DNA of 64,000 nt from Halorientalis sp. IM1011 (GTDB lineage Archaea; Halobacteriota; Halobacteria; Halobacteriales; Haloarculaceae): positions 248,001 to 312,000 of the forward strand of contig NZ_CP019067.1 in the NCBI RefSeq assembly GCF_001989615.1, in the 5' to 3' direction. Below the pieces are notes generated by a model that saw only the letters and a list, made by a program, of their open reading frames with translations, was not told the origin of the DNA and searched no databases. Made by a program: the position numbers and the translations under genes. Shown here piece after piece: positions 1 through 64,000 of this stretch (position 1 is the first letter of the stretch; every line of letters starts with the position of its first letter).

Positions 1-138
1 GGAGTCGGCGTCGCTCGCTTTGGCCTGCGTGGCCAGCGCGCCAGCCGCGGCGCGGGCGATGGTCGCCGCCCCACGAATCTCCATGTCGGCGATGTCGGCG
101 GCGACGGCTTCGACCGCCGGGGCAACCTCTCCGTCCAT
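1..138 (-). CDS. Ribose-1,5-bisphosphate isomerase, N-terminal part (cut by window edge)
   Basis: Only the first 46 codons are in the window. The visible N-terminus (a helix, then the motif MEIRGAATIARAAAGAL) matches the start of the archaeal eIF2B-alpha-like ribose-1,5-bisphosphate isomerases, which convert ribose-1,5-bisphosphate to ribulose-1,5-bisphosphate in the archaeal AMP/pentose-bisphosphate pathway. A TATA-like element at 162-169 lies about 27 bases before the ATG, so the mRNA is probably leaderless. The related eIF2B-type 5-methylthioribose-1-phosphate isomerase is a less likely alternative, because the MEIRGA...A motif is more typical of the isomerase named here. Confidence 0.72.
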   Translation of the reverse strand, partial: MDGEVAPAVEAVAADIADMEIRGAATIARAAAGALATQAKASDADS

Positions 139-201
139 GACACGGAACTACGAGGGCGGCAGTAAAAAGTGACCGGGCGCAGGGCCCCCGTTTCAGTAAT
201 C

Positions 202-1746
202 TCACTCCATGTAGCCCAACTGCTGGAGGCGTTCGGTGACCTCGGCGTCGTCGCGGCTGTCGTCCTCATCGGCGAGCGTGATCGGCTCCCTGCGCTCCCA
301 GTCGCGGTCGTCGGCGAAGATGTCCAGCACCTCGCCGGTCATATCCTCGGGCACGTCACAGCCGCTGGCGACCAGCACTGTGGGTGCGATGTCGAGGATG
401 CTGATGTCGTCCATCTCGCCCGCCTCCTCGAAGTCCGGCCCCGACGCGACGAAGATGCCGTTGGGGGTGTTCTCGGCAGCCCAGCGGTCCGGGCCGGTCT
501 GGATCACGCCGCCACCGACGCCGTCGTTGACGTGAACGCCCGGGCGCTGGTCGACGACAATTTCTGGCGCTTCGTCGACGTATGGCCCCTCGTAGACCTC
601 CTCGCCGCGGTAGACGTCGGTGAAGATCCGACCGTGTTCGTCCTCGACGGTGGCGAGGTCGGCCATCAGTTCTTCCCGGACCGACTCGGTATCGAAGTCG
701 GGGTTGAGGTAGATCGGTCCCTGCGCGCTGGCGACGGCCTTCGTCTCGTCGAGTTCGATAGCCTCCAGCTTCCGGGAGCGTTTCAGCCCTGCGCTCTGGG
801 GCACCAGCTCCTGGATCCGTTCGGGGACGACCTTCGCGAGGAAGTCGACGGCGCCGACGCGTTTGGCGGCCGAGAGGACGGTCTCTCGGTCGATGCCGAC
901 CCGCTTGAGGAGGCCGTCGACGGTCTGGGTGCGGGTCTGGTAGTCGTTCTCGGCCAGCCACTCGTTGACGTAGAACTCCGTCTGGGTGGCCGCCGAGCCG
1001 TGGTCGGACATAATGACGAGGTTGGTATCCTCCAGATCGTCCAGTCGGCCGAGCCACTCGTCGACGAGTTCCCAGGCGCGCTTGCTGGGCTCTTCGTCCC
1101 AGAAGAAGTGGTGGATGACGTTCAGATAGAAGAGCGTCACGTGCATGAAGTCGAGCTCTTCTTCCTGAAACAGCGAGAGAGCGACCTCGAAGCGCTTGTC
1201 CAGTAGCTCGAGGATGGCGTCGACTTCCGCGCCGCGTTCCTCGTTCGACGAGAGGAGGGGGTCGGGGTGAACCCGATAGTCGAACCGATCTTCGAGGTCG
1301 GCGGCCAGCGACTCGGGAGTGGTGTAGCCCGAGTCGATCGAGCGGTACTCACCCTCGACGGCGTCGGGGCCGCCGGCGACGACGGGGCCGTCGATCTCGC
1401 GGGGTGGATACATCGTCGGCATGTTGACGACGCCCGTGCTCTGACCGTCGTCGTTGAGGTAGTCCCAGAGTTCGGCGGTGTCGTAGTCGCCGCCGTTGAC
1501 GACCTCGATGACCCCCTCGTCGAGGTCGACCCGCTCGAACCAGAAGACGCCGAATCCGCCGGGGTCCTTCCCCGAGGAGTAGCACTTCCAGTTGGGGAAG
1601 GTGACGGGCGGCAGGCAACTCCGGTGCTCGGCCCAGGCCGATTCCTCGCGGAGGGCGGCGAGGTTCGGGAGGTCGCCGGCCTCGATCCAGGGGTCGAGCA
1701 ACCGCCAGCTCGCCCCGTCGAGGCCCACGACGAACGTCCGTGTCAT
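202..1746 (-). CDS. Alkaline-phosphatase superfamily phosphohydrolase/phosphodiesterase
   Basis: Predicted 514-residue metal-dependent hydrolase of the alkaline phosphatase/nucleotide pyrophosphatase superfamily. Visible landmarks are the first metal Asp in VVGLDGASW (D10), the likely nucleophile Thr in PPVTFPNW (T49), the SDHGS metal motif in mid-protein and a later GVHVND His. The ATG at 1746 was chosen because upstream codons are rich in Cys and Arg and unlike the family, while MTRTFVVGLDG is the usual start. No signal peptide is seen, so the enzyme is probably cytosolic. It is divergent from a polysaccharide deacetylase, which suggests a role in surface polysaccharide or lipid-linked sugar metabolism. 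The substrate is not evident. Confidence 0.8.
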   Translation of the reverse strand: MTRTFVVGLDGASWRLLDPWIEAGDLPNLAALREESAWAEHRSCLPPVTFPNWKCYSSGKDPGGFGVFWFERVDLDEGVIEVVNGGDYDTAELWDYLNDDGQSTGVVNMPTMYPPREIDGPVVAGGPDAVEGEYRSIDSGYTTPESLAADLEDRFDYRVHPDPLLSSNEERGAEVDAILELLDKRFEVALSLFQEEELDFMHVTLFYLNVIHHFFWDEEPSKRAWELVDEWLGRLDDLEDTNLVIMSDHGSAATQTEFYVNEWLAENDYQTRTQTVDGLLKRVGIDRETVLSAAKRVGAVDFLAKVVPERIQELVPQSAGLKRSRKLEAIELDETKAVASAQGPIYLNPDFDTESVREELMADLATVEDEHGRIFTDVYRGEEVYEGPYVDEAPEIVVDQRPGVHVNDGVGGGVIQTGPDRWAAENTPNGIFVASGPDFEEAGEMDDISILDIAPTVLVASGCDVPEDMTGEVLDIFADDRDWERREPITLADEDDSRDDAEVTERLQQLGYME

Positions 1747-1976
1747 GCCCGAGTCGACGACACGGACGCAACTATGTCTTTCCGTCCGCGGCTGGCAACC
1801 CGAGACGGCCGAGATCACCCCGCAACCGCCACAACGACAGCTTGAAGTGAGCCGACCCGGGCCACTTCACCAGTGCCTTCCGTCGCCCGTCCCGCCGGTA
1901 CGCGCGGCCGCCCCTCCCCCTCACCAGCGAGCGGTTCGTCCATGCAGTCCAAGCTTCGGCCGTCGGAGGTGGGCCG

Positions 1977-2870
1977 ATGAGCGACCGCGCCGTCCTCTCG
2001 ATCGACTTCGAGCTGTTCTCCCAGACGCCGGCCTACCGATCCGCGGCCGGCGAGACCGACGAGACTGGCGTCGGGCTGGAGGGTGGCGAGTTCCTCCGGG
2101 AGACGCTGGCCGCCCACGACGCGACGGCGACCTGTTTCGTCGTCTCCGAGGTGGCCGAGGAGTTTCCCGACGCCGTGACCGCGCTGGCCGACACCGGCTT
2201 CGAGATCGGGTCGCACACGCACACGCACCGCCATCTCTCCGAACTGTCGCCGGCCGACTGCCGCGAGGAGATCGGCCGCTCGAAGGAGATACTGGAACGA
2301 ACCACCGCCGAGCCGGTGACGGGGTTTCGCGCACCCTCGTTCGACATCGGCCCGAACCAGTTCGAAGCGCTGGGTGAGGCCGGCTACCGGTACGACTCGA
2401 GCATCGTTTCGAGTCGGGCGATTCCGGGCTGGTACGGCGGCGAGTTCGACCTTCACCGGCCCGCACCCGCCACCGAAGTCGACCCTGACGCTCCCGAGGA
2501 ACTCGCGGAGTTGCCCGTGAGCGTCATGCCGGGCCTGCGCCTCCCGCTGACGGGGACCTGGATCCGGTTTTTCGGCCCGCGCTACACGATCCTCGGGATG
2601 AAACTGCTCGCCCGCAGAGGAATTACGCCGGTACTGTACGTCCACCCGTGGGAACTGGTCGACCTCCCGGCCGTCGAGGGCGTTCCGAGTCGCGTCTACT
2701 ACCACACCGGCGAGTGGATGCGGCGGGCGGTCGAACGCATTCTCGAACAGCCCTTCGAGTTCGTGACTGCCCGATCGGTCGTCGCCGACGCCATCGCGAC
2801 CGATCCGGTCGATCCGGCCGAGACAGCACGTGGAGCCGGTGGGGCCGAGAGCTGGCCGGAGGGACGGTAG
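1977..2870 (+). CDS. Polysaccharide deacetylase (NodB-type, CE4)
   Basis: A 297-residue protein with a NodB homology domain. The catalytic Asp is in LSIDFELF (D10), the metal-binding His pair is in the segment SHTHTHRH (residues 79-86), and later motifs GFRAPSFDIG and VHPWEL fit the CE4 fold. Such enzymes remove N-acetyl (or formyl) groups from sugars in polysaccharides or lipid-linked precursors. There is no signal peptide, so cytosolic action on a precursor is likely. A good Shine-Dalgarno (GGAGGTGG) precedes the ATG. It forms a tight pair with the flippase-like gene starting two bases after its stop, pointing to exopolysaccharide or glycolipid export. Confidence 0.88.
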   Translation: MSDRAVLSIDFELFSQTPAYRSAAGETDETGVGLEGGEFLRETLAAHDATATCFVVSEVAEEFPDAVTALADTGFEIGSHTHTHRHLSELSPADCREEIGRSKEILERTTAEPVTGFRAPSFDIGPNQFEALGEAGYRYDSSIVSSRAIPGWYGGEFDLHRPAPATEVDPDAPEELAELPVSVMPGLRLPLTGTWIRFFGPRYTILGMKLLARRGITPVLYVHPWELVDLPAVEGVPSRVYYHTGEWMRRAVERILEQPFEFVTARSVVADAIATDPVDPAETARGAGGAESWPEGR

Positions 2871-2871
2871 C

Positions 2872-3906
2872 GTGTCCGGGCGCACCCGTCGCGGGATCGC
2901 GGTCACGATCCTGCAGTACGCGGTCGGGCTGGCGGCGCTCGCGTGGCTACTCACGCAGATCGACATCGCGAACGTCCTGAATCTGCTCGGGAACCTGGAC
3001 GCGGCGACGATTCTGGCCGTGCTGGCCGTGAGCGTCGCCGGCCTGCTGGCGCGGTTTTACACCTGGTACGTCGTGAGCCGACCGTTCGGGGCGGTTCGCT
3101 ACCGCGAGGCCGCCAGCGCCGATCTGATCGTGAAGTTCGTCAACCAGTTGCTCCCCTCCCGGCTCTCCGGGCGGGTCGCAGCGCCCTTCGTCATCCGGAG
3201 CCAGACCGGGATCGGCTACGCCGACGCGACGGCCGTGGCGGGCGTCCACACCGGAATTTACGCTGTGTACTACGGTCTCGTCGCACTGGTCGGCGTGGGC
3301 TTCGTCTTCGGACGGCTCCCCTGGGGCCTGCTCGCGCTGGTCGGGATGTCGACCGCCCTCTACGTCGCCGCCGGCGGGTTCGTGTTGCTCGCCGGGATGA
3401 ACCTCGAATTCCTGGATCGGCTCATCGAGGGGTTCGCCGGCCTCGTCGCTCGCGTTCCCCGGGTCGGCGGTCGGATAGCCGAACGTCTGCACAACATCAC
3501 GGAGTACACGACCGAATCGACCGACTCGTTCCGGCGGCTGACGACCGATCCGCGGGTCTGGCTCCAGTACGGCGTAGGCTGGCTCGGTGCACTGGTGCTC
3601 GCGCCCGGCCTGCGCGTCCTGCTCCTGCTGTGGGGCTTCGGGTCGGGCTTCGAGCCCGCCGTCTTGCTCCCGCTCGTTCTCGTGGCGGCCTACAGCGTCA
3701 CGCTGCTCCCGCTCACGCCGGGTGGGGTCGGGGTCACGGAGGCGACCGCGACGGCCGTGTTCGTCGCGCTGGGTGTCCCCGGCGACGTGATCGTCACCGT
3801 CGTCCTGATCGACCGCTTCCTCGGCACCTACCTCCCCGCCGTCGCGGGCTGGTACCCCTCGCTGAAAGTCGACGTATCGTCGCTCGCCCCGGACCAGGAA
3901 GCCTAG
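2872..3906 (+). CDS. Flippase-like integral membrane protein (LPG synthase TM / UPF0104 family)
   Basis: A hydrophobic protein of 344 residues with about eight membrane segments, of the family whose membrane domain is shared with lysylphosphatidylglycerol synthase (PF03706). Characteristic features are the NQLLPSRLSGR-like segment near residue 80 and the C-terminal LPLTPGGVGVTEAT motif. GTG at 2872 is preferred to an in-frame GTG at 2830 because a perfect GGAGGG lies eight bases upstream and this start directly follows the deacetylase stop. Haloarchaeal homologues sit in glycosylation loci and are thought to handle lipid-linked intermediates. Flippase activity is inference, not shown. Confidence 0.82.
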   Translation: MSGRTRRGIAVTILQYAVGLAALAWLLTQIDIANVLNLLGNLDAATILAVLAVSVAGLLARFYTWYVVSRPFGAVRYREAASADLIVKFVNQLLPSRLSGRVAAPFVIRSQTGIGYADATAVAGVHTGIYAVYYGLVALVGVGFVFGRLPWGLLALVGMSTALYVAAGGFVLLAGMNLEFLDRLIEGFAGLVARVPRVGGRIAERLHNITEYTTESTDSFRRLTTDPRVWLQYGVGWLGALVLAPGLRVLLLLWGFGSGFEPAVLLPLVLVAAYSVTLLPLTPGGVGVTEATATAVFVALGVPGDVIVTVVLIDRFLGTYLPAVAGWYPSLKVDVSSLAPDQEA

Positions 3907-3924
3907 CAGTGGGTCCCCTCTGCA

Positions 3925-4311
3925 TCACCTCTTCGGCGTAGCGCGATACAGGTACAGAGAAACCAGCACGAGCACGAGTTCCGCGGCCTTCGCGGCGATC
4001 GAGAGGGGATTGACGGGGCCGCTCATCACGACGTAGGCGACCACCGTCACCAGCGCGTAGACGGCCGCGACGAGGTAGAGTTCGCGTCGCCAGTAGCGGC
4101 TCACGAACAGGACGAGGCCGCCGAGGAATCCGAGGCCGTTCAGCGCGAACAGGAGCGCGGTCGTCGGATCGAACCCGACCACCTGCGGCGCGAGAACGAG
4201 GTGGATCACCCCCGTCAGGAGCGCCGCGAACACGGCGACGTACGCGACGGGGTTCGACGGTAGTTCGAACAGGGGTTGCGCGCCTTCGGTCGCGGACGAC
4301 GGAGCGGACAT
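3925..4311 (-). CDS. Small four-helix membrane protein of unknown function
   Basis: A 128-residue protein with four clear hydrophobic segments (about residues 22-42, 50-70, 77-96 and 103-122) and a short charged C-terminus. The start at MSAPSS was chosen because the much longer open frame upstream is Arg-rich shadow of the neighbouring glycosyltransferase. I recognise it only as a haloarchaea-specific membrane protein. It converges on the flippase gene and lies downstream of the glycosyltransferase on the same strand, so it may be an accessory of the envelope sugar locus. Confidence 0.65.
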   Translation of the reverse strand: MSAPSSATEGAQPLFELPSNPVAYVAVFAALLTGVIHLVLAPQVVGFDPTTALLFALNGLGFLGGLVLFVSRYWRRELYLVAAVYALVTVVAYVVMSGPVNPLSIAAKAAELVLVLVSLYLYRATPKR

Positions 4312-4412
4312 ACGCGGAACGCACCACGAACGGACGGAAAAGTTCGATTTCCGGGTGCCGGCTGATCGGTAGCGGGATCGGGTAGATCGATTGCCCGAAC
4401 CGTACCGCACTT

Positions 4413-6206
4413 CTAGAACGGGGGGAATCGACCGTAGCCACAGGCGCTGTCCCGCTGGAGGATCACCGTGTACTGGTTCTCCGCGAGTTCCTGCTCGTCG
4501 GCGTACTGGTCGGTCTGGGGAACCAGCCCGACGTGGAACAGGTCGGTCAGCGACCCCGGCGTCGGTCGGTCGGGGACGAAGTTCGGCGGTCGCGGCCCGA
4601 ACTCCGCGACGATCCGGTAGCTGTACTCGCCAGAGAGGAGTTCTCGGAAGTACTGCTGTTGTTCCTTCCCGTTGCGGTAGTACGTCCCGTTTTTCAGGTA
4701 GAGCAGGTCCCGGTACCCGAGCTGGATGTACTCGGGGCAGTCGTCGATGGCGGCCTCCTCGGCGTCGCTTTCGGGCCCGAACAGGTGGTTGATCCGCATG
4801 TCGTGGGGGATGGCGGCGTCGTGGAAGTCCCGGCGGTACACCTCCATCGTCGCGTTCTCGTCGGCGTTCTCCTGGAGCCAATCGGTCGCCTCGTCGCGAG
4901 GCATCGAGGCGTAGCCGCCGACGCCGACCCCCGCGTAGATCCCCGTCGTCACCAGCATGAGGGCGATCACGACCGTCCCGACGGAGCGATCCCACTCGCG
5001 CAACCGGATCAGCGACAGCGCGAGCAGGAGCGCGATCAGCGGGAAGGTCGGCAGCAGGTGGTGAACCCGGAAGTCGTGCCAGCGCGAGAACAACAGGAGG
5101 TAGGTCACGAGCGGGAGGACCGTCAGCGCGTAGGCGGGCGTGTACGTCGCCCGGTCGCGCACGGCGGCGAGACTGGCGACGACGCCGGCCAGCGCCGCGA
5201 CGAACAGCGGCAGGCCGAGTGCGCTGAAGTACCCGCGGAGGAACCACCACCAGACCGGTGCGGTCGGGCCGGTGACGCGGGTCCCGCGTTCCATCGACTG
5301 GCCGAACAGTCGCTCGAAGACGGGTTCGAAGCTCCCGACGAGGAAGGTCGGGTAGCCGGCCAGAATCGCGACCAGTCCGAGGAGCGCGCCGCCGACGACC
5401 AGTCGCGGCCGGAACAGCGCCCGTAACGTCGGCCCGTCGGTCCCCCAGGCCCGCAGGACGAACCCGACGCCGATCAGCGGGACGATGGGGGCGGCGGTCA
5501 GTTTGAACGCGATGGCGATCCCGCCAGCCGCACTGGCCGCGAAGAAGGCGGTTCCGTCGCCGGCCCGGACGTATCGGACGAGCAGGACGAGTGCGAGCAG
5601 GAGGAAAAAGAGTGCGGGCATGTCCTCCCCGCCCTCGTGGGCGATCGTGAGGAAGCCGAAGGTGAGCGTCAGGACGAGGGCCGCCAGCCGACCGGTCGCA
5701 CGGTCCCGGAGTTCGGTGCCGAGCCGGTAGGTCAGATAGACCGCGCCGACGGCGAACGCCACGTTGAACAGCCGAACGAAGACGAGACTCCACGTCCAGA
5801 TCCACTCCGGCGTCCCGTGCCAGACCGGGTAGTAGCCGAACTCCGGATCGGGGGGAAATCCAAGCCCGGTGAACGCGTTCAGATCGCCGGTCAGCACCGA
5901 GACGAGCAGGACGGGCAACAGCGCCAGCCCGAACAGGTAGAGTGTGGGGCCGAACGGGACGCGGCTCCACTCGACGCTGCGCTGGAGCGTCTCGATGCTC
6001 GGATCGGCGAGCATCCGGCCCATGGGGACCATCGCGTCCAGCAGGCGGCTCTTCTCGTCTCTGGTGGCGAAGTTGGGGATACGGTGCCAGAACCAGAAGC
6101 TACAGAGCACACCGGCGAGCAAGACGATGTAGGGCAGGTACGGATCCGCGCGGAGATCGTCTTCGACCTGCGCACGGACACGGGCGAGGAGGGCTCGCAG
6201 TGCCAT
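4413..6206 (-). CDS. GT-C membrane glycosyltransferase (PMT/GT39-like)
   Basis: A 597-residue protein with a first membrane helix followed by FATRDEKSR, whose Asp-Glu fits the catalytic acidic motif after TM1 in dolichyl-phosphate-mannose-dependent GT-C enzymes. About ten more membrane helices follow, then a soluble C-terminal domain of roughly 180 residues ending in a CGYGRFPPF tail. It should transfer a sugar from a dolichol-phosphate donor to a lipid or protein acceptor on the outer face of the membrane. A full-length paralogue lies at 39557-41452 with the same architecture and tail. The acceptor cannot be told from sequence. Confidence 0.8.
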   Translation of the reverse strand: MALRALLARVRAQVEDDLRADPYLPYIVLLAGVLCSFWFWHRIPNFATRDEKSRLLDAMVPMGRMLADPSIETLQRSVEWSRVPFGPTLYLFGLALLPVLLVSVLTGDLNAFTGLGFPPDPEFGYYPVWHGTPEWIWTWSLVFVRLFNVAFAVGAVYLTYRLGTELRDRATGRLAALVLTLTFGFLTIAHEGGEDMPALFFLLLALVLLVRYVRAGDGTAFFAASAAGGIAIAFKLTAAPIVPLIGVGFVLRAWGTDGPTLRALFRPRLVVGGALLGLVAILAGYPTFLVGSFEPVFERLFGQSMERGTRVTGPTAPVWWWFLRGYFSALGLPLFVAALAGVVASLAAVRDRATYTPAYALTVLPLVTYLLLFSRWHDFRVHHLLPTFPLIALLLALSLIRLREWDRSVGTVVIALMLVTTGIYAGVGVGGYASMPRDEATDWLQENADENATMEVYRRDFHDAAIPHDMRINHLFGPESDAEEAAIDDCPEYIQLGYRDLLYLKNGTYYRNGKEQQQYFRELLSGEYSYRIVAEFGPRPPNFVPDRPTPGSLTDLFHVGLVPQTDQYADEQELAENQYTVILQRDSACGYGRFPPF

Positions 6207-6260
6207 ACCGGACCCAATCCGCGACTGGGGTAAAAACTGACCGGAGTCGCTCGCTCGTCG

Positions 6261-7325
6261 TCAGTCGCTCGTCGGCGCGGCCAGGCCCACGTCGATCTCG
6301 CCGGCGTCGAGTTCTTCCTCGACCTCGCGGGCGGCCTGGACCATGTTCTCCATCTTGCCGTAGGCGACCTCGCGGGGCAGGAGCTTCAGCCCGCAGTCGG
6401 GCGAGACCGTCAACTGCTCGGGCGGGACGATCTCGAACCCTTTCTTGATGTTCTCCTTGATCTCCTCGACGGGTTCGACCTCGGCGACGTGGACGTCCAC
6501 GACGCCCAGCGCGAGGTCTTTCGTGAACTCGTGCTCGGTGAACACGTCGAGTTGCTCGTAGTTGCCGTTACAGAGTTCCAGATCGTACTCGTCGACGGGA
6601 TAGTCGAGCATCTCGGGGTAGATGCGCGAGTAGTCGCCGTAACAGACGTGGAGGCCGACGCGCACGTCCTCGGGGATGTCCTCGACGATCCGGTCGAGAC
6701 AGTTCCCGACGATGGCGTGGTCGTCGGGCGTCGTCGCCAGCGCCGGCTCGTCGATCTGGATGTACTTCGCGCCGGCGTCCACGAGGCGTTCGATCTCCTC
6801 GTTGACGAGGTCGGCCAGGTCGTAGGCCAGCGCCTCGTCGTCGTCGTAGACCTCGTTGAACGACCAGCTGGCGAGGGTGTAGGGGCCGGTGATCGGGACC
6901 TTGACCGGGCGCTCGGAGACGGAGTCGGTGAACTCGAACTCGTCGACGAGCCACTCCTGGCCGTACTCGACGTTCTCGACGACGGAGGGTTTATCGAAGT
7001 AGTTGTGACCCCAGACCTTCACGCGGCCGTTGAACTCGTAGCCCTCGATCAGGTGGGCGAAGTACTCGACCATCTCGTTCCGGCGCATCTCGCCGTCGAC
7101 GACGGCGTCCATCCCGGTGCGCTCGTGTTCCTTCGTGATGAGGCGGGCGGCGTCGTCGGTGGCCTCTTCCCAGTCGTCCTCGTCGAAACTCGCGTCCTCG
7201 TCTTCGAGGAGTTCGCGGGCGCGGTCGAGCCACTTGGGTTTCTTGTAACTGCCGACGACCGTCGTCAGCAGGAAGTGGTCGTTCGGGTGGTTCTCGGGAC
7301 GGAACTGCTCGCGGTTGTCGGTCAT
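6261..7325 (-). CDS. metE: Cobalamin-independent methionine synthase, catalytic (zinc) subunit
   Basis: A 354-residue homologue of the C-terminal barrel of MetE, which methylates homocysteine to methionine. Zinc ligands are visible as GLHVCYGDY (His and Cys) and SPDCGLKLLP (Cys), with acidic residues between. The phrase YIQIDEPAL and the ITGPYTLA motif are typical. The ATG at 7325 overlaps the TGA of the upstream gene (ATGA), so the two are translationally coupled. In archaea the core enzyme is a single barrel and often uses a non-folate methyl donor; the donor here is unknown. Confidence 0.88.
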   Translation of the reverse strand: MTDNREQFRPENHPNDHFLLTTVVGSYKKPKWLDRARELLEDEDASFDEDDWEEATDDAARLITKEHERTGMDAVVDGEMRRNEMVEYFAHLIEGYEFNGRVKVWGHNYFDKPSVVENVEYGQEWLVDEFEFTDSVSERPVKVPITGPYTLASWSFNEVYDDDEALAYDLADLVNEEIERLVDAGAKYIQIDEPALATTPDDHAIVGNCLDRIVEDIPEDVRVGLHVCYGDYSRIYPEMLDYPVDEYDLELCNGNYEQLDVFTEHEFTKDLALGVVDVHVAEVEPVEEIKENIKKGFEIVPPEQLTVSPDCGLKLLPREVAYGKMENMVQAAREVEEELDAGEIDVGLAAPTSD

Positions 7326-8317
7326 GCGGAGATCACCTCTTCGTTCACGGCGGCCAGCGCATCGAGTTTCGCCTCGTACTTGTTGACCGGCAGATAGAAC
7401 GTCTCGGTGTTGATCGTCGCGTAGATCGTCTCGAAGTCCGTGCTGGGCGTGTTGTCCTCGACCCACTCGATACGCTCGGCGATGGTCTCGGGCTCTTCGA
7501 CCAGCGTGTTCTGGCCGTCGACGAGGCCGAGCGCGATGTCGTCTTTGGTGCCGTACTCGCTGATGTTGTAGAGGTTGTCCTCGTGGTCGGCCACGAAGTC
7601 GAAGCCGACGGCGTCCACGTCGGCGTCCATCAGGTGGGCGTAGACTTTCTCGTCCAGCGCGCCCCAGTAGGTGTGGGCGACCACGTCTGCGTCGGCGGCG
7701 TCGGCGACCGCGTCGATGGCCTCGCTGGCACGTTCGTCCTCGCCGTCAGCGGGCGGGTTCTCGACCAGCGAGGGTTCGAGCAGGAACAGCGTCTCCACGT
7801 CGGGGAACTCGGCGATCTCGTCGGCCAGGAAGTCGGCGACCGCGTCGAGGAACGCGGCGTCGTCGCCGTAGTGTTCGTCGGTCGCGAGGTCGGCGAGCGA
7901 GTACGGACCTGGGAGGACCGCCTGCAGGCCGGAGTCGACCTGTTCGCTCGCGGCGTCGAGTTCGGCGGCCACGTCGCCGGTCGCGGCGAGGTCCTCGGTG
8001 ACGACCGGCTCCCGGTAGAAGTTGTTGTTGTCGTAGTACCGGACGATCCCGCGCGTCTCGACGGCGTCGGCGACCGCGAGCGGGTGAGCGATCATGTCGT
8101 CCCAGCGGCCCTGACCCTCGACGATCCGGTCGAGGCCGGCCGACTGCTGATGCTCGACGTACTCACTCCGGACGCGGTCGTACGCGTCCGTGATCTCGTC
8201 GCCCTCCGTCCCGTCGATCAGATCGGCCTTCTGATGGCCCTTCAGATCGGATAACTCGTCTTTCGCCCAGTCGGGCAAGGGGTACAACCCCGGCGTCGTC
8301 GTAACTACCTCTGACAT
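7322..8317 (-). CDS. MetE-like companion barrel lacking zinc ligands
   Basis: A 331-residue protein related to MetE-type barrels (GPYSLADLA, LLEPSL, VAHTYWG). It has no cysteine at all: where the downstream partner has HVCY this protein has HTYW, and the C-terminal zinc Cys is replaced in INTETFYLP. It therefore cannot bind catalytic zinc in the MetE manner. It is first in a two-gene operon with the catalytic subunit and overlaps it by four bases. The likely role is the counterpart of the N-terminal, zinc-free half of bacterial MetE, giving substrate binding or structure. A strong GTAGGAGGGT Shine-Dalgarno lies just before the ATG. Confidence 0.8.
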   Translation of the reverse strand: MSEVVTTTPGLYPLPDWAKDELSDLKGHQKADLIDGTEGDEITDAYDRVRSEYVEHQQSAGLDRIVEGQGRWDDMIAHPLAVADAVETRGIVRYYDNNNFYREPVVTEDLAATGDVAAELDAASEQVDSGLQAVLPGPYSLADLATDEHYGDDAAFLDAVADFLADEIAEFPDVETLFLLEPSLVENPPADGEDERASEAIDAVADAADADVVAHTYWGALDEKVYAHLMDADVDAVGFDFVADHEDNLYNISEYGTKDDIALGLVDGQNTLVEEPETIAERIEWVEDNTPSTDFETIYATINTETFYLPVNKYEAKLDALAAVNEEVISA

Positions 8318-8342
8318 TGCACCCTCCTACGAAATGACGGCC

Positions 8343-8352
8343 TTTAATATTT
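8343..8352 (-). promoter_or_regulatory. TATA box of the methionine synthase operon
   Basis: On the minus strand the element reads AAATATTAAA and is centred about 31 bases before the ATG at 8317. Together with the Shine-Dalgarno at 8321-8330 this implies a very short leader. No clear riboswitch-like structure is seen. Confidence 0.6.
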
Positions 8353-8589
8353 GCTAATCCATTTGATGCATGTGAGTTATCTTACACGGTCGCGGTGAGC
8401 CCGGACGAATAGCGTCGCGCCCACACGGCGCTGATGGAGGGGTCGGGTCTCCCATCCAGTTATCACATCCACCGTTCCAATCCGAGTCGGTAATTTTCTC
8501 TAGGAAGTGTATGAAATAATCTTCGTTGAGACAGCGGTACGTGTCTCTTCGCCTACTATAACTCACAGGTTCCAGTAGGGGGTAGTGGC

Positions 8590-8790
8590 ATGAAACGAGT
8601 TGCCACGAAAGTGATCCTCGCCGTCCTGGCGGGAGTGTTCGGGGTTGGAACAGCAGCGGCACAGTCAGGGGGAGACACCAGCAAGTTCGATCAGATCCTC
8701 GGGGAGCTCGTCGGACTGTCGGTGGAGTATTTGCCGGCGGAAGTGAACCAGGCACTCCTCGACCTGCTAACGTCACTCGGTCTCGTGTAG
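8590..8790 (+). CDS. Small secreted protein with Sec-type signal peptide
   Basis: A 66-residue protein: basic start (MKRVATK), hydrophobic core (VILAVLAGVFGVG) and an AxA-type cleavage site (TAAAQS, about residue 24), leaving a mature peptide of about 41 residues, SGGDTSKFDQ..., with an amphipathic C-terminus rich in Leu and Val. GGGGGTAG acts as a Shine-Dalgarno just before the ATG, the upstream 130 bases are AT-richer than surroundings, and a perfect hairpin with a T run follows the stop, all supporting a real gene. I do not recognise the family; an exported peptide or small envelope protein is possible. Confidence 0.6.
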   Translation: MKRVATKVILAVLAGVFGVGTAAAQSGGDTSKFDQILGELVGLSVEYLPAEVNQALLDLLTSLGLV

Positions 8791-8802
8791 ATCGTGGTGA
8801 CG

Positions 8803-8839
8803 GCGTTCCGGATTCACGGAACGCGGACGCCTCCTTTTT
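8803..8839 (+). terminator. Hairpin plus T-run terminator
   Basis: GCGTTCCG (8803-8810) pairs perfectly with CGGAACGC (8817-8824) around a six-base loop, and a run of five T follows at 8835-8839. It begins 12 bases after the stop codon of the small secreted protein gene. Archaeal termination depends mainly on the T tract; the hairpin may also protect the 3' end. Confidence 0.6.
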
Positions 8840-8862
8840 GACCGTCCGAACTCGCCCAGTGG

Positions 8863-9444
8863 TCAGCCGTCGGTCGAGGGTCGAAGCCCCAGTACGAGCA
8901 GACGCTCGAAGGCGTGTTTCTCGCTCGCCACTTCGGTGGCGTCGAACCCCCGGGTGTCGGCGTAGTCGATGACCGCGTCGTCACCGGTTAACGTCGACAC
9001 CAGCAACAACACCTCGCCGCCGGGCGCGAGGACCCGACCCACGTCGTCGAGGAACGGTTCGATCACCGCGCGACCGTCCTCGCCGCCCGAGAGTGCGTAC
9101 TCCATCCAGTCGTCGCGTTCGTCCTCGGGGGGTGTCGGCAGGTACGGCGGGTTGAACAGTACGAAGTCGAAGACTCCCTCGTGGAACGGGGCGGTCAGGT
9201 TCGCCTGCACGACCGGGACGCCGTTCTCGCGGGCCTCGCGGCAGGCCAGCGGGTTGATGTCGGCACCGACCACGTCGGCCCCGGCGTCGGCGGCGACGCT
9301 CGCGACGTAGCCGCTCCCGGTGCCCACGTCGAGCACGAGGTCGCCGTCCCCGACGCGGTCGGCTGCCGTCTCGGCCAGCAGCCGGGAGTCCTCGGCGGGT
9401 TGATACACCTGATCGAGGTCCCGGCGTTCGGCGAGGTCCGTCAT
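8863..9444 (-). CDS. hemK: HemK2/Mtq2-type protein (glutamine) methyltransferase
   Basis: A 193-residue class I SAM methyltransferase. The SAM-binding glycine loop is LDVGTGSGYVA (about residues 39-49) and the catalytic NPPY motif, diagnostic for HemK/Mtq2/N6-type enzymes, is at about residue 98. The length and lack of the N-terminal helical domain fit the archaeal and eukaryotic HemK2 form, which methylates the GGQ glutamine of the release factor. Its start overlaps the mscS stop, and it ends the conserved rpl21e-rpoF-DUF655-ksgA cluster. Confidence 0.88.
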   Translation of the reverse strand: MTDLAERRDLDQVYQPAEDSRLLAETAADRVGDGDLVLDVGTGSGYVASVAADAGADVVGADINPLACREARENGVPVVQANLTAPFHEGVFDFVLFNPPYLPTPPEDERDDWMEYALSGGEDGRAVIEPFLDDVGRVLAPGGEVLLLVSTLTGDDAVIDYADTRGFDATEVASEKHAFERLLVLGLRPSTDG

Positions 9445-10661
9445 GGGTCCTCTGTCTCCGGCGCGGACTCGCCGTCGGTGTCGGCAGGAGTGTCACGGTC
9501 ACCAGCAGACTCGCCTTCAGCCCCGTTCTCGGCCGTTCGATCCCCGTTCGACGTGTCGCCGGTGGCCACCTCGACGCCGTTGCCCGCGAGCCGGAGGCCG
9601 CCGGCTTCCTCGCGGCCGAGCAGTTCCCGCTGGGGGAACGGAATCTTGATGCCGTCCTCGGCGAAGGCCCCCTTGATGGCGTCGATGACGGCGGTCTGTG
9701 TCTCCCACTTCCGGGGCGCGCTCGGATCCGAGATCCAGAACCGACACTCCAGCACGACCGCGGAGTCCCCGAACTGCTTGCCGACGACGACGGGTTCGGG
9801 GTGGGAGAGTAGCGGGTCGGCCTCGCAGTCCCGCATGGCCCGTTCCGCGACCTCGGCTGCGCGGGTCACGTCGGCCTCGTAGTCGACCCCAACGTCGACG
9901 GAGACCCGGAGCCGACCGGACTTCGAGCGGTTGACGACCTGAGTCGCGGTCACCTCGTCGTTGGGAATCAGGACGTGTTCGTCGTCGTAGGTCCGCAACC
10001 GGGTGTTGAACAGAGACACGTCGGTGACGACGCCCTCGCGGTCCTCGACGACGATCCAGTCGCCCACCTCGAACGGACGGGCGAAGATGAGGACGAACCC
10101 GGCGAGCACCGCGCCCAGCGTCTGGCGGGCAGCGAGCCCGACGACGAGCCCGATGACACCGGCCCCCACGAGCAGATCGGTCGGGTTGACGCCCGCCAGT
10201 GACATGATGAACACCGCCGCGAAGGCGTAGACCGCGAGCTGGATCAGGTGGTGGATTATCTCACTCCGGTGGGCCGTGAGGACGTCACCACCTCGGGTTT
10301 CGAGCAACCCCTTGCTGACCCGGGTGATCGTGTACGCGACGATCAGCGTGAGCACGCCGACGAGCGCGAGCACCCCCTGTTCCGGGCCGATCCTGACCGT
10401 CTGGAAACTGTCTTCGACGTCGTCGACGGCGTGCCAGATGATCACCAGAAACGCACTCGCCAGCGCGGCCACCAGACTGAACGTGATCGACTGGATCGCC
10501 TCCGAGTCGTCGGCCGAGAATCGCGATTCGAGCCACGGCCCCGCTCGCCGTATCGCGACCCCGACGACCGCGAGCGCCAGCAACACGGCGAGACTCGCCA
10601 GCAGTCGGCTCGTCCGCGAGGCGAAGGCGCTCTGCATCCCGTCGATCAGCAGGACCGTCAC
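9441..10661 (-). CDS. Mechanosensitive ion channel, MscS family
   Basis: A 406-residue membrane protein with four predicted helices before the pore. The TM3-like pore helix and start of the beta domain are recognisable in GLVVGLAARQTLGAVLAG and FARPFEVGDWIVVEDR. The cytoplasmic part continues to about residue 330, followed by a low-complexity acidic tail. It should open on membrane tension to release solutes under hypo-osmotic shock. It overlaps ksgA upstream and hemK downstream by four bases each, so it is within the operon. Confidence 0.88.
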   Translation of the reverse strand: MTVLLIDGMQSAFASRTSRLLASLAVLLALAVVGVAIRRAGPWLESRFSADDSEAIQSITFSLVAALASAFLVIIWHAVDDVEDSFQTVRIGPEQGVLALVGVLTLIVAYTITRVSKGLLETRGGDVLTAHRSEIIHHLIQLAVYAFAAVFIMSLAGVNPTDLLVGAGVIGLVVGLAARQTLGAVLAGFVLIFARPFEVGDWIVVEDREGVVTDVSLFNTRLRTYDDEHVLIPNDEVTATQVVNRSKSGRLRVSVDVGVDYEADVTRAAEVAERAMRDCEADPLLSHPEPVVVGKQFGDSAVVLECRFWISDPSAPRKWETQTAVIDAIKGAFAEDGIKIPFPQRELLGREEAGGLRLAGNGVEVATGDTSNGDRTAENGAEGESAGDRDTPADTDGESAPETEDP

Positions 10662-11530
10662 GTCGGATCACCCACCTCCCACGCCAGCCGCGCCAGTTCG
10701 GCGAACTCCGCGGGCGTGACTTTGCCTGCCCGCCGACCCATCAGTTCCTCTTCGGCCGCGTCCACGACCGCGTCGGGCTCGTCCAGCCCGGAGATGTGCG
10801 CCGTGTTCCGGACCGCGTTACGCATCGTCTTCCGGCGCTGGGTGAACACCGCCGTGACGAAATCGAGGAAGAAGTCGTCGTCCGGAACCGTGTAGTCCGG
10901 ATCGCGCGGCCGCGCGCGGACGACGGCGCTCTCGACGGCCGGTGGCGGCGAGAACGCCTCCTTCGGGACCGTCTCGACGACCTCCACGTCGGCGTAGTGA
11001 CCGGCCGTCACCGAGAGCCGGCCGTACTCGTCGGTGGCGGGCTCGGCGGCCATCCGCTCGGCGAACTCCCGCTGGAACATCAGGATTAGCGGGCGGTCGC
11101 GAGGGAGCAGCCGGAAGGCGATCTCGCTGGAGACGCCGTAGGGCAGGTTCGAGACCGAGAGGGTGAACTCGGGGAGGGCGACGTCGAGCGCGTCGCCTTC
11201 GATCACGGTCAGCCGGTCGGCGTCGATCTCGGCGGCGAACTCCGTCCGGAGGAAGGCGGCCAGGTCGGGGTCGCGTTCGATCACGGTCACCCGGTCGGCG
11301 ACGGCGAGCAGGCGATCGGTGAGGGCGCCCGTCCCGCCGCCGATCTCGAGGACGTGACTCGTGTCGGCGTCGATCTCGGTGGCGTAGTCCGGGAGTCGGT
11401 CGAGAACGCGGTCGTCGACGAGGAAGTGCTGGTCCCGGCCGGGGTCGCCGCGCACGCCGGCACGGGCGAGGAGGGCGTCGGGATCGCGGCTGCCAGTCGT
11501 CGGCGCGTCGTCGGCGTGGCCACCAGTCAT
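10658..11530 (-). CDS. ksgA: 16S rRNA dimethyladenosine transferase
   Basis: A 290-residue KsgA/RsmA/Dim1 family enzyme that dimethylates two adjacent adenines near the 3' end of 16S rRNA during small-subunit maturation. Motifs: QHFLVDDRVLDRL at the N-terminus, SAM loop EIGGGTGALTDRL, and catalytic NLPYGVSS. The ATG at 11530 was chosen over an in-frame codon nine residues upstream because the next residues are already a typical variable N-terminal tail. Part of the ribosomal/transcription cluster. Confidence 0.92.
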   Translation of the reverse strand: MTGGHADDAPTTGSRDPDALLARAGVRGDPGRDQHFLVDDRVLDRLPDYATEIDADTSHVLEIGGGTGALTDRLLAVADRVTVIERDPDLAAFLRTEFAAEIDADRLTVIEGDALDVALPEFTLSVSNLPYGVSSEIAFRLLPRDRPLILMFQREFAERMAAEPATDEYGRLSVTAGHYADVEVVETVPKEAFSPPPAVESAVVRARPRDPDYTVPDDDFFLDFVTAVFTQRRKTMRNAVRNTAHISGLDEPDAVVDAAEEELMGRRAGKVTPAEFAELARLAWEVGDPT

Positions 11531-11564
11531 TGGCGGATCCAGAACCTCGCCGACCAAAAACGTG

Positions 11565-12161
11565 TCAGTCCTGGTCGTCGGCCCCGACGAACGTCCGGTA
11601 CTTCAGGTCGTCCTCGCGCATCTCCTCGAGGACGCGTTCGACGAGCACTTCTCTGGGGTTGTGGAGGCCGTTGACGCGCGCCTCCAGATCCTCGAAGTTC
11701 TGGAAGGGGCGGCGGTCGCGCTCGTCTAAGATGTTGTTGCGGAGCTTCTTGCCGATCCCCGGCAGCAGGTTCAGCTGGTGGAGCCGCAGCGTGATCGGCT
11801 GGGCGTCGTTGTAGAAGTCGACGAACCGCTGTTCGTTGGTGGTGACGATTTCCTCGACGACGTACTCCAGTTCCGAGCGCGCGCCACTGGGCAGATCCTC
11901 GTACTCGATGCGGCGAATGCGCTCGACCGGGCTGTCGTCGCCGCGCTCGACGGGGACGCGGTCCCCGATCTGGACGCCGGCGTCGTCGTCGATCCGGAGT
12001 TCGAAGAGCTCGAAGTCGGATTCGGTCAGGACGTACGCGAGCGGCGACTTCTCGTACTGTGGGCGGTCGTCCTCCGTACGACCGTGGGGAAGGTAATCGA
12101 GGACGACACCCGTCTCGCGCTCGGTGTCGGCGGCCGGGTCGCCGCTCTCGGAATCGCTCAT
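11565..12161 (-). CDS. DUF655 family protein (OB fold plus helix-hairpin-helix)
   Basis: A 198-residue archaeal protein. The N-terminal half reads as a small beta domain, and LNLLPGIGKKLRNNILDERD near residue 130 is a clear helix-hairpin-helix nucleic-acid-binding motif. Start at MSDSES was chosen because the upstream frame is antisense-like Ser/Thr/Arg repeats. It lies between rpoF and ksgA in a conserved archaeal order, so a role in RNA processing or ribosome assembly is inferred; the molecular function is not known to me. Confidence 0.87.
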   Translation of the reverse strand: MSDSESGDPAADTERETGVVLDYLPHGRTEDDRPQYEKSPLAYVLTESDFELFELRIDDDAGVQIGDRVPVERGDDSPVERIRRIEYEDLPSGARSELEYVVEEIVTTNEQRFVDFYNDAQPITLRLHQLNLLPGIGKKLRNNILDERDRRPFQNFEDLEARVNGLHNPREVLVERVLEEMREDDLKYRTFVGADDQD

Positions 12162-12210
12162 GGGATCCGATACGGCGACGGGATACATAAAAGCCCCAGC
12201 CGACGAGCGG

Positions 12211-12567
12211 TTAGACGTACTTCGCGACGACGTCGAGGATGTCGTCGAGTTCGTCGCCCGAGAGGGAGAATCGCTCCTGGGCGTAGATGGCACGCAACTC
12301 GTCGCGGTCCCGTGGCGTCGTGTTGGCGATCTTGTAGGCGGTCGCCTCGTCGACCTTCTCGAGGTCCAGCAGTTCGTCGACGAACTCCTGGGACTCCTCG
12401 GGGTCGAGCGTCGCGAACCGGTTGACGTGCTCGATGGCCCGCGCGAGTTCGTAGCGCATCTCCCGATCCTCGTCTTCGGCGCGCTCGAGTTCGAGCGTCT
12501 CGAGGATCTCCTTGGTCTCGGCGAGCGTCAGGTACTCCTCGCCGACCTTCTCCTTGAAGATCGTCAT
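12211..12567 (-). CDS. rpoF: DNA-directed RNA polymerase subunit Rpo4 (F)
   Basis: A 118-residue acidic protein with the helical HRDC-like fold of archaeal Rpo4/eukaryotic Rpb4. It forms the stalk of RNA polymerase with Rpo7. Recognisable stretches are [11 protein letters not shown] near the start and the C-terminal [14 protein letters not shown]. The ATG overlaps the TGA of rpl21e (ATGA), indicating translational coupling. Confidence 0.9.
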
Positions 12568-12854
12568 TCCTGAGCGGAGATGTGGGCGGGCTTGACGATG
12601 ATCGTCTTCTCTTTGCCCTGATCCTCGATCAGGACCTTGTAGGCCTCACCCTGCTTGCCGTCGACCGTTCCGGTGTACCCGTTGAATCGCGGGTGGAACC
12701 GCCCGTCGTTGACCGAGGGGTCGATCTTGAGGTGGACCTTCTGGCCCTCCTCGAACTCCTGAATCGAGCGCTGGGGCGGCGAAGTCCCCCGATCGCGGGG
12801 GTCGTTTTTCAGCTTGTGGCGCGTCTTCTTCAGTGGACCGTGCGAATTGGGCAT
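12564..12854 (-). CDS. rpl21e: 50S ribosomal protein L21e
   Basis: A 96-residue ribosomal protein with the family signature [15 protein letters not shown] at the start, [14 protein letters not shown] in the beta core and a C-terminal [10 protein letters not shown]. First gene of the rpl21e-rpoF-DUF655-ksgA-mscS-hemK operon. A TATA box at 12881-12890 (minus) lies about 31 bases upstream of the ATG, so the leader is only a few bases. Confidence 0.95.
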
Positions 12855-12880
12855 TCGTGGCTGTCGGTTGTGTGGTCGGG

Positions 12881-12890
12881 CTTATAAATC
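12881..12890 (-). promoter_or_regulatory. TATA box of the rpl21e operon
   Basis: Minus-strand GATTTATAAG centred about 31 bases before the rpl21e ATG at 12854. It is the only good box in the region 12855-13039, which otherwise holds no recognisable gene. Confidence 0.65.
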
Positions 12891-13039
12891 GTGCGTTCCG
12901 ACGCCGTCGGGGCCGCGGCGGCGCCCCGCGCAGCTCACGGGTCGCGACGATCTCACGGACTGCGTCCGTTCGATTCGAGGTCGAGGACCTCGCGCTCCCC
13001 GTTCGCCCGTTCGGAGGCCTCCCTGCGGTCGGCCTCCAG

Positions 13040-15319
13040 TCAATCGTCGGAACTCGCCACGTCCGGGTCGGCGGCGTCGACCGTCACGTCGGTCGCGTCG
13101 ACGGTGAACTCGTCCATCAGCGAGCGGAGGTCGTCGGCCTGATCGGCGATGGTTCGGGCGGTTCCGGCCACCGACTCCAGCTGATCGGCCTGTGTCGTGG
13201 CGGTATCGGCCACCTCGCCGGCGCGGTCGGCGGTTCGTTCGCTGACGTCGGTGGCCTGGTCGGTCATCGTGACGACCTCCTGTGCGGAGGCCGCCTGATC
13301 GTCGGTCGCCTCGCTGATCTCACGGACGCCGTCGGTCGTGTGTTCGACCTTGTCCGCGATGTCTTCGAGCGCGTCGAGCGCGCCCTGGGTCGTCTCGACG
13401 CCGCTCTCCACGTCGTCCCGCATGCCTTCCATGTCGGCGACCGCCTCGCGGGTCTGGTCGGACAGTTCCGACAGGAGGTGATCGATCTCCTGGGTGGCCT
13501 CGCGGGTCTGCTCGGCGAGTTCCTTCACCTCGTCGGCGACGACGGCGAACCCGTCGCCGTCGCCGTCGGCGTGGGCCGCCTCGATGGAGGCGTTCAGCGC
13601 CAGCACGTTCGTCTGTTCGGCGATGTCGTCGATCAGATCGACGATCTCGGCCACGCGCTCGACCTCGTCGTCCAGCGCCCGCACGTCCGCGACGGTCTCC
13701 TCCGTGGCCGCCTCGATGGCCGTCATCTCCGCGGTGGCCTCGCTGGCCGCCTCGGCCCCCTCCGCGGCCGCGGCCTCCGTCTCGGTCGCGAGTTCGGCCA
13801 CGGTGTCGGCGGTCGCCGCGACCTCCTCGACAGTCGCGCTGAGGTCGTTCATCTCGTCGGTGACGCTACCGAGTTGCCGGTTCTGGTCGACGGCGTCCTC
13901 GGCGATCCCCTGGACGTTCTCGGAGACGGTCCGGCTGCGTTCCCGGGAGGACTCCGTGGCCTCGACGGCGCGGGTCGTCGACTCGGCGACCTCGTCGGCG
14001 AAGGCCCGGACGCGAGCGACCGTCGTCTCCAGTTCGCTCATCGTCTCGTTGAACGCCCGGGCGATCTCGGCCATCGCCGAACTCTCCTCGTCGGGATCGA
14101 GCCGGCGGGTGAGGTCCCCGTCGGCACAGGCCCGGATCACCGAACCGTACTCGTCGGCGGTCGCCTCCAGGTGTTCGGTGAACTCCTCGGCCTCCCGGCG
14201 GGCCGCTTCGGCCTCCTCGCGTGCGGCCTCGGCGTCGGCGCGCGCTTCCTCGCGGGCGGTTTCGATCTCGTCGATCCGGGCGGCGAGCGAGTCGCGCATG
14301 CTCGCGAACGATTCGAACAGCGTCCCGATCTCGTCGTTCCGGTTCGTCTCCATCGATACGTCGAGGTCGCCGTTCTCGATCGCGTTCGCCCGGTCGACGA
14401 GCCGGTTGATCGACGTCGCGGTCGGGCGGACGATCAGCAGGCCGAGCAAGAGCAGGCTCGCGGCGACCATCCCGAAGATGAGCACGAGATACTGGAGCGA
14501 GTCCCAGCCGACAGCGTAGGCGGACTGGGGTGCCCGCAGCAACACGATCAGCTCGGTCCCCGGCACCTGCGTGTAGCTCAACACCGTCCCGTTAGCCTCG
14601 AAGATCTCCCCTTCGGCGACCGTCTCCGTGAGAATCCGTTCCTCACCGACATCGGTGTAGAGGGACGTCCCGGACTGGTTGCTATCGTACAGTATGAAGC
14701 CGTTGCCGTCCATCACGACCGCGGACGAGCCGTTGACCTGCGTCTGGAAGTCGAAGGAATCACTCACTGCGACTTCGACCGCGACCGACCGGTTCTCGTC
14801 CGGAACCGGACTGACGAACGCGACGTAGCGCTGCCCGTCGACGAGATACGACTGGGACAGGTACACGTCGTCCGTACCGGCGAGACCGTAGCTCTGTCTG
14901 GTGATCCAGGGGATGCGCCTGCTCGCCGTCTCGATGTCGGCTGTACTCCCGACGACCGATCCCCGGGTGAGGTCGACGTAGTGGACCGCGCTCACTTCGT
15001 CGGCTAATCCCGTCTCGGTGTCGTTGAGCGCGCGCTGTAGCGCCGGGCCGGGGTCGGCCGCGAGCGCACGGGAGGTCGACACAGTGCGGGCCGTCGTCCG
15101 GTACTGAGTCAACCAGCCCTCGACTTCACCGCTGTTCCGGTCGGTATCCGTTTCGAGTCGATCGTACACCGTCTGGCGTTCGGTGTCGCCGAGCACGCCG
15201 ACGACGCCGATCAGCGCCACCGCCAGCAACAGGAGAATCACCGTGACTGTGAAGACGAACTGCCGGATGTACGTCCGGCGGACGCTGTTCGGCAGGAACC
15301 GCGCGAGTCCCAGATCCAT
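13040..15319 (-). CDS. Haloarchaeal transducer (Htr), methyl-accepting chemotaxis protein
   Basis: A 759-residue receptor: TM1 about residues 20-44, an extracellular dCache-like sensor (about 45-272), TM2 about 275-297, a HAMP domain, a second HAMP-like segment (about 385-437), and a long cytoplasmic coiled coil. The conserved signalling tip [15 protein letters not shown]-like motif ([15 protein letters not shown]) is at residues 568-582. It should bind an external ligand, signal to CheA/CheW and steer the archaellum. No che genes are in the window. The ligand is unknown. A TATA-like element near 15341-15350 is centred 27 bases upstream of the ATG. Confidence 0.92.
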
Positions 15320-15532
15320 ACCTCGCCGCTCCTCCAGCGACTATCATAAGGATTCGTCCCCCATTATTCGGCCTGATAATCTACGTAGTGAGGCGTGCAT
15401 CCGACTTCAGGGACCGATACTCCCTCGGAGGTACACGAGAACAGTATCGATGCCGAGAACGGCACGGTGGAGACGTAGCTACCGAGGTATAGCGGCGGTT
15501 CCGGGCCGGGGCAACGAAAGCGGCAGTGGCAG

Positions 15533-15799
15533 TTAGAGGCGGCCGACCGAGTCGACTTCGATCGACTCGACGCCTTCGACGTCGGCGAAGGACTCCTCGA
15601 CGGCGTCGGTGCCGCCGGAGTCGTCGGGGACGACGACGGTCGGGAACAGCGCGACGAGGCCGAAAGCCACGTCGTCACGCTCGAATCCGTTGATCTTGGC
15701 TCCCTCCGGGAGGGACTGTTCGAGACGCTCCTGGAGGGCGTCCAGGTCGACGTCCGGGCTCTGCGGCATTACCTTGATCTTGGCTGCGACTTTTCCCAT
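15533..15799 (-). CDS. Translation elongation factor aEF1B (EF-1 beta)
   Basis: An 88-residue protein matching the guanine-exchange domain of archaeal EF-1 beta: [15 protein letters not shown] at the start, the invariant-like [15 protein letters not shown] and a C-terminal [12 protein letters not shown]. It reloads EF-1 alpha with GTP. It directly follows the double zinc-finger gene, a pairing conserved in haloarchaea. Confidence 0.95.
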
Positions 15800-15838
15800 G
15801 GTAGTAGATTGCGGCAGGGGGTTGATTGCCGTTGCGAT

Positions 15839-16018
15839 TCAGGGTCCGGTGAACCCGCAGTCCGGGCACTTATAGAGGTTGCTCTGCTTGCGGCACTTGG
15901 CACACCGGTAGATCTGGTGGCCGCAGTCGGGGCACTTGAACGCGGCCGCGTTCGTCCCCGAGATGTTGATCCCGCAGGAGATACACTTCTGTTTCCGCTT
16001 TTGCTGAGTGTCGCTCAT
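15839..16018 (-). CDS. Haloarchaeal double zinc-finger microprotein (HVO_2753-like)
   Basis: A 59-residue protein with four CxxC knuckles (CISC, CPDC, CAKC, CPDC), enough for two zinc sites. It ends [12 protein letters not shown], closely like the Haloferax volcanii small zinc-finger protein HVO_2753, and has the same neighbour, aEF1B. The start at MSDTQQ was preferred because a TATA box (minus GGTTATATG, 16041-16049) is centred 27 bases upstream, as expected for leaderless mRNA. From the translation-factor context a ribosome or RNA link is likely but inferred. Confidence 0.9.
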
Positions 16019-16040
16019 ACCTACGGCGAGGACAGCCCGA

Positions 16041-16049
16041 CATATAACC
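16041..16049 (-). promoter_or_regulatory. TATA box of the zinc-finger/aEF1B operon
   Basis: Minus-strand GGTTATATG, centred about 27 bases before the ATG at 16018. This spacing predicts a leaderless transcript that also covers aEF1B. Confidence 0.65.
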
Positions 16050-16105
16050 CTTAACAAAAGGCGCGGGTGGGGACCGTGGCCGATCCGGACGGCGGAACTC
16101 GCCGA

Positions 16106-16738
16106 TCACGACCCCGGCAGGATATCGCCCAGCGCCGCGCCGATGACCATCGGGACGAACGCGACGACGCAGGTACAGAACGCCAGCCACGGGTCCGCCC
16201 AGTCCACGCGGCCCCAGGCGGTACTCATCACCAGCGACAGGACGAGCGCGACCCCCACGACGCCCAGCAGCCGTCGCGGGATGAACCCCAGGATCGGCCT
16301 GTAGATCCGAACGTCCTGGAACTCCGCGACGTAGAGGATGCCCACAGTGGTCGCGACGGCGAAGGCGAGCGTGCCGACGAGATAGAGGGGATGGGTGGCG
16401 ACGAACGCGCCGACCTCCTGGGTGCCGCCCTCGACCATCATCGGGATGCCGAAGAGGAGCGCGCCGAGCATCGCCTCCATGAGGTCCGCGCGGTCGAAGC
16501 CGACGATGGTCCGCCCGAACACGGCGGGCTCTTCGACCTCGGTCGCGGTCTCGATGATGTCCCGGATCCGCTCGCGGCGGGCCTGATCGGTCAGAGACTC
16601 CTCGTACTCGCCGAGTTCGTCGAGCAGGTCGCCCAACGTCGGCGGCTCCTCGTCCCCATCACCCTCCCGATCGCTTCGGGATCGGCGACGCTCGTCGGCG
16701 TCGAACTCGTCGAGGTCCTCGCCAGCGCGGTCGGCCAT
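16106..16738 (-). CDS. Integral membrane protein, probably DUF2391 family
   Basis: A 210-residue protein: an acidic, charged N-terminal third (to about residue 80) followed by four or five hydrophobic helices, including GALLFGIPMMVEGGTQEVG. This layout fits the DUF2391/TIGR02587 family of unknown function. Its ATG lies four bases before the stop-side end of the 3-hydroxyacyl-CoA dehydrogenase gene on the same strand, so it is probably cotranscribed downstream of it. No function can be assigned. Confidence 0.7.
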   Translation of the reverse strand: MADRAGEDLDEFDADERRRSRSDREGDGDEEPPTLGDLLDELGEYEESLTDQARRERIRDIIETATEVEEPAVFGRTIVGFDRADLMEAMLGALLFGIPMMVEGGTQEVGAFVATHPLYLVGTLAFAVATTVGILYVAEFQDVRIYRPILGFIPRRLLGVVGVALVLSLVMSTAWGRVDWADPWLAFCTCVVAFVPMVIGAALGDILPGS

Positions 16739-16742
16739 CGCC

Positions 16743-17642
16743 TCAGATTACGTCCTCTATGTCGTAGTCCTCGTCGTCGGCCACGTCCTTGGGCTCGCCG
16801 CCCTCCCAGACGTAGAAGCCGCGGCCGACCTTCTTCCCTGTCTCACCGTTCTCGACCTTCTCGCGCAGGACCTCGGGCGGCTCGAACCGGTCGCCCAGCT
16901 CCTCGTGGAGGTACTCACAGATGTCGAGGCGCACGTCCAGTCCCACGCGGTCGGTGAGTTCGAGGGGGCCGACGGGGTGGTTGTACCCCAGTTCCATCGC
17001 GGCGTCGATGTCCTCGACGCTGGCGACGCCGTTCTCGACCATCCGCATGGCCTCGACGCCCAGCGCGACGCCCAGTCGCGAGGAGGCGAAGCCGGGCGTG
17101 TCGGTGACGACGACTGGTTCCTTGCCGAGACCGTCGACGAACTCCTCGGCGCGCTCGGCGGTCTCCTCGTCGGTCTGGTCGGCCAGCACGACTTCCACCA
17201 GATCCATCTTGTGTGGCGGGTTGAAGAAGTGCAGGCCCACCGCGCGCTCGGGGTGTTTCAGCGCCGCCGCGATGGACGAGACGGCCATCGAGGAGGTGTT
17301 CGTCGCGATGATCGTGTCCTCGGCGACGTGGTCCTCGGTGTCGGCGAAGGTCTCGCGTTTGAGGTCCAGATCCTCGGGGACGGCCTCGATGACGAGGTCG
17401 GCCCCCGACAGCGCGGATTCGAGGTCGGTCGTCCCGTCGAGGTCCTCGACCGCCTGCTCCTTCTCGGATTCGGTGAGGTAGCCGCGCTCGACGCCCCCGC
17501 TGAGGCGGTTGGTGATCGTGTCGATAGCGTCCATCACGATGTTCGGGTCGATGTCGCGGACGCTCACGTCGTGGCCGGCCGCCGCACAGACGTGGGCGAT
17601 GCCGGCACCCATCGTCCCTGCGCCGAGAACTGTGACTCGCAT
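16743..17642 (-). CDS. hbd: 3-hydroxyacyl-CoA dehydrogenase
   Basis: A 299-residue NAD-dependent enzyme oxidising (S)-3-hydroxyacyl-CoA in fatty acid degradation or butanoate-type metabolism. The Rossmann loop is VLGAGTMGAGIAHV at residues 4-17, the catalytic His is in LHFFNPPHKMDLVE, and NHPVGPLELTD is the C-terminal domain motif. A TATA-like GTTTAAC (17667-17673, minus) is centred about 28 bases upstream of the ATG. Two acyl-CoA/thiolase-fold genes follow upstream on the same strand, so the block is an acyl-CoA module. Confidence 0.92.
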   Translation of the reverse strand: MRVTVLGAGTMGAGIAHVCAAAGHDVSVRDIDPNIVMDAIDTITNRLSGGVERGYLTESEKEQAVEDLDGTTDLESALSGADLVIEAVPEDLDLKRETFADTEDHVAEDTIIATNTSSMAVSSIAAALKHPERAVGLHFFNPPHKMDLVEVVLADQTDEETAERAEEFVDGLGKEPVVVTDTPGFASSRLGVALGVEAMRMVENGVASVEDIDAAMELGYNHPVGPLELTDRVGLDVRLDICEYLHEELGDRFEPPEVLREKVENGETGKKVGRGFYVWEGGEPKDVADDEDYDIEDVI

Positions 17643-17695
17643 GCTACAGACCGCGAGTGCGAGGGGTTAAACGTTTACGAGAGTTTCCCCACTGG

Positions 17696-19120
17696 CTACT
17701 CCGTCGTCCGGGCCTTCCGGCCGTACCGGATCACGCCCTCCTGCTCGTAGATCCGCCGGATGACAGTGGTCACCGCGTCGCCAACTGCCGGCGAGGTCTC
17801 GGCCCCGACGACCTGGAGGGGCATGCTGACCGATTCGCCGTCGGCCGTGAACGAGGCGATGGCGACGCCGTACTCGCCGCTTTTCTGCTGCTGGACCGCG
17901 AACTCCGGCGGCTCCCCGCCCCGCGAGACCGCGGTGACGGCCTCGACTTCGCCGGTCGACGGCAGTTCGACCGGTTCGAACTCGACCAGTTCCCGGCAGT
18001 CGGGACAGGCACCCTCCGGCGGGAACGCCAGCGACCCGCACTCGGGACACCGGCCCGCCACGAGGCGGTGGCGCTGGGGGATCGATCGCTTCCACGTCGG
18101 AACGGAGACGTACGCCGCGCCGCCCGACGGTTCGCCGCTGGTCACGTCGCCCCGCCGGCGCAGGTACTCGGCGTAGCTGAGGTCCGTATTGCCGTCGAGG
18201 GCAAGTTCCGCGGGCACGTCGTCGTCGGCCTCGACGACGAACGCGTCCGCGCCGCCGCCGCTGCCGTAACCCGCGCCCAGCACCGTCTCGTGGCCGTCGG
18301 CGAGGGCCCGCGCGAGCGACAGCGGCACACTCGCGGCGGCCGTGTCGCCGAGGTCCTGCACCGTCGCGCAGGTGTGGATCGTCTCGTTGTCGAGTCCCAT
18401 CGAGCCGGCGGCGCGGTAGGGCAGGCCTCCGTCGGGGGCCTGGACCGCTGCGGCGTCGGGGTCCTCGGGCGCGTCCACGGCGTCGACCGCGGCCGCGAGC
18501 GTCTCGCGGAAGGCCTCGCGGTCGTAGCTGGTCACCTCGATGCCCTCTACGTCGTCGCTCCCGGCCCGCCGGAACCGCGTCCCTGGGTAGGGTTCGGCGT
18601 GTTCCGCGCGGTCGGTGATCGGCGCGGGGGCGTCCGGGCCGACGAGGACCGCTGCCGCGCCCGCGCCGGCGGCGTGTTCGCGCTCGTCGCTCGGTTCGCC
18701 ACGCGGGCAGTCCGCGGCGACCACGAGTGCGAGTCCGTCGGTCTCGGCCTCCAGCGCGGCGAACAGCGCGCGCGTGCCGGCTCGCGTGCTCCCGGTGAAC
18801 GTCTGGCGGGTGGCGTCGTCGTCGACGCCGAGGAACGAGCCGAGTCGAACGGTCGGGTCTTCCTCAGCCATCGGCGGGGTAGTCGTGGCGAACCCGACCC
18901 AGTCCACGTCGGCGGCGTCGGCGTCGCCTGCTTCGAGGGCGCGACGGGCGGCCTCCCAGCCCATCGTGAGCGCGTCCTCGTCGGCCTCGGGGACCGCCTT
19001 CTCCTCGATGCCCGACGCCTCGAAGCTCCCCCACGCGTCGGCGAACTCCTCGGCCGACACCCGGAGCCGGGGCGCGTAGGCACCGACGGCGTGGATGCCG
19101 TCGTGGGCACCGTCCGTCAT
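17696..19120 (-). CDS. HMG-CoA-synthase-like domain fused to DUF35 zinc-ribbon/OB protein
   Basis: A 474-residue fusion. Residues 1 to about 330 follow archaeal HMG-CoA synthase (GIEEKAVPEADEDALTMG near 37-54). Residues 358-375 hold a Cys4 zinc ribbon (C358, C361, C372, C375), followed by an OB domain, as in DUF35 acyl-CoA-binding partners of thiolases. Where synthases have the catalytic Cys in an A-C-K-A-G-T motif, this protein has S-T-R-A-G-T (T112), and the catalytic His of HQPNG is replaced by Q227 in VQAPDGG. Synthase activity is therefore unlikely. Its ATG overlaps the thiolase stop by four bases, so it probably works as the thiolase partner, binding or passing acyl-CoA. Confidence 0.82.
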   Translation of the reverse strand: MTDGAHDGIHAVGAYAPRLRVSAEEFADAWGSFEASGIEEKAVPEADEDALTMGWEAARRALEAGDADAADVDWVGFATTTPPMAEEDPTVRLGSFLGVDDDATRQTFTGSTRAGTRALFAALEAETDGLALVVAADCPRGEPSDEREHAAGAGAAAVLVGPDAPAPITDRAEHAEPYPGTRFRRAGSDDVEGIEVTSYDREAFRETLAAAVDAVDAPEDPDAAAVQAPDGGLPYRAAGSMGLDNETIHTCATVQDLGDTAAASVPLSLARALADGHETVLGAGYGSGGGADAFVVEADDDVPAELALDGNTDLSYAEYLRRRGDVTSGEPSGGAAYVSVPTWKRSIPQRHRLVAGRCPECGSLAFPPEGACPDCRELVEFEPVELPSTGEVEAVTAVSRGGEPPEFAVQQQKSGEYGVAIASFTADGESVSMPLQVVGAETSPAVGDAVTTVIRRIYEQEGVIRYGRKARTTE

Positions 19121-20298
19121 GCCGCATCACCCCCGAGACCCTTCTCGAACAGATGGACAACGGCAGCACCGCCCGAGCCGCCGACGTTGTGGGTCAGCCC
19201 GACCTGCGGGTCGTCGAGCTGGCGTTCGCCGGCGTCGCCGGAGAGTTGCTTGAACGCCTCGACGACCTGTCCAGCTCCGGTCGCGCCGATGGGGTGGCCC
19301 TTCGACTTCAGGCCGCCGGAGGTGTTGACGGGCATCTCGCCGTCGCGTTTCGTCTTCCCGCTGGCGACGAACTCACCGGCTTCCTCGGGTTCGCAGAGCC
19401 CGAGGTCGGAGTAAGCCATCAGTTCCGCGATGGCGAAGCAGTCGTGGACCTCGGCGAAGTCCAGGTCGTCGGGGCCGTAGCCGGCCATCTCGTAGGCGCG
19501 GTCGGCGGCGTACTGCGACGCGGGGACTTCGGTGTAGGTGTCGCGCTGGAACAGGCCCACGCGGTCGCTGCCGGCACCGACGCCGGCCACGCGGATCGGG
19601 TCGTCCGTGTAGTTCTCGACCACGTCCTCGCTGGCCAGCAGGACGGCGGCCGCGCCGTCGGTCGTCGGACAGCAGTGATAGAGGTTGAGGGGGTCGGCGA
19701 CCGTCGGCGCGTCCATGGCGTCCTCCAGCGAACACTCGAACCCGAGCTGTGCGTGGGGGTTCTTCGCGCCGTTCTCGTGGTTCTTGACGGCGACGTGGGA
19801 GAGTTCTTCGCGGGTCGTGCCGTACTCCTGCATGTGCCGGCTGGCCATCTGGGCGTAGACACCGGCGAAGGTAGTACCCGAGAGGCGTTCCCACTCGGTT
19901 TCGCCGGAGACGCCGAGCCAGTAGCGCACGGCGTCGCCGGACACGTCGGTCATGATCTCGACGCCGCTCGCCAGCACCACGTCGGCCATCCCGCTGCGGA
20001 TGGCCTGCACGCCCTGCCGGACGGAGTAGCCGGAGGCCGCACAGGCGTTCTCGACGCGGGTGACGGGGATGCCGTGGAGGCCGACGTGTTCGGTGACGGC
20101 GGGGCCGGACAGGCCGAGTTGCCGACCGCCGACGCCGAGGGTGCCGACGACCGCTTCGTCCACGTCCTCGGTCTCGATACCGTCCGGGACGCTGTCGCAG
20201 GCGTTCTCGAACGCCGTGGCGAACAGCGACCGGTAGCTCTCGCCCGGGAACGAGCCGTAGTCGGACTGACCCGCCCCGATGAGGTAGGCGTCGCGCAT
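19117..20298 (-). CDS. Thiolase (SCPx-type acetyl-CoA acyltransferase)
   Basis: A 393-residue thiolase-fold enzyme. The nucleophilic Cys is in RVENACAASGYSV (about C85) and the C-terminal catalytic motif is GHPIGATGAGQ; EVHDCFA supplies another conserved element. It is of the archaeal SCPx-like type that works with a DUF35 protein, here supplied by the overlapping downstream fusion gene. It should condense or cleave acyl-CoA units. Residues needed for catalysis look intact, unlike in its partner. Confidence 0.9.
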   Translation of the reverse strand: MRDAYLIGAGQSDYGSFPGESYRSLFATAFENACDSVPDGIETEDVDEAVVGTLGVGGRQLGLSGPAVTEHVGLHGIPVTRVENACAASGYSVRQGVQAIRSGMADVVLASGVEIMTDVSGDAVRYWLGVSGETEWERLSGTTFAGVYAQMASRHMQEYGTTREELSHVAVKNHENGAKNPHAQLGFECSLEDAMDAPTVADPLNLYHCCPTTDGAAAVLLASEDVVENYTDDPIRVAGVGAGSDRVGLFQRDTYTEVPASQYAADRAYEMAGYGPDDLDFAEVHDCFAIAELMAYSDLGLCEPEEAGEFVASGKTKRDGEMPVNTSGGLKSKGHPIGATGAGQVVEAFKQLSGDAGERQLDDPQVGLTHNVGGSGGAAVVHLFEKGLGGDAA

Positions 20299-20320
20299 AC
20301 CTGTCCTGCTAACCGGCAGG

Positions 20321-20330
20321 CTATAAACTT
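20321..20330 (-). promoter_or_regulatory. TATA box of the thiolase operon
   Basis: Minus-strand AAGTTTATAG, centred about 27 bases before the thiolase ATG at 20298, predicting a leaderless transcript that includes the HMG-CoA-synthase-like fusion gene. Confidence 0.65.
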
Positions 20331-20406
20331 GTCACTACGGAACGTTCGTTTGTAGAGAATTCGACACACAATCGGGTCTGGACCGGACGTTCTCGCAGGG
20401 AAGCGT

Positions 20407-21264
20407 TCAGACCTCTGCCGCGAGATTCGATGCCTCGACTTCGAACAGTCGGGCCTCACAGTCCTCGCACGTGACCGCGACTACGTCGACGGTCCGACAG
20501 CAGGACTCGACGACCTCCTGTCCGAACCGGACCTGGCCGTCACAGGCCGGACAGCGCTCGACGAACAGGCGGAGGCCGGCCAGCAACTGGCCGCGTCCCG
20601 CCGCGCTCGTGTCCGCCCAGTCGTCGTAGTAGTCGGGCAGAACGCGACCGGCGGCCACGTCGGCGAGGAATGCCGCACGGGACTCCCAGCGGCCGACGGT
20701 GCGGCCGCCGCTGTGAGCGACGAACGCGTCACCGTACTCCTCGAACTCCAGGTCCGATGGTTCGATCCCGACGATATCCGCGACGGCCTCGCGGTCGGCG
20801 TCCGCGTCGCGTTCCCGCTGGACCTGCTCGCGGAATGCCTCGGCGAAGTCGGCCGTCAATCCCAGATCGCCGTGGGGTTTCTCCTCCAGGACGCCCGCCT
20901 CGACCAGTTCCCTCTCCACGTCGATGTCGGGGGTGTCTGGGCCCCCAGCCGTCTCCGTCCCCGTTGCAGCCCCGGTTTCGGCCTTGTCGAACCAGGCCAG
21001 CACGCGATCCGGGAAGTACCGTTTGGTCAGCGTCGGCGTCCCCGGAACGAGGTACCCCCGAAGGTAAATTGCGGCGACACAGACGAGGAAGACGACGGCC
21101 CCCACGCCACCCGCGACTGCGACACCATCAGCGGTGACCCAGATGGCGTAGCCGACGGCGGCGCTCGCCCCGACCGCGATGACGGTGTTGACCGCCGTGC
21201 ACGGGACACAGCGGTTCTCCCCGGTGTACTCGGGGCGTCGAACCCGATCCAGTACAGTTCCCAT
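20407..21264 (-). CDS. Haloarchaeal membrane protein with C-terminal zinc knuckles, unknown function
   Basis: A 285-residue protein. The N-terminal RRPEYTGENRCVPCTAVN leads into two membrane helices (about residues 26-46 and 50-70). The soluble remainder carries cysteines CPAC, a CC pair and CEDC near the C-terminus, which look like a zinc site. The N-terminal motif recurs in haloarchaeal proteins of unknown role. It lies between the thiolase promoter and a winged-helix regulator, all on the minus strand; no operon link is certain. Confidence 0.75.
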   Translation of the reverse strand: MGTVLDRVRRPEYTGENRCVPCTAVNTVIAVGASAAVGYAIWVTADGVAVAGGVGAVVFLVCVAAIYLRGYLVPGTPTLTKRYFPDRVLAWFDKAETGAATGTETAGGPDTPDIDVERELVEAGVLEEKPHGDLGLTADFAEAFREQVQRERDADADREAVADIVGIEPSDLEFEEYGDAFVAHSGGRTVGRWESRAAFLADVAAGRVLPDYYDDWADTSAAGRGQLLAGLRLFVERCPACDGQVRFGQEVVESCCRTVDVVAVTCEDCEARLFEVEASNLAAEV

Positions 21265-21311
21265 GGTTCCCGGTACCGAAGAGTGGAAGGAAAACGTATC
21301 GGCGCGACAGA

Positions 21312-21683
21312 TTAGTCGCGGCGGTCGCGAATCAGTTCGACTGCGTCGGCGAACCGGTCGTCCTCGGCGAGAGTCTCGAGGATCTCCTCCTCGGCGATGT
21401 CGAGCGAGTAGGCCGGACGCCCCTTCCCCGTTGGCGACTCCTTCCGTTCCTCCCCCAACAGGTCTGCCGATTCGAGTTCCGTCAGGGCGTTGATGACGCG
21501 CTGGCGCGTGACGCCGCCGGGAGCCATCTCGTCCAGTCCCTCGAACTCGTCGAGGAGGTCCTCACAGACGCCGGTCACGTCGAAGGAGTGGACGGGCACG
21601 TCGTCACGAGCCCGCAGATCGATCACCGAGAGGAGCACGAACCGGTGAAACGGATCGACGGCGTCGAGATCGGCATCGGACAT
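21312..21683 (-). CDS. Winged-helix transcriptional regulator (haloarchaeal)
   Basis: A 123-residue acidic protein. Residues about 55-95 (GVTRQRVINALTELESADLLGEE, given here in part) read as a winged helix, with a basic wing around KESPTGKGRPAYSL. A TATA-like TTTACCC lies 27 bases upstream of the ATG, so the mRNA is likely leaderless. Targets are unknown. Confidence 0.72.
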   Translation of the reverse strand: MSDADLDAVDPFHRFVLLSVIDLRARDDVPVHSFDVTGVCEDLLDEFEGLDEMAPGGVTRQRVINALTELESADLLGEERKESPTGKGRPAYSLDIAEEEILETLAEDDRFADAVELIRDRRD

Positions 21684-21747
21684 ATCTGAACCTTCCCCCT
21701 ATCGGGTAAAGAAAGTGTGGACTTGTCGCAACGACCGGGAAGGCGGG

Positions 21748-22602
21748 TCAGGGACAAAGTGTGATTTCGGGCTGTTCACAGATTACGCGGGGCGAGGACG
21801 CGGTATCGGGGTCGTCGAGACGCGAGACGATCGCGGCGAACGTGAGGGTGTCGAACCGTCCGATCTCCGACGGGCCGAGGAGGCCACAGGTGAACGTCAG
21901 CGGCGCGGTGTGGCCGACCCTGCGGACGAGTCCGACTGCGACCCGACAGCAATCACAGGTTATCGTCGAGGGCGGCCCGTCCTCGTCCGTCTCGCTCGAT
22001 GTCGCCAGCGCGCGGGCGACGTCGATCCGCTGCTGGTCGAGGGCCCGGCTGTCGGTGCGGTAGACTGTCGCGGCTTCGGGTCGGTCGTCCGCGTTCCGGG
22101 TCGTGTACTCCAGGGCGGCGACCGGTCGCGTGCCGCGGTTCGGGTGGTGGCTGACCGTGAGGTGGGCCGTGTCGGTCTGCAGGGTGTCCACGTCGAACGT
22201 GACGACCTCGCGGACCCGATCGCCGTCGGTGACGCGGGCCGCCGTCGTCGTCTCGGGGATCGGACGAATCCGGCTGTGGCGTTTGCGAGCCACGTCCAGC
22301 AGTCGTGCGTACTCGTCGGTCCGGCGCGCCCGGATGGCCACCCCGTTCGCCGCGTCCCCGGCCAGCCACTCCACGTCGATCTCGCGGTCGGGATCCCGCG
22401 TCGCGGCGTCGGGAAACAGCGCTGCCACGGCCCCCGCGCTGTCCGCCCGGAGCACGAGTCGTGCGGCGATGCCCCGCTCCCCCGCCGGCCCCATTCCGCC
22501 GAGGGTGCGCCACAGCCCACCGACGCCGTCCGCGTCGTCCGGCAGCACGCCGTGGCCAGCTCGGAACCAGTCGTCCGTCGTATCGTCGTGCGTGTCGTCC
22601 AT
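21748..22602 (-). CDS. Uncharacterised haloarchaeal protein
   Basis: A 284-residue protein that I do not recognise. It has no membrane segment or signal peptide. C-terminal cysteines (CDCCR, TCGLLG, CEQPEITLC) may hold metal, and the middle is mixed alpha/beta. ATG at 22602 was chosen: the only TATA-like element (22634-22642, minus) would lie over the start of the longer reading frame, so a start at its first codon is not possible from that promoter. It is divergent from an HTH regulator at 22814, which may control it. Confidence 0.62.
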   Translation of the reverse strand: MDDTHDDTTDDWFRAGHGVLPDDADGVGGLWRTLGGMGPAGERGIAARLVLRADSAGAVAALFPDAATRDPDREIDVEWLAGDAANGVAIRARRTDEYARLLDVARKRHSRIRPIPETTTAARVTDGDRVREVVTFDVDTLQTDTAHLTVSHHPNRGTRPVAALEYTTRNADDRPEAATVYRTDSRALDQQRIDVARALATSSETDEDGPPSTITCDCCRVAVGLVRRVGHTAPLTFTCGLLGPSEIGRFDTLTFAAIVSRLDDPDTASSPRVICEQPEITLCP

Positions 22603-22778
22603 CGTGAATTCGAATGAAACAGTGTTCTGCACTGATATTATCTTACTGTCCGTGCATCCGGACCGGGTCCTGAGGAAGCGGGTCAGCTGTCACCGAACGT
22701 CGCCGATGTGTGGCGATATCGTCTGACGCGTGTCCGCCGGAACGACGACAGGCTGCTCGTCGTTACATTCTGGCCTAG

Positions 22779-22788
22779 AAAAATTATT
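22779..22788 (+). promoter_or_regulatory. TATA box of the DUF1724-type regulator
   Basis: AAAAATTATT, the most AT-rich stretch between the divergent genes at 22602 and 22814. It lies about 28-30 bases before the ATG, again suggesting leaderless expression. Confidence 0.6.
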
Positions 22789-22813
22789 ACAACAGTAGCA
22801 AATACGGCGGTAC

Positions 22814-23596
22814 ATGTCACGACCGTCGCCGGCCGAGGTCGCTTCGGTTCTCTCGAAGCGGGCGGAGGTACTGGACACCATCCGCGAGCGACCGCGCTCG
22901 AAGTCGGAGATCAGCGAGGCGGTCGAGGTGTCGCGGTCGACCGTCGATCGGGCGATCGACGAACTGGACGACTACGATATCGTCGAGCGATCACCGCCGG
23001 ACGGCTACCGGCAGACCGAACTCGGCTCGCTCCTCTCGGCCGCCCGCGACTCCTTCTGGAACAGTATCGAGGGCGTCTACGCGGCGTCGGCCGTCGAATC
23101 GACGTTCCCGAGGGGTGAGCTGGGGGAACACGCCGTGTTCGACGGTGCCGAGATCGTCCGGCCGAAGCCCCACGAACCCGACCGCCCGCTCCAGCACCTC
23201 CTCGACCGCGTCGAGACGGCCGACCGGTTCCGCGGGGTCACCCCGGTCGTCCTCGGCCAGCTCGTCGACGCATGTCACGAACGGATCGCGACCGGACAGC
23301 TGGACCTCGAACTCGTGGTGACCCAGGAGGTACTGAACTGTCTCCGATCGCGGTACCGCGAGCGGATGCCGGTCGTCCTCTCGGAGTCAGACATCCGGCG
23401 TTACGCGGACGGGGCGCCGTTCCCGTTCGGGCTGGGCGTCTTCGACTGCGGGGAGCGCCGGGTCGCCGTCCTCATTCTCTGTAGCAGGAACGGTATCGGC
23501 GGTGTCGTCGAGAACGACAGCCGAGTCGCCGTCGGCTGGGCGACCCGGCTGTTCGAGGAGACCGCGGCCGCCGCGACGCCCATCTTCGCCGACTGA
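22814..23596 (+). CDS. HTH transcriptional regulator with FilR1/DUF1724-type ligand domain
   Basis: A 260-residue protein. Residues 10-60 form a winged helix (KRAEVLDTIRERPRSKSEIS, then VSRSTVDRAIDELDDYDIVE in part). The rest resembles the DUF1724 (FilR1) domain found in archaeal regulators such as MsvR-like and haloarchaeal HTH proteins, including VVLSESDIRRY and the FGLGVFD segment. It likely senses a small ligand. Divergent from an unknown gene, a candidate target. Confidence 0.82.
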   Translation: MSRPSPAEVASVLSKRAEVLDTIRERPRSKSEISEAVEVSRSTVDRAIDELDDYDIVERSPPDGYRQTELGSLLSAARDSFWNSIEGVYAASAVESTFPRGELGEHAVFDGAEIVRPKPHEPDRPLQHLLDRVETADRFRGVTPVVLGQLVDACHERIATGQLDLELVVTQEVLNCLRSRYRERMPVVLSESDIRRYADGAPFPFGLGVFDCGERRVAVLILCSRNGIGGVVENDSRVAVGWATRLFEETAAAATPIFAD

Positions 23597-23637
23597 CCGG
23601 CGCAGGTGGCGACGGCAGAAACGGCGAATCCGACCGA

Positions 23638-24738
23638 CTAGACCGACTCGGCGTCAGTCGGAATGGTCTCGCCCTCCACGTCGGCGGTTCCGACGTGTTC
23701 GGCGACGGTGCGGCGGTTTATCGCACCGACGCGGTCCGAGACCGAGTCGACGAACGAAAAGAGGTCGTCGCGGATCTCGCTGTCCTCGTCGCGGATCGTC
23801 GGCCCGTCGCTCTCGGCACTGTCGAAATCGGGATGGACGGGGAGCTTCGAGAGCGTGGGCACGTCGTAGTCCTCACTGATCTCGTCGGCACCGCCCGACC
23901 CGAACACCTCGTGGGTCTCCTCGCAGTTCGGACAGTGGTAGCCGCTCATGTTCTCGACGACGCCCAGCACGGGCGTGTCGTGCTCGTCGAACAGTTTGAG
24001 CCCCTTCCGGGCGTCGGCGACTGCCATCTCCTGTGGCGTCGTCACGATGACGACGCCGGCGACGGGCAGCGTCTGGAGCAGGTTCAGCGACGCGTCGCCG
24101 GTCCCCGGCGGGAGGTCGACGACGAGGTAGTCGAGTCGGCCCCACTGGACCTCGTCGATGAACTTCATCATCACGTTGTTGACCATCGGGCCGCGCATCA
24201 CCGCCGGGTCGTCGTTGTCGGGCATGAGGTGGTCGGTGCTCATCACCATCACGCCGTCGGAGCGGGGCGGCACGATGTCCTCGTTGGGCGTCACGCCCGG
24301 TTCGTCCTCGGTCGGGAGGATCCGCGGGACGTTCGGGCCGTGCACGTCGGCGTCGAGGATGCCGACGCGGGCCCCGCGGTCGTTGAGCCCGGCCGCGAGG
24401 TTCGCGGCGACGGTGGTCTTCCCGACGCCGCCCTTCCCGGAAGCGACGGCGATGACGTTCTTCACGCCGGGCAGGATCGACTCGTCGAACCCGATCTCCT
24501 CGCCGACGCGGGCGGTCAGGTCGGGTTCGAGCCCGGCTTCCTCGACGGTGTCCCGGATCGCGTTCCCGATGTCTATTTCGGCCGGCGAGTACGGCGCGTT
24601 GAACGCCAGCGACACCGAGGCGGTGCCGTCGTCGATCCGGATGTCGTTTACGAGCCCCATCGAGACGATGTCGTCGTCGTTCTGGGGATCCGTTACCTCG
24701 GCCAGTCTGTCTTCGAGTTCCGCTTCGGTGAGTGTCAT
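23638..24738 (-). CDS. apbC: Mrp/Nbp35-family Fe-S cluster carrier ATPase
   Basis: A 366-residue protein: N-terminal MIP18/DUF59-like domain (residues about 1-85), then a deviant Walker A ASGKGGVGKTT (about 100-110) of the MinD/Mrp ATPases, VVDLPPGTGD, and a CPNC motif (about residue 271) that can hold a bridging 4Fe-4S cluster in the dimer. It loads clusters on target proteins. It is the last gene after an Fe-S/NrfD module on the same strand, 50 bases downstream of a small membrane protein, which suggests help in maturing the four-cluster subunit. ATG at 24738 starts the DUF59-like domain exactly. Confidence 0.92.
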   Translation of the reverse strand: MTLTEAELEDRLAEVTDPQNDDDIVSMGLVNDIRIDDGTASVSLAFNAPYSPAEIDIGNAIRDTVEEAGLEPDLTARVGEEIGFDESILPGVKNVIAVASGKGGVGKTTVAANLAAGLNDRGARVGILDADVHGPNVPRILPTEDEPGVTPNEDIVPPRSDGVMVMSTDHLMPDNDDPAVMRGPMVNNVMMKFIDEVQWGRLDYLVVDLPPGTGDASLNLLQTLPVAGVVIVTTPQEMAVADARKGLKLFDEHDTPVLGVVENMSGYHCPNCEETHEVFGSGGADEISEDYDVPTLSKLPVHPDFDSAESDGPTIRDEDSEIRDDLFSFVDSVSDRVGAINRRTVAEHVGTADVEGETIPTDAESV

Positions 24739-24788
24739 GGGTGTGTGGTGTCTCCGCCGTGGTTTGCGCGCGATACCGGGCCTGTTCC

Positions 24789-25025
24789 TCAGAAGAACAG
24801 GACGTCGATCACCATCGTGGCGACGAAGAGGCCGCCCCACAGCGACGTCGTCATCCCGACGACGTAGCCGACGCCGAGCAGTCCCTTCTTCGTGTCACTG
24901 GGGTCCCCGAGGAACCACGCCGCGATCATGATATACACCGGCACCAGCACGATGCCGAAGATCAGGTACGTGCCGGGACCCACGAACGGGAGCGTGTACT
25001 CGGGCGAACTCGCGAGTGGCATCAT
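24789..25025 (-). CDS. Small membrane subunit of the NrfD/Fe-S redox module
   Basis: A 78-residue protein with two hydrophobic helices (about residues 17-40 and 52-75). It overlaps the NrfD gene by four bases, so it is cotranslated and probably part of the complex. There are two consecutive ATG codons; either may start. It has no cofactor ligand that I can see, so a structural or assembly role is likely. Confidence 0.72.
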   Translation of the reverse strand: MMPLASSPEYTLPFVGPGTYLIFGIVLVPVYIMIAAWFLGDPSDTKKGLLGVGYVVGMTTSLWGGLFVATMVIDVLFF

Positions 25026-26350
25026 TCGTGATCACCTCCGTCGTGTTCGTCCTGAATGGCGTGCAGTTCGACCACCGGGATCGCCTTCGAGACGATCAGG
25101 AAGAACAACGCGACGATGCCGACGGTGCCCAGCAGCGACGACAGTTCGACGACCGAGGGGACGTAGGGGCCGGGGACGCCGTCGTACAGCGCGAAGTGGG
25201 CGTGCTGGAGCCCCTCGACGACGAACAGCGTCTTCTCGATCAGGGTTCCGACGAGGACGGCGAACGAGAGGCCGACCATCACCGGAATGCTGAACAGGTG
25301 GGGCTTCAGCGCCGTCACGAAGATGTACAGCAGGGTGATCCCGACCAGTCCCAGCGCGACCCAGTAGATGGGCGTGCTGATCTTGACCTGTGTGGCGTGT
25401 CGCAGCGTCGTCGGCGCGGCGAAGATGCCGGTCAGCACCTGCTGAAGCTGGAGCCACAGGAAGATGACGCTGAAGAAGCCGAGCCACTTGGCCAGCCCCT
25501 GGAACACCGCCCGGGGGATCAGGTCCTCCCAGTCGTAGATCCAGCGGAAGGTCGCGGCGATGATGATGATCCCCGCCACCGCGGAGGTCAGCGCGATGGA
25601 GAGGAAGGACGGCCCCTGGACGCCGCCGGCCCAGCCGGCCATCGAGGGGAGCGTCGAGAACAGCCACGGGATGACGCCGCCGTGCAGGAGCAGCGGGGCC
25701 ATGATGATGATCGCGAACGCGACCCACCAGACCATCCGCTCGACGATCTCGTCTTCCGTCTCGGTGTAGCCGACCATCAGCATCTTGTAGACCGGCTCCA
25801 GTTTGTCCGGGAGCCGGTCACGCAGCCGGTGGATGTCGTACCGGATGGTCAGGAGGAGATAGGTCGCCGTCAGCACGAAGTAGGCGGTGATGACGGTCAC
25901 GTCCCACGCGAGCGGCGACCACTGGACGCGCCACGGCCACGCCGGCAGGACGCTCGTCACCAGCCGGTCGGGTCGCCCGACGTGGATCAGGATGTACAGC
26001 CCAGCACAGGACAGCGCCGCGATGGTCAGCAACTCGGCCATCCGGGCGACCGGCTGGTAGGTGTCCAGCCCGATGAGCCGGACCGCCGCGGACAGGATGA
26101 TCCCGCCGTGGGCGATGCCGACCCACCAGATGAACGCGCCGATGTACAGCCCCCAGGGGACGCCCCCGCCCGAACCCCAGTCGGCGAGGTTCGTGACGAT
26201 CAGCCCGTGCTGGAGCTGCTGGACGTAGAAGAACAGCCAGACGCCGATGGCAGCGAGCGCCACCAGTAGCGCCAGCAGGTACTTCTTGGAGGTGGACTCG
26301 ATGGGGCGAACGAGCGTGTCCCGCCCCACGTCGGTCACGTCGGTACTCAC
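25022..26350 (-). CDS. NrfD/PsrC-family quinone-interacting membrane subunit
   Basis: A 442-residue polytopic protein with about ten membrane helices of the NrfD/PsrC/ActC family, which exchange electrons with the quinone pool and carry no haem. The motif PWGLYIGAFIWWVGIAHGG near residue 65 and IEKTLFVVEGLQH near the C-terminus are similar to the ActC branch. It overlaps the Fe-S subunit upstream and the small membrane protein downstream by four bases each. It is the membrane anchor of the module; the redox partner outside the membrane is not encoded here. Confidence 0.88.
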   Translation of the reverse strand: MSTDVTDVGRDTLVRPIESTSKKYLLALLVALAAIGVWLFFYVQQLQHGLIVTNLADWGSGGGVPWGLYIGAFIWWVGIAHGGIILSAAVRLIGLDTYQPVARMAELLTIAALSCAGLYILIHVGRPDRLVTSVLPAWPWRVQWSPLAWDVTVITAYFVLTATYLLLTIRYDIHRLRDRLPDKLEPVYKMLMVGYTETEDEIVERMVWWVAFAIIIMAPLLLHGGVIPWLFSTLPSMAGWAGGVQGPSFLSIALTSAVAGIIIIAATFRWIYDWEDLIPRAVFQGLAKWLGFFSVIFLWLQLQQVLTGIFAAPTTLRHATQVKISTPIYWVALGLVGITLLYIFVTALKPHLFSIPVMVGLSFAVLVGTLIEKTLFVVEGLQHAHFALYDGVPGPYVPSVVELSSLLGTVGIVALFFLIVSKAIPVVELHAIQDEHDGGDHE

Positions 26351-27591
26351 GCGCTCTCACCCTCGTTGGCCGCCGCGCCCTCGCTCAGCACTCCTTCTTT
26401 GCGGTTGTCGACCAGCCCGACGTCCTCGTATTCGACCGGGCCCTCGACCTGTTCGGCGTGCTGGGACGGCGAGTTGCCGATGTATTTGACGTTTGGGTTG
26501 GTCCCGCGCTCTTCCATCAGCTCGAACGTCGAGACGGTGTGGTCCTTCCGGTTGGGGTAGGTCGACTGGTCGTTCTCCTGCTCGCCCTTGTACTCCTCTA
26601 GGTGCTGGTTGGGCGCGCTCTCGGGGTCGTTGAGGTCGCCGAAGTGGATGGCGTCCATGGCACACGCGTCCTCGCAGGCGGTGGTGCCGATCTTGTCCTC
26701 GCCCATCTGGCCGTCCTGGCGATCGACACAGAAGGTACACTTGCCCATCGCACCCTTCGGCGGGCGGGCACCGACCCACTTCCCGCGCTCGTCGATCTGG
26801 TGCTCGTCGTCGATCTCCGACTCGGGCACGTCGGGTTCGCCCCACTGGAAGTAGTTGACTCCGTAGGGGCAGGACACCTCGCAGTACCGACAGCCGATAC
26901 AGATGTCGTAGTCGGTGAGCACGAGGCCGTCCTGTTCGCGGGTGTGGCGCGCGCCGACGGGACAGACCTTCGTACACGGCGAGTCGGTGCAGTGCTGGCA
27001 GGGCCGGACGAGGAAGTTCTCGTCGCCCTGATCCTCGTCTTCGTAGGTGAAGACGTACATCCAGTTGGCGCCGCGGGAGGTGCCGTGTTCCTCCTGACAG
27101 GCGACCACGCAGGCCAGACACCCGTCGCAGTTGTTGAGGTTGATCGTCATCCCGTATCGAGTGCCGTCGCCACTGGACTCCTCCTCGGCCGCGGAGGCAC
27201 CGCCCCCGCCGGCACTCGTGATCATCCCGAGCGCGAGCGCGGCCGCACCGCCTTTCTTCATCACCTCCCTGCGCGAGAGGTCCTTCCCGTCGGCGAGTTC
27301 GGTGAGGCGATCTCTAAGCGTCCCGTCCTCGACGGCCTCGTCGAGGGAGTTCGCTTCGAGTCCTTCCAGCAACTCGTCGAGTTCGCGGTCGTCCTCGCCG
27401 AACTCCTCTAGGATTCGCTCGTGGTACTTCCGGTAGAACTCAGCCTCGTTCATCTCGCCTGCCGTGACGCGCTGGGCGTCTTTGCCCATCTCCATCCCGA
27501 GTTCCGTGTCGTACTCGGTGTCGTCGAGCAGGCGCTCCATGCGCTCTTCCTCGTCGTCGTCGAACGATATCGGTGAATCGTCTCCTGTCAT
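26347..27591 (-). CDS. Four-cluster ferredoxin-type subunit with internal twin-arginine motif
   Basis: A 414-residue DmsB/NrfC/ActB-like electron-transfer protein. Cysteine groups near CDGCLACVVAC (155-165), CQHCTDSPCTKVC (198-210), CIGCRYCEVSC (231-241) and CTFC...CEDAC can hold four 4Fe-4S clusters. A Tat motif LSRREVMKKGG (RR at 107-108) followed by a hydrophobic stretch lies after an acidic, helical 105-residue extension instead of at the N-terminus. It should pass electrons between a catalytic subunit and the NrfD protein on the outer face. No molybdopterin subunit is adjacent. Even an alternative start at M47 would leave a 60-residue extension. Confidence 0.88.
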   Translation of the reverse strand: MTGDDSPISFDDDEEERMERLLDDTEYDTELGMEMGKDAQRVTAGEMNEAEFYRKYHERILEEFGEDDRELDELLEGLEANSLDEAVEDGTLRDRLTELADGKDLSRREVMKKGGAAALALGMITSAGGGGASAAEEESSGDGTRYGMTINLNNCDGCLACVVACQEEHGTSRGANWMYVFTYEDEDQGDENFLVRPCQHCTDSPCTKVCPVGARHTREQDGLVLTDYDICIGCRYCEVSCPYGVNYFQWGEPDVPESEIDDEHQIDERGKWVGARPPKGAMGKCTFCVDRQDGQMGEDKIGTTACEDACAMDAIHFGDLNDPESAPNQHLEEYKGEQENDQSTYPNRKDHTVSTFELMEERGTNPNVKYIGNSPSQHAEQVEGPVEYEDVGLVDNRKEGVLSEGAAANEGESA

Positions 27592-27847
27592 AGCTGATCT
27601 CGGTCACGCGTCCGTCCGCGCCGGCGACACGGGGTGCCGGTGATCCCACCATGCAACGGACGACACGATCGCTCCATTGTTCGACCGTCACCCGATCTGT
27701 GGAAGGGACGGAAAAGAACGCGCAGGGGCGTTTTCACCGGCTGGGACTGGCGCCGAATATATTCGACGGGAGTCACATAGGGAAAGCGAGCAAATCGGGC
27801 CGGACGTATCGCGAAGCTTTACCGCCGCGGGGGTCCGATGCCCGGGC

Positions 27848-28699
27848 ATGACCGACGACGCGTGGTTCGCCGGCCTCGACCCGGGAGATACCGGGGGAGG
27901 GGCGAGACGAATCCGTGAGGGCAGCGCCGAATCACCAGCCGACTGGCCCGAACTGGCCGTCGATGCCGGCTTCGCGGCCGACAAGGCGGAGTACTACGAG
28001 CGCCTGCGCGAAGCGACGCTCGACGCCGGCCGCGCGGCCGTCACCGAACGCGAGGGAGCCGAAGATCAGCAACTCGTCCACGCCGTCCGCGCCATGGACG
28101 ACTGCCGGCGACAGGCCAACGAACTCGCCGAGCGGGTCGCCGAGTGGGGCGGCAGTCGCTTCGAGGACGCGGGGACAGGCGTGGAGTACGCGCGTGAACT
28201 CGCGGAGCGCGACCCCGAGACAGCGGGTGACAGACGAGCGGTCTCGCTGGCCCGGCGAGTCGTCGAACTGGACGAGGAGGCCGACGCGCTCCGGGAGTAC
28301 GTCGAGACGACGACGCCCGAGATCGCGCCGAACCTCGCGGCGCTGGCGGGGCCGGTGCTGGCGGCGCGACTCCTCTCGCTGGCTGGCGGACTGGAGTCGC
28401 TGGCCAAGAAACCCAGCGGCACGGTGCAGGTACTCGGGGCCGAGGACGCGCTGTTCGCGCACCTTCGCGGGGACGCCCCCTCGCCCAAGCACGGGATCAT
28501 CTACACGCACGACGCCGTCCGCGGGACACGACCCGAGGACCGGGGGTCGGCGTCCCGCGCGCTCGCCGGAAAACTCTCCATCGCCGCCCGGATCGACCAC
28601 TACAGCGGCGACCGGCGACCCGACCTCGAAGCGGACCTGAACGACCGCATCGCGACCATCCAGGCGCGAGCCGAGGAGGGGGAGGGCAACGATGAGTGA
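27848..28699 (+). CDS. Nop5 (Nop56/58-like) box C/D RNP core protein
   Basis: A 283-residue archaeal Nop5. The Nop domain is recognised by IAPNLAALAGPVLAARLLSLAGG (given in part: IAPNLAALAGPVLAARL) and LAKKPSGTVQVLGAE. It bridges L7Ae-bound C/D guide RNA and fibrillarin. ATG at 27848 was chosen since an AT-rich element at about 27816-27823 lies 28 bases upstream and the earlier frame is promoter DNA. It overlaps the fibrillarin gene by eight bases. Confidence 0.93.
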   Translation: MTDDAWFAGLDPGDTGGGARRIREGSAESPADWPELAVDAGFAADKAEYYERLREATLDAGRAAVTEREGAEDQQLVHAVRAMDDCRRQANELAERVAEWGGSRFEDAGTGVEYARELAERDPETAGDRRAVSLARRVVELDEEADALREYVETTTPEIAPNLAALAGPVLAARLLSLAGGLESLAKKPSGTVQVLGAEDALFAHLRGDAPSPKHGIIYTHDAVRGTRPEDRGSASRALAGKLSIAARIDHYSGDRRPDLEADLNDRIATIQARAEEGEGNDE

Positions 28700-29321
28700 C
28701 CTGCCCGAGGGGGTCGAGCGGCGAGAGATCGACGGCGAGACCGGACTCGCAACGCGGGGACCGCCGGCCTACGGCGAGCCGACCGACGAGGGGTGGCGGC
28801 GCTGGAACCCGCGCCGGTCGAAACTCGGCGCGACCTTCGAACTCGGTATGGACACCGGCCTCGACGGCGGCGAGACGGTCCTCTATCTCGGCGCGGCCGC
28901 GGGGACGACCGTGAGCCACGTCGCGGACTTCGCGGGACCGACTTACGCCGTCGAGTTCGCGGCCCGGCCCGTCCGGGACCTGCTGGAGGTGGCCGGGGAC
29001 CGCGAGCGGCTGTTCCCGTTGCTGAAGGACGCCCGGAAACCCGAGACGTACGCCCACGTCGTCGAGCCGGTCGACGCCATCGTCCAGGACGTGGCGACGC
29101 GGGGGCAGGCCGAGGTGGCGCTGGCCAACCGGGAGTTCCTGCGGGACGATGGGCGGCTCGTCATGGCCGTCAAGGCCCGGAGTGAGGACGTGACTGCCGA
29201 TCCCGAAGCGGTGTTCGACGAGGTGGTCGAGACGCTGTCGGAGGGCTACGAGATTCTCGAACGCGAGCGGCTGGAGCCGTACCACGCCGATCATCTGGGA
29301 GTCGTGGCGCGGCCGCGGTGA
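28692..29321 (+). CDS. flpA: Fibrillarin-like rRNA/tRNA 2'-O-methyltransferase
   Basis: A 209-residue SAM-dependent methyltransferase that works with Nop5 and L7Ae on sites chosen by C/D guide RNAs. Motifs: RSKLGA near residue 42, SAM loop LYLGAAAGTTVSHVAD, and IVQDVATRGQ, then a final catalytic-helix region LEPYHADHLGVV. Translationally coupled to nop5. Confidence 0.94.
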   Translation: MSDLPEGVERREIDGETGLATRGPPAYGEPTDEGWRRWNPRRSKLGATFELGMDTGLDGGETVLYLGAAAGTTVSHVADFAGPTYAVEFAARPVRDLLEVAGDRERLFPLLKDARKPETYAHVVEPVDAIVQDVATRGQAEVALANREFLRDDGRLVMAVKARSEDVTADPEAVFDEVVETLSEGYEILERERLEPYHADHLGVVARPR

Positions 29322-29398
29322 GGGCGGCATCTCGTGGTTGGGTCCCGATCGCTCCGGAAGGGAAGGTTTAGGCCGGGGGGAGTCCAACCCGCGGAAAG

Positions 29399-30481
29399 AT
29401 GGACCGGAGGGGCTCCGCCGAGACGTTCACCCGGATGGGAACGCTGGGCATCGAAGAGGAGTTTTTCGTCGTCGACGACCGGAACCGGCCGACCTCCGGC
29501 ACGGACGACCTCGTCTACGAGTCCGAGCCGCCGGAGATACTCGACGGCCGGCTGGACCACGAACTGTTCAAGTGCGTCATCGAGACCCAGACGCCGACCA
29601 TCGGTGCCGACGACCTCGACGAGGCGCGAGAGCAACTGGCCGCCGTGCGGACGGCGCTGGTCGACCACGCCGAGAGCCACGGCTACGGCATCGCCGCCGC
29701 TGGCCTGCACCCGGCCGCGAATTGGCGGGAACTCGAACACGCCGAGAAACCGCGGTACAAATCACAGCTCGACCGGATCCAGTACCCCCAACACCGGAAC
29801 ACGACCGCGGGACTGCACGTCCACGTCGGCGTCGACGACGCTGACAAGGCGGTGTGGGTCGCCAACGAGATCCGCTGGCATCTCCCGATCATGCTGGCGC
29901 TGTCGGCCAACTCGCCGTACTGGTGTGGGTTCGACACCGGCCTCCACTCCGCGCGGGCGAAGATCTTCGAGGCGCTGCCGAACACCGGCGTCCCGACGGC
30001 CTTCGAATCCTACGAGGCGTTCGACGAGTTCGAGCGCACGATGGTCGAGACCGGGTCGATCGAGGACCGCGGGGAGTTGTGGTACGACGTACGGCCCCAC
30101 TCCGGGCTCGGGACCGTGGAGGTCCGGACGCCCGACGGCCAGGCCGACGAGGAAACGGTCATGGCGTTCGTCGAGTACACGCACGCGCTGGTGACCGACC
30201 TCGCCGAACGGTACGAGGACGGCGAGACCGGGCGAAAACACCGCCGTGAGGCCCTGGACGAGAACAAGTGGCGCGCGATTCGGCACGGCCACGAGGCCGA
30301 ACTGCTCTCCCGTGACCTCGAAGAGACCGTCGACCTGGGCGAACTGGTCGACCGCGAGTGCGAGCGCCTGGGCGTCAGCGGGATCGGGGACGTGTACGAC
30401 GCGGAGAGCGGGGCGGAGAAGCAGCGTCGGCTCCTGGACGAGGCGGGGATGGACGAACTCTGTCGCGAACTCCGATTGTAG
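29399..30481 (+). CDS. gshA: Glutamate-cysteine ligase (gamma-glutamylcysteine synthetase)
   Basis: A 360-residue member of the GCS2/YbdK carboxylate-amine ligases. Motifs: [12 protein letters not shown] (residues 15-26), [10 protein letters not shown] and the [11 protein letters not shown] segment. Haloarchaea use gamma-glutamylcysteine instead of glutathione, and the Haloferax gshA product has this activity, so the assignment is by family. An ATG 12 codons into the frame ([10 protein letters not shown]) is a possible alternative start. Confidence 0.88.
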
Positions 30482-30530
30482 CCAAGGGTTTTTACCCGGC
30501 AACGGCCTTCCGTCGGAATAGAAGCAACTC

Positions 30531-31040
30531 ATGTCTACAGACGACGGGCCATCCGAACCCGAAGAGGAGGGACTGGACGTGACCGACGGCGACGGGAGCG
30601 TCCGCGAGCGACTGGAAGAGGAGACCGACAGGGCGGTCGAACGGTTCGACGACGGCGTCGTCGACCTGCTGTCCTGGGTGCTCGACACCGAGACGCGGGC
30701 GCGAATCTACGTCTACCTGCGCCAGCACCCCGACAGCACGAGCGACGAGGTCGCCGAGGGGACGGGCCTGTACCCGAGTACCGTCCGCGAGGCGCTGGCG
30801 GAACTCCACGGGGAGGATCGGGTGAGTCGGCGCAAGCGCGAGAGCGACGGCGCGGGGAACAACCCCTACGAGTACACCGCTATCGCGCCGAGCGAACTGG
30901 TGTCGAACATCGCGGGGGACGTGCAGTCGGAGCTGAACACGGTGTTCAATCTGGACGATCACCTCGGCGATGGCGGGGGCGAATCGACGGACGGGGCCGA
31001 CGAGCCGGTGACGATCACCGTCGAGGAATCGGAGCAGTGA
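30531..31040 (+). CDS. Winged-helix DNA-binding protein (haloarchaeal)
   Basis: A 169-residue acidic protein with a central winged helix (about residues 45-105): helix TRARIYVYLRQHP, recognition region GLYPSTVREALAELH and a basic wing RRKRESDGAGNNPYEY. N- and C-terminal tails are very acidic. It follows gshA by 50 bases and a TATA-like stretch is within that gap, so it may be separately expressed. A general regulator; targets unknown. Confidence 0.78.
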   Translation: MSTDDGPSEPEEEGLDVTDGDGSVRERLEEETDRAVERFDDGVVDLLSWVLDTETRARIYVYLRQHPDSTSDEVAEGTGLYPSTVREALAELHGEDRVSRRKRESDGAGNNPYEYTAIAPSELVSNIAGDVQSELNTVFNLDDHLGDGGGESTDGADEPVTITVEESEQ

Positions 31041-31103
31041 CGACCCGCGAGGAGGCGGGGCAATCCGAAGCCACTTTACCCTGAGGGGACCATGCCCGGA
31101 GAT

Positions 31104-31601
31104 ATGAAGGTCGCGCTGGGCGGGACGTTCGACCCCGTACACGATGGGCACCGTGCGCTGTTCGAGCGCGCGTTCGAACTCGGTGACGTCACCGTCGGGC
31201 TCACGAGCGACGAACTCGCACCGAAGACCCGCGACGAGGATCGACACGTCCGGACGTTCGAGCAACGCCGGCGCGATCTCGACGCGGAACTCGCCAAATT
31301 CGCCGAGGAGTTCGACCGCGAGTTCGAGATCCGCAAACTGACCGAACCCACAGGTATCGCTACCGAACCGCAGTTCGATTACCTCATCGTCTCCCCCGAG
31401 ACCGAGACGGGCGGTCGCCGCATCAACGAGATCCGTCGCGAGAACGGCGACGCCCCCCTCGAAATCGAAGTCGTCGAACACGTCTACGCCGACGACGGCG
31501 ACGTCATCTCCTCGACCCGAATCGTCAAAGGCGAGATCGACGAACACGGGAACCTCACGCCCGACCGGGACGGCCGCCCCAAGCGGGAGACAGAAACCTG
31601 A
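31104..31601 (+). CDS. coaD: Phosphopantetheine adenylyltransferase, archaeal type
   Basis: A 165-residue nucleotidyltransferase making dephospho-CoA from 4'-phosphopantetheine and ATP. The adenylyltransferase motif is GGTFDPVHDGH (HxGH: last His of DGH) and the C-terminal ISSTRIVKG corresponds to ISST. The ATG at 31104 (MKVALGG) is preferred to ATG at 31092: an element CTTTACC at 31074-31080 is centred 27 bases upstream of it, fitting leaderless transcription. Confidence 0.92.
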   Translation: MKVALGGTFDPVHDGHRALFERAFELGDVTVGLTSDELAPKTRDEDRHVRTFEQRRRDLDAELAKFAEEFDREFEIRKLTEPTGIATEPQFDYLIVSPETETGGRRINEIRRENGDAPLEIEVVEHVYADDGDVISSTRIVKGEIDEHGNLTPDRDGRPKRETET

Positions 31602-31602
31602 C

Positions 31603-31911
31603 TCACCAGTCCGGGGCGTCCAGTCCCGTGCGTTCGAGTAACTCCTTCCACCGCTGCTGGACCGAGAGCCGCGAGACACCCACAGCGTCGGCCACCGCAC
31701 CCTGTGACCGCCGGTCGCCCGTCACGAGCGTCGCGACGTAGAGGCTGGCCGCCATCGTCGGCCGCTTCGACCGGTCGCTGTCGGGTAGCGTCGTAAGGAA
31801 GAGGTCGGCTGCCCGGGTTCGTGCCTCGTCGTCGAGATCGAGGCTGTCGGCCGCCGCCTCGAGTTCGGCGAGCCACTCCTCGTTGTCCACCTCGTCGCTG
31901 GCCCGATACAC
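31603..31911 (-). CDS. Mini-TFB: single cyclin-fold, TFIIB-family protein
   Basis: A 102-residue protein equivalent to one cyclin repeat of archaeal TFB: helices ending RPTMAASLYVATLVTG, then SQGAVADAVGVSRLSVQQRW, which is the helix-turn-helix of the C-terminal repeat that contacts the BRE. It lacks the zinc ribbon and first repeat. The start is GTG at 31911, 23 bases after a TATA element shared with the divergent MOSC gene. It ends two bases from the coaD stop. It might regulate or compete with full-size TFBs; that role is inference. Confidence 0.75.
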   Translation of the reverse strand: MYRASDEVDNEEWLAELEAAADSLDLDDEARTRAADLFLTTLPDSDRSKRPTMAASLYVATLVTGDRRSQGAVADAVGVSRLSVQQRWKELLERTGLDAPDW

Positions 31912-31934
31912 ACCCGTCCGTTGTCCGGCCACGA

Positions 31935-31942
31935 GTATAAAC
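31935..31942. promoter_or_regulatory. Symmetric divergent TATA element
   Basis: GTATAAAC reads as GTTTATAC on the other strand, so it can serve as a TATA box in both directions. Exactly 23 bases separate it from the ATG of the MOSC gene (31966, plus) and 23 bases from the GTG of the mini-TFB gene (31911, minus). Both transcripts would be leaderless, and both genes would compete for one TBP site. Confidence 0.65.
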
Positions 31943-31965
31943 GCTGTCGCCACCTTCACACGTGT

Positions 31966-32481
31966 ATGACCGGCACGGTCGAACGGATCTGGGTGACCGA
32001 GGCGGAGGGGGAACCGATGGAGGCCGTCGAGAGCGTCCGCGCCGTGCCCGGCGGGCTGGAAGGCGACCGCTACTGCCGGGGCACCGGCTACTACTCCGGA
32101 TTCGACGAGTGCGAGGTGACGCTGATCGAGGCCGAGGCAATCGGGCGCATCCGCGACCGCCACGACATCGACCTGACCGACGGGCGACACCGCCGGAACG
32201 TGGTGACCCGGGGCGTCGACGTGCACGACCTGCTCGACCGTCGGTTCGGAATCGGCGACGCGACGTTCGAGGGGACCCGTCCGCGGCCACCCTGCGCCCA
32301 CGTCGAACAGGTCGCCGACGAGGAGGGCGTCGCCAAATCCCTGAGCGGCGACCGCGGTGGGATCTGTGCCCGCGTGGTCGACGGCGGTGAGTTCGCGGCC
32401 GGCGACGGGATCGAGATCGGCGAGTCGACAGCGCCCGACCCCGACGGTCTGGCCGAGGCGATCAAAGAGCGGCGGTCGTAA
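31966..32481 (+). CDS. MOSC domain protein
   Basis: A 171-residue stand-alone MOSC domain protein, related to the C-terminal domain of molybdenum cofactor sulfurase. The conserved RNVVTRGVD segment (about residue 76) and RPPCAHVEQ (Cys about 107) are visible, and GGICARVV follows. MOSC proteins bind or transfer sulfur to cofactors or N-hydroxylated substrates. Divergent from mini-TFB, with a shared TATA. Confidence 0.86.
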   Translation: MTGTVERIWVTEAEGEPMEAVESVRAVPGGLEGDRYCRGTGYYSGFDECEVTLIEAEAIGRIRDRHDIDLTDGRHRRNVVTRGVDVHDLLDRRFGIGDATFEGTRPRPPCAHVEQVADEEGVAKSLSGDRGGICARVVDGGEFAAGDGIEIGESTAPDPDGLAEAIKERRS

Positions 32482-32482
32482 G

Positions 32483-33835
32483 TCACCAGGGTGTAACTTT
32501 GTCGACCACCCACGGCAGCGGGGGCTGCTCGAAGGGCCACGCGCCACAGGTCGGCTCGTGGAGGGTCCCGCCGGTGGCGTGTACGAACGCGCGTTGTTTC
32601 TTGTCCATCCGGTAGTGACAGGTGGCCGGCCGTCGCTGTTCCCAGTAGATCGTCTCCATCGACGGGAACTCCGGCGGTCGTTCGGCCAGCGGTCCGTACT
32701 CGACGGTGCCCCACGACTCCTGGATCTCGCGGATCTCGTCACGGACCGGCGTCGTCCCGCCCTCGTTCCAGTGGAGACTCGACGCGACGAGGACGAGGAC
32801 GAGACCCAGCAGCAGCGTCCGCCGGGCGGGAGTCGGGGCCTCGGCGACGACGGCACCGACACCGAGCGCGGCGAACGGAGCGGCCAGCACTGCGTCGATC
32901 GCACCGGCCATCTCGACGAAAAAGAGCAACTGGTAGGCGACGCCGCCGACGACGACCCACCAGTACTGCGACCAGTCACCTTTGGCGCCGAGGTACCAGC
33001 CGTAGACGCCGGCCGGGAACAGGACGACCCCCCACCCGAGTTCGTAGATCGGTTCCAGCAGTCGGCTCACCAGCGAGTATTCCCCCGCGCCGTACAGCGG
33101 TGTGAGGACGACCTCGACGAACAGCGGTGTGAGATTTCCGGTGAGTACGAACGGCGCGAGGACGACCGCGGTGACAGTCAACCCGCCCGCGAGCGAGCGC
33201 TCGAGTCCCACACGGTCACCGTCGACGTAGTTCATCGCGACCACGAGGAGGGCCAGCGGTGCTCCGAGGTGCCAGAACCCGGCCGTGACCGCGGCGGCGG
33301 CACCGCTCGGGAGCGGGCGGTCGTCGACGGCCAGCAGGAGCGCCGCCACGCCGAACGGGAAGGCCAGGTACTTCGGTCGGATCCCGGCCCAGGGGTAGGT
33401 GTACAGCGTCGTGACGACGAACATCGTCCACCCCGCTGCGACGCTGGCAACGCCGTTCCCGGTGAGCCGATAGTTGAGGACACCGACGAGCGTGACGCCC
33501 GCGACGATGGCCGCCACCGCGACGACGACGCTCAGGACGTGGAGGGCCGCCATGTTCCCGCCCGAGAGAAGGGCGAGCGTCGTCGTCACGGCGTAGATCA
33601 GCGGTGGTTTGAGGTCCCAGAAGTCGACGTAGGGGGTCGCGCCCTGCGTGATATACCAGCCGCCGTGCTGGAAGAGGGCGGAGTCGTCGCTGATGTACCA
33701 GGGGTGATCGAGGAACCGGTAGATGGTCCCCGTGGCCACGAGCGCGAGGGCACCGCCGAGCAGGACGAGGAACCAGTGGGTCTCGATCCAGTCGTGAAGT
33801 TCGCGACGGGAGCGTGGGAGGGTCACCCCCTGCAT
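32483..33835 (-). CDS. Polytopic dolichyl-phosphate-mannose-type glycosyltransferase
   Basis: A 450-residue protein with about ten membrane helices. The first extracellular loop has ISDDSALFQHGGWYITQG, with the paired Asp typical of GT-C catalytic loops, and VDFWDLKPPLIYAV is the next loop motif. It is of the family sometimes named DolP-mannose mannosyltransferase in haloarchaea (compare AglS in Haloferax N-glycosylation), but orthology is not established. Its stop is beside the MOSC stop, convergent. Confidence 0.78.
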   Translation of the reverse strand: MQGVTLPRSRRELHDWIETHWFLVLLGGALALVATGTIYRFLDHPWYISDDSALFQHGGWYITQGATPYVDFWDLKPPLIYAVTTTLALLSGGNMAALHVLSVVVAVAAIVAGVTLVGVLNYRLTGNGVASVAAGWTMFVVTTLYTYPWAGIRPKYLAFPFGVAALLLAVDDRPLPSGAAAAVTAGFWHLGAPLALLVVAMNYVDGDRVGLERSLAGGLTVTAVVLAPFVLTGNLTPLFVEVVLTPLYGAGEYSLVSRLLEPIYELGWGVVLFPAGVYGWYLGAKGDWSQYWWVVVGGVAYQLLFFVEMAGAIDAVLAAPFAALGVGAVVAEAPTPARRTLLLGLVLVLVASSLHWNEGGTTPVRDEIREIQESWGTVEYGPLAERPPEFPSMETIYWEQRRPATCHYRMDKKQRAFVHATGGTLHEPTCGAWPFEQPPLPWVVDKVTPW

Positions 33836-33962
33836 CTCTTGGTCAGGGATTCCGGTTCGTCTCCTAAGTCAGTTGGCAAACCCGCTGGCGGCGGTCAATC
33901 CACCTCGACAGACCTTTCGACCGCATCGCCAGGTGTAAATCCGAACTCTGCCAAATATCGCT

Positions 33963-35099
33963 ATGCATGAATCTCCGTCCGAGTACTCTCGACGGGAACT
34001 CTACGCGGAGGCCGATGCATTCGTTCGCGAGTGTTACTCCGAACTGGGCCGCGAATCCGAGATCGAAGACCGACTCGACGAGATCGCGGACGAGATCGAG
34101 CGGCGCGGCCACTACGACCACACGGCTTTCGAACTCGAACACGGCGCGAAGATGGCCTGGCGCAACAGCAACCGCTGCATCGGCCGCCTGTTCTGGCAGC
34201 AGTTAACCGTCGCCGATGCACGGGATTGCGAGACGGCCCGCGAGGTACACGAGGCCTGCTGTACCCACCTCGAACGGGCACGCAACGGCGGCAATATCAA
34301 ACCGTTGCTGACGGTATTCAAACCGATGATCGACGGGGACCGACAGGTCAGACTCTGGAACTACGAACTGTTGCGGTACGCCGGCTACCGGACGGCGGAC
34401 GGAATCGTCGGTGATCCCGACGAAGTCGAGTTGACCGAGTACTGCCAGTCCCGCGGGTGGGAAGGCGAGGGGACCCGATTCGACATCCTGCCCCACGTGG
34501 TGCAGATCAGAGATCAGGAACCGGAGCTGTTCGAGGTCCCCGAGTCGGCCGTCGGCGAGGTACGGCTTCGCCACCCCGAGTACGCGTGGTTCGAGGACCT
34601 CGGCCTCAGGTGGTACGACGTGCCCGTCGTCTCGAACATGCGTCTGGAGATCGGCGGCATCCACTACACGGCCGCGCCGTTCAGTGGGTGGTACGTGTCG
34701 ACGGAGATCGGGGCGCGAAACCTCGCGGACGAGGATCGCTACGATATGCTGCCGGCGGTCGCGGAGAAACTCGGACTCGATACGGGGGACGATCGGACCC
34801 TCTGGAAAGACGAGGCGCTGGTGGAGTTGAACCGTGCGGTGTTGCACTCCTTCGCGGAGGACGGCGTCCAGATCGTCGATCACCACACCGTGACCGACCA
34901 GTTCGAGCGGTTCGAGGAGAAGGAAGCGGCGGCCGGGCGGGAGGTGACCGGCGACCGGGCGTGGCTGTTACCGCCGATGAGTTCGGCAACGACACACGTG
35001 TTCGAGAACGACTACGATAACACCGTGAAGAAACCGAACTTCTTCTATCGGAATCCACCCGCGACGTTGAGTGAGCGGCGGGAATCGCTCGGGCGGTGA
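33963..35099 (+). CDS. nos: Nitric oxide synthase, oxygenase domain
   Basis: A 378-residue stand-alone NOS oxygenase, the size of bacterial NOS. The haem-thiolate Cys is C72 in AWRNSNRCIGRLFW. The substrate-binding Glu is E248 in SGWYVSTEIGARNLAD, and WYDVPVVSNMRLEIGGI and WLLPPMSSATTHVFENDY are highly conserved pocket and pterin-side segments. It should oxidise L-arginine to citrulline and NO with pterin and an external flavoprotein reductase; none is fused or adjacent. A TATA-like TGTAAATC at about 33932-33940 lies 27 bases upstream. The gene stops 86 bases before tRNA-Leu. Confidence 0.95.
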   Translation: MHESPSEYSRRELYAEADAFVRECYSELGRESEIEDRLDEIADEIERRGHYDHTAFELEHGAKMAWRNSNRCIGRLFWQQLTVADARDCETAREVHEACCTHLERARNGGNIKPLLTVFKPMIDGDRQVRLWNYELLRYAGYRTADGIVGDPDEVELTEYCQSRGWEGEGTRFDILPHVVQIRDQEPELFEVPESAVGEVRLRHPEYAWFEDLGLRWYDVPVVSNMRLEIGGIHYTAAPFSGWYVSTEIGARNLADEDRYDMLPAVAEKLGLDTGDDRTLWKDEALVELNRAVLHSFAEDGVQIVDHHTVTDQFERFEEKEAAAGREVTGDRAWLLPPMSSATTHVFENDYDNTVKKPNFFYRNPPATLSERRESLGR

Positions 35100-35131
35100 C
35101 GGGGTCCGGGTCGCCTGTACGAGTTGGATGA

Positions 35132-35140
35132 ATTTATAAG
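35132..35140 (+). promoter_or_regulatory. Box A of the tRNA-Leu gene
   Basis: ATTTATAAG, about 49 bases before the first tRNA base, leaving a 5' leader of roughly 20-25 bases that includes a GGGTG/CACCC hairpin (35166-35180). Confidence 0.65.
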
Positions 35141-35184
35141 CCCATATCTCAAAGCGGGTCACGTCGGGTGGAAAGCACCCGTGA

Positions 35185-35269
35185 GCGCGGGTTGCCGAGC
35201 CAGGCCAAAGGCGTAGCGCTTAGGACGCTATCCCGTAGGGGTCCGCCGGTTCAAATCCGGTCCCGCGCA
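35185..35269 (+). tRNA. tRNA-Leu (anticodon UAG)
   Basis: An 85-base class II tRNA. Acceptor stem GCGCGGG (35185-35191) pairs with CCCGCGC (35262-35268), with discriminator A at 35269. The anticodon stem TAGCG/CGCTA encloses loop CTTAGGA, giving TAG. The variable arm TCCCGTAGGGG and T arm GGTTCAAATCC are normal. No intron; CCA is not encoded. Its last 22 bases are repeated exactly at 35367-35388 and 39522-39543. Confidence 0.95.
35248..35269 (+). repeat. tRNA 3'-end direct repeat, copy 1 (left attachment site)
   Basis: The last 22 bases of tRNA-Leu, from the T arm to the discriminator base. Identical over all 22 bases with copies 2 and 3. Confidence 0.9.
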
Positions 35270-35301
35270 TTCTGCTGCGAGCAAACCGCGAGCAGCAGAA
35301 T
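35269..35301. repeat. Perfect 10-bp inverted repeat after tRNA-Leu
   Basis: ATTCTGCTGC (35269-35278) and GCAGCAGAAT (35292-35301) around a 13-base loop. It overlaps the tRNA end by one base. It might affect 3' processing or termination of the tRNA transcript, or be a recombinase-binding arm. Confidence 0.6.
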
Positions 35302-35366
35302 CGCCAGCAGATTTGAACCCTGGAAGGAACGCGCAGCGAACGCAGTGAGCGAGCATTTCTTCCACT

Positions 35367-35388
35367 GGTTCAAATCCGGTCCCGCGCA
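35367..35388 (+). repeat. tRNA 3'-end direct repeat, copy 2 (internal)
   Basis: Exact 22-base copy of the tRNA end, about 119 bases downstream of copy 1. The DNA between holds no gene. It looks like the trace of an earlier insertion that was later reduced, or a secondary attachment site. Confidence 0.85.
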
Positions 35389-35432
35389 CTCCATTTGCGT
35401 ACGGATCACCGGACGTATCGACTATCACCTAC

Positions 35433-35440
35433 CTTTTATG
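35433..35440 (+). promoter_or_regulatory. TATA box of the restriction-modification gene
   Basis: CTTTTATG centred about 29 bases before the ATG at 35466; supports that start over an in-frame upstream codon at 35442 that almost touches the element. Confidence 0.55.
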
Positions 35441-35465
35441 ATTGCCGGCTATCTCAACCGGTATA

Positions 35466-38400
35466 ATGGCGGACACTTCCGATCTCTTCGATGCTCTCCG
35501 GAATATAGCGGAGCAGACAGACGAAGACATGAGCGAGCGGGACGTGGAAAATCTATTTCTCGAACGAGGGTTCTACGACGCGCTCGACTACGAAGGGACC
35601 GGAACGGATCTCCGGAGCGAATTCACGCTACCGGACGATCGGCGGCCTGACTACATCACGCTCGACACAAACGAAGCCGTCACTGCAGTCTACGAGTTCA
35701 AGACGACCGGACGGGATCTGCCCCCTCACGAGGAGCAACTGTTTCACTACATGGATTACCTGCGGGCGGAGTACGGGGTTCTGACCAACGGCGAGCAGCT
35801 GCGGGTCTATCAGCGCGGGGACAGTCGGCCGATGCTCACCGTCTCGATGGGGGCGGTTACGGAGAGTCAAGCCCGGGATCTCGTCAGCGCGCTCCGGAAG
35901 CGGGAATTCGATCTCACGGACCCCGAGGACGTGAACAGATTCCTCGAAGATCTCGACCCGATTCCGCTGGACTCGAAGGCCGAGCTCGGACAGGAACACT
36001 TCTTCGACACCTTTCGGCTCGAAGACGGCAGTCCGTTCGCAGACCTCGTCACCGGAATGGTTGACCTCCTACACGAACTCCGGGACGAGCAGGAAGAGAA
36101 GTTCGTGAAAGGGGCGTACGACTTCTGGGAGGCAACCTATGCCGACGAGCCGGACGAGGTCCCTAGCTCTTGGGAGCCGTTCGTCGACGGCAAGCAGTCC
36201 CTCCGGGACTTCATGTTCTGTCTGGAGAGCGGACACGCGCTCCTCGCCCGGCTCCTGCTGGCGAAGGCGACCGAGGATCACGACTTCTTCGCCGGCACCG
36301 GCTACGAGGGAATGGGGAGCTACTTCCGCGGGTTGCAGGGCTTTGACGACTCTATCAATCTCGACGCCTTCCCCGTGGCTGCCGACAACATGATCGACGA
36401 TATGCAGGATCAGCTCGTCGAAGGACTCTTTCAGGACGACATCTTCATCTGGTGGACCGACGGCTACGCCGAACAACTCTCGCGAGGGCACGATACGGGG
36501 CCGAGCCAGTTCGAGGCGGTTGCCGAGGGAACCGGAAGCGTCGAGCGAGTGAGCGATGCCACGCGGGACCGCTTCAGCCGCGCCGTGGCCGAGGTGTTCT
36601 TCAACGTCCTTCGATTCGACTTCGAGGACGTTGAAGGCGACCTGCTCGGTGATCTCTACCAGCGATACTTCGACCCAGAGACTCGCAAGGCCCTCGGGGA
36701 GTTCTACACGCCGCAACCAGTGATCGACTACATCATGGACGGCGTCGGGTACGAGCGCGGCGTCTCGAACGAGCGCCTCATCGACCCGTCGTGTGGCTCC
36801 GGGACGTTCCTCGTCGAGGCTGTCGAGCGGTACATCGCGGACGTGGAGAACTACGAGGACGACCCAGACTGGGAGGAACACCTGCGGGACCTCTGTACCC
36901 GGCCGCGTATCGTCGGGCTGGACATCCACCCGTTCGCCGTGTTGATGGCCCAGATCCGGTTCGTGGTCGCCATCCTGCCGGCGTATCGGGAGGCCAAGAC
37001 CCAGAACACGGATTTCACACTGCGACGGCTTCCTATCTACCGGACCGATACGCTCCGCAACGAGCGGGAACTGACCGGCGCGGACCTCGGCGACGACGGC
37101 ACGCGACAGATGACCTTCGACGCGATGACTGAGGACGAGCAGGACGTACGGATTCCCGTCCCGCTTCCGGTCGAGGTGGACGAAGACGAGGCCGCCGAGA
37201 CGGAGGACGGCTTCCTCGTGCGTCGCGTGCGGATGCCGCTGTTCGACACGATCCAGTTAGAGACCGGCGTGAACAACTTCGGTGAGTATTTCGCCGCGCT
37301 GCAGGGCGTCCTCGACACCGTCAAGGACCACATGGCACTGGCCGAGGAGTTCGGCGGCGACTTCGACTGGGAGTACAAGAGCGGGCTGGAAGAACGAATC
37401 AACCAGCACACGTCACAGGAGTATTCGGGTGTCGAGGAGTTCTTCGCCCCCTACGTGGACGACATGCTGGAGAACGTCCGCTATCTCAAGGAGGAACACA
37501 ACGACGGACGGCTGTTCAAGATGTTCGAGGACACCGTCCTAGCCCTCGTCGTAAAGAACTACATGACCTATGATTACGTCGTTGGGAATCCGCCGTACGT
37601 CCGCACCCAAAATCTCCCAGATAGACAGAAAGAGGTGCTGGACCGATTGTATGAATCCACAACTGGAAACTACGACATTTACTGTCCGTTCTACGAGCGG
37701 GGACTTGATTGGCTCCGTGAAGGAACCGGAAAACTCGGATTCATCACCCCGAACCAGTTCATGGTGACTGATTACGGTGAGGGTCTGCGGCGTGTCTTGC
37801 TTGAGAGAGCGCGCATCGAGGAGGTCTATGATTTCCGTGACTCCGGCGTGTTTGAAGACGCAAAGAACTACCCTGCTATCGTCATGCTGCAAGACGAGCC
37901 GGACCCAGATGAGCGTGAAGCGAGCGAAATCCGGTGTGTTAGAGTCAAGGCTGATACGAAAGCGCCAACGAACCGAGACCTCGATACTGCGGTCATCAAG
38001 GCTGTCCGCGAGCATCGTGGTGAGCCGGGATACGAGGACGAATTGATTAACGTGTTTGACTATCCGCAGGGGGATTTGGATGAGGGGTATTGGTCGTTGA
38101 TGCCGCCCGAGGAGTTGGAAATCATCCACAAGATGGAGGCCGCAAGTGATGTGACCGTAGGCGATGTCACGGACTCTGTGTTTGCTGGAACTCAAACTAG
38201 CGCGAACAACGTTTTTCTGGTGACGCCTGTTGATGCCGACCGCATCTCTGCTAACGATACTGGCGATACAGTGACAGTGGTACCGAAAGGTGAGTCTCGT
38301 GAGTACGAGGTCGAGACGGATCCGCTCCGCCCATGGTTACAGGGCCGTGACATTAATCGCTGGCGTGGGGATTGGTCAGGCGAGCACGCTATCGTGCCAT

Positions 38401-39380
38401 ATGTTCTTGAGGAGGATGACGAAGGCAATCTAACGTCGAACCTCATCGAACAAGAACGGTTGGAGAGTGAGTTACCACTAACGTGGGAGTACCTGACAGA
38501 GCATCGAGACACCTTAGAGAGTCGTGAAGGTGGCCGGTTCGAGGGCCGTGACGACTGGTACGGGTTCGGATACCCCAAGAGCATGACCCGGTTTGAAGAC
38601 CCGAAACTCATCTGCTCTGAAATCGCGGCAGAAGCGACGTTCATGCTAGATGACGTTGGAACGTGGTATTTCAAAGCCGCTTACGGTGTCCAACTTGAAG
38701 ATGATTGGAAAGATAGGACAGATACGTTTGCCGCCCTCCTGAACTCTAACGCGCTCGACTTCTACCTAAAGCATTACACAACGCTGAAAGTGGATGGATA
38801 CTACAAATACACCACCAACTACCTGACTCCGCTACCGATTACGTGGGGTGCCGATGAGGACCGCTCCGAACTTCGAGATTATCTGTCAGAGATTACGACA
38901 GCCTTAGATACAGAGAGTAAGACCGAGCGGTTCCCCGAAGCGTATCTGGGTGAGCACGACGGCGAAATGGACTACATCACCTATGAGTGGCAAACTCGCC
39001 GCTATCCGGTAAGTGCGGAAGTACAGGCCGACGTGGGAGGAGAGTACACAGTACAGGCGGGCCGTTCGGACGTAATTACCGATGCGGCAATGTATTCCGA
39101 TGACGAGGAAGCGAGAAAACGGCGGGCTATGTACGTTCAAGAGGCTGTCAACGGGCGGAACGTGAAAAGCGGTGAGGAGACTACAATCCCGATTCCTCGT
39201 AGCGATGCCGGTGTAGAGACACTGTTGGAGGCACTACGGTCCGATGAGGCTACCGTGTCCGAGACTGATGTTGATGAATTGGAAGCCTTGGTTAACGATG
39301 TGGTGTACGAGATGTTCGGCATCACTCCCGAGGAGCAAGACGTGATTGAAGATTACTTGGAGACGTTCCGGGTGTACTGA
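35466..39380 (+). CDS. Fused type II (IIG-like) restriction endonuclease-methyltransferase
   Basis: A 1,304-residue enzyme. An N-terminal nuclease core of PD-(D/E)xK type is suggested by RPDYI (D62) and VYEFK (E77, K79). The helical region is followed by an N6-adenine methyltransferase: GEFYTPQPVIDYIMD (about 411-425), SAM motif DPSCGSGTF (about 440) and catalytic NPPY (708-711). The remaining 590 residues resemble a TaqI/Eco57I-type specificity region. One polypeptide would therefore cut, methylate and recognise DNA. Codons after about 37560 are visibly AT-richer than the first two thirds, suggesting a replaced recognition part. It is the only gene in the tRNA-Leu cassette. The reading frame is intact. 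Confidence 0.88.
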   Translation: MADTSDLFDALRNIAEQTDEDMSERDVENLFLERGFYDALDYEGTGTDLRSEFTLPDDRRPDYITLDTNEAVTAVYEFKTTGRDLPPHEEQLFHYMDYLRAEYGVLTNGEQLRVYQRGDSRPMLTVSMGAVTESQARDLVSALRKREFDLTDPEDVNRFLEDLDPIPLDSKAELGQEHFFDTFRLEDGSPFADLVTGMVDLLHELRDEQEEKFVKGAYDFWEATYADEPDEVPSSWEPFVDGKQSLRDFMFCLESGHALLARLLLAKATEDHDFFAGTGYEGMGSYFRGLQGFDDSINLDAFPVAADNMIDDMQDQLVEGLFQDDIFIWWTDGYAEQLSRGHDTGPSQFEAVAEGTGSVERVSDATRDRFSRAVAEVFFNVLRFDFEDVEGDLLGDLYQRYFDPETRKALGEFYTPQPVIDYIMDGVGYERGVSNERLIDPSCGSGTFLVEAVERYIADVENYEDDPDWEEHLRDLCTRPRIVGLDIHPFAVLMAQIRFVVAILPAYREAKTQNTDFTLRRLPIYRTDTLRNERELTGADLGDDGTRQMTFDAMTEDEQDVRIPVPLPVEVDEDEAAETEDGFLVRRVRMPLFDTIQLETGVNNFGEYFAALQGVLDTVKDHMALAEEFGGDFDWEYKSGLEERINQHTSQEYSGVEEFFAPYVDDMLENVRYLKEEHNDGRLFKMFEDTVLALVVKNYMTYDYVVGNPPYVRTQNLPDRQKEVLDRLYESTTGNYDIYCPFYERGLDWLREGTGKLGFITPNQFMVTDYGEGLRRVLLERARIEEVYDFRDSGVFEDAKNYPAIVMLQDEPDPDEREASEIRCVRVKADTKAPTNRDLDTAVIKAVREHRGEPGYEDELINVFDYPQGDLDEGYWSLMPPEELEIIHKMEAASDVTVGDVTDSVFAGTQTSANNVFLVTPVDADRISANDTGDTVTVVPKGESREYEVETDPLRPWLQGRDINRWRGDWSGEHAIVPYVLEEDDEGNLTSNLIEQERLESELPLTWEYLTEHRDTLESREGGRFEGRDDWYGFGYPKSMTRFEDPKLICSEIAAEATFMLDDVGTWYFKAAYGVQLEDDWKDRTDTFAALLNSNALDFYLKHYTTLKVDGYYKYTTNYLTPLPITWGADEDRSELRDYLSEITTALDTESKTERFPEAYLGEHDGEMDYITYEWQTRRYPVSAEVQADVGGEYTVQAGRSDVITDAAMYSDDEEARKRRAMYVQEAVNGRNVKSGEETTIPIPRSDAGVETLLEALRSDEATVSETDVDELEALVNDVVYEMFGITPEEQDVIEDYLETFRVY

Positions 39381-39494
39381 GGTACTCCGCCCGACTCATT
39401 GGAAATTGGCCGCGGGTTACTCCCCTAAGACAGAATTACTTTTACTGAATTGAGATATTTTACTCAGGTGTCATGAAGATTGATTACAGTCGAA

Positions 39495-39543
39495 TTTAGG
39501 GCCTGTCCCATGGGGGCTGCCGGTTCAAATCCGGTCCCGCGCA
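39495..39543 (+). other. Diverged 3' half of tRNA-Leu at right cassette border
   Basis: Upstream of copy 3 of the repeat the likeness to tRNA-Leu goes on: TTTAGG fits the anticodon loop CTTAGG and GTCCCATGGGGG fits the variable arm TCCCGTAGGGG, with small gaps. So the right border holds a whole tRNA 3' half from the anticodon loop, not only the T arm. No 5' half is present, so it is not an active tRNA gene. Confidence 0.65.
39522..39543 (+). repeat. tRNA 3'-end direct repeat, copy 3 (right attachment site)
   Basis: Exact 22-base copy of the tRNA-Leu end, 13 bases before the end of the next chromosomal gene. Marks the right limit of the cassette. Confidence 0.9.
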
Positions 39544-39556
39544 CATAGCCGAGCAT

Positions 39557-41452
39557 TCACACCCCGCCCTCCCAGTCGGGGACCGGTCGATACCCACACT
39601 CGCCGGTCCGCTCCAGGATCACCACGTACTGCGTGGGGCCCATCTCCTGTTCGTCGCCGTAGAAGTCGTTTCGGGGGGTGATGCCCATCGGGATGATGTC
39701 GACGAGCGAGCCGGGCTCGGGGCGCTGGGGGACGAAGTTCGGCGGGCGCTGGCCGAACTCGGCTTCGATCTCGTAGGCGTACTCGCCGTCGAGCAGGGCG
39801 CGAATGTATTCGGCGCGGGCCTCGACGCCCTCGTCAACGTCGCGTTCGCGCTGGTCGACGGGGATGTCGCGGAGGTAGAGCAGGTCCTGATAGGAGAGCT
39901 GAATGTACTGGGGGCAGGGGACGACGTCGTCCGGTTCGGTCGCGCCCCAGTGGTGGGAGATGTTCATGTCGTGGGGGAGGGCGGTCTCGTCGAAGGCCTG
40001 GTGATAGGTCTCGACGGTGGCGTTGGCCGGGGCGTGCTCGTCGAGCCAGTCGGTGGCTTCGGCGCGGGGGGTGGCGGCGTAGCCGGCGACGCCGGTCGCG
40101 GCGAAGGCCGTCGTCGAGAGTAGCAGGGCGGCGACGAGCGGGCGGGCGAGACCGGGGCGGCGCTCGTAGAGGGTGACGAGGCCCGCGGCGAGCAACAGGA
40201 TGGCGAGCGGGAAGGTGGGGAGCAGGTGGTGGGGGCGGAAGTCGTGCCAGGTGGTGAGCACGAGCAGGAAGATCACGAGCGCGGCGGCGACGACGGTGCC
40301 GGCGTCGCGGTCGCCGCTGGATCGGAGGCTGGCGATGCCGGCGGGGACGCCCACGAGGAGCGCGACGGTGAGCGGGAGGCCGAAGGCGGCGAAGTACGCG
40401 CGGAGGAACCACCACCACGACGGCGCGGTCGGGCCGACGACGACGGAGGCGCGGTTGGCGGCCTGGCCGAACCAGCGCTGCCAGACGGACGCGAAGTCAC
40501 CGACGAGCAGGCTGGGGAAGCCGAGGGCGATCCCGAGCGCGCCGATCGCCATCCCGCCGACGAGGAGTTTCGGTCGCCAGTAGGCGGCCGGGACGACGGT
40601 GTCGTCCGCGCGGATGCGCGCCAGAAAGCCCAGTCCGCTCCCGAGTGGCGTCGAGCGCTGGCCGTCGGCCGACCCCGCGCGTTCGGTGCGGCGGACCCGC
40701 AGCAGGTAGCCAAGGCCGATGACGGGGACGATCAGGCCGGCGGTGAGCTTGAACGCGACGGCGAAGCCCCCGAGCGCACAGGACGCGAAGAACAGTTTCC
40801 GGGAGCCGGTCTGGACGTACCGGACGAGCAGGTACAGCGAGCACAGGAGGGTGAAGAGCGCGGGCACGTCCTCGCCGGCCTCGTGGGCGAGCATGAGGAG
40901 GCCGAACGTGACCGCGAGCAGGAAGGCCGCGAGGCGACCGGTCGGGCGGTCACGCATCGCGACGCCGAGGCGGTAGGTGACGTAGACCGACCCGACGGCG
41001 AGACAGACGTTGGCGAAGCGGCCGGCGGCGATGACCCCGGACCAGATCCAGGCCGGCGTCTCGTGCCAGACCTGCCAGTGGCCGTACTCCCATCCCGTGG
41101 GATAGATGTCCGCTATCGCGCCGCCGTCGCCGACGAGAACGGCCAGGACGACGACGGGGAGGATGGCGACGGCGTAGAGGTAGAACGTGGCACCGAAGGG
41201 TGCACGGCTCCAGGTGACGCCCTCCCGGAGTGATTCGAGGCTGGGGTCGTCGAGGACTGCGCTGTAGGTAACCAGCGGGTCGAGCAGTCGGTCACGTTCG
41301 TCGTAGGTGGCGAAGTTGGGGACACGGTGCCAGAACCAGAAGGCGGCCAGTGCGAACGCGCCGAGGAGGATCGGAGCGAGGTAGGGGTCGTGCCGCAGAT
41401 CCCGGCGGATCTGCCGTTTGATACGCACGACAGTGTTCGTCACTGTTGACAT
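39557..41452 (-). CDS. GT-C membrane glycosyltransferase, paralogue of 4413-6206
   Basis: A 631-residue membrane protein with the same plan as the gene at 4413-6206: FATYDERDR after the first helix (catalytic Asp region), about ten helices, a soluble C-terminal domain and a CGYRPVPDW tail. Shared landmarks include FWFWHR.PNFAT, the segment near PSWWWFLRAYF, and WHDFR.HHLLPTFP. It ends 13 bases inside the chromosome from the right att copy. Donor probably dolichyl-phosphate sugar; acceptor unknown. Confidence 0.8.
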   Translation of the reverse strand: MSTVTNTVVRIKRQIRRDLRHDPYLAPILLGAFALAAFWFWHRVPNFATYDERDRLLDPLVTYSAVLDDPSLESLREGVTWSRAPFGATFYLYAVAILPVVVLAVLVGDGGAIADIYPTGWEYGHWQVWHETPAWIWSGVIAAGRFANVCLAVGSVYVTYRLGVAMRDRPTGRLAAFLLAVTFGLLMLAHEAGEDVPALFTLLCSLYLLVRYVQTGSRKLFFASCALGGFAVAFKLTAGLIVPVIGLGYLLRVRRTERAGSADGQRSTPLGSGLGFLARIRADDTVVPAAYWRPKLLVGGMAIGALGIALGFPSLLVGDFASVWQRWFGQAANRASVVVGPTAPSWWWFLRAYFAAFGLPLTVALLVGVPAGIASLRSSGDRDAGTVVAAALVIFLLVLTTWHDFRPHHLLPTFPLAILLLAAGLVTLYERRPGLARPLVAALLLSTTAFAATGVAGYAATPRAEATDWLDEHAPANATVETYHQAFDETALPHDMNISHHWGATEPDDVVPCPQYIQLSYQDLLYLRDIPVDQRERDVDEGVEARAEYIRALLDGEYAYEIEAEFGQRPPNFVPQRPEPGSLVDIIPMGITPRNDFYGDEQEMGPTQYVVILERTGECGYRPVPDWEGGV

Positions 41453-41546
41453 CTATTCGTGAGTGGAAACTACTGAGGTATCCGTTTTTCGGGACGGAGA
41501 CGGCCGACACCGGCGAGTAGTTCCCGGTCGCTGAGAACGGGGTGGG

Positions 41547-41555
41547 ATAATATAA
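41547..41555 (+). promoter_or_regulatory. TATA box of the universal stress protein gene
   Basis: ATAATATAA centred 28 bases before the GTG at 41579, matching leaderless transcription from a GTG start. Confidence 0.65.
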
Positions 41556-41578
41556 GTGGTGAATGCATTCGTCTAGCC

Positions 41579-42205
41579 GTGTACGAACGTATCCTGATTC
41601 CGACGGACGGGAGTACGGGGACGGCCCACGTGGCCATGCAGGCGATCGATCTGGCCGAGCAGTACGACGGCACGGTGTACGTCCTCCACGTCGTCGACGA
41701 GACGGCGAGTTCGCTGCTGGAAGCCACCGGGTCGAAAAACGAACTGGAAGAGCAGGGCCAGCGCGCAGTCGAGCGCATCGAGCGCATGGCCCAGGTCCAC
41801 GGGGTCGACACGGTGACGGAGATCGAGACTGGCGATCCGGCGACGACGATCCTCGACTACGCCGGGGAGATCGACGCGGACGTGATCGTAGCCGGCACAC
41901 ACGGTCGGTCGGGCGTCGAGCGGCGCCTCATCGGCAGCGTCGCCGAGCGCCTCGTCCGCCACGCCGACTGTCCAGTGATGACCGTCCGCCTGCCCGAGTC
42001 CGACGAGACGGTGACCGACGCCGACGAGGCGCGCGAACTCGCCACGGAAGCGCTGGCGGAGAGCGACCACGGCGACGGCGAGGTCACGGGCGTCGAACGA
42101 CAGGTCAGCGTCTGGGTCGTCGACATCGAGACCGACGACGGCGAGTCGCTGGTGGCCTACATCGACCCGGTGACCCAGCGGACGAGTATGGTCGCGCGGC
42201 ACTGA
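41579..42205 (+). CDS. Universal stress protein (UspA) with C-terminal extension
   Basis: A 208-residue protein. Residues 1-138 form a UspA domain: YERILIPTDGS at the start and the ATP-binding GTHGRSGVERRLIGSVAE loop (G-2x-G-9x-G-S type). About 70 extra residues follow, with QVSVWVVDIETDDGESLVAYID as a small beta unit. GTG start set by the TATA box. Role in stress survival is by family; ligand ATP or AMP is likely. Confidence 0.88.
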   Translation: MYERILIPTDGSTGTAHVAMQAIDLAEQYDGTVYVLHVVDETASSLLEATGSKNELEEQGQRAVERIERMAQVHGVDTVTEIETGDPATTILDYAGEIDADVIVAGTHGRSGVERRLIGSVAERLVRHADCPVMTVRLPESDETVTDADEARELATEALAESDHGDGEVTGVERQVSVWVVDIETDDGESLVAYIDPVTQRTSMVARH

Positions 42206-42283
42206 TCGGACGGTTCGGGCCACCGGCCACCGGCGAGTCCGGAAACCGGAGAGCACTTACCCGACAGCGCCACACCGACAGGT

Positions 42284-43351
42284 ATGCGAATCGCCGACCG
42301 GATGCAGGTCGAGGGCGGGAGAGAGCGGATCACCGTGGTCCCTGAGACGCTCGACGACCTGTGGCACCTCACCTACATCATCGAGCCCGGCGACGAGGTC
42401 GGCGGCGACACGACGCGGCGCATCCAGCGCAACGACGACAAGATGCGCGATACGGGCGGCGAACGCGAACACATGTACGTCACCCTCGCAATCGACGACG
42501 TGGAGTTCGCCCGCTTCGCCAATCGCCTCCGGGTCGGCGGCGAAATCGTCGACTGCTCCCGGGAGGACCAGCTGGGCCACCACCACACCCTCAACGTCGA
42601 GGAACGCGACGAACTGGAGATCGAGAAACGCTGGAAGTCAGACCAGCTCGAACGGCTGAACGAAGCCGTCGAGGCCTCCGAGAACCCCGACGTGGCCGTC
42701 GCCACCGTCGAGGAGGGCCAGGCCTACGTCCACACGGTCGCCCAGTACGGGACCGAAGAGCGCGCGAGCATCACCGCCCCGACAGGGAAAGGCGAGTACG
42801 CCCGCCCCCGCGAGGAACTGTTCTCGGACCTGACCGACGTACTCGGCCGTCTGGACGTGGCCGCGATCATCCTCGCCGGCCCCGGATTCACCAAGCAGGA
42901 CGCACTCGACTACATCGAAGACGAGAACCCCGACGTTGCTGAACTGATTACGACTGTGGACACCAGCGGGGTGGGCGACCGCGGCGTCCACGAGGTTCTC
43001 AAACGCGGCGCGGTGGACGAAGTACAGGAACAGACCCGCATCGCCGAGGAGGCGGACCTGATCGACGAGTTGATGGCCCAGATCGGAGAGGGCGAGAAGG
43101 CGGCCTACGGTCCGGAAGGGACGGCCAAGGCCGCCGACTTCGGGGCTGTCGAGCACCTGCTCGTGCTGGACGAGGCGCTCCGGCGCGAACGGGCCGAGGA
43201 GGGCGAGTGGGACGTTGACGTGGACGATATCGTCGAGTCGGTCGAGCAGCAGGGCGGCGAGGTGACGGTCTTCTCCAGCGAGTTCGACCCCGGGATGCAA
43301 CTGGCCAACCTCGGGGAGATCGCCGCAATCTTGCGCTACCGGCTGGAGTGA
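42284..43351 (+). CDS. pelA: Pelota (aPelota), ribosome rescue factor
   Basis: A 355-residue Dom34/pelota protein with three domains: N-terminal Sm-like domain ([20 protein letters not shown] near residue 19), middle eRF1-like domain (about 130-260) with [10 protein letters not shown], and C-terminal domain ending ILRYRLE. It frees ribosomes stalled on mRNA with ABCE1 and aEF1A. It has no GGQ motif, as expected. A TATA-like CACTTACC is centred 26 bases upstream. Confidence 0.93.
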
Positions 43352-43453
43352 GGGTGCGCCAGTCGGACGGGCTCGGCCGCCGTTTCCCGATCTGTTACGG
43401 GCCGAACAGTTTTGAGGGGGTATTCCCTTGGTCGAGTCGATACGGGTCGACAG

Positions 43454-44605
43454 ATGGGTTCAGAAGGGGCAGACGTCACGTCACAGGTCGCCGACCTCAA
43501 CAAGTACGGACAGGCGCTGAACAACTGCGAGTCCGTGGAGGAGATCGTCTCGCTCAGTCTGGAAGCCGTCTCCTTGCTCTTCGGGTTTCCCTACACCACG
43601 TTCGTCGAGGTGCGCGACGGGGACCTCCGGGTGGTCCACAGCACGTACCCGGCGGTCTCGGCGGGGGACGAACCGCTCGCGGTCGCCTACGAGGCCTACG
43701 AGAGCGGTGAGACGACAGTCCGCAGCGGCGAGGCGGCTGGCGAGGACGCGGACGGCGTCGGCGCGGCGCTCGCGGTCCCGGCGACCATCGCCAGCGACGT
43801 GGTGGCGATCATCGTCACCCGCTCGGTCGAGAACCGGGAGTTCGGCGACGATGTGGTGAGGCCGATGGAGATTCTCTCGACACACGCCGCGACGGCCATC
43901 GGAAACATCAGGTCTCGCGAGCGCCTCGAACGCGCACGTCGTGATCTGGAGAAGCGCAAGGAGATGGTCGAGATGTACGACCGACTCCTGCGCCACGACC
44001 TGGGGAACGATCTGCAGGTGATCGCGGCCTTCTCCGAGGAGATCGCGGAAACCGTCGAGGGCGAGCCCGGCGACTACGCCGAGCGCGTCCATCGGACCGC
44101 AGAGGGCGCGATGGACCTGATCCGGCGCGTCGGCGATCTCGTGTCCACGCTCGAACGCCAGGACGAACCGAAGCCACGCTCGCTCTCGAAGATTCTCTCG
44201 GCGGTGATCGCCGACACCCGCGACCGGTACGAGACGCTGACGGTCGCGTACGATCCCGAGGAGTTCGACGTGCGCGTCTTCGGCGGCGACCTGCTGGATT
44301 CTGTGTTCACGAACGTCCTCACCAACGCCGCCGTCCACAACGCTGGCGAGGTCCACGTCCGCGTCCGACCGGTCGAAGCGAGCGAGGATCGAGTCACGGT
44401 CTCGATCTCGGACGACGGCGGCGGGATCCCCGACGACGTGACCGACACACTGTTCGAGATGGGCGTCAAGGGCGAGGACAGCGAGGGGACCGGGTTCGGA
44501 CTCGGGTTCGCCAAGGCACTCACCGAATCCTACGGCGGCGACATCGGCGTGACCGAGAGCGAGCGCGGCGGCGCCGACTTCCGGATCACGCTCGACCGGG
44601 TCTAG
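43454..44605 (+). CDS. GAF-domain sensor histidine kinase
   Basis: A 383-residue soluble kinase: GAF-like sensor (about residues 15-155), a coiled helix, H-box [12 protein letters not shown] (phospho-acceptor His about 183), N-box [11 protein letters not shown]1 [10 protein letters not shown] and G2 [12 protein letters not shown]. There are no membrane helices, so it senses an internal signal. No response regulator is adjacent. ATG at 43454 fits the GAF start. Its end overlaps the HemAT stop by four bases on the other strand. Confidence 0.9.
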
Positions 44606-46128
44606 TCCTCGTCGGCCAGTCGATCGACGGCGTCGTTGATCTCGCCGACGCGTTCGGCCTGGGTGCCGGTCGCGGCCGCGATATCGTCGGCCGCGTCCGA
44701 TACGTCACGGGCACGGTCGACGGCCTCGTCCACCATACTGGCGATCTCTTCGGCACTCGCCGCCTGGTCGTCGGTCGCGTCGGACACCTCGCGGATCCCC
44801 TGTGACGCCTCGGTGACTGCGTCGGTGATCTCTTCGAGATCGGCCATCGCGGCTTCGACTGCCTCGATACCCCGCTCGACGCGTTCGGTGGTCTCGGCCA
44901 GTCCCGCAACGGTCTCCTCGGTGTCGGCCTGAATTCGGTCGACAGTGGCCTCGATCTCGGCGGCGTTTTCCTGTGACTCCTCGGCGAGGGTCTTCACTTC
45001 GTCGGCGACGACGGCGAAGCCCTCCCCGGCCTCGCCGGCGCGGGCCGCCTCGATGGAGGCGTTCAGGGCGAGGATGTTCGTCTGGTCGGCGATGTCGTCG
45101 ATCACGTCGACGATCTCGTCGATCTCGCCGACCCGGTCCCTGAGTTCGTCGAGGTCGTCCGCGACAGCGTCGGCGGACTCGCTCACGTCCTCCATCACGT
45201 CGATGGCGTCGCCTGCGGACTCCTGTCCGGTCTCGGCGCGCCGTTCGGCCTCGTCGCTCGTGGCTTTCACCTGATCGGCCGTCGAGGCCAGTTCCTCGAT
45301 GGTGGCGCTCATGTCCGAGACCTCTCCGGCGATGGTGTCCATGTTCTGGCTCTGTTCGGTGGTGAGCGCGTCGATCTCGTCGGCGTTGTCGGCCACGTCG
45401 TCGGCGGTCGCCTGAAGGTCTGCGAGTGGCGCTTCCACCTCCTCGCTGACGGCGCGGGACTGTTCGCGTCGGCGCTCGGCCTCCCGCTCGGCCTGCTCGT
45501 TGTACGAGTGGATGTAGGTGTCCATCGCCACCTGCTGATCGAGGTTGATGGCCTTCGTGAGCGCGAGCGTGCGCTCGACGACCTCGTCGACGGCCTCGTC
45601 GACGGCGTCCTCCACCCCGTCCCCGTGGCTCTCGACGGCGTTTTCCTTCGCCGCCTCGCCGATCTCGGAGAGGAGACCCCGGTAGTAGATCGAGTAGGCA
45701 CCGAGATAGATCCGCGGGCCGAGATCGAGCATGTCGTGGATCTTCCCGATGCGGGCGCGACCCTCGAAGTAGTCCCGTCCGTACTCCCCGCGGCCGAGAT
45801 CGAGGAGATACTGACGCTGGGTGGTCTTCAACTGTTCGACGGTCTTGCTGGAGCGCCCGAAGATATCGACCGTCCGGTCGTACCCCGTCAGGTGGTCGTA
45901 GAACTCCTCGACGAGGTCGTCGGCACAGTCCTCGAACAGGCCGGCCATCCCTTCGAGCGTCGCAGCAGTATCTCCATCGAACGCAGTGAACTCCTTGCGC
46001 CAGGCGATCTCGTCCCGATCGAGACCGATATCGGCGGCGAGATCGCCCCCGTCGACGCCCCGTCGCTCTGACGGTGTAATAACTTCGTCGTCTGACACGT
46101 CATGGTCCGGTTGGAGGCTGTTACTCAT
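44602..46128 (-). CDS. hemAT: HemAT-type globin-coupled aerotaxis transducer
   Basis: A 508-residue soluble receptor. Residues about 35-200 form a globin sensor; [20 protein letters not shown] has the likely haem-ligating proximal His (H131). The remainder is an MCP coiled coil with signalling tip [15 protein letters not shown]. It binds oxygen and signals to CheA for aerotaxis, as known for Halobacterium HemAT. No membrane helices. Convergent with the histidine kinase, with a four-base overlap of stops. Confidence 0.93.
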
Positions 46129-46260
46129 TACGCGTCCGGATCGGTCTCACCGATAAATACGGCACGGCGCAGTTATCAGACCTGATAGAACACGACGGTG
46201 AGACGGTATTGGTAACGTGTGTCGTAGTGTTGGAGTTACGAGAGTTCGGACGGAACGGCG

Positions 46261-47043
46261 TCACCGGATCTCGAAAGAGAGGCCGTCGCGGGCGAACCGC
46301 ACGTCACCGTCGTAGCGTTCGGCAACCGAGTCCAGCATCTCCTCGTGGTGACCCTCCGTGTGTGGATAGAGATGGGTGAGGTACACTCGCCCGATGTCGG
46401 CGTCCGCAGTCGCGAACGCCTCGCCCAGCGAGTCGGGTGTCGGATGGTTCGACACGTCCACGTCGTCGGGGAACGAGCAGTCGTGGGCGAGGACGGCCGC
46501 CCCGTCGAAGAACGTGACCAGTTCGGGGAAGGCCTCGCTGTCGCCGCTGAAGCCGAACACCGGCGGGTCGGTCTCGCCGTCGCCGTCCGCGGAGTGGGAG
46601 AGGCGATAGGCGTTGCAGGGCAAGGAGTGGCGGGTCTCCATCGCTTCGCCGGTGAAGCCAGCCACGTCGAAGGACTCGTCCGTGTCGGCCCCCACCCCCC
46701 GCAGAGTGAGATCGATCCGGTCCTGCATGTACTCGTGGACCGAGAGCAGGTCGTCGACGAGGTCGGGCGTGCCGGGCGGGCCGACGATCTCGAGGGATTC
46801 CTCGCCAGCCAGCCAGCGGGCCTTCATGAGCGGCAGGAGGTCCGCGACGTGATCGAGGTGGTGGTGGGTCAGGAGGACGGTGTCGATCCCCTCGTATCCC
46901 GCCTCCGTCGTCGCGAGGGCGTGGAGGACGCCGCTGCCGCAGTCGATCAGCAGTCGATCCCCCGCCGCTTCGAGCAGGATGCCAGTCTGGAACCGTTCGC
47001 CGGTCGGCATGGCGCTTCCGGTGCCGAGGAACGTGACGCGCAT
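46261..47043 (-). CDS. Metallo-beta-lactamase-fold hydrolase (RNase Z-like)
   Basis: A 260-residue protein with the metal-binding motif LLTHHHLDHVADL (about residues 58-70), preceded by LLIDCGSG and followed by FSGDSEA and LTHLYPH. This fits the RNase Z/arylsulfatase-like branch of the fold (MRVTFLGTGSAMPT start). ATG at 47043 fits that start. Substrate is unclear: the flexible exosite arm of true tRNase Z is not obvious, so a small-molecule hydrolase is possible. Confidence 0.85.
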   Translation of the reverse strand: MRVTFLGTGSAMPTGERFQTGILLEAAGDRLLIDCGSGVLHALATTEAGYEGIDTVLLTHHHLDHVADLLPLMKARWLAGEESLEIVGPPGTPDLVDDLLSVHEYMQDRIDLTLRGVGADTDESFDVAGFTGEAMETRHSLPCNAYRLSHSADGDGETDPPVFGFSGDSEAFPELVTFFDGAAVLAHDCSFPDDVDVSNHPTPDSLGEAFATADADIGRVYLTHLYPHTEGHHEEMLDSVAERYDGDVRFARDGLSFEIR

Positions 47044-47104
47044 GTCCGACCCGTCGACACGCGCGGCAAAAAGACCGGGGACCGACCACATGGGGCCGGC
47101 CCGA

Positions 47105-47899
47105 TCAGGACCGGTCGCCCTCGAACGCGTCGAGCCAGTCCCCGACCGCCGCCTGCAGTGCGCCCGCCGTACTGCCCAGGTTGAGCATCTGGTATCCCCG
47201 ATCGACTTTCTCGTTCACGTCGTCCATCCCGAACCCGAGGCCGCCGACGGGGACGCCGGCCTCGACGGCCTTCGAGCGGACGGTCTCGACGGCTTCCCTG
47301 ACTTCGGGGTGGTCGAGTTCGCCCGGGTGGCCCAGCTGGACCGAGAGGTCGAGGGGACCGACGAAGACGAATCCGAGCCCGTCGATGTCGAGAATCGCGT
47401 CGAGTTCGACCAGCGTCTCTCTGGTCTCGACGGTGACGCCGACCATCGTCTCGGCGTCCTCGGTCGCCACGTAGTCGTCGGCCATCCCCCACCGGCGGGC
47501 GCGAGGGGCGGCGAGTCCGCGTTTGCCGGGGTCGTCGCCGTAACGGAACCGGGCCGCTTCGACCGCCCGGCGGACTTCCTCGGCACCCTCCGCCCGTGCG
47601 AGGAAGACGTTCCGGACGCCCGCGTCGAGGGCCTTCCTGATCCCTTCGGGCTGGCTCGTCGGGACGCGCACGAGCAGTTCCGTGTCGGTCACCTCCGCCG
47701 CCCGGAGCAGGTTCTCCAGCGCCCCCGCGTCCCAGGGGCTCGGGCCACCGTGTTCCAGGTCGATCCAGACGAAGTCCAGTCCGAGGTCGCCGTACAACTC
47801 GACCAGCGTCGGGCTGTACGTGCTGTCGAGAACGCCCAGCGCGACCTCGTCGTTTTCGAGACGCTCCCGGAGCGCGTTCGACCGCTGTGAGTCCGGCAT
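47105..47899 (-). CDS. HpcH/HpaI-family class II aldolase
   Basis: A 264-residue member of the 2-keto-3-deoxy-sugar-acid/4-hydroxy-2-oxoheptanedioate aldolases. Motifs: FVWIDLEHGGPSPWD (about 42-56; base and metal-side residues), ARRWGMADDY, and GFVFVGPLDLSVQLGHPG, which is the conserved GP.DLS signature. Metal-dependent retro-aldol cleavage yielding pyruvate is expected; the natural substrate is unknown. ATG at 47899 fits the family N-terminus. Confidence 0.87.
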   Translation of the reverse strand: MPDSQRSNALRERLENDEVALGVLDSTYSPTLVELYGDLGLDFVWIDLEHGGPSPWDAGALENLLRAAEVTDTELLVRVPTSQPEGIRKALDAGVRNVFLARAEGAEEVRRAVEAARFRYGDDPGKRGLAAPRARRWGMADDYVATEDAETMVGVTVETRETLVELDAILDIDGLGFVFVGPLDLSVQLGHPGELDHPEVREAVETVRSKAVEAGVPVGGLGFGMDDVNEKVDRGYQMLNLGSTAGALQAAVGDWLDAFEGDRS

Positions 47900-48001
47900 G
47901 GGTCCGATATTGGATCGGGAGTTCCGTAAACGCACCGCGGCGTTTCACTTTCACCGCGCGGTCCAAACCGACTTGGGAGCCTCGCCCCAAGGGAGGCCAG
48001 G

Positions 48002-50746
48002 ATGGGAGAGCGCGAGTCGCTCGTCGAGTCGTCGGTAGACTTCGATCCCGCGGCCGTCGAGATCGACGACGCCGACGTGCTGGAGTCGCTCGAACCCGTG
48101 GTCCGGGAGTGGTGGGTCGAGCAGTTCGGCGAGTTCGTCCCGGAGAACGGCGGCTACTTCACCCCGCCACAGAAGGAGGCCATCCCGCTGATCCACGAGG
48201 GCACGAACGCGCTCGTGGCCTCGCCGACCGGCTCCGGCAAGACCCTAGCCAGCTTCACCGGCATCATCGACGAGTTGTTCCGCCGGGATCGCGCGGAGGG
48301 TCTCGAAAACAGCGTCTATTGCCTCTATATCTCCCCACTGAAGTCGCTGGCCAACGACATCCACCGGAATCTGGAGGTCCCCCTCGACGGGATCACCGAG
48401 AAACTCGACGACCGAGGGGAAGACGTCGAAATCCGCCACGCGATCCGGCACGGCGACACCCCCGATAGCGAGCGCCAGCGGATGCTGGAGGAGACACCAC
48501 ACATCCTCAACACCACGCCGGAAACGCTCGCAATCTTGCTGAACTCGCCGAAGTTCCGGGAGAAGCTGAAAACTGTGGAGTACGTCGTCGTCGACGAGAT
48601 CCACAGCCTCGCCGACAACAAGCGCGGCACCCACCTCTCGGTGTCGCTCGAACGACTGGAAGCGCTCGCCGAGACCTCGCCCACCCGGATCGGCTGTTCG
48701 GCGACGGTCGAACCGCTGGATACGATGGCGGAGTTTCTGGTCGGACGGGCGGAACCGGGCGGCCCTGCGAGGGAGTACGAGATCGTCGACACGCGCTTCG
48801 TCCGCGAGTTCGACGTACAGCTCACCTGCCCGACGGACGACCTGATCAACACGCCACGGGACCTGATCACCGACCGGTTCTACCGCGAACTGCACGACCT
48901 GATCGGGGACCACACGACGACGCTCGTGTTCACGAACACCCGGTCGGGGGCCGAACGCGTCCTCCAGAACCTGCGGGAGCGCTACGACGGCTACGACGAG
49001 TCCAATTCGGGCTGTCACCACGGCAGTCTCTCGACCGACGAGCGCCAGCGCGTCGAGGGGATGCTCAAAGCCGGCAACCTGGACGTGGTGACCACCTCGA
49101 CGAGCCTCGAACTGGGGATCGACATGCCCGACCTGGATCTGGTGGTGCAGGTCGGCTCCCCGAAATCCGTCGCCGCCCTGCTCCAGCGGGTCGGCCGGGC
49201 AGGCCACCAGCTCGGCGAGACGGTGACCGGCCGGGTCGTCGCGCTCGACCGCGACGAACTGATCGAGTGTGCGGTGATGCTCAAGAAAGCCGAGGAGGGG
49301 TTCGTCGATCGGGTGTTCGTCCCCGAGAACGCACAGGACGTGGCCGCCCAGCACGTCTACGGGATGGCGATCGAGGGGCCCCGGCCCGAGCGCGAGATCA
49401 ACGGGATCCTCCGTCGGGCCTACCCCTACCGCGAGTACGGTGACGACGAGTGGGAGCAGTTGCTCCGGTACCTCACCGCCGACTACGAGGGGCTGGAGGA
49501 CCGCAACGTCTACGCCAAGGTCTGGCGCGACGAGAACGATCCGCCCGACGGGGAGTACCACTACGACGACTTCCCCGTCGGCGAACCCCTGATCGGCAAG
49601 CGCGGCCGCCTCGCGCGGGTCATCTACATGACCAACATCGGAACGATCCCGGACTCCTTTACCTGCGACGTGATCACTCGCAACGGCGACGAGTGGGTCG
49701 GGCAACTCGACGAGGAGTACCTCGACACGCTCGAATCGGGCGACGTGTTCGTGCTGGGCGGGAGTAACTTCCAGTTTCGATACCGACGCGGGTCGAAGGT
49801 CTACGTCGACCGGACGAGTGCGCGCCCGACGGTCCCCTCGTGGTTCTCCGAACGCCTCCCGCTGTCCTACGATCTGGGCCGGGAGATCCTGACCTTCCAG
49901 CGGGACCTCGTGGACCGGTTGACCGATCGCGGCCCGGCGGCCGTCCGGCACTGGCTGCGGGAGTTCCCGCTCTCGGACGACGCCGTCCGCGCCATCACGC
50001 GAATGTTCGAGCAGCAGGTCGAGTACGCCGGGCCCGAGAGCGTCAGCACGGACGACCGACTGGTGATCGAGACCGAGATGGACCGGGACGCCTACGAACG
50101 CCACTACTACGTTCACTCGAACTACGGCCGGCGGTTCAACGACGGCCTCTCGCGGCTCCTGGCCTACCGCGTGGCCCAGACCGCAAACGCCAACGTACAG
50201 GTGGCGGTCGCCGATCACGGGTTTACCCTGTCGATGCCACTCAACCGGAAGATCGACCTCGCCGGGATCGTTCGCGATCTGGAGCCCGCAGACGTGCGTG
50301 AGGACCTTAGGAACAGCTTAACGGGGACCGATCTCCTGAAACGGTACTTCAGGATCGACGCGACGCGGGCGCTGATGATCCTGAAACGCTACAAGGGCTA
50401 CGAGAAGTCTGCGAGTCAGCAACAGGTCTCCAGCGACATGCTCCTGAACTTCGCCGAGGAACTCGACGACTTCGCCGTGATAGCGGAGACCTACCGGGAG
50501 ATACTGGAGGACAAACTCGACGTCGCGGCCATCGAGGACGTGCTCGGGGACGTCCAGTCCGGCGACGTCGAAGTCGTCTCCCACCGGGTCGCGTCCCCGA
50601 CCCCGCGCGCGTTCGGACTGGCAACGCTGATGGCCTCGGACGTGGTGCTCGCCGAAGACGAGAGCGAGGTCCTCCGGGAGTTCCACGAGCGCGTCCTCGA
50701 GGAAATCGACGGCGAACGGAGCGTCACGACCGGCGGATCAGGGTAG
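48002..50746 (+). CDS. lhr: Lhr-type superfamily 2 helicase
   Basis: A 914-residue DEAD/DEAH-like helicase. Q-motif region YFTPPQKEAI, Walker A ASPTGSGKT (K80), DEIH box (198-201) with HSLADNKRGTHL, GCSATV, and motif VI QRVGRAGHQLGE. The C-terminal half has the Lhr winged-helix and unknown domains with long Arg-rich segments. Archaeal Lhr proteins unwind DNA or RNA-DNA forks and act in repair. The start has no strong box, but the following N-terminus is family-like. Confidence 0.92.
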   Translation: MGERESLVESSVDFDPAAVEIDDADVLESLEPVVREWWVEQFGEFVPENGGYFTPPQKEAIPLIHEGTNALVASPTGSGKTLASFTGIIDELFRRDRAEGLENSVYCLYISPLKSLANDIHRNLEVPLDGITEKLDDRGEDVEIRHAIRHGDTPDSERQRMLEETPHILNTTPETLAILLNSPKFREKLKTVEYVVVDEIHSLADNKRGTHLSVSLERLEALAETSPTRIGCSATVEPLDTMAEFLVGRAEPGGPAREYEIVDTRFVREFDVQLTCPTDDLINTPRDLITDRFYRELHDLIGDHTTTLVFTNTRSGAERVLQNLRERYDGYDESNSGCHHGSLSTDERQRVEGMLKAGNLDVVTTSTSLELGIDMPDLDLVVQVGSPKSVAALLQRVGRAGHQLGETVTGRVVALDRDELIECAVMLKKAEEGFVDRVFVPENAQDVAAQHVYGMAIEGPRPEREINGILRRAYPYREYGDDEWEQLLRYLTADYEGLEDRNVYAKVWRDENDPPDGEYHYDDFPVGEPLIGKRGRLARVIYMTNIGTIPDSFTCDVITRNGDEWVGQLDEEYLDTLESGDVFVLGGSNFQFRYRRGSKVYVDRTSARPTVPSWFSERLPLSYDLGREILTFQRDLVDRLTDRGPAAVRHWLREFPLSDDAVRAITRMFEQQVEYAGPESVSTDDRLVIETEMDRDAYERHYYVHSNYGRRFNDGLSRLLAYRVAQTANANVQVAVADHGFTLSMPLNRKIDLAGIVRDLEPADVREDLRNSLTGTDLLKRYFRIDATRALMILKRYKGYEKSASQQQVSSDMLLNFAEELDDFAVIAETYREILEDKLDVAAIEDVLGDVQSGDVEVVSHRVASPTPRAFGLATLMASDVVLAEDESEVLREFHERVLEEIDGERSVTTGGSG

Positions 50747-50878
50747 AAAGGTTCACGTACTGTGACACCGGGGATCGACGGTCCAGCGAGAGGGCCGAAA
50801 GGGGACGCTACCGGCCGTGATACGCGGTAGCGGCGGTAAGTCGTTCCGTCGATGTGTCGCGAAATCCCCGATTAAGCT

Positions 50879-50885
50879 CTTATAG
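50879..50885 (+). promoter_or_regulatory. TATA box of the 44-residue protein gene
   Basis: CTTATAG centred 27 bases before the ATG at 50909. Confidence 0.55.
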
Positions 50886-50908
50886 GCACCATCTGTTACT
50901 CCCAGGTG

Positions 50909-51043
50909 ATGCAGCACCGAGACAACCAGGGCCGGTTCGTCGAGGAAGAGGCTCCCGACGGAACCGTCGTGATCTACGATTCCGAGAACCGCCGCGCGTG
51001 GCTCCAGTCCGACGAGGCAGTCGATCTCGACCACCAGACCTGA
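50909..51043 (+). CDS. 44-residue haloarchaeal protein (DUF7331-like)
   Basis: Short gene. The encoded protein is soluble, with a C-terminal core YDSENRRAWLQSDEAVDLD that is like a family of haloarchaeal microproteins (I recall this as DUF7331; not checked). The TATA-to-ATG distance of 27 bases and the intact core support it. Function unknown. Confidence 0.68.
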   Translation: MQHRDNQGRFVEEEAPDGTVVIYDSENRRAWLQSDEAVDLDHQT

Positions 51044-51117
51044 TACGTCGAAACGGCGACCTACTCCGGATAGCACGCGATTACCCACCGATACGCCGCC
51101 GCGATAGCCGCCCGCAC

Positions 51118-51330
51118 CTACCGCTTCCGGTCTTCGTCTTCGAGAACCTGGGCCTTCTCCTCGATCTGGGCCATCTCGGATTCGAGGCCGGTGTTGCTCC
51201 CGCCGTGGGCGTACCGGACGGAGGCGTCGAGCACCGACGGGACGAACCGAGAGTCGTCGGATTCGTCCTCGTCGTCTGACTCGTCGCGTCCCAGGCGAGC
51301 ACCGAGCCACTGGAGGGCACCTCGGAGCAT
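51118..51330 (-). CDS. 70-residue acidic haloarchaeal protein
   Basis: Start MLRGALQWLGARLGR gives an amphipathic helix; an acidic stretch DESDDEDESDD follows, then SVLDASVRYAHGGSN and a helical tail rich in Glu. ATG at 51330 is 26 bases from the box CAAAATAAA (51352-51360, minus strand TTTATTTTG). Unknown family, likely real because of the promoter and the non-shadow composition. Confidence 0.62.
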   Translation of the reverse strand: MLRGALQWLGARLGRDESDDEDESDDSRFVPSVLDASVRYAHGGSNTGLESEMAQIEEKAQVLEDEDRKR

Positions 51331-51393
51331 AGTCGATTCTACGCCGCCAGACAAAATAAACGTTCAGTCGCTCGGCCGCACTGTGAACGGTGG

Positions 51394-52629
51394 TCAGTCC
51401 TCGCCGTGGACCAGCAGCGTGTTCAGCGCGTCCGGCACCACCAGCACGTCACTGCCGGGGTCGACGGCGTCTTCCACGGATTCCCGGGCGTGCATGAGAC
51501 ACTCCTCGACTACGTCGGGATGCTCGCTGTCGGTCACGTACACGTCGTGATCGCGGAGCGCCCGCGCGACGACGAACGCCCGCTGTGCGCCGGGTTCGTA
51601 GCCCGGCCGCATCGCCTCGTAGAGCGCGGCGGCGCTTTCTGCGTCGCTGAGCCAGTCGTAGAAGCGCCGTTCCCCGGCTCCCTCGCCTGCACCCTCGGGG
51701 AGTTCGGCCGGGATCACGACCCGACCGCCCTCCCGAAGGGGGTTGCGGTCGCCCAGCACCACGTAGGTCGCCGCCCGGGTCGTCTGGTAGAGGTTGGCGT
51801 CTTTCGGCGCACCGACGCCCGCGATTACGGCGTCGTAGGATCCGCTTACCGGCACCGAGAGCGCCTCGCGGCCGACCGTGGCGAGCTCCTGGACCACCGA
51901 CCGCGGATCACCCGCGCTCGCGCCGAGGAATCCCGAGGGCCCGTGAGTCACGTTCAGACAGAAGTCCAGTCCGATCTCGTCGCCCGCGCGGTCGACGGCC
52001 TCGCGGAAGGGATTGTCCGCCACGCGGCCCAGCCGGACTCCATCGTTAGCCAGCATCTCGGGACCGTGGGTGTACCGGATCAGCGACTCGCTCCCCGCGC
52101 CGATGGCGACGGTCTTGGCCCCGCCGGAGAAACCCGCGTACTGGTGGGGTTCGACCATCCCCGTCGAGACCACCAGATCCGCGTCGGCGACGCGCTCGTG
52201 AACTTCGACGGGACAGTCGTCGACACTCCCGACACGCACGGTCTGGTCGGGGTCGTGGTTGATCGCGAGGTCGGCGTGTTCCCCGAGGCCCGCCTCGATC
52301 TCCGCGTCAGTCATCGGCCGGTGGAGGCCGAGACCGACGAGGACGGTGACCTGCTCGCGGGGGACGCCGGCGCGCTCCAGTTCGGAGAGCAGCACGTCCA
52401 CGAGTACGTCGTCGGGCGTCGCGCGGGTCACGTCGGTCACGACGATGGTCACGATATCGTCCGGATCGGCGAGCCGGGCGAGTTCGGGGCCGTACGGGTC
52501 GGCGGCCGTGCGCTCGGCCGCGTCGCGTACGTCGACGGCCTCGCCGCCCGGTGGCTCGGCGACGGTCACGTCGCAGTCCGGGAGCGAGACCGAGATCTCG
52601 GTCTCGCCGAGCGGGAGCGTGACGGACAT
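51394..52629 (-). CDS. larA: LarA-type (nickel-pincer) racemase
   Basis: A 411-residue LarA/DUF2088 homologue. H103 (GLHRPMT), H162 and K172 (EPHQYAGFSGGAKTV) and H188 (YTHGPE) fall on the catalytic and cofactor residues of Lactobacillus LarA; the spacing H-10-K-16-H is the same. It should use a covalent nickel pincer nucleotide on K172 to racemise lactate or a related 2-hydroxy acid. The cofactor genes larB, larC and larE are not in the window. Confidence 0.86.
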   Translation of the reverse strand: MSVTLPLGETEISVSLPDCDVTVAEPPGGEAVDVRDAAERTAADPYGPELARLADPDDIVTIVVTDVTRATPDDVLVDVLLSELERAGVPREQVTVLVGLGLHRPMTDAEIEAGLGEHADLAINHDPDQTVRVGSVDDCPVEVHERVADADLVVSTGMVEPHQYAGFSGGAKTVAIGAGSESLIRYTHGPEMLANDGVRLGRVADNPFREAVDRAGDEIGLDFCLNVTHGPSGFLGASAGDPRSVVQELATVGREALSVPVSGSYDAVIAGVGAPKDANLYQTTRAATYVVLGDRNPLREGGRVVIPAELPEGAGEGAGERRFYDWLSDAESAAALYEAMRPGYEPGAQRAFVVARALRDHDVYVTDSEHPDVVEECLMHARESVEDAVDPGSDVLVVPDALNTLLVHGED

Positions 52630-52667
52630 GACTCACCCTGTGCCGGTGAGCGAAAAGAGCCTACCGA

Positions 52668-55409
52668 CTACCGCGCCCACTCGACCATCCGGCCGTAGAC
52701 GGGGTCGGTTTCCAGCGCGTCGGCGTCACCGACGAGGACGAGCGCCTTCTTCGCCCGCGTCAGCGCGACGTTGATCCGGCGGTAGTCCTCGAAGATCGGG
52801 CCGTCGAGCGATCCGGTGGCGACGAACGAGACCACGATCACCTCCTTCGAGGACCCCTGGAACCGGTCGACCGTGTCCACGGTCACACCGGCCGGCGCGC
52901 GCTTGTTGATCTCGGCGACCTGCGCGCGGTAGGGGGCGATTACCCCGATCTCCTCGGGCGGGACGCCCGCATCCACGTAGGACTGCACCGTATCGACGAC
53001 GGCCTCGGCTTCGACTGGGTTGGTGTTGCCCACTGCGCGCCCATCGGGGTCGACGAACGACACCGAGTCCCGGAGATTCGGCGGGAGCGCGTCGGTCTCG
53101 ACACCCGGGAGGTCGTCGATCCGCTGGCTCGCGACCGCGCCCGTCGCGGGGCGCAACTGCCCGTCGTAGAACTCCCGGGAGGCGAACGCCTGGATGCGCT
53201 GGGACATCCGGTACTGGCGGTCGAGCATGACGCCCGCCTCGGGATACTCCTCGATGAGGCGCTCGAACAGGGAGGTCTGGAGCGGCGCGGCCGCACCCCC
53301 CTCTTCGTCGTCCGCTGCCTGCACGACCGGCGGGAGTTGCTGGTGGTCGCCGACGAGGACGCTCTTCTCGGCCAGCGAGACCGCGGCCAGCGTCGCCGGC
53401 TCGGTGAGCTGCCCCGCCTCGTCGACCAGCGCAACGTCGAACGATTGTTCGCGCATCACCGTCGAGCCACAGGATGCCGTGGTCGCCGCCACCACCGAGG
53501 CCTCCCGAAGTTCACTCGCGAGTTTTCCGGGGTCGCCGCTGTCCGGCAGGCGATACTCCTGCATGTCCGGCCGGACGCCAGTCTCGGTCCCCATCCGGAC
53601 GATGTCGGTGAAACCCTGTTCTTCGAGCGCCTCGATGGCGTTGTCGACCGCGCGGTTGGTGAACGCCGTCAGCAGGACGCGCTCGCCACGCTCGACCAGC
53701 GCGCGCACGGTCCGTGCGAGCGTGTAGGTCTTCCCGGTGCCGGGCGGGCCGTGGATCAGCGCCACGTCCTCGGCCCGGACGGCGAGCGAGACCGCCTCGT
53801 TCTGGGCCGCGTTGTTGTCGATGTACGTGGTGTCGTCCTCCCCGAATTCCGGTTCGCGGCGGCCGAACAGGACCGCCTTCTTCTCGGGCGACTGCTTGAG
53901 CAGGGCGTCGTGAAGCGCGGTGAGCATCCGGTCGGTGCCGATCTCGGAGGGGTAGACGTCCAGCCGCCGCAACTCGACGGGTTCGTCCGTCGTGACGACG
54001 ATCTCTTCCCCGAGTTCCTCCACTCTGGCCATCTCCGCCCGGCCGCGGACGGGGTGGCCGTCGCTGGCCAGCACCACGTCGCCCTCGCGGATCTTCGAGA
54101 CCGCGCCCGTTCCCTTCGCGCGGAGTTCCCAGCGGCCGCCGTCGCGTTCGGTCTGGCCGAGCGGTTCCAGATCGATCAGCGCGCGGTCGTCGTCGGCCCG
54201 CTCCTCGCCGGATTGCCGCCAGAGCTTCGTGTACTCGCGGTGGACCGCCCGCCGCTCGGCCTCGATGGCGCGGTAGAACCGGTCGAAGTACGCGCGTTCG
54301 TCCTCGGGGATCGGACTGCCGACCTGCCCGGCCTTCGATTCCTGATCGAGGCGGCCCGAGACGGCCATGCAGGTGTCCTGCTCGAAGCAGTACTCGCACT
54401 TGGCCTCGGCCTCGAACCCCGTCGGTACGCTCATATCGTGTTCCATCGCTGCAATCTCGTTGCGCGTGCGGACGACGAACTTCAGGAGGCCGGGACCGAG
54501 CGAGAACTCCTTGGCCGGCGAGAGGTCGCCGGTCTCCTCGGTCCGCTCGACGGCGGCGTTCTTGGTGTAGAGCAGCGTTCCCGTGTCGGGGGCCTCGGCG
54601 GTGTGGTCTTCGAGGGGGTCGCCGCTTCCGTCCGCGGCGGTCTCCGGAACCCCATCCGCGACGGCCTGCTCGCCGAGCAGGAGGGCGTAACAGGCCGCCT
54701 GCATCTTGTCCTGGAAGCGCGGTTCGCGCTTGGTGTTCTTCCCGGTCTTGAGTTCGACGGGGCCGCCCCGGCGCACGGCGTCGGCCCGGCCCTTCAGGCC
54801 GTAGGTCTCGCTGACCAGCGTCTGCTCGCTTCGCCACTCGTCGTGGTCTGTCAGGGTGCCCTGCTGGAGCCACCCCTCGATGGCGCTGGCGTGGTCCCGT
54901 ACCTCGGCTGCGACCGACTCGGGATCTTTGTTCAGCAGACCGAGTTCGAGGCCGGACTCGGCGACGTGGTCCTCGATGGCCGAATCGAGGTCCCGGCCCC
55001 GGAGGAGGTCGCCGAACACCTCGTGGACGATGGTCCCCTTGACGACGGGGTAGGCCAGTTCCAGCCCGGAGAGTTTGTTGAGGTAGTACATCCGGGGGCA
55101 CTGCACCCACGAGCGCACGTCGGTCACGTCCACGAGGAAGCCGGGTTCGACGACGACCATCGACTCCCGCGCCGTCGAGTACTGGATCTCGCCGCGGAAC
55201 TCGTCTTCCTCGGCGTTGGTCACCAGCAGTTCCATCCCGGGTTCGAGGTAGTCCGCGGTTTCGGTCCACTTCCCCCAGAGCGTGACCGTCACGGCCTCGC
55301 TCGCTCCGTCATCGGGCCGCATCCGAACCTCCGCGAGGTCGCTGGTGCCGCGGCTGGTCTCCACGGTTCTAGAGTCTCCGACTTCGACGACTGGGCCGCG
55401 GAGTTGCAC
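52668..55409 (-). CDS. dna2: Dna2-like helicase with Cas4-type nuclease domain
   Basis: A 913-residue protein. N-terminal OB-like domain, then a Cas4-like RecB nuclease: VQCPRMYYLNKL, GTIVHEVFG, VELKTG (about residue 220) and CEYCFEQDTC, which with the first Cys can hold a 4Fe-4S cluster. The C-terminal superfamily 1 helicase has Walker A GPPGTGKTYTL (K about 560), DEAGQ, GDHQQLPPV, DTVDRFQGSSKEV and VALTRAKKAL. It should process DNA ends or flaps. GTG at 55409 is favoured: TATA-like CTTTTGT (55434-55440, minus) is 28 bases upstream and the product starts VQLRGPVVEVG. Upstream codons are Cys/Arg/Pro-rich. Confidence 0.9.
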   Translation of the reverse strand: MQLRGPVVEVGDSRTVETSRGTSDLAEVRMRPDDGASEAVTVTLWGKWTETADYLEPGMELLVTNAEEDEFRGEIQYSTARESMVVVEPGFLVDVTDVRSWVQCPRMYYLNKLSGLELAYPVVKGTIVHEVFGDLLRGRDLDSAIEDHVAESGLELGLLNKDPESVAAEVRDHASAIEGWLQQGTLTDHDEWRSEQTLVSETYGLKGRADAVRRGGPVELKTGKNTKREPRFQDKMQAACYALLLGEQAVADGVPETAADGSGDPLEDHTAEAPDTGTLLYTKNAAVERTEETGDLSPAKEFSLGPGLLKFVVRTRNEIAAMEHDMSVPTGFEAEAKCEYCFEQDTCMAVSGRLDQESKAGQVGSPIPEDERAYFDRFYRAIEAERRAVHREYTKLWRQSGEERADDDRALIDLEPLGQTERDGGRWELRAKGTGAVSKIREGDVVLASDGHPVRGRAEMARVEELGEEIVVTTDEPVELRRLDVYPSEIGTDRMLTALHDALLKQSPEKKAVLFGRREPEFGEDDTTYIDNNAAQNEAVSLAVRAEDVALIHGPPGTGKTYTLARTVRALVERGERVLLTAFTNRAVDNAIEALEEQGFTDIVRMGTETGVRPDMQEYRLPDSGDPGKLASELREASVVAATTASCGSTVMREQSFDVALVDEAGQLTEPATLAAVSLAEKSVLVGDHQQLPPVVQAADDEEGGAAAPLQTSLFERLIEEYPEAGVMLDRQYRMSQRIQAFASREFYDGQLRPATGAVASQRIDDLPGVETDALPPNLRDSVSFVDPDGRAVGNTNPVEAEAVVDTVQSYVDAGVPPEEIGVIAPYRAQVAEINKRAPAGVTVDTVDRFQGSSKEVIVVSFVATGSLDGPIFEDYRRINVALTRAKKALVLVGDADALETDPVYGRMVEWAR

Positions 55410-55433
55410 GGTGAGATGGAACCGGTCGAACGG

Positions 55434-55440
55434 ACAAAAG
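55434..55440 (-). promoter_or_regulatory. TATA-like box of the Dna2-type gene
   Basis: Minus-strand CTTTTGT centred 28 bases before the GTG start at 55409; decides the start. Confidence 0.5.
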
Positions 55441-55623
55441 CCCTCCCCCTTCGCGGTCGCTACGTCGCCGACACGAACCGGGCCGTACGCTCGGCTTACG
55501 GCCGGGCGGGAGTGCCCCGCCGGGACAGTTCCACGCACGGTACACGGTGGATAACAATGGGATCCGCCCGGGTTCTCACCGACGAACGCGCTCGCGGCCT
55601 CCCGGCCCGGGCGACGCGACCTC

Positions 55624-56460
55624 ATGAACCGGAGTCAACTCACGTCACTGATGGTGGCGCTCGCGTGTGTCGGTGCGGTCGGCGTCTCGGCGTCGACGCT
55701 CTCCTCGTCGGTGGCCGCCGACCCCTCGGACGCACTCGATCCCGACTACGAGGTGATCCCCGTCGCCGGCGGCGGCATCGCCCAGCTCGAATCCGCGATC
55801 GCGGGCAGCGGTGGGAACGCCGCGCCCGGCGGGAGCGACGGTGGGGACAGCCGCGGCGGTGATCGGGGCCCGAGCAGTCAGAACGAAGCCCAGCAGGACG
55901 ACGACGGCGACGACGAACGGAACCGCGAGGACGACGGTGCGGGCGACGCCGAGGGCGGGGGCGACGGCAGCGGCGAGAACGGGGGCGGATCCGGCGGCGA
56001 CGGCGGGAGCAGCGCGGGCGACGGCTTCGGTCTCGGCACGGACCGCGGCGGCCTCCTCGACCTGCTGACGTTGCTCGTCCTCGCCGCCTTGCTACTCACC
56101 ACGGCGTACCTCTGCTACCGGTACCGCGACCGGTTCCGGGCGCTCTTCGCGACCGACGGCGACGACCCGTCGGCCGAGGATCCCCGACCGGTGCCCGACG
56201 GGCCACCCGCCGACGACAACCTCGTCTTCGAGGCGTGGGACGACCTGCTGTCGGATCTGGACGTGGACCGACCCGAGACGCTTACGACGCGGGAGTGTGC
56301 CGACGCGGCCGCTGCAGACGGCTTCGACCGCGAGGAGATCGAACGGCTTCGGCTGGACTTCGAGGCCGTGCGCTACGGCGGGCAACCGGTGACCGACACC
56401 CGGCGTCGTCGTGCCCGGACCGCACAGAAACGACTCGGACTCAACGGTGAGTCGCCGTGA
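55624..56460 (+). CDS. DUF4129 membrane protein
   Basis: A 278-residue protein: N-terminal signal-like helix (about residues 7-25), a long Gly/Asp/Ser-rich linker (about 60-140), one membrane helix (about 146-165) and a cytoplasmic DUF4129 domain with LVFEAWDDLLSDLDVDRP and TTRECADAAAADGF. Gene 1 of a four-gene overlapping operon. DUF4129 proteins are usually linked with MoxR, DUF58 and transglutaminase genes; function unknown, perhaps envelope or protease-like assembly. Confidence 0.82.
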   Translation: MNRSQLTSLMVALACVGAVGVSASTLSSSVAADPSDALDPDYEVIPVAGGGIAQLESAIAGSGGNAAPGGSDGGDSRGGDRGPSSQNEAQQDDDGDDERNREDDGAGDAEGGGDGSGENGGGSGGDGGSSAGDGFGLGTDRGGLLDLLTLLVLAALLLTTAYLCYRYRDRFRALFATDGDDPSAEDPRPVPDGPPADDNLVFEAWDDLLSDLDVDRPETLTTRECADAAAADGFDREEIERLRLDFEAVRYGGQPVTDTRRRRARTAQKRLGLNGESP

Positions 56461-57044
56461 CCGGACGCCGTGTCGGCCTGCTCGTCGGTGGGCTCCTCTT
56501 CGCGCTCGCGCTCGTCGCAGTGCTGTTCGACGGGGTCGCCGCGATCGGGTCGTCGGGCTGGCTCGCCCGCCCCGGCAACGACTACCTGCTGGCCGCCGGC
56601 GTCGGCGCGGTGATCGTCCTCGCCGGCGTGGGCGTCGTCACCGCCCGCTCGCTCTCTGGGTTCGACGGCGCGACGCCGCCACAGGCCGAGGAGGTCCCGG
56701 CTGGGAGCCCCCTGGGCGAAGAGGTCGACCGCGCGATTTCGGGTGATATCGGAGTGCGAGCGCACCTGCGGGGTGACGAGCGCACGGCCGTCCGTGAGCG
56801 ACTCCGCTCGGCCGTTGTAGAGACGCTCGTCCGGGCCGAGGGGTGTTCTCGCCCCGAGGCCCGTCAGCGCATCGCGCGGCGTGAGTGGACCGACGACCGC
56901 ACCGCGGCGGCGTTTCTCTCCGAACAGGGACCGGGATCACTCGGAACGCGGTTGACCGACGCGCTCCCGGGCGGGTCCCGCTTCCAGCATCGGTCCGAAC
57001 GAACGGTGGCCGCCGTCCTCGACCTCGCGGAGGGGGAATCGTGA
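56457..57044 (+). CDS. Two-helix membrane protein of the DUF58 operon
   Basis: A 195-residue protein starting with GTG that overlaps the previous stop (GTGA). Two membrane helices (about 5-25 and 43-63) precede a cytoplasmic helical domain ending RFQHRSERTVAAVLD. It is like a haloarchaeal family always met in this operon (I recall DUF7269; not verified). Function unknown. Confidence 0.75.
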   Translation: MTGRRVGLLVGGLLFALALVAVLFDGVAAIGSSGWLARPGNDYLLAAGVGAVIVLAGVGVVTARSLSGFDGATPPQAEEVPAGSPLGEEVDRAISGDIGVRAHLRGDERTAVRERLRSAVVETLVRAEGCSRPEARQRIARREWTDDRTAAAFLSEQGPGSLGTRLTDALPGGSRFQHRSERTVAAVLDLAEGES

Positions 57045-58324
57045 CGCGGACGCGTCGCACCCACCACTGGCGGGGCGTCGTCGCGGTGGCGCTGCTGGCG
57101 GCCGCGCTCGGCGTCCTCTTCAAGCGGCCGCTGATCGTACTGGCGGCGGCGGTCGGCGTCGGGTTCGCGGTGTATCCCCACCTGCGAACGCCGCCCGACG
57201 TGTCGCTGGCGGTCGACCGCCGGCTGGGCGAGCGCGACCCGTCTCCCGGCGAGTCCGTCACGGTCACCGTCACGGTCACCAACGTGGGTGAGTCGTGGCT
57301 GCCGGATCTCCGGCTGATCGACGGGGTGCCCGCGATGCTCACCGTCGTCGACGGGACGGCCCGCCACGCGGCCACGCTCAGGCCCGGCGAGTCGACCACG
57401 TTCTCCTACACCGTCGCGGCGGAACACGGCGCTCACCGGTTCCGGCCGCTGACGGCCATCGCCCGCGACGTGAGCGGCGAGCACGAGGTCGAACTGGAAG
57501 TGGAGGCCGTCGACGAGATCGAGTGTCTGCGCGCCCCCTCGGAGCCGCCCGTCGCGGGGGCGACCGACCCGTACCCGGGACAGGTGCTGACCGACGCCAG
57601 CGGCGCCGGGATCGAGTTCGACCACACCCGGGAGTACCGTCCCGGCGACGCGCGCTCCCGGATCGACTGGCGACAGCTGGCCAAGACCGGGTCGCTCACG
57701 ACGCTCGAGTTCCGCCAGGAACGCAGCGTCGCGGTGACGGTCTGTGTCGACGCCAGACCGGTCGCCTACCGCGGGCGGCCCGGCGAACCACACGCCATCT
57801 CCCACTCCGTCGCGGCCGCGCGGGAACTGCTCGAAGCGATCTGGGCCCTCGACGAACGCGGCGGGCTCACGACCCTCGGGGGCTCCGACTGCTGGCTCCC
57901 GCCCGGTCGGGGATCGGCGCACGCCGACCGCGCCCGGCAACTCCTGCTCTCCCACCCGTCGCTCTCGCCGCAACCACCGGAGGACCCGTCCCCAGACGGG
58001 AGCGACGGAGCCGACGATTCCGACGACCAGTTCGACCGCCTCCGGACGCGACTGGACCGTGACGCACAGCTGTTCTTGCTCACGCCGCTCGCGGACGACG
58101 CCGTCGTCGCCTTCGCGCTGGAACTGGCCGCGACGGGGCGGAGTGTCACCGTCGTCAGCCCGGACGTGACTGGCGAGGACTCCCCGGGCGAACGGCTCGC
58201 GACGGTCGAGCGGCGAAACCGGATCGACCGGCTTCGCCGCGGCGACGTCCGGGTGGTCGACTGGGACCCGACGAACCGGCTCCGCAAGAGCGTCGCGACG
58301 GCACGAAAGCGGTGGCAACGATGA
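57041..58324 (+). CDS. DUF58 (vWA-like) protein
   Basis: A 427-residue protein. Two N-terminal helices, a beta domain with TVTVTVTNVGESWLPD (extracytoplasmic, Ig-like), then DUF58 with the signature DHTREYRPGDARSRIDWRQ and a following vWA-like fold with VTVCVDARPVAY. GTG at 57041 overlaps the previous stop. DUF58 proteins partner MoxR AAA ATPases; no moxR is in the window. Confidence 0.88.
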   Translation: MTRTRRTHHWRGVVAVALLAAALGVLFKRPLIVLAAAVGVGFAVYPHLRTPPDVSLAVDRRLGERDPSPGESVTVTVTVTNVGESWLPDLRLIDGVPAMLTVVDGTARHAATLRPGESTTFSYTVAAEHGAHRFRPLTAIARDVSGEHEVELEVEAVDEIECLRAPSEPPVAGATDPYPGQVLTDASGAGIEFDHTREYRPGDARSRIDWRQLAKTGSLTTLEFRQERSVAVTVCVDARPVAYRGRPGEPHAISHSVAAARELLEAIWALDERGGLTTLGGSDCWLPPGRGSAHADRARQLLLSHPSLSPQPPEDPSPDGSDGADDSDDQFDRLRTRLDRDAQLFLLTPLADDAVVAFALELAATGRSVTVVSPDVTGEDSPGERLATVERRNRIDRLRRGDVRVVDWDPTNRLRKSVATARKRWQR

Positions 58325-59085
58325 CCGGCACCGAACGGACGGACGGCGGGACGGTCGCAGGGAGTGGCGAATCGCTGGCCGACGGCCACGAGACCGACCG
58401 CCCGATCCGCCGGACGGTCGACCATCGCCCGTCGAGTCTCGCGAGCGTCCTGTCGGTGGCGCTGGCCGCCTGTAGCGTTGCGCTCGTCGCGACCGGCCCC
58501 GTCCAGACCCAGTCGCTGCTGATCGTCGTGGTCGGGCTGTTCATCCTCGGTGTAGGCTACCGGAGCAGAGAGGGGCTGGTGTCGGTGGTCAGGATCGTGA
58601 TCGGGCTCGCGATCGTCCTCGCGGGGATCCAGTTCGCCATCGCCGCCGACCTCGGACGGATCGGGGACGCCGAGCTGTTGCCGGGGCTCTACGGACTGAC
58701 CGTCCTCGGACTGGGGTTGCTCCCGGTCCGACGAGGCTGGGAGACCAGGTTCGCCACGCTGGGCGTCACGCTGGTACTCGTCAGTGTCCTGTTCAGCGGG
58801 ATCACCCGGGACGCCGGGGTCGTCGGTATCCTCGCGGCGACCGCGGCTGGCGTGGCCGCGTGGGACGCCGCGAGACACGCGATCACACTCGGGGAACAGG
58901 TCGGACGGGCGGCGGCGACGCCCCGGGCGGAACTCGTCCACGTCGCGGCGACGGGCGTCGTCGGCCTCGGGACGGTCGCGGTCGCCGTCGCCGTCTGGCG
59001 GCTCCAGGTGACCGACCTGCCACTCGTCGGGCTGGTCTTCCTGCTCGGGGCCGGCGTCGCCCTCCTGTTCTACCTCTACGACTGA
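58321..59085 (+). CDS. Polytopic membrane protein of the DUF58 operon
   Basis: A 254-residue protein with about eight hydrophobic helices after a charged N-terminal 40 residues. ATG at 58321 overlaps the DUF58 stop (ATGA). Like the haloarchaeal family I recall as DUF7519 (not verified). Its stop directly abuts the convergent cupin gene. Confidence 0.75.
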   Translation: MTGTERTDGGTVAGSGESLADGHETDRPIRRTVDHRPSSLASVLSVALAACSVALVATGPVQTQSLLIVVVGLFILGVGYRSREGLVSVVRIVIGLAIVLAGIQFAIAADLGRIGDAELLPGLYGLTVLGLGLLPVRRGWETRFATLGVTLVLVSVLFSGITRDAGVVGILAATAAGVAAWDAARHAITLGEQVGRAAATPRAELVHVAATGVVGLGTVAVAVAVWRLQVTDLPLVGLVFLLGAGVALLFYLYD

Positions 59086-59475
59086 TCAGAGGGTTTCGGG
59101 GTCCCGGAACGTGTCGTCGACCGGCGGCGCACCGATCGCCAGTACGAGCCCCTCGTCGTCGCCGAGGTACTCGTGGCCGTGACCGACCTCCGGGCCGGCG
59201 GCGTAGGCCGATCCCGGACCGATCCGGCGGGTTTCGGGGTCCTCGGGGTCACCCAGCGTCACCTCGAACTCCCCTTCCAGCACGTAGAACACCTCTTCCT
59301 GTTCGCGGTGGGCGTGAAACGCCGTGCTGTCGCCCGATTCGTAGCGCCAGACGTTGACGTGGGTCTCGTCGAGTCCCAGGGCCGCAGTGAGTTGTTTGTG
59401 TCCGGCCGGGAACTGATCGATCCCCGCCATCTCGATCTCCGCCACCGAGTCCGTATCCACCACCTCGTACTCCAT
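59086..59475 (-). CDS. Cupin-domain protein
   Basis: A 129-residue single cupin. Motif 1 is FHAHREQEEVFYVLEGEFEV (His-His-Glu metal set) and motif 2 PEVGHGHEYLGDD supplies a later His. Likely a small metal-binding enzyme or sensor. The long open frame upstream is shadow of the lipoprotein gene; ATG at 59475 gives MEYEVVDTDSV, a usual cupin N-terminus. Confidence 0.87.
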   Translation of the reverse strand: MEYEVVDTDSVAEIEMAGIDQFPAGHKQLTAALGLDETHVNVWRYESGDSTAFHAHREQEEVFYVLEGEFEVTLGDPEDPETRRIGPGSAYAAGPEVGHGHEYLGDDEGLVLAIGAPPVDDTFRDPETL

Positions 59476-59527
59476 GCGTACCGGGGCCACGTCGACGGTA
59501 TTCAAACCGACGGGGGACCGGGCAGGC

Positions 59528-59536
59528 TTTTTATTA
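59528..59536 (+). promoter_or_regulatory. TATA box of the lipoprotein gene
   Basis: TTTTTATTA centred 25-27 bases before the ATG at 59557; fixes that start and excludes the longer open frame from 59173. Confidence 0.65.
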
Positions 59537-59556
59537 GCGGACGGCAATGCTCGACC

Positions 59557-60450
59557 ATGCGACGCGTTCGGCGGGCGGCCGTGGTTGGTGTGCTGGCGAC
59601 GCTGCTGGTCCTCGCGGGCTGTAGCGGTCCCAGCGGCGACTTCGGCGGCGACCCGACCCCGCTCCCGACGCCGGATCTGGACGCCGACGAGGGAACACCC
59701 GAACCGCAAGCGGAGGCCTCCGCGCCCCCTTCGAGTGCCGACACCGAGGCCGGACGGAGTTTCCTCGCCGGGTTCTCCGCGTTCCCGGTTCGATCGGTAG
59801 CGACGGTCAACGACGGGTTCCGCGTCACGTACGTCTCGAACGACTCGACACTGGTGCGGGACGCGTACGTGCTCGGCCTGGCCTACGGGGGGACGGTCAA
59901 CCGGACCTGGCGGAACGACTCCACCTGGGCCGCCACCCGCATGGACGCACTCGCGGTGCGGGCCAACGGGCCGGCGCTCGCCCGCTTCCGGATGCCCGCG
60001 TCCTGGCCGCTCCAGTACTTCCGCGGGACCATCTCGGCACGGACCTTCTCCGATCGGCTTCGCGCCGCGCTCGAACGGACCGACGCGGACGGACAGTTCC
60101 CCGAAACTGACGGCCGGCTCAACGGGTTCTCCGCGACTGTCGACCACACGGCAGTGAGCGTCGCCGGCGCGTCGACGCGCAACCGGACCGTCTTCCTGAC
60201 CGTGGACGCGCCCGCCGGTGATCGTGAACAGTTGCGAGAAGCGGTGACCGAGGTGGTCAGGGCATACGGGAACGCCACGGCCGACTGGGAGACGGCGGCG
60301 CTGGAACTCTCGATCCGTGACCGCGACGGCGCGTTCGTCGGCTGGTACCGGGCCGACGCCGACTTCGCGGCGAACGTCTCGGCGGGCCGGGCCGACGTGA
60401 CGCTGGCCGACCGGCGATTTCTCGCCGAGGACGACCGCCTCGTCGGGTGA
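59557..60450 (+). CDS. Secreted lipoprotein of unknown function
   Basis: A 297-residue protein. Basic N-terminus, hydrophobic core and lipobox LVLAGC (Cys about 22) mark a lipid-anchored export protein; a Pro/Asp/Glu-rich linker follows. The body has several N-glycosylation sequons (NDST, NRTW, NATA). A twin arginine (RVRRAA) is present but not in a good Tat context. Family not recognised. Confidence 0.8.
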   Translation: MRRVRRAAVVGVLATLLVLAGCSGPSGDFGGDPTPLPTPDLDADEGTPEPQAEASAPPSSADTEAGRSFLAGFSAFPVRSVATVNDGFRVTYVSNDSTLVRDAYVLGLAYGGTVNRTWRNDSTWAATRMDALAVRANGPALARFRMPASWPLQYFRGTISARTFSDRLRAALERTDADGQFPETDGRLNGFSATVDHTAVSVAGASTRNRTVFLTVDAPAGDREQLREAVTEVVRAYGNATADWETAALELSIRDRDGAFVGWYRADADFAANVSAGRADVTLADRRFLAEDDRLVG

Positions 60451-60507
60451 CCCGTTCCGGTGCTTTCGACACGTTCTTCGGGTGTGGAATCGAACGGTGG
60501 GGTAGCT

Positions 60508-61050
60508 ATGCGCGTCAGAGACTGGCAGGACATCCTCGAGGACGTCGTCGAGAGCGACGCCGATCCCGGCGGCTGGCGGGCCGTGGGTGGTGACCGGGCG
60601 GGCGGCATCGGCGAGGACCTCTACATCGGCCACCCTGACGCCGACGTCTACCAGCTCAAGACCTACGCCAAGAACCCCTTCGAGGTCCACGGCGTCGGCA
60701 CCCGTGTCGCCCGCCGCATCGACGAGGACCTCGACGATCTGTTCCCGAACAAGGATTCCGGCCGCTTCGGCGTGCAACAACCCATCGAGGAAGAGGAAGC
60801 CGAAGACACGGTCGGCGAACTCGAGGAAGTCCTCAAGGCCCACGCCGACGCACCGACGACGCCGGACGCGCTGTTCGACGACGTGATGGAGACCCTCGAT
60901 AGCCCCGCCTTCGGCCCCGCGGACATCGAGTTCGACGACCGCCCCGACGAACTCGACGGACTCTCCGAGACCTTCGAGGAGGCCGAGGAACTGCTCGACG
61001 CCGAACTCGACGACCTCGTCGAGGACAGCGTGAGCCGCGGGTTCGAGTAG
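60508..61050 (+). CDS. Conserved acidic haloarchaeal protein
   Basis: A 180-residue, very acidic soluble protein: RDWQDILEDVVESDADPGGW at the start, GIGEDLYIGHPDADVYQLKT, and long Asp/Glu-rich helices near the C-terminus. The N-terminal fold is shared among haloarchaea as far as I recall, but the function is not known to me. It converges on the esterase gene, with stops directly adjacent. Confidence 0.72.
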   Translation: MRVRDWQDILEDVVESDADPGGWRAVGGDRAGGIGEDLYIGHPDADVYQLKTYAKNPFEVHGVGTRVARRIDEDLDDLFPNKDSGRFGVQQPIEEEEAEDTVGELEEVLKAHADAPTTPDALFDDVMETLDSPAFGPADIEFDDRPDELDGLSETFEEAEELLDAELDDLVEDSVSRGFE

Positions 61051-62703
61051 TCAGCGGTCGATCGATCGGAGGCGGTCGTACACGTCACGGAAGACGGGAC
61101 AGCCGTCGCCGGTCCCCGTCTCGACGGTCACCGACTCCTCCTGCAGGCGAACCCGGCGCTGGTTCTGATTGGCTGCGGGCCACTCGGGCAGACTGCCCCC
61201 GTTCGGATCGCCCGTGGCCGCGAAGTTCGACCAGTAGCCCTGCATCCGGTCGCGGAGTTCCCAGTCGCCGGGGCCGTTGATCCCGGTCGGGAGTTTCTGC
61301 TGGGTGACGGTCGCGCCGAAGACGTAGGAGAGTTCGGCGGTGTGGTACGCGCCGGGGTCCTCCGAGAGGAGGGTGACGGGAATCGTCGGCGTGTCGTCGA
61401 AGACGTAGCGGTAGGCCGTCCCGCCCTGACTGGTGATGGCGTCGGTGACTGCCACGTCCGAGCAGAGGAAAAAGTCGTCCGTGTTCACGTCGATGTACGC
61501 CGCCTCGATGGAGTCGTAGTCGCTCACGGGGTAGGCGTCGACGAGCCGGTCCCCGAAGTCGCCGTAGATCCGCTGGAGGCGGTCGCGGTACGCCGCTTCG
61601 GACTCGGGGACGGTGTCGTCGGTGAACTCGAGGAAGAACTGGTACTCCTCGGCGTTGCCGCCCAGCAGGACCGGCACGTCGTGGAACTCGCCGTTCTCGA
61701 TCGACGTCGCGGGGTGGTCCCGGACCACCTCGCCGTCGACGCCGATTATGAGTGCCGGCTGTTCGACGGGTGGCGTTTGCCCGGACGTGGCACCACTTGC
61801 GATCGCGCCCGCGACGCCGTAGGCCTCGGCCAGCGTCTCGGGATCGGTGTCGCGGAGACAGGCGAGTGTGTCGTCCCCGCAGTCCAGTTCGGCAGCCGCT
61901 TCGGTCCCCCGGGTCTCCAGTTCCGACAGGGAGTAGAGCGGTTCGTTGATGGGTCCGCTCTGACTGATGGCGCGGTGGAACAGTCCCTCCGCCTCGGGAT
62001 CGGTCAACAGCGTGAGGACGGCGTGCCCGCCAGCCGATTCCCCGAAGATGGTCACGTTGTCCGGGTCGCCGCCGAACCCTTCGACGTTGCGCTGGACCCA
62101 CTCCAGGCCGGCGCGGATGTCGAGGTAGCCGAAGTTGGTCGGCGTCGACGGGTTCTCGGCACTGATCTCGGGGTGGGCGAAAAAGCCCAGCGCGTTCAGC
62201 CGGTAGTTGACCGCCACGACGACCACGTCGCCGGCCTCGGCCAGCGCCCCGCCGGGGAACCGGTTGCTCCCGAAGTTGTATCCGCCGCCGTGGATCCAGT
62301 ACATCACGGGCTTGTCCCCGGGTTCGGCGTCCTCGGGTGCCCAGACGTTCAGGTTGAGACAGCCGTCCTCCTCGCCGACGAATTCCCCGACGCTGTCGAT
62401 CAACGTCGTCAACAGGAGCGGTTGCGGTGCGCGTGGCCCGAACTCCGTCGCGTCGCGGGTCCCGTCCCACGACGGCGCGGGCGTCTCCGGGGGCCGGAAC
62501 CGCCGCTCACCCACCGGCTGGTGGGCGTACGGAATCCCCTCGAACACCTCGATCCCGTCGTCCTCGTACCCCTCGACGGTCCCGCTCTCGGTCTCGACCG
62601 TCGGACCCGAGAACCACCAGGTCGCGTTCGCGCTGCCGACGCCACTCCCCGCTCCGAACACGGACGCTCCCCCGAGCGCCCCCAGATACGTCCGTCTGTC
62701 CAT
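61051..62703 (-). CDS. Tat-exported type-B carboxylesterase
   Basis: A 550-residue alpha/beta hydrolase. Tat signal DRRTYLGALGGASVFG at residues 2-17 targets folded export. The oxyanion segment is IHGGGYNFGS, nucleophile Ser is in GESAGG (about 222), the acidic residue is probably in GNAEEYQF and the catalytic His is in GAYHTAELSYVFG. LDIRAGLEWVQRNVEGFGGD is the usual signature. ATG at 62703 is preferred to a TTG nine bases upstream; TATA-like TTTTTATT (62735-62742, minus) is close by. Substrate: short esters are likely, otherwise unknown. Confidence 0.9.
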   Translation of the reverse strand: MDRRTYLGALGGASVFGAGSGVGSANATWWFSGPTVETESGTVEGYEDDGIEVFEGIPYAHQPVGERRFRPPETPAPSWDGTRDATEFGPRAPQPLLLTTLIDSVGEFVGEEDGCLNLNVWAPEDAEPGDKPVMYWIHGGGYNFGSNRFPGGALAEAGDVVVVAVNYRLNALGFFAHPEISAENPSTPTNFGYLDIRAGLEWVQRNVEGFGGDPDNVTIFGESAGGHAVLTLLTDPEAEGLFHRAISQSGPINEPLYSLSELETRGTEAAAELDCGDDTLACLRDTDPETLAEAYGVAGAIASGATSGQTPPVEQPALIIGVDGEVVRDHPATSIENGEFHDVPVLLGGNAEEYQFFLEFTDDTVPESEAAYRDRLQRIYGDFGDRLVDAYPVSDYDSIEAAYIDVNTDDFFLCSDVAVTDAITSQGGTAYRYVFDDTPTIPVTLLSEDPGAYHTAELSYVFGATVTQQKLPTGINGPGDWELRDRMQGYWSNFAATGDPNGGSLPEWPAANQNQRRVRLQEESVTVETGTGDGCPVFRDVYDRLRSIDR

Positions 62704-62779
62704 TGGAAACAATATTTCGAGACACAGCTAACAGAATAAAAACTTTCGGTGCAGGAGAAACGAACGACGGGGTCGGCGG

Positions 62780-63070
62780 TCAGGCGAGAATCGTGCTCTC
62801 TTCGAGGAACTGGTCTTCCCACTCGCGGCGGGCTTCCAGTTCGCGACGACCCCGGTTCGTGACTGCGTAGACGTTCGTGCGCCGGTCTTTCTTCCCTTTC
62901 TCGACGAGTCCTTTCTCGACGAGGGTGTCGAGGTTGGGGTAGAGCCGGCCGTGGTGTATCTCGCCCTCGTAGTACTCTTCGAGGGCGTCCTTGATCGCCA
63001 GTCCGTGCGGTTCGTCGTACCCCGCGATGACGTACAGCAGATCGCGCTGGAATCCAGTCAGATCGTGCAC
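62780..63070 (-). CDS. PadR-family transcriptional regulator
   Basis: A 96-residue winged-helix protein: FQRDLLYVIAGYDEPHGLAI at the N-terminus, the conserved HHGRLYPNLDTLVEKGLVEKG, and the wing KKDRRTNVYAVTNRG. GTG start at 63070, with an AT-rich box TTTAATTTAA (63091-63100, minus) 26 bases upstream. It is 76 bases upstream of the esterase on the same strand, a candidate target. Confidence 0.9.
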   Translation of the reverse strand: MHDLTGFQRDLLYVIAGYDEPHGLAIKDALEEYYEGEIHHGRLYPNLDTLVEKGLVEKGKKDRRTNVYAVTNRGRRELEARREWEDQFLEESTILA

Positions 63071-63090
63071 ACATAGCTATACCTACCTGA

Positions 63091-63100
63091 TTAAATTAAA
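63091..63100 (-). promoter_or_regulatory. TATA box of the padR gene
   Basis: Minus-strand TTTAATTTAA about 26 bases before the GTG start at 63070; leaderless. Confidence 0.6.
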
Positions 63101-63287
63101 TCTATCGGCCAGTATGAAAGAATTGGAGGAGGTCGGGGCCATGCGGGGTTTCGCGGGGCGGGGACTGCGGTCGCGCGGTGACTGTCGTGACCGGAGACTG
63201 ACCAGTACGGCCAGTCTTCGAATCGGACGTGTCGCCGGGTCGGGCCGAATCCTGTGACTCAAGTCGGCCGGCGACCACCACTCTCGC

Positions 63288-63674
63288 ATGGACGCCGCCG
63301 ACACGATCCGGTCGTACTACGACGCGCTCCGGGACGGGGAGCCGCTGGGGCCGTTCTTCGCGTCCGAGCGTCCGGCGGACGACGCGATCGTCAAGTTCGG
63401 CCTCTCCGAGCGACTCGTCGGGACCGACGCCGTCCGCGAGGGGTTGCGCGAACAGACGGCAACGACAGCCGACTGGGCCGTCGACAGCCGTGCCCTTCGG
63501 GCGACAGAGCGGGAGCGTCACGCCTGGTTCAGCGACGCCGTCGAGATGGGGTGGACCGACACCGAACGCGAGATCCGGTACGAGTTCGACACGCGCTGGA
63601 GCGGCACGCTCGAACTGCGGGACGGGGACTGGCGGTTCGTCGGCATGCACGTCAGCACGGCGGGGGACCGCTGA
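63288..63674 (+). CDS. SnoaL/NTF2-like protein
   Basis: A 128-residue small alpha+beta protein with the usual NTF2-like order: helix TIRSYYDALRDGE, catalytic-pocket strands, and a final beta hairpin GDWRFVGMHVS. These bind small ligands or act as isomerase-like enzymes; no specific residue set is clear. Stop overlaps the following ATG (TGATG). Confidence 0.78.
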   Translation: MDAADTIRSYYDALRDGEPLGPFFASERPADDAIVKFGLSERLVGTDAVREGLREQTATTADWAVDSRALRATERERHAWFSDAVEMGWTDTEREIRYEFDTRWSGTLELRDGDWRFVGMHVSTAGDR

Positions 63675-63988
63675 TGGTCGGTCCGGTCTCGAACGACGAG
63701 CGGGAGTCGTTCACCCGTCGCCTGCAGGTCGGGTTCGTGGTCCTCGTCGGCCTGTCGGCGGGGCTGATAACGCTCCAGGGGGATCCCACTCCAGCCGTCG
63801 TCGTCGGGGCCGTGGTGGGCGGCCTCGTCGTCGGCGTCGTACTGGTGCGGTTCGCGGTTCCCGACCCGGGCGGGTTCCGCGATCAGGACACGACCGGCCG
63901 GCTGTCGAAGTCGAACGGCCACCTCGAACGGCGGTTCGATAGCGACGAGCGAGAATCAGAATCCCGACGCGAGCGACGGAACCGCTAG
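63674..63988 (+). CDS. Small two-helix membrane protein
   Basis: A 104-residue protein with two hydrophobic helices (about residues 18-38 and 43-63) and a strongly charged tail rich in Arg, Glu and Ser. Translationally coupled with the NTF2-like gene. Unknown family. Confidence 0.68.
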   Translation: MVGPVSNDERESFTRRLQVGFVVLVGLSAGLITLQGDPTPAVVVGAVVGGLVVGVVLVRFAVPDPGGFRDQDTTGRLSKSNGHLERRFDSDERESESRRERRNR

Positions 63989-64000
63989 CGGACCCGATCC

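Follow-up and report, generated by a model that had tools for sequence, protein, structure and literature searches.

A 4155-bp segment behind the tRNA-Leu(UAG) gene of Halorientalis sp. IM1011 is probably a remnant of an ordinary tRNA-integrating element, resembling the CIMEs (cis-mobilizable elements), that has lost its integrase and retained its restriction-modification (RM) gene. The segment lies in a window of 64,000 nucleotides (contig NZ_CP019067.1, positions 248,001 to 312,000), which is the whole stretch of DNA analyzed, and its features are collected in Table 1. A sequence-only reading had offered two accounts, a minimal defence cassette mobilised in trans by the integrase of another element and a remnant without its integrase; it is the second that finds the greater support here.

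Table 1. Features of the tRNA-Leu(UAG) locus, in coordinates of the window.
Feature	Position	Strand	Basis or remark
tRNA-Leu(UAG), intact; putative integration target	35185..35269	+	ARAGORN; Rfam RF00005, 48.3 bits
119-bp double-hairpin unit closed by a copy of the tRNA 3' end	35270..35388	+	fold z -4.76; compensatory changes; copies throughout the family
Middle exact copy of the tRNA 3' end; left cassette boundary	35367..35388	+	repeat search, extension comparison
Integrase-less one-gene cassette, 4155 bp	35389..39543	+	missing from congener G005
Possible archaeal TATA element TACCTTTTAT, ~30 bp upstream of the ATG	35430..35439	+	read from the sequence
Type IIG-like RM protein P0001, 1304 aa	35466..39380	+	ATG 35466, stop 39380; domains; purifying selection
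Predicted PD-(D/E)XK nuclease motif, PD 61-62 and EFK 77-79	35640..35711	+	invariant in 44 homologs
AdoMet-binding motif I, IDPSCGSGTFL	36780..36812	+	homolog alignment
N6-adenine methyltransferase catalytic motif IV, NPPY	37581..37604	+	invariant in homologs covering it
Distal attR-like repeat, tRNA-Leu anticodon loop to 3' end	39494..39543	+	last 25 nt exact (39519-39543)
PMT-family glycosyltransferase, host flank	39557..41452	-	abuts the tRNA units of G005 and G007, whose sites are empty

The boundaries of the cassette are marked by copies of the tRNA 3' end. An intact tRNA-Leu(UAG) with one exact 22-nt copy of its 3' end further downstream had been proposed by the sequence-only reading; ARAGORN confirmed the tRNA and the distal copy is indeed exact, but the count of two had to be corrected. 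The terminal 22-mer GGTTCAAATCCGGTCCCGCGCA occurs exactly at 35248-35269 within the tRNA, at 35367-35388, which had been overlooked, and at 39522-39543, with 0 occurrences expected in shuffled sequence; an exact match was not found in viral contigs. In an anchored alignment, the upstream extension of the distal copy was equalled by only 3 of 3000 random positions, whereas that of the middle copy was equalled by 1025 of 3000, so that its similarity stops there. Compared with its own tRNA, the distal copy has 25 nt exact and 30 of 32 positions matching, and compared with the tRNA-Leu(UAG) of other genomes the similarity extends over about 51 nt at 86% and reaches the anticodon loop. The left copy and the distal copy have only 22 nt in common. 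The distal copy thus appears to be a tRNA 3' half, the footprint of tRNA-targeting integrases, and to differ in kind from the middle copy. Since the middle copy is the end of a hairpin unit and the distal copy a tRNA 3' half, the cassette proper is taken to span 35389-39543, with the distal copy as its attR-like end.

The middle copy is part of the 119-nt double-hairpin unit, where it forms the 3' arm of one of the hairpins; 11 of 29 predicted base pairs of the unit show compensatory changes among eight relatives. Units of like design stand behind tRNA-Leu(UAG) in congeners, and short-spaced copies (~90-210 bp) are common among the genomes of the host family that have an exact match. As judged from these comparisons, the unit is native to tRNA-Leu(UAG) in the host family and is not the repeat proper of the element. 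No matching family was found in Rfam. Two-hairpin units whose second hairpin derives from a tRNA 3'-end copy occur behind haloarchaeal tRNAs singly or in tandem, and similar repeats are also found behind tRNA-Leu(GAG), tRNA-Gly and tRNA-Thr. The rtT repeats of Escherichia coli tyrT are likewise tandem repeats with a tRNA 3' end. A role of the unit in trailer processing, in termination or as a decoy att site can only be guessed at.

As had been read from the sequence, the cassette contains one large gene. Its other ORFs overlap the P0001 gene or run antisense to it, and no integrase, replication or virion gene was found among the ORFs examined within 35389-39543. An autonomous tRNA-integrating element can be rejected on this ground, the integrases of the same genome lying elsewhere. 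P0001 matches the Pfam families Eco57I, N6_Mtase and TaqI_C, and its N terminus resembles HSDR_N just below the Pfam cut-off, a combination that supports the proposed fusion of endonuclease and methyltransferase, albeit weakly on the endonuclease side. Nuclease, N6-adenine methyltransferase and specificity domains, the domain set of Type IIG enzymes, are thus joined in a single chain. The PD...EFK, motif I and NPPY residues show little or no variation among the homologs covering them. Among solved structures, adenine methyltransferases and RM.BsaXI come closest to P0001. The dN/dS between homologs is about 0.03-0.06 (first 690 codons; dS near 1 for the pairs that include the window's gene), and the gene is intact, conserved and under purifying selection. 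P0001 is predicted to methylate target adenines and to cut unmethylated incoming DNA. An AT-rich element stands before several homologs at a position equivalent to that of the possible TATA element. Identity as the BREX protein PglX was rejected, with 151.6 bits against a curated cut-off of 400, and PglZ or BrxC partners are not among the immediate neighbours of P0001, which are a NO synthase oxygenase and the PMT glycosyltransferase. In G155, G217 and G268 the contig breaks within the homolog of P0001, around residues 695-742, and the identity of the G217 homolog to that of the window drops from 86% before this break to 60% after it, which suggests that the RM specificity domains are variable or recombining.

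The locus was compared in the seven congeners of the genome collection, all of which lack the P0001 gene (7/7). A search of relatives for the same tRNA locus, empty or with other cargo, had been recommended, and both states were found. In G005 the tRNA is followed by one unit and the PMT gene with nothing in between, which represents an empty site, and in G007 two units precede PMT. G004 carries a different RM gene after the unit (1381-aa ORF of the Eco57I/MmeI type; L032:9922-14028). In the window 13 bp separate the end of the distal copy from PMT, and the unit of the empty site has the same position relative to PMT; this would be the look of a precise insertion at the terminal tRNA copy of the unit. 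On the other side of the tRNA, a NO synthase oxygenase gene (33963-35099; Pfam NO_synthase, 542 bits) lies just 5' of it; the 20-kb tRNA-Leu loci of the seven congeners yielded no such gene, and in most of them the mannosyltransferase gene adjoins the tRNA instead.

Homologs of P0001 are present in 7 of 146 genomes of the family and 43 of 392 genomes of the order, and the best matches (84-85%) belong to other families. Host families are scattered on a tree built on the N-terminal 740 residues, with at least 23 changes of family, which indicates that the gene moves between lineages. The sequence-only reading had named a gene carried by all relatives, with a phylogeny matching the host, as the mark of an ancestral cassette; the seven congeners without the gene and the scattered families are the opposite picture.

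Around approximately 45 loci of P0001 homologs, tRNAs, tRNA-end repeats and integrases were sought. Complete elements of 8.2-14.7 kb that contain both the RM homolog and a tyrosine integrase were found in 11 genomes, bounded by a tRNA on one side and a repeat of the tRNA 3' end on the other. The targets are tRNA-Glu (G353, G228, G318), tRNA-His (G420), tRNA-Thr (G017, whose copy has 2 mismatches, and G224), tRNA-Ala (G349, G400, G035, G361) and tRNA-Val (G178). Two integrase families are represented. The first adjoins the tRNA, and in most cases 50-74 nt are common to the element ends; the second adjoins the distal copy, with 27-35 nt in common. At tRNA-Leu(UAG) itself, four genomes of the host family (G021, G030, G039, G041) carry elements of 5.8-49 kb with a first-type tyrosine integrase inside tRNA repeats, and Halobiforma haloterrestris (G417) has an integrase and an RM gene of the P0001 family behind this tRNA, on a contig that ends inside the RM gene. 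Longer relatives with an integrase inside the repeats, which according to the sequence-only reading would mark a degraded normal element, thus exist largely as envisaged, in the four host-family genomes and in the 11 elements at other tRNAs, with G417 as a further case up to the end of its contig. The host genome itself gives seven integrase-domain matches, three of them of the second family; none lies by tRNA-Leu and none is of the type found there. One very small integrase element is present in this genome at about 915.1-917.8 kb of C1 (L133:7076-9773), where a second-type integrase stands between tRNA-Tyr and, 2.6 kb further on, a repeat of the tRNA 3' end with 1 mismatch.

From these data, an element that carried a single-chain RM gene along with its tyrosine integrase probably entered the chromosome behind tRNA-Leu(UAG), presumably at the copy of the tRNA 3' end with which the hairpin unit of the host terminates. 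The insertion would have left the tRNA-3'-half repeat at the far end. The integrase and any other genes would have been lost later, in an order that can only be surmised, and what persisted would be a CIME-like remnant that retains the RM gene. The remnant reading is favored because the same place is empty in G005 and holds another RM gene in G004, because the distal copy takes the position next to PMT that the unit has in G005, and because RM homologs lie inside complete integrase elements in 11 genomes and integrase elements occupy tRNA-Leu(UAG) in five (with an RM gene in G417). It is further favored by the transition forms. The integrase-less homologs G217 and G352, both at tRNA-Leu(UAG), fall into one clade with the integrase-bearing G417 (support 100/99), and in G309 an 83-aa ORF corresponding to the C-terminal part of an integrase persists between tRNA-Gly and the RM gene, apparently a direct sign of integrase loss. 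At the locus of the window itself, a direct integrase-bearing ancestor was not found. Integrase-less forms are dispersed on the tree (at least 7 changes in the 22 rows that were classified). The low dN/dS is also counted for the remnant reading. A single clade of the six integrase-less forms at tRNA-Leu was rejected (p-AU 8e-6), and apart from the neighbours G217 and G352 no non-coding flanks common to integrase-less cassettes were found. The scatter and the unshared flanks make several independent losses more likely than the spread of one minimal cassette; at tRNA-Leu, such a spread can be rejected on the flanks and the same tree test. Several points count against the remnant reading: no integrase fragment was found in the cassette of the window; the left repeat appears to be a unit copy and not the tRNA, at which integrase-bearing elements start; and a clean loss of everything except the RM gene, several times over, is a demanding scenario.

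An alternative is that the RM gene and its two tRNA-like sites form a minimal cassette that is cut and pasted by the integrases of other elements. This is unlikely for the window, but several loci speak for it. At about 10 of 44 homolog loci the RM gene lies within 1 kb behind a co-oriented tRNA without an intact integrase (expected number 0.3; binomial P 3e-13, a value inflated by ignoring shared ancestry). A second, unrelated RM family of the Eco57I/MmeI type, that of G004, follows a co-oriented tRNA at a distance of 215-629 bp in 6 of 30 loci, with no tRNA in another orientation within the 1.5 kb examined. Loci of this kind, besides L032 (G004), are L155, L158, L162, L164, L167 and L171, and tRNA-Leu(UAG) is among the tRNAs. 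The gap to the tRNA in this family leaves no space for an integrase. In G121 (L056:7568-12674) an integrase-less RM cassette of 5.0 kb at tRNA-Gly is enclosed by 110-bp direct repeats of 99% identity, which cover the tRNA 3' half and the unit. Its insertion looks recent by this identity, and integrase-less forms may therefore insert recently, which counts against the remnant reading. Behind the tRNA-Leu(UAG) units of G033 (L144:1360-2709), small AT-rich ORFs form an integrase-less cassette of 1.3 kb that is closed by a tRNA-3'-half copy, the layout of the window with other cargo. The three second-family integrases of the host genome also count for this alternative. Against it stand the flanks, common to no two integrase-less cassettes save G217 and G352, the missing tRNA-Leu-type integrase in the host genome, none of whose integrases lies by tRNA-Leu, and a left site without the anticodon half, which elements with first-type integrases have in common at both ends.

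The exchange of RM genes by homologous recombination via the conserved tRNA and hairpin units, with no integrase acting at this locus, is a somewhat more doubtful explanation. Behind tRNA-Leu, integrase-less RM genes mostly follow one or more units and integrases stand directly at the tRNA; unrelated RM genes alternate at the same spot, and the G121 repeats include the unit. Yet the distal copy in the window is a tRNA 3' half and not a unit, as would be left by integration but not by recombination between units, and the identity of the repeats amounts to only 22-25 nt. The G121 and G033 cassettes, the second RM family and the RM genes placed after units would also fit insertion without an integrase of their own, in trans or by repeat recombination. 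Long residence of the gene, with a distal tRNA fragment that arose by chance or from a rearranged unit, is very improbable, for although unit copies behind tRNA-Leu(UAG) are common in the family, an ancestral gene is rejected by its absence from all seven congeners and by the empty site of G005, the distal copy reaches the anticodon loop and the nearest homologs (85%) sit in other families.

Known systems offer partial parallels to the remnant reading. The CIME definition was drawn from bacterial ICEs and IMEs (PMC5704250); as in CIMEs, att-type repeats (here candidate ones) mark both ends, integration and transfer genes are missing and a tRNA 3' end is adjacent, but the host is an archaeon, there is no tandem helper element and the left repeat is a copy in a tRNA-like unit rather than the tRNA. 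In Haloquadratum walsbyi, an integrase-less partial duplication of tRNA-Thr has been interpreted as what is left of a prophage or plasmid (PMC3119063). It shares with the window a haloarchaeal tRNA, a partial copy downstream (at 6.7 kb there) and no integrase nearby, but contains hypothetical genes and pseudogenes instead of a single intact RM gene. In H. walsbyi C23, a prophage at tRNA-Ala encodes RM enzymes, has an integrase at its right end and duplicates 22 nt of the tRNA (PMC3119063). This prophage has the layout of the tRNA-Ala elements that combine the P0001 RM family with the second integrase type; unlike the cassette, it is larger (19.7 kb), integrase-bearing and virus-like. CALINs, cassette arrays without integrases, are regarded as products of integrase loss and as mobilised by integrases acting in trans (PMC11389934); they too are cassettes without an integrase, but the window's boundaries are tRNA 3'-end sequences and no attC array was seen.

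Haloarchaeal RM systems are patchily distributed, with horizontal gain and loss, and have been proposed to be selfish (PMC6471742). The P0001 gene fits this picture of RM genes gained and lost horizontally in Halobacteria; a search of the text of PMC6471742 gave no mention of tRNAs or integrases, and the genomic vehicle is not addressed there. A limited literature search found no description of recurrent integrase-less RM cassettes behind tRNAs. Their repeated occurrence in two RM families is a more interesting pattern than the single locus. Single-gene Type IIG RM cassettes bounded by tRNA 3' ends might even be a recurrent integrase-less mobile class in Halobacteria, moved by integrases in trans or by unit recombination, though we consider this general claim rather unlikely.

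The coming and going of RM genes in Halobacteria is known, and their vehicle is unnamed in the literature searched. The present data link one RM family to tRNA-integrating elements, many integrase-less leftovers of which keep only the RM gene. Such leftovers are consistent with the view that RM genes persist after their carriers have gone, and concrete loci are now available for asking whether they can still move with borrowed integrases.
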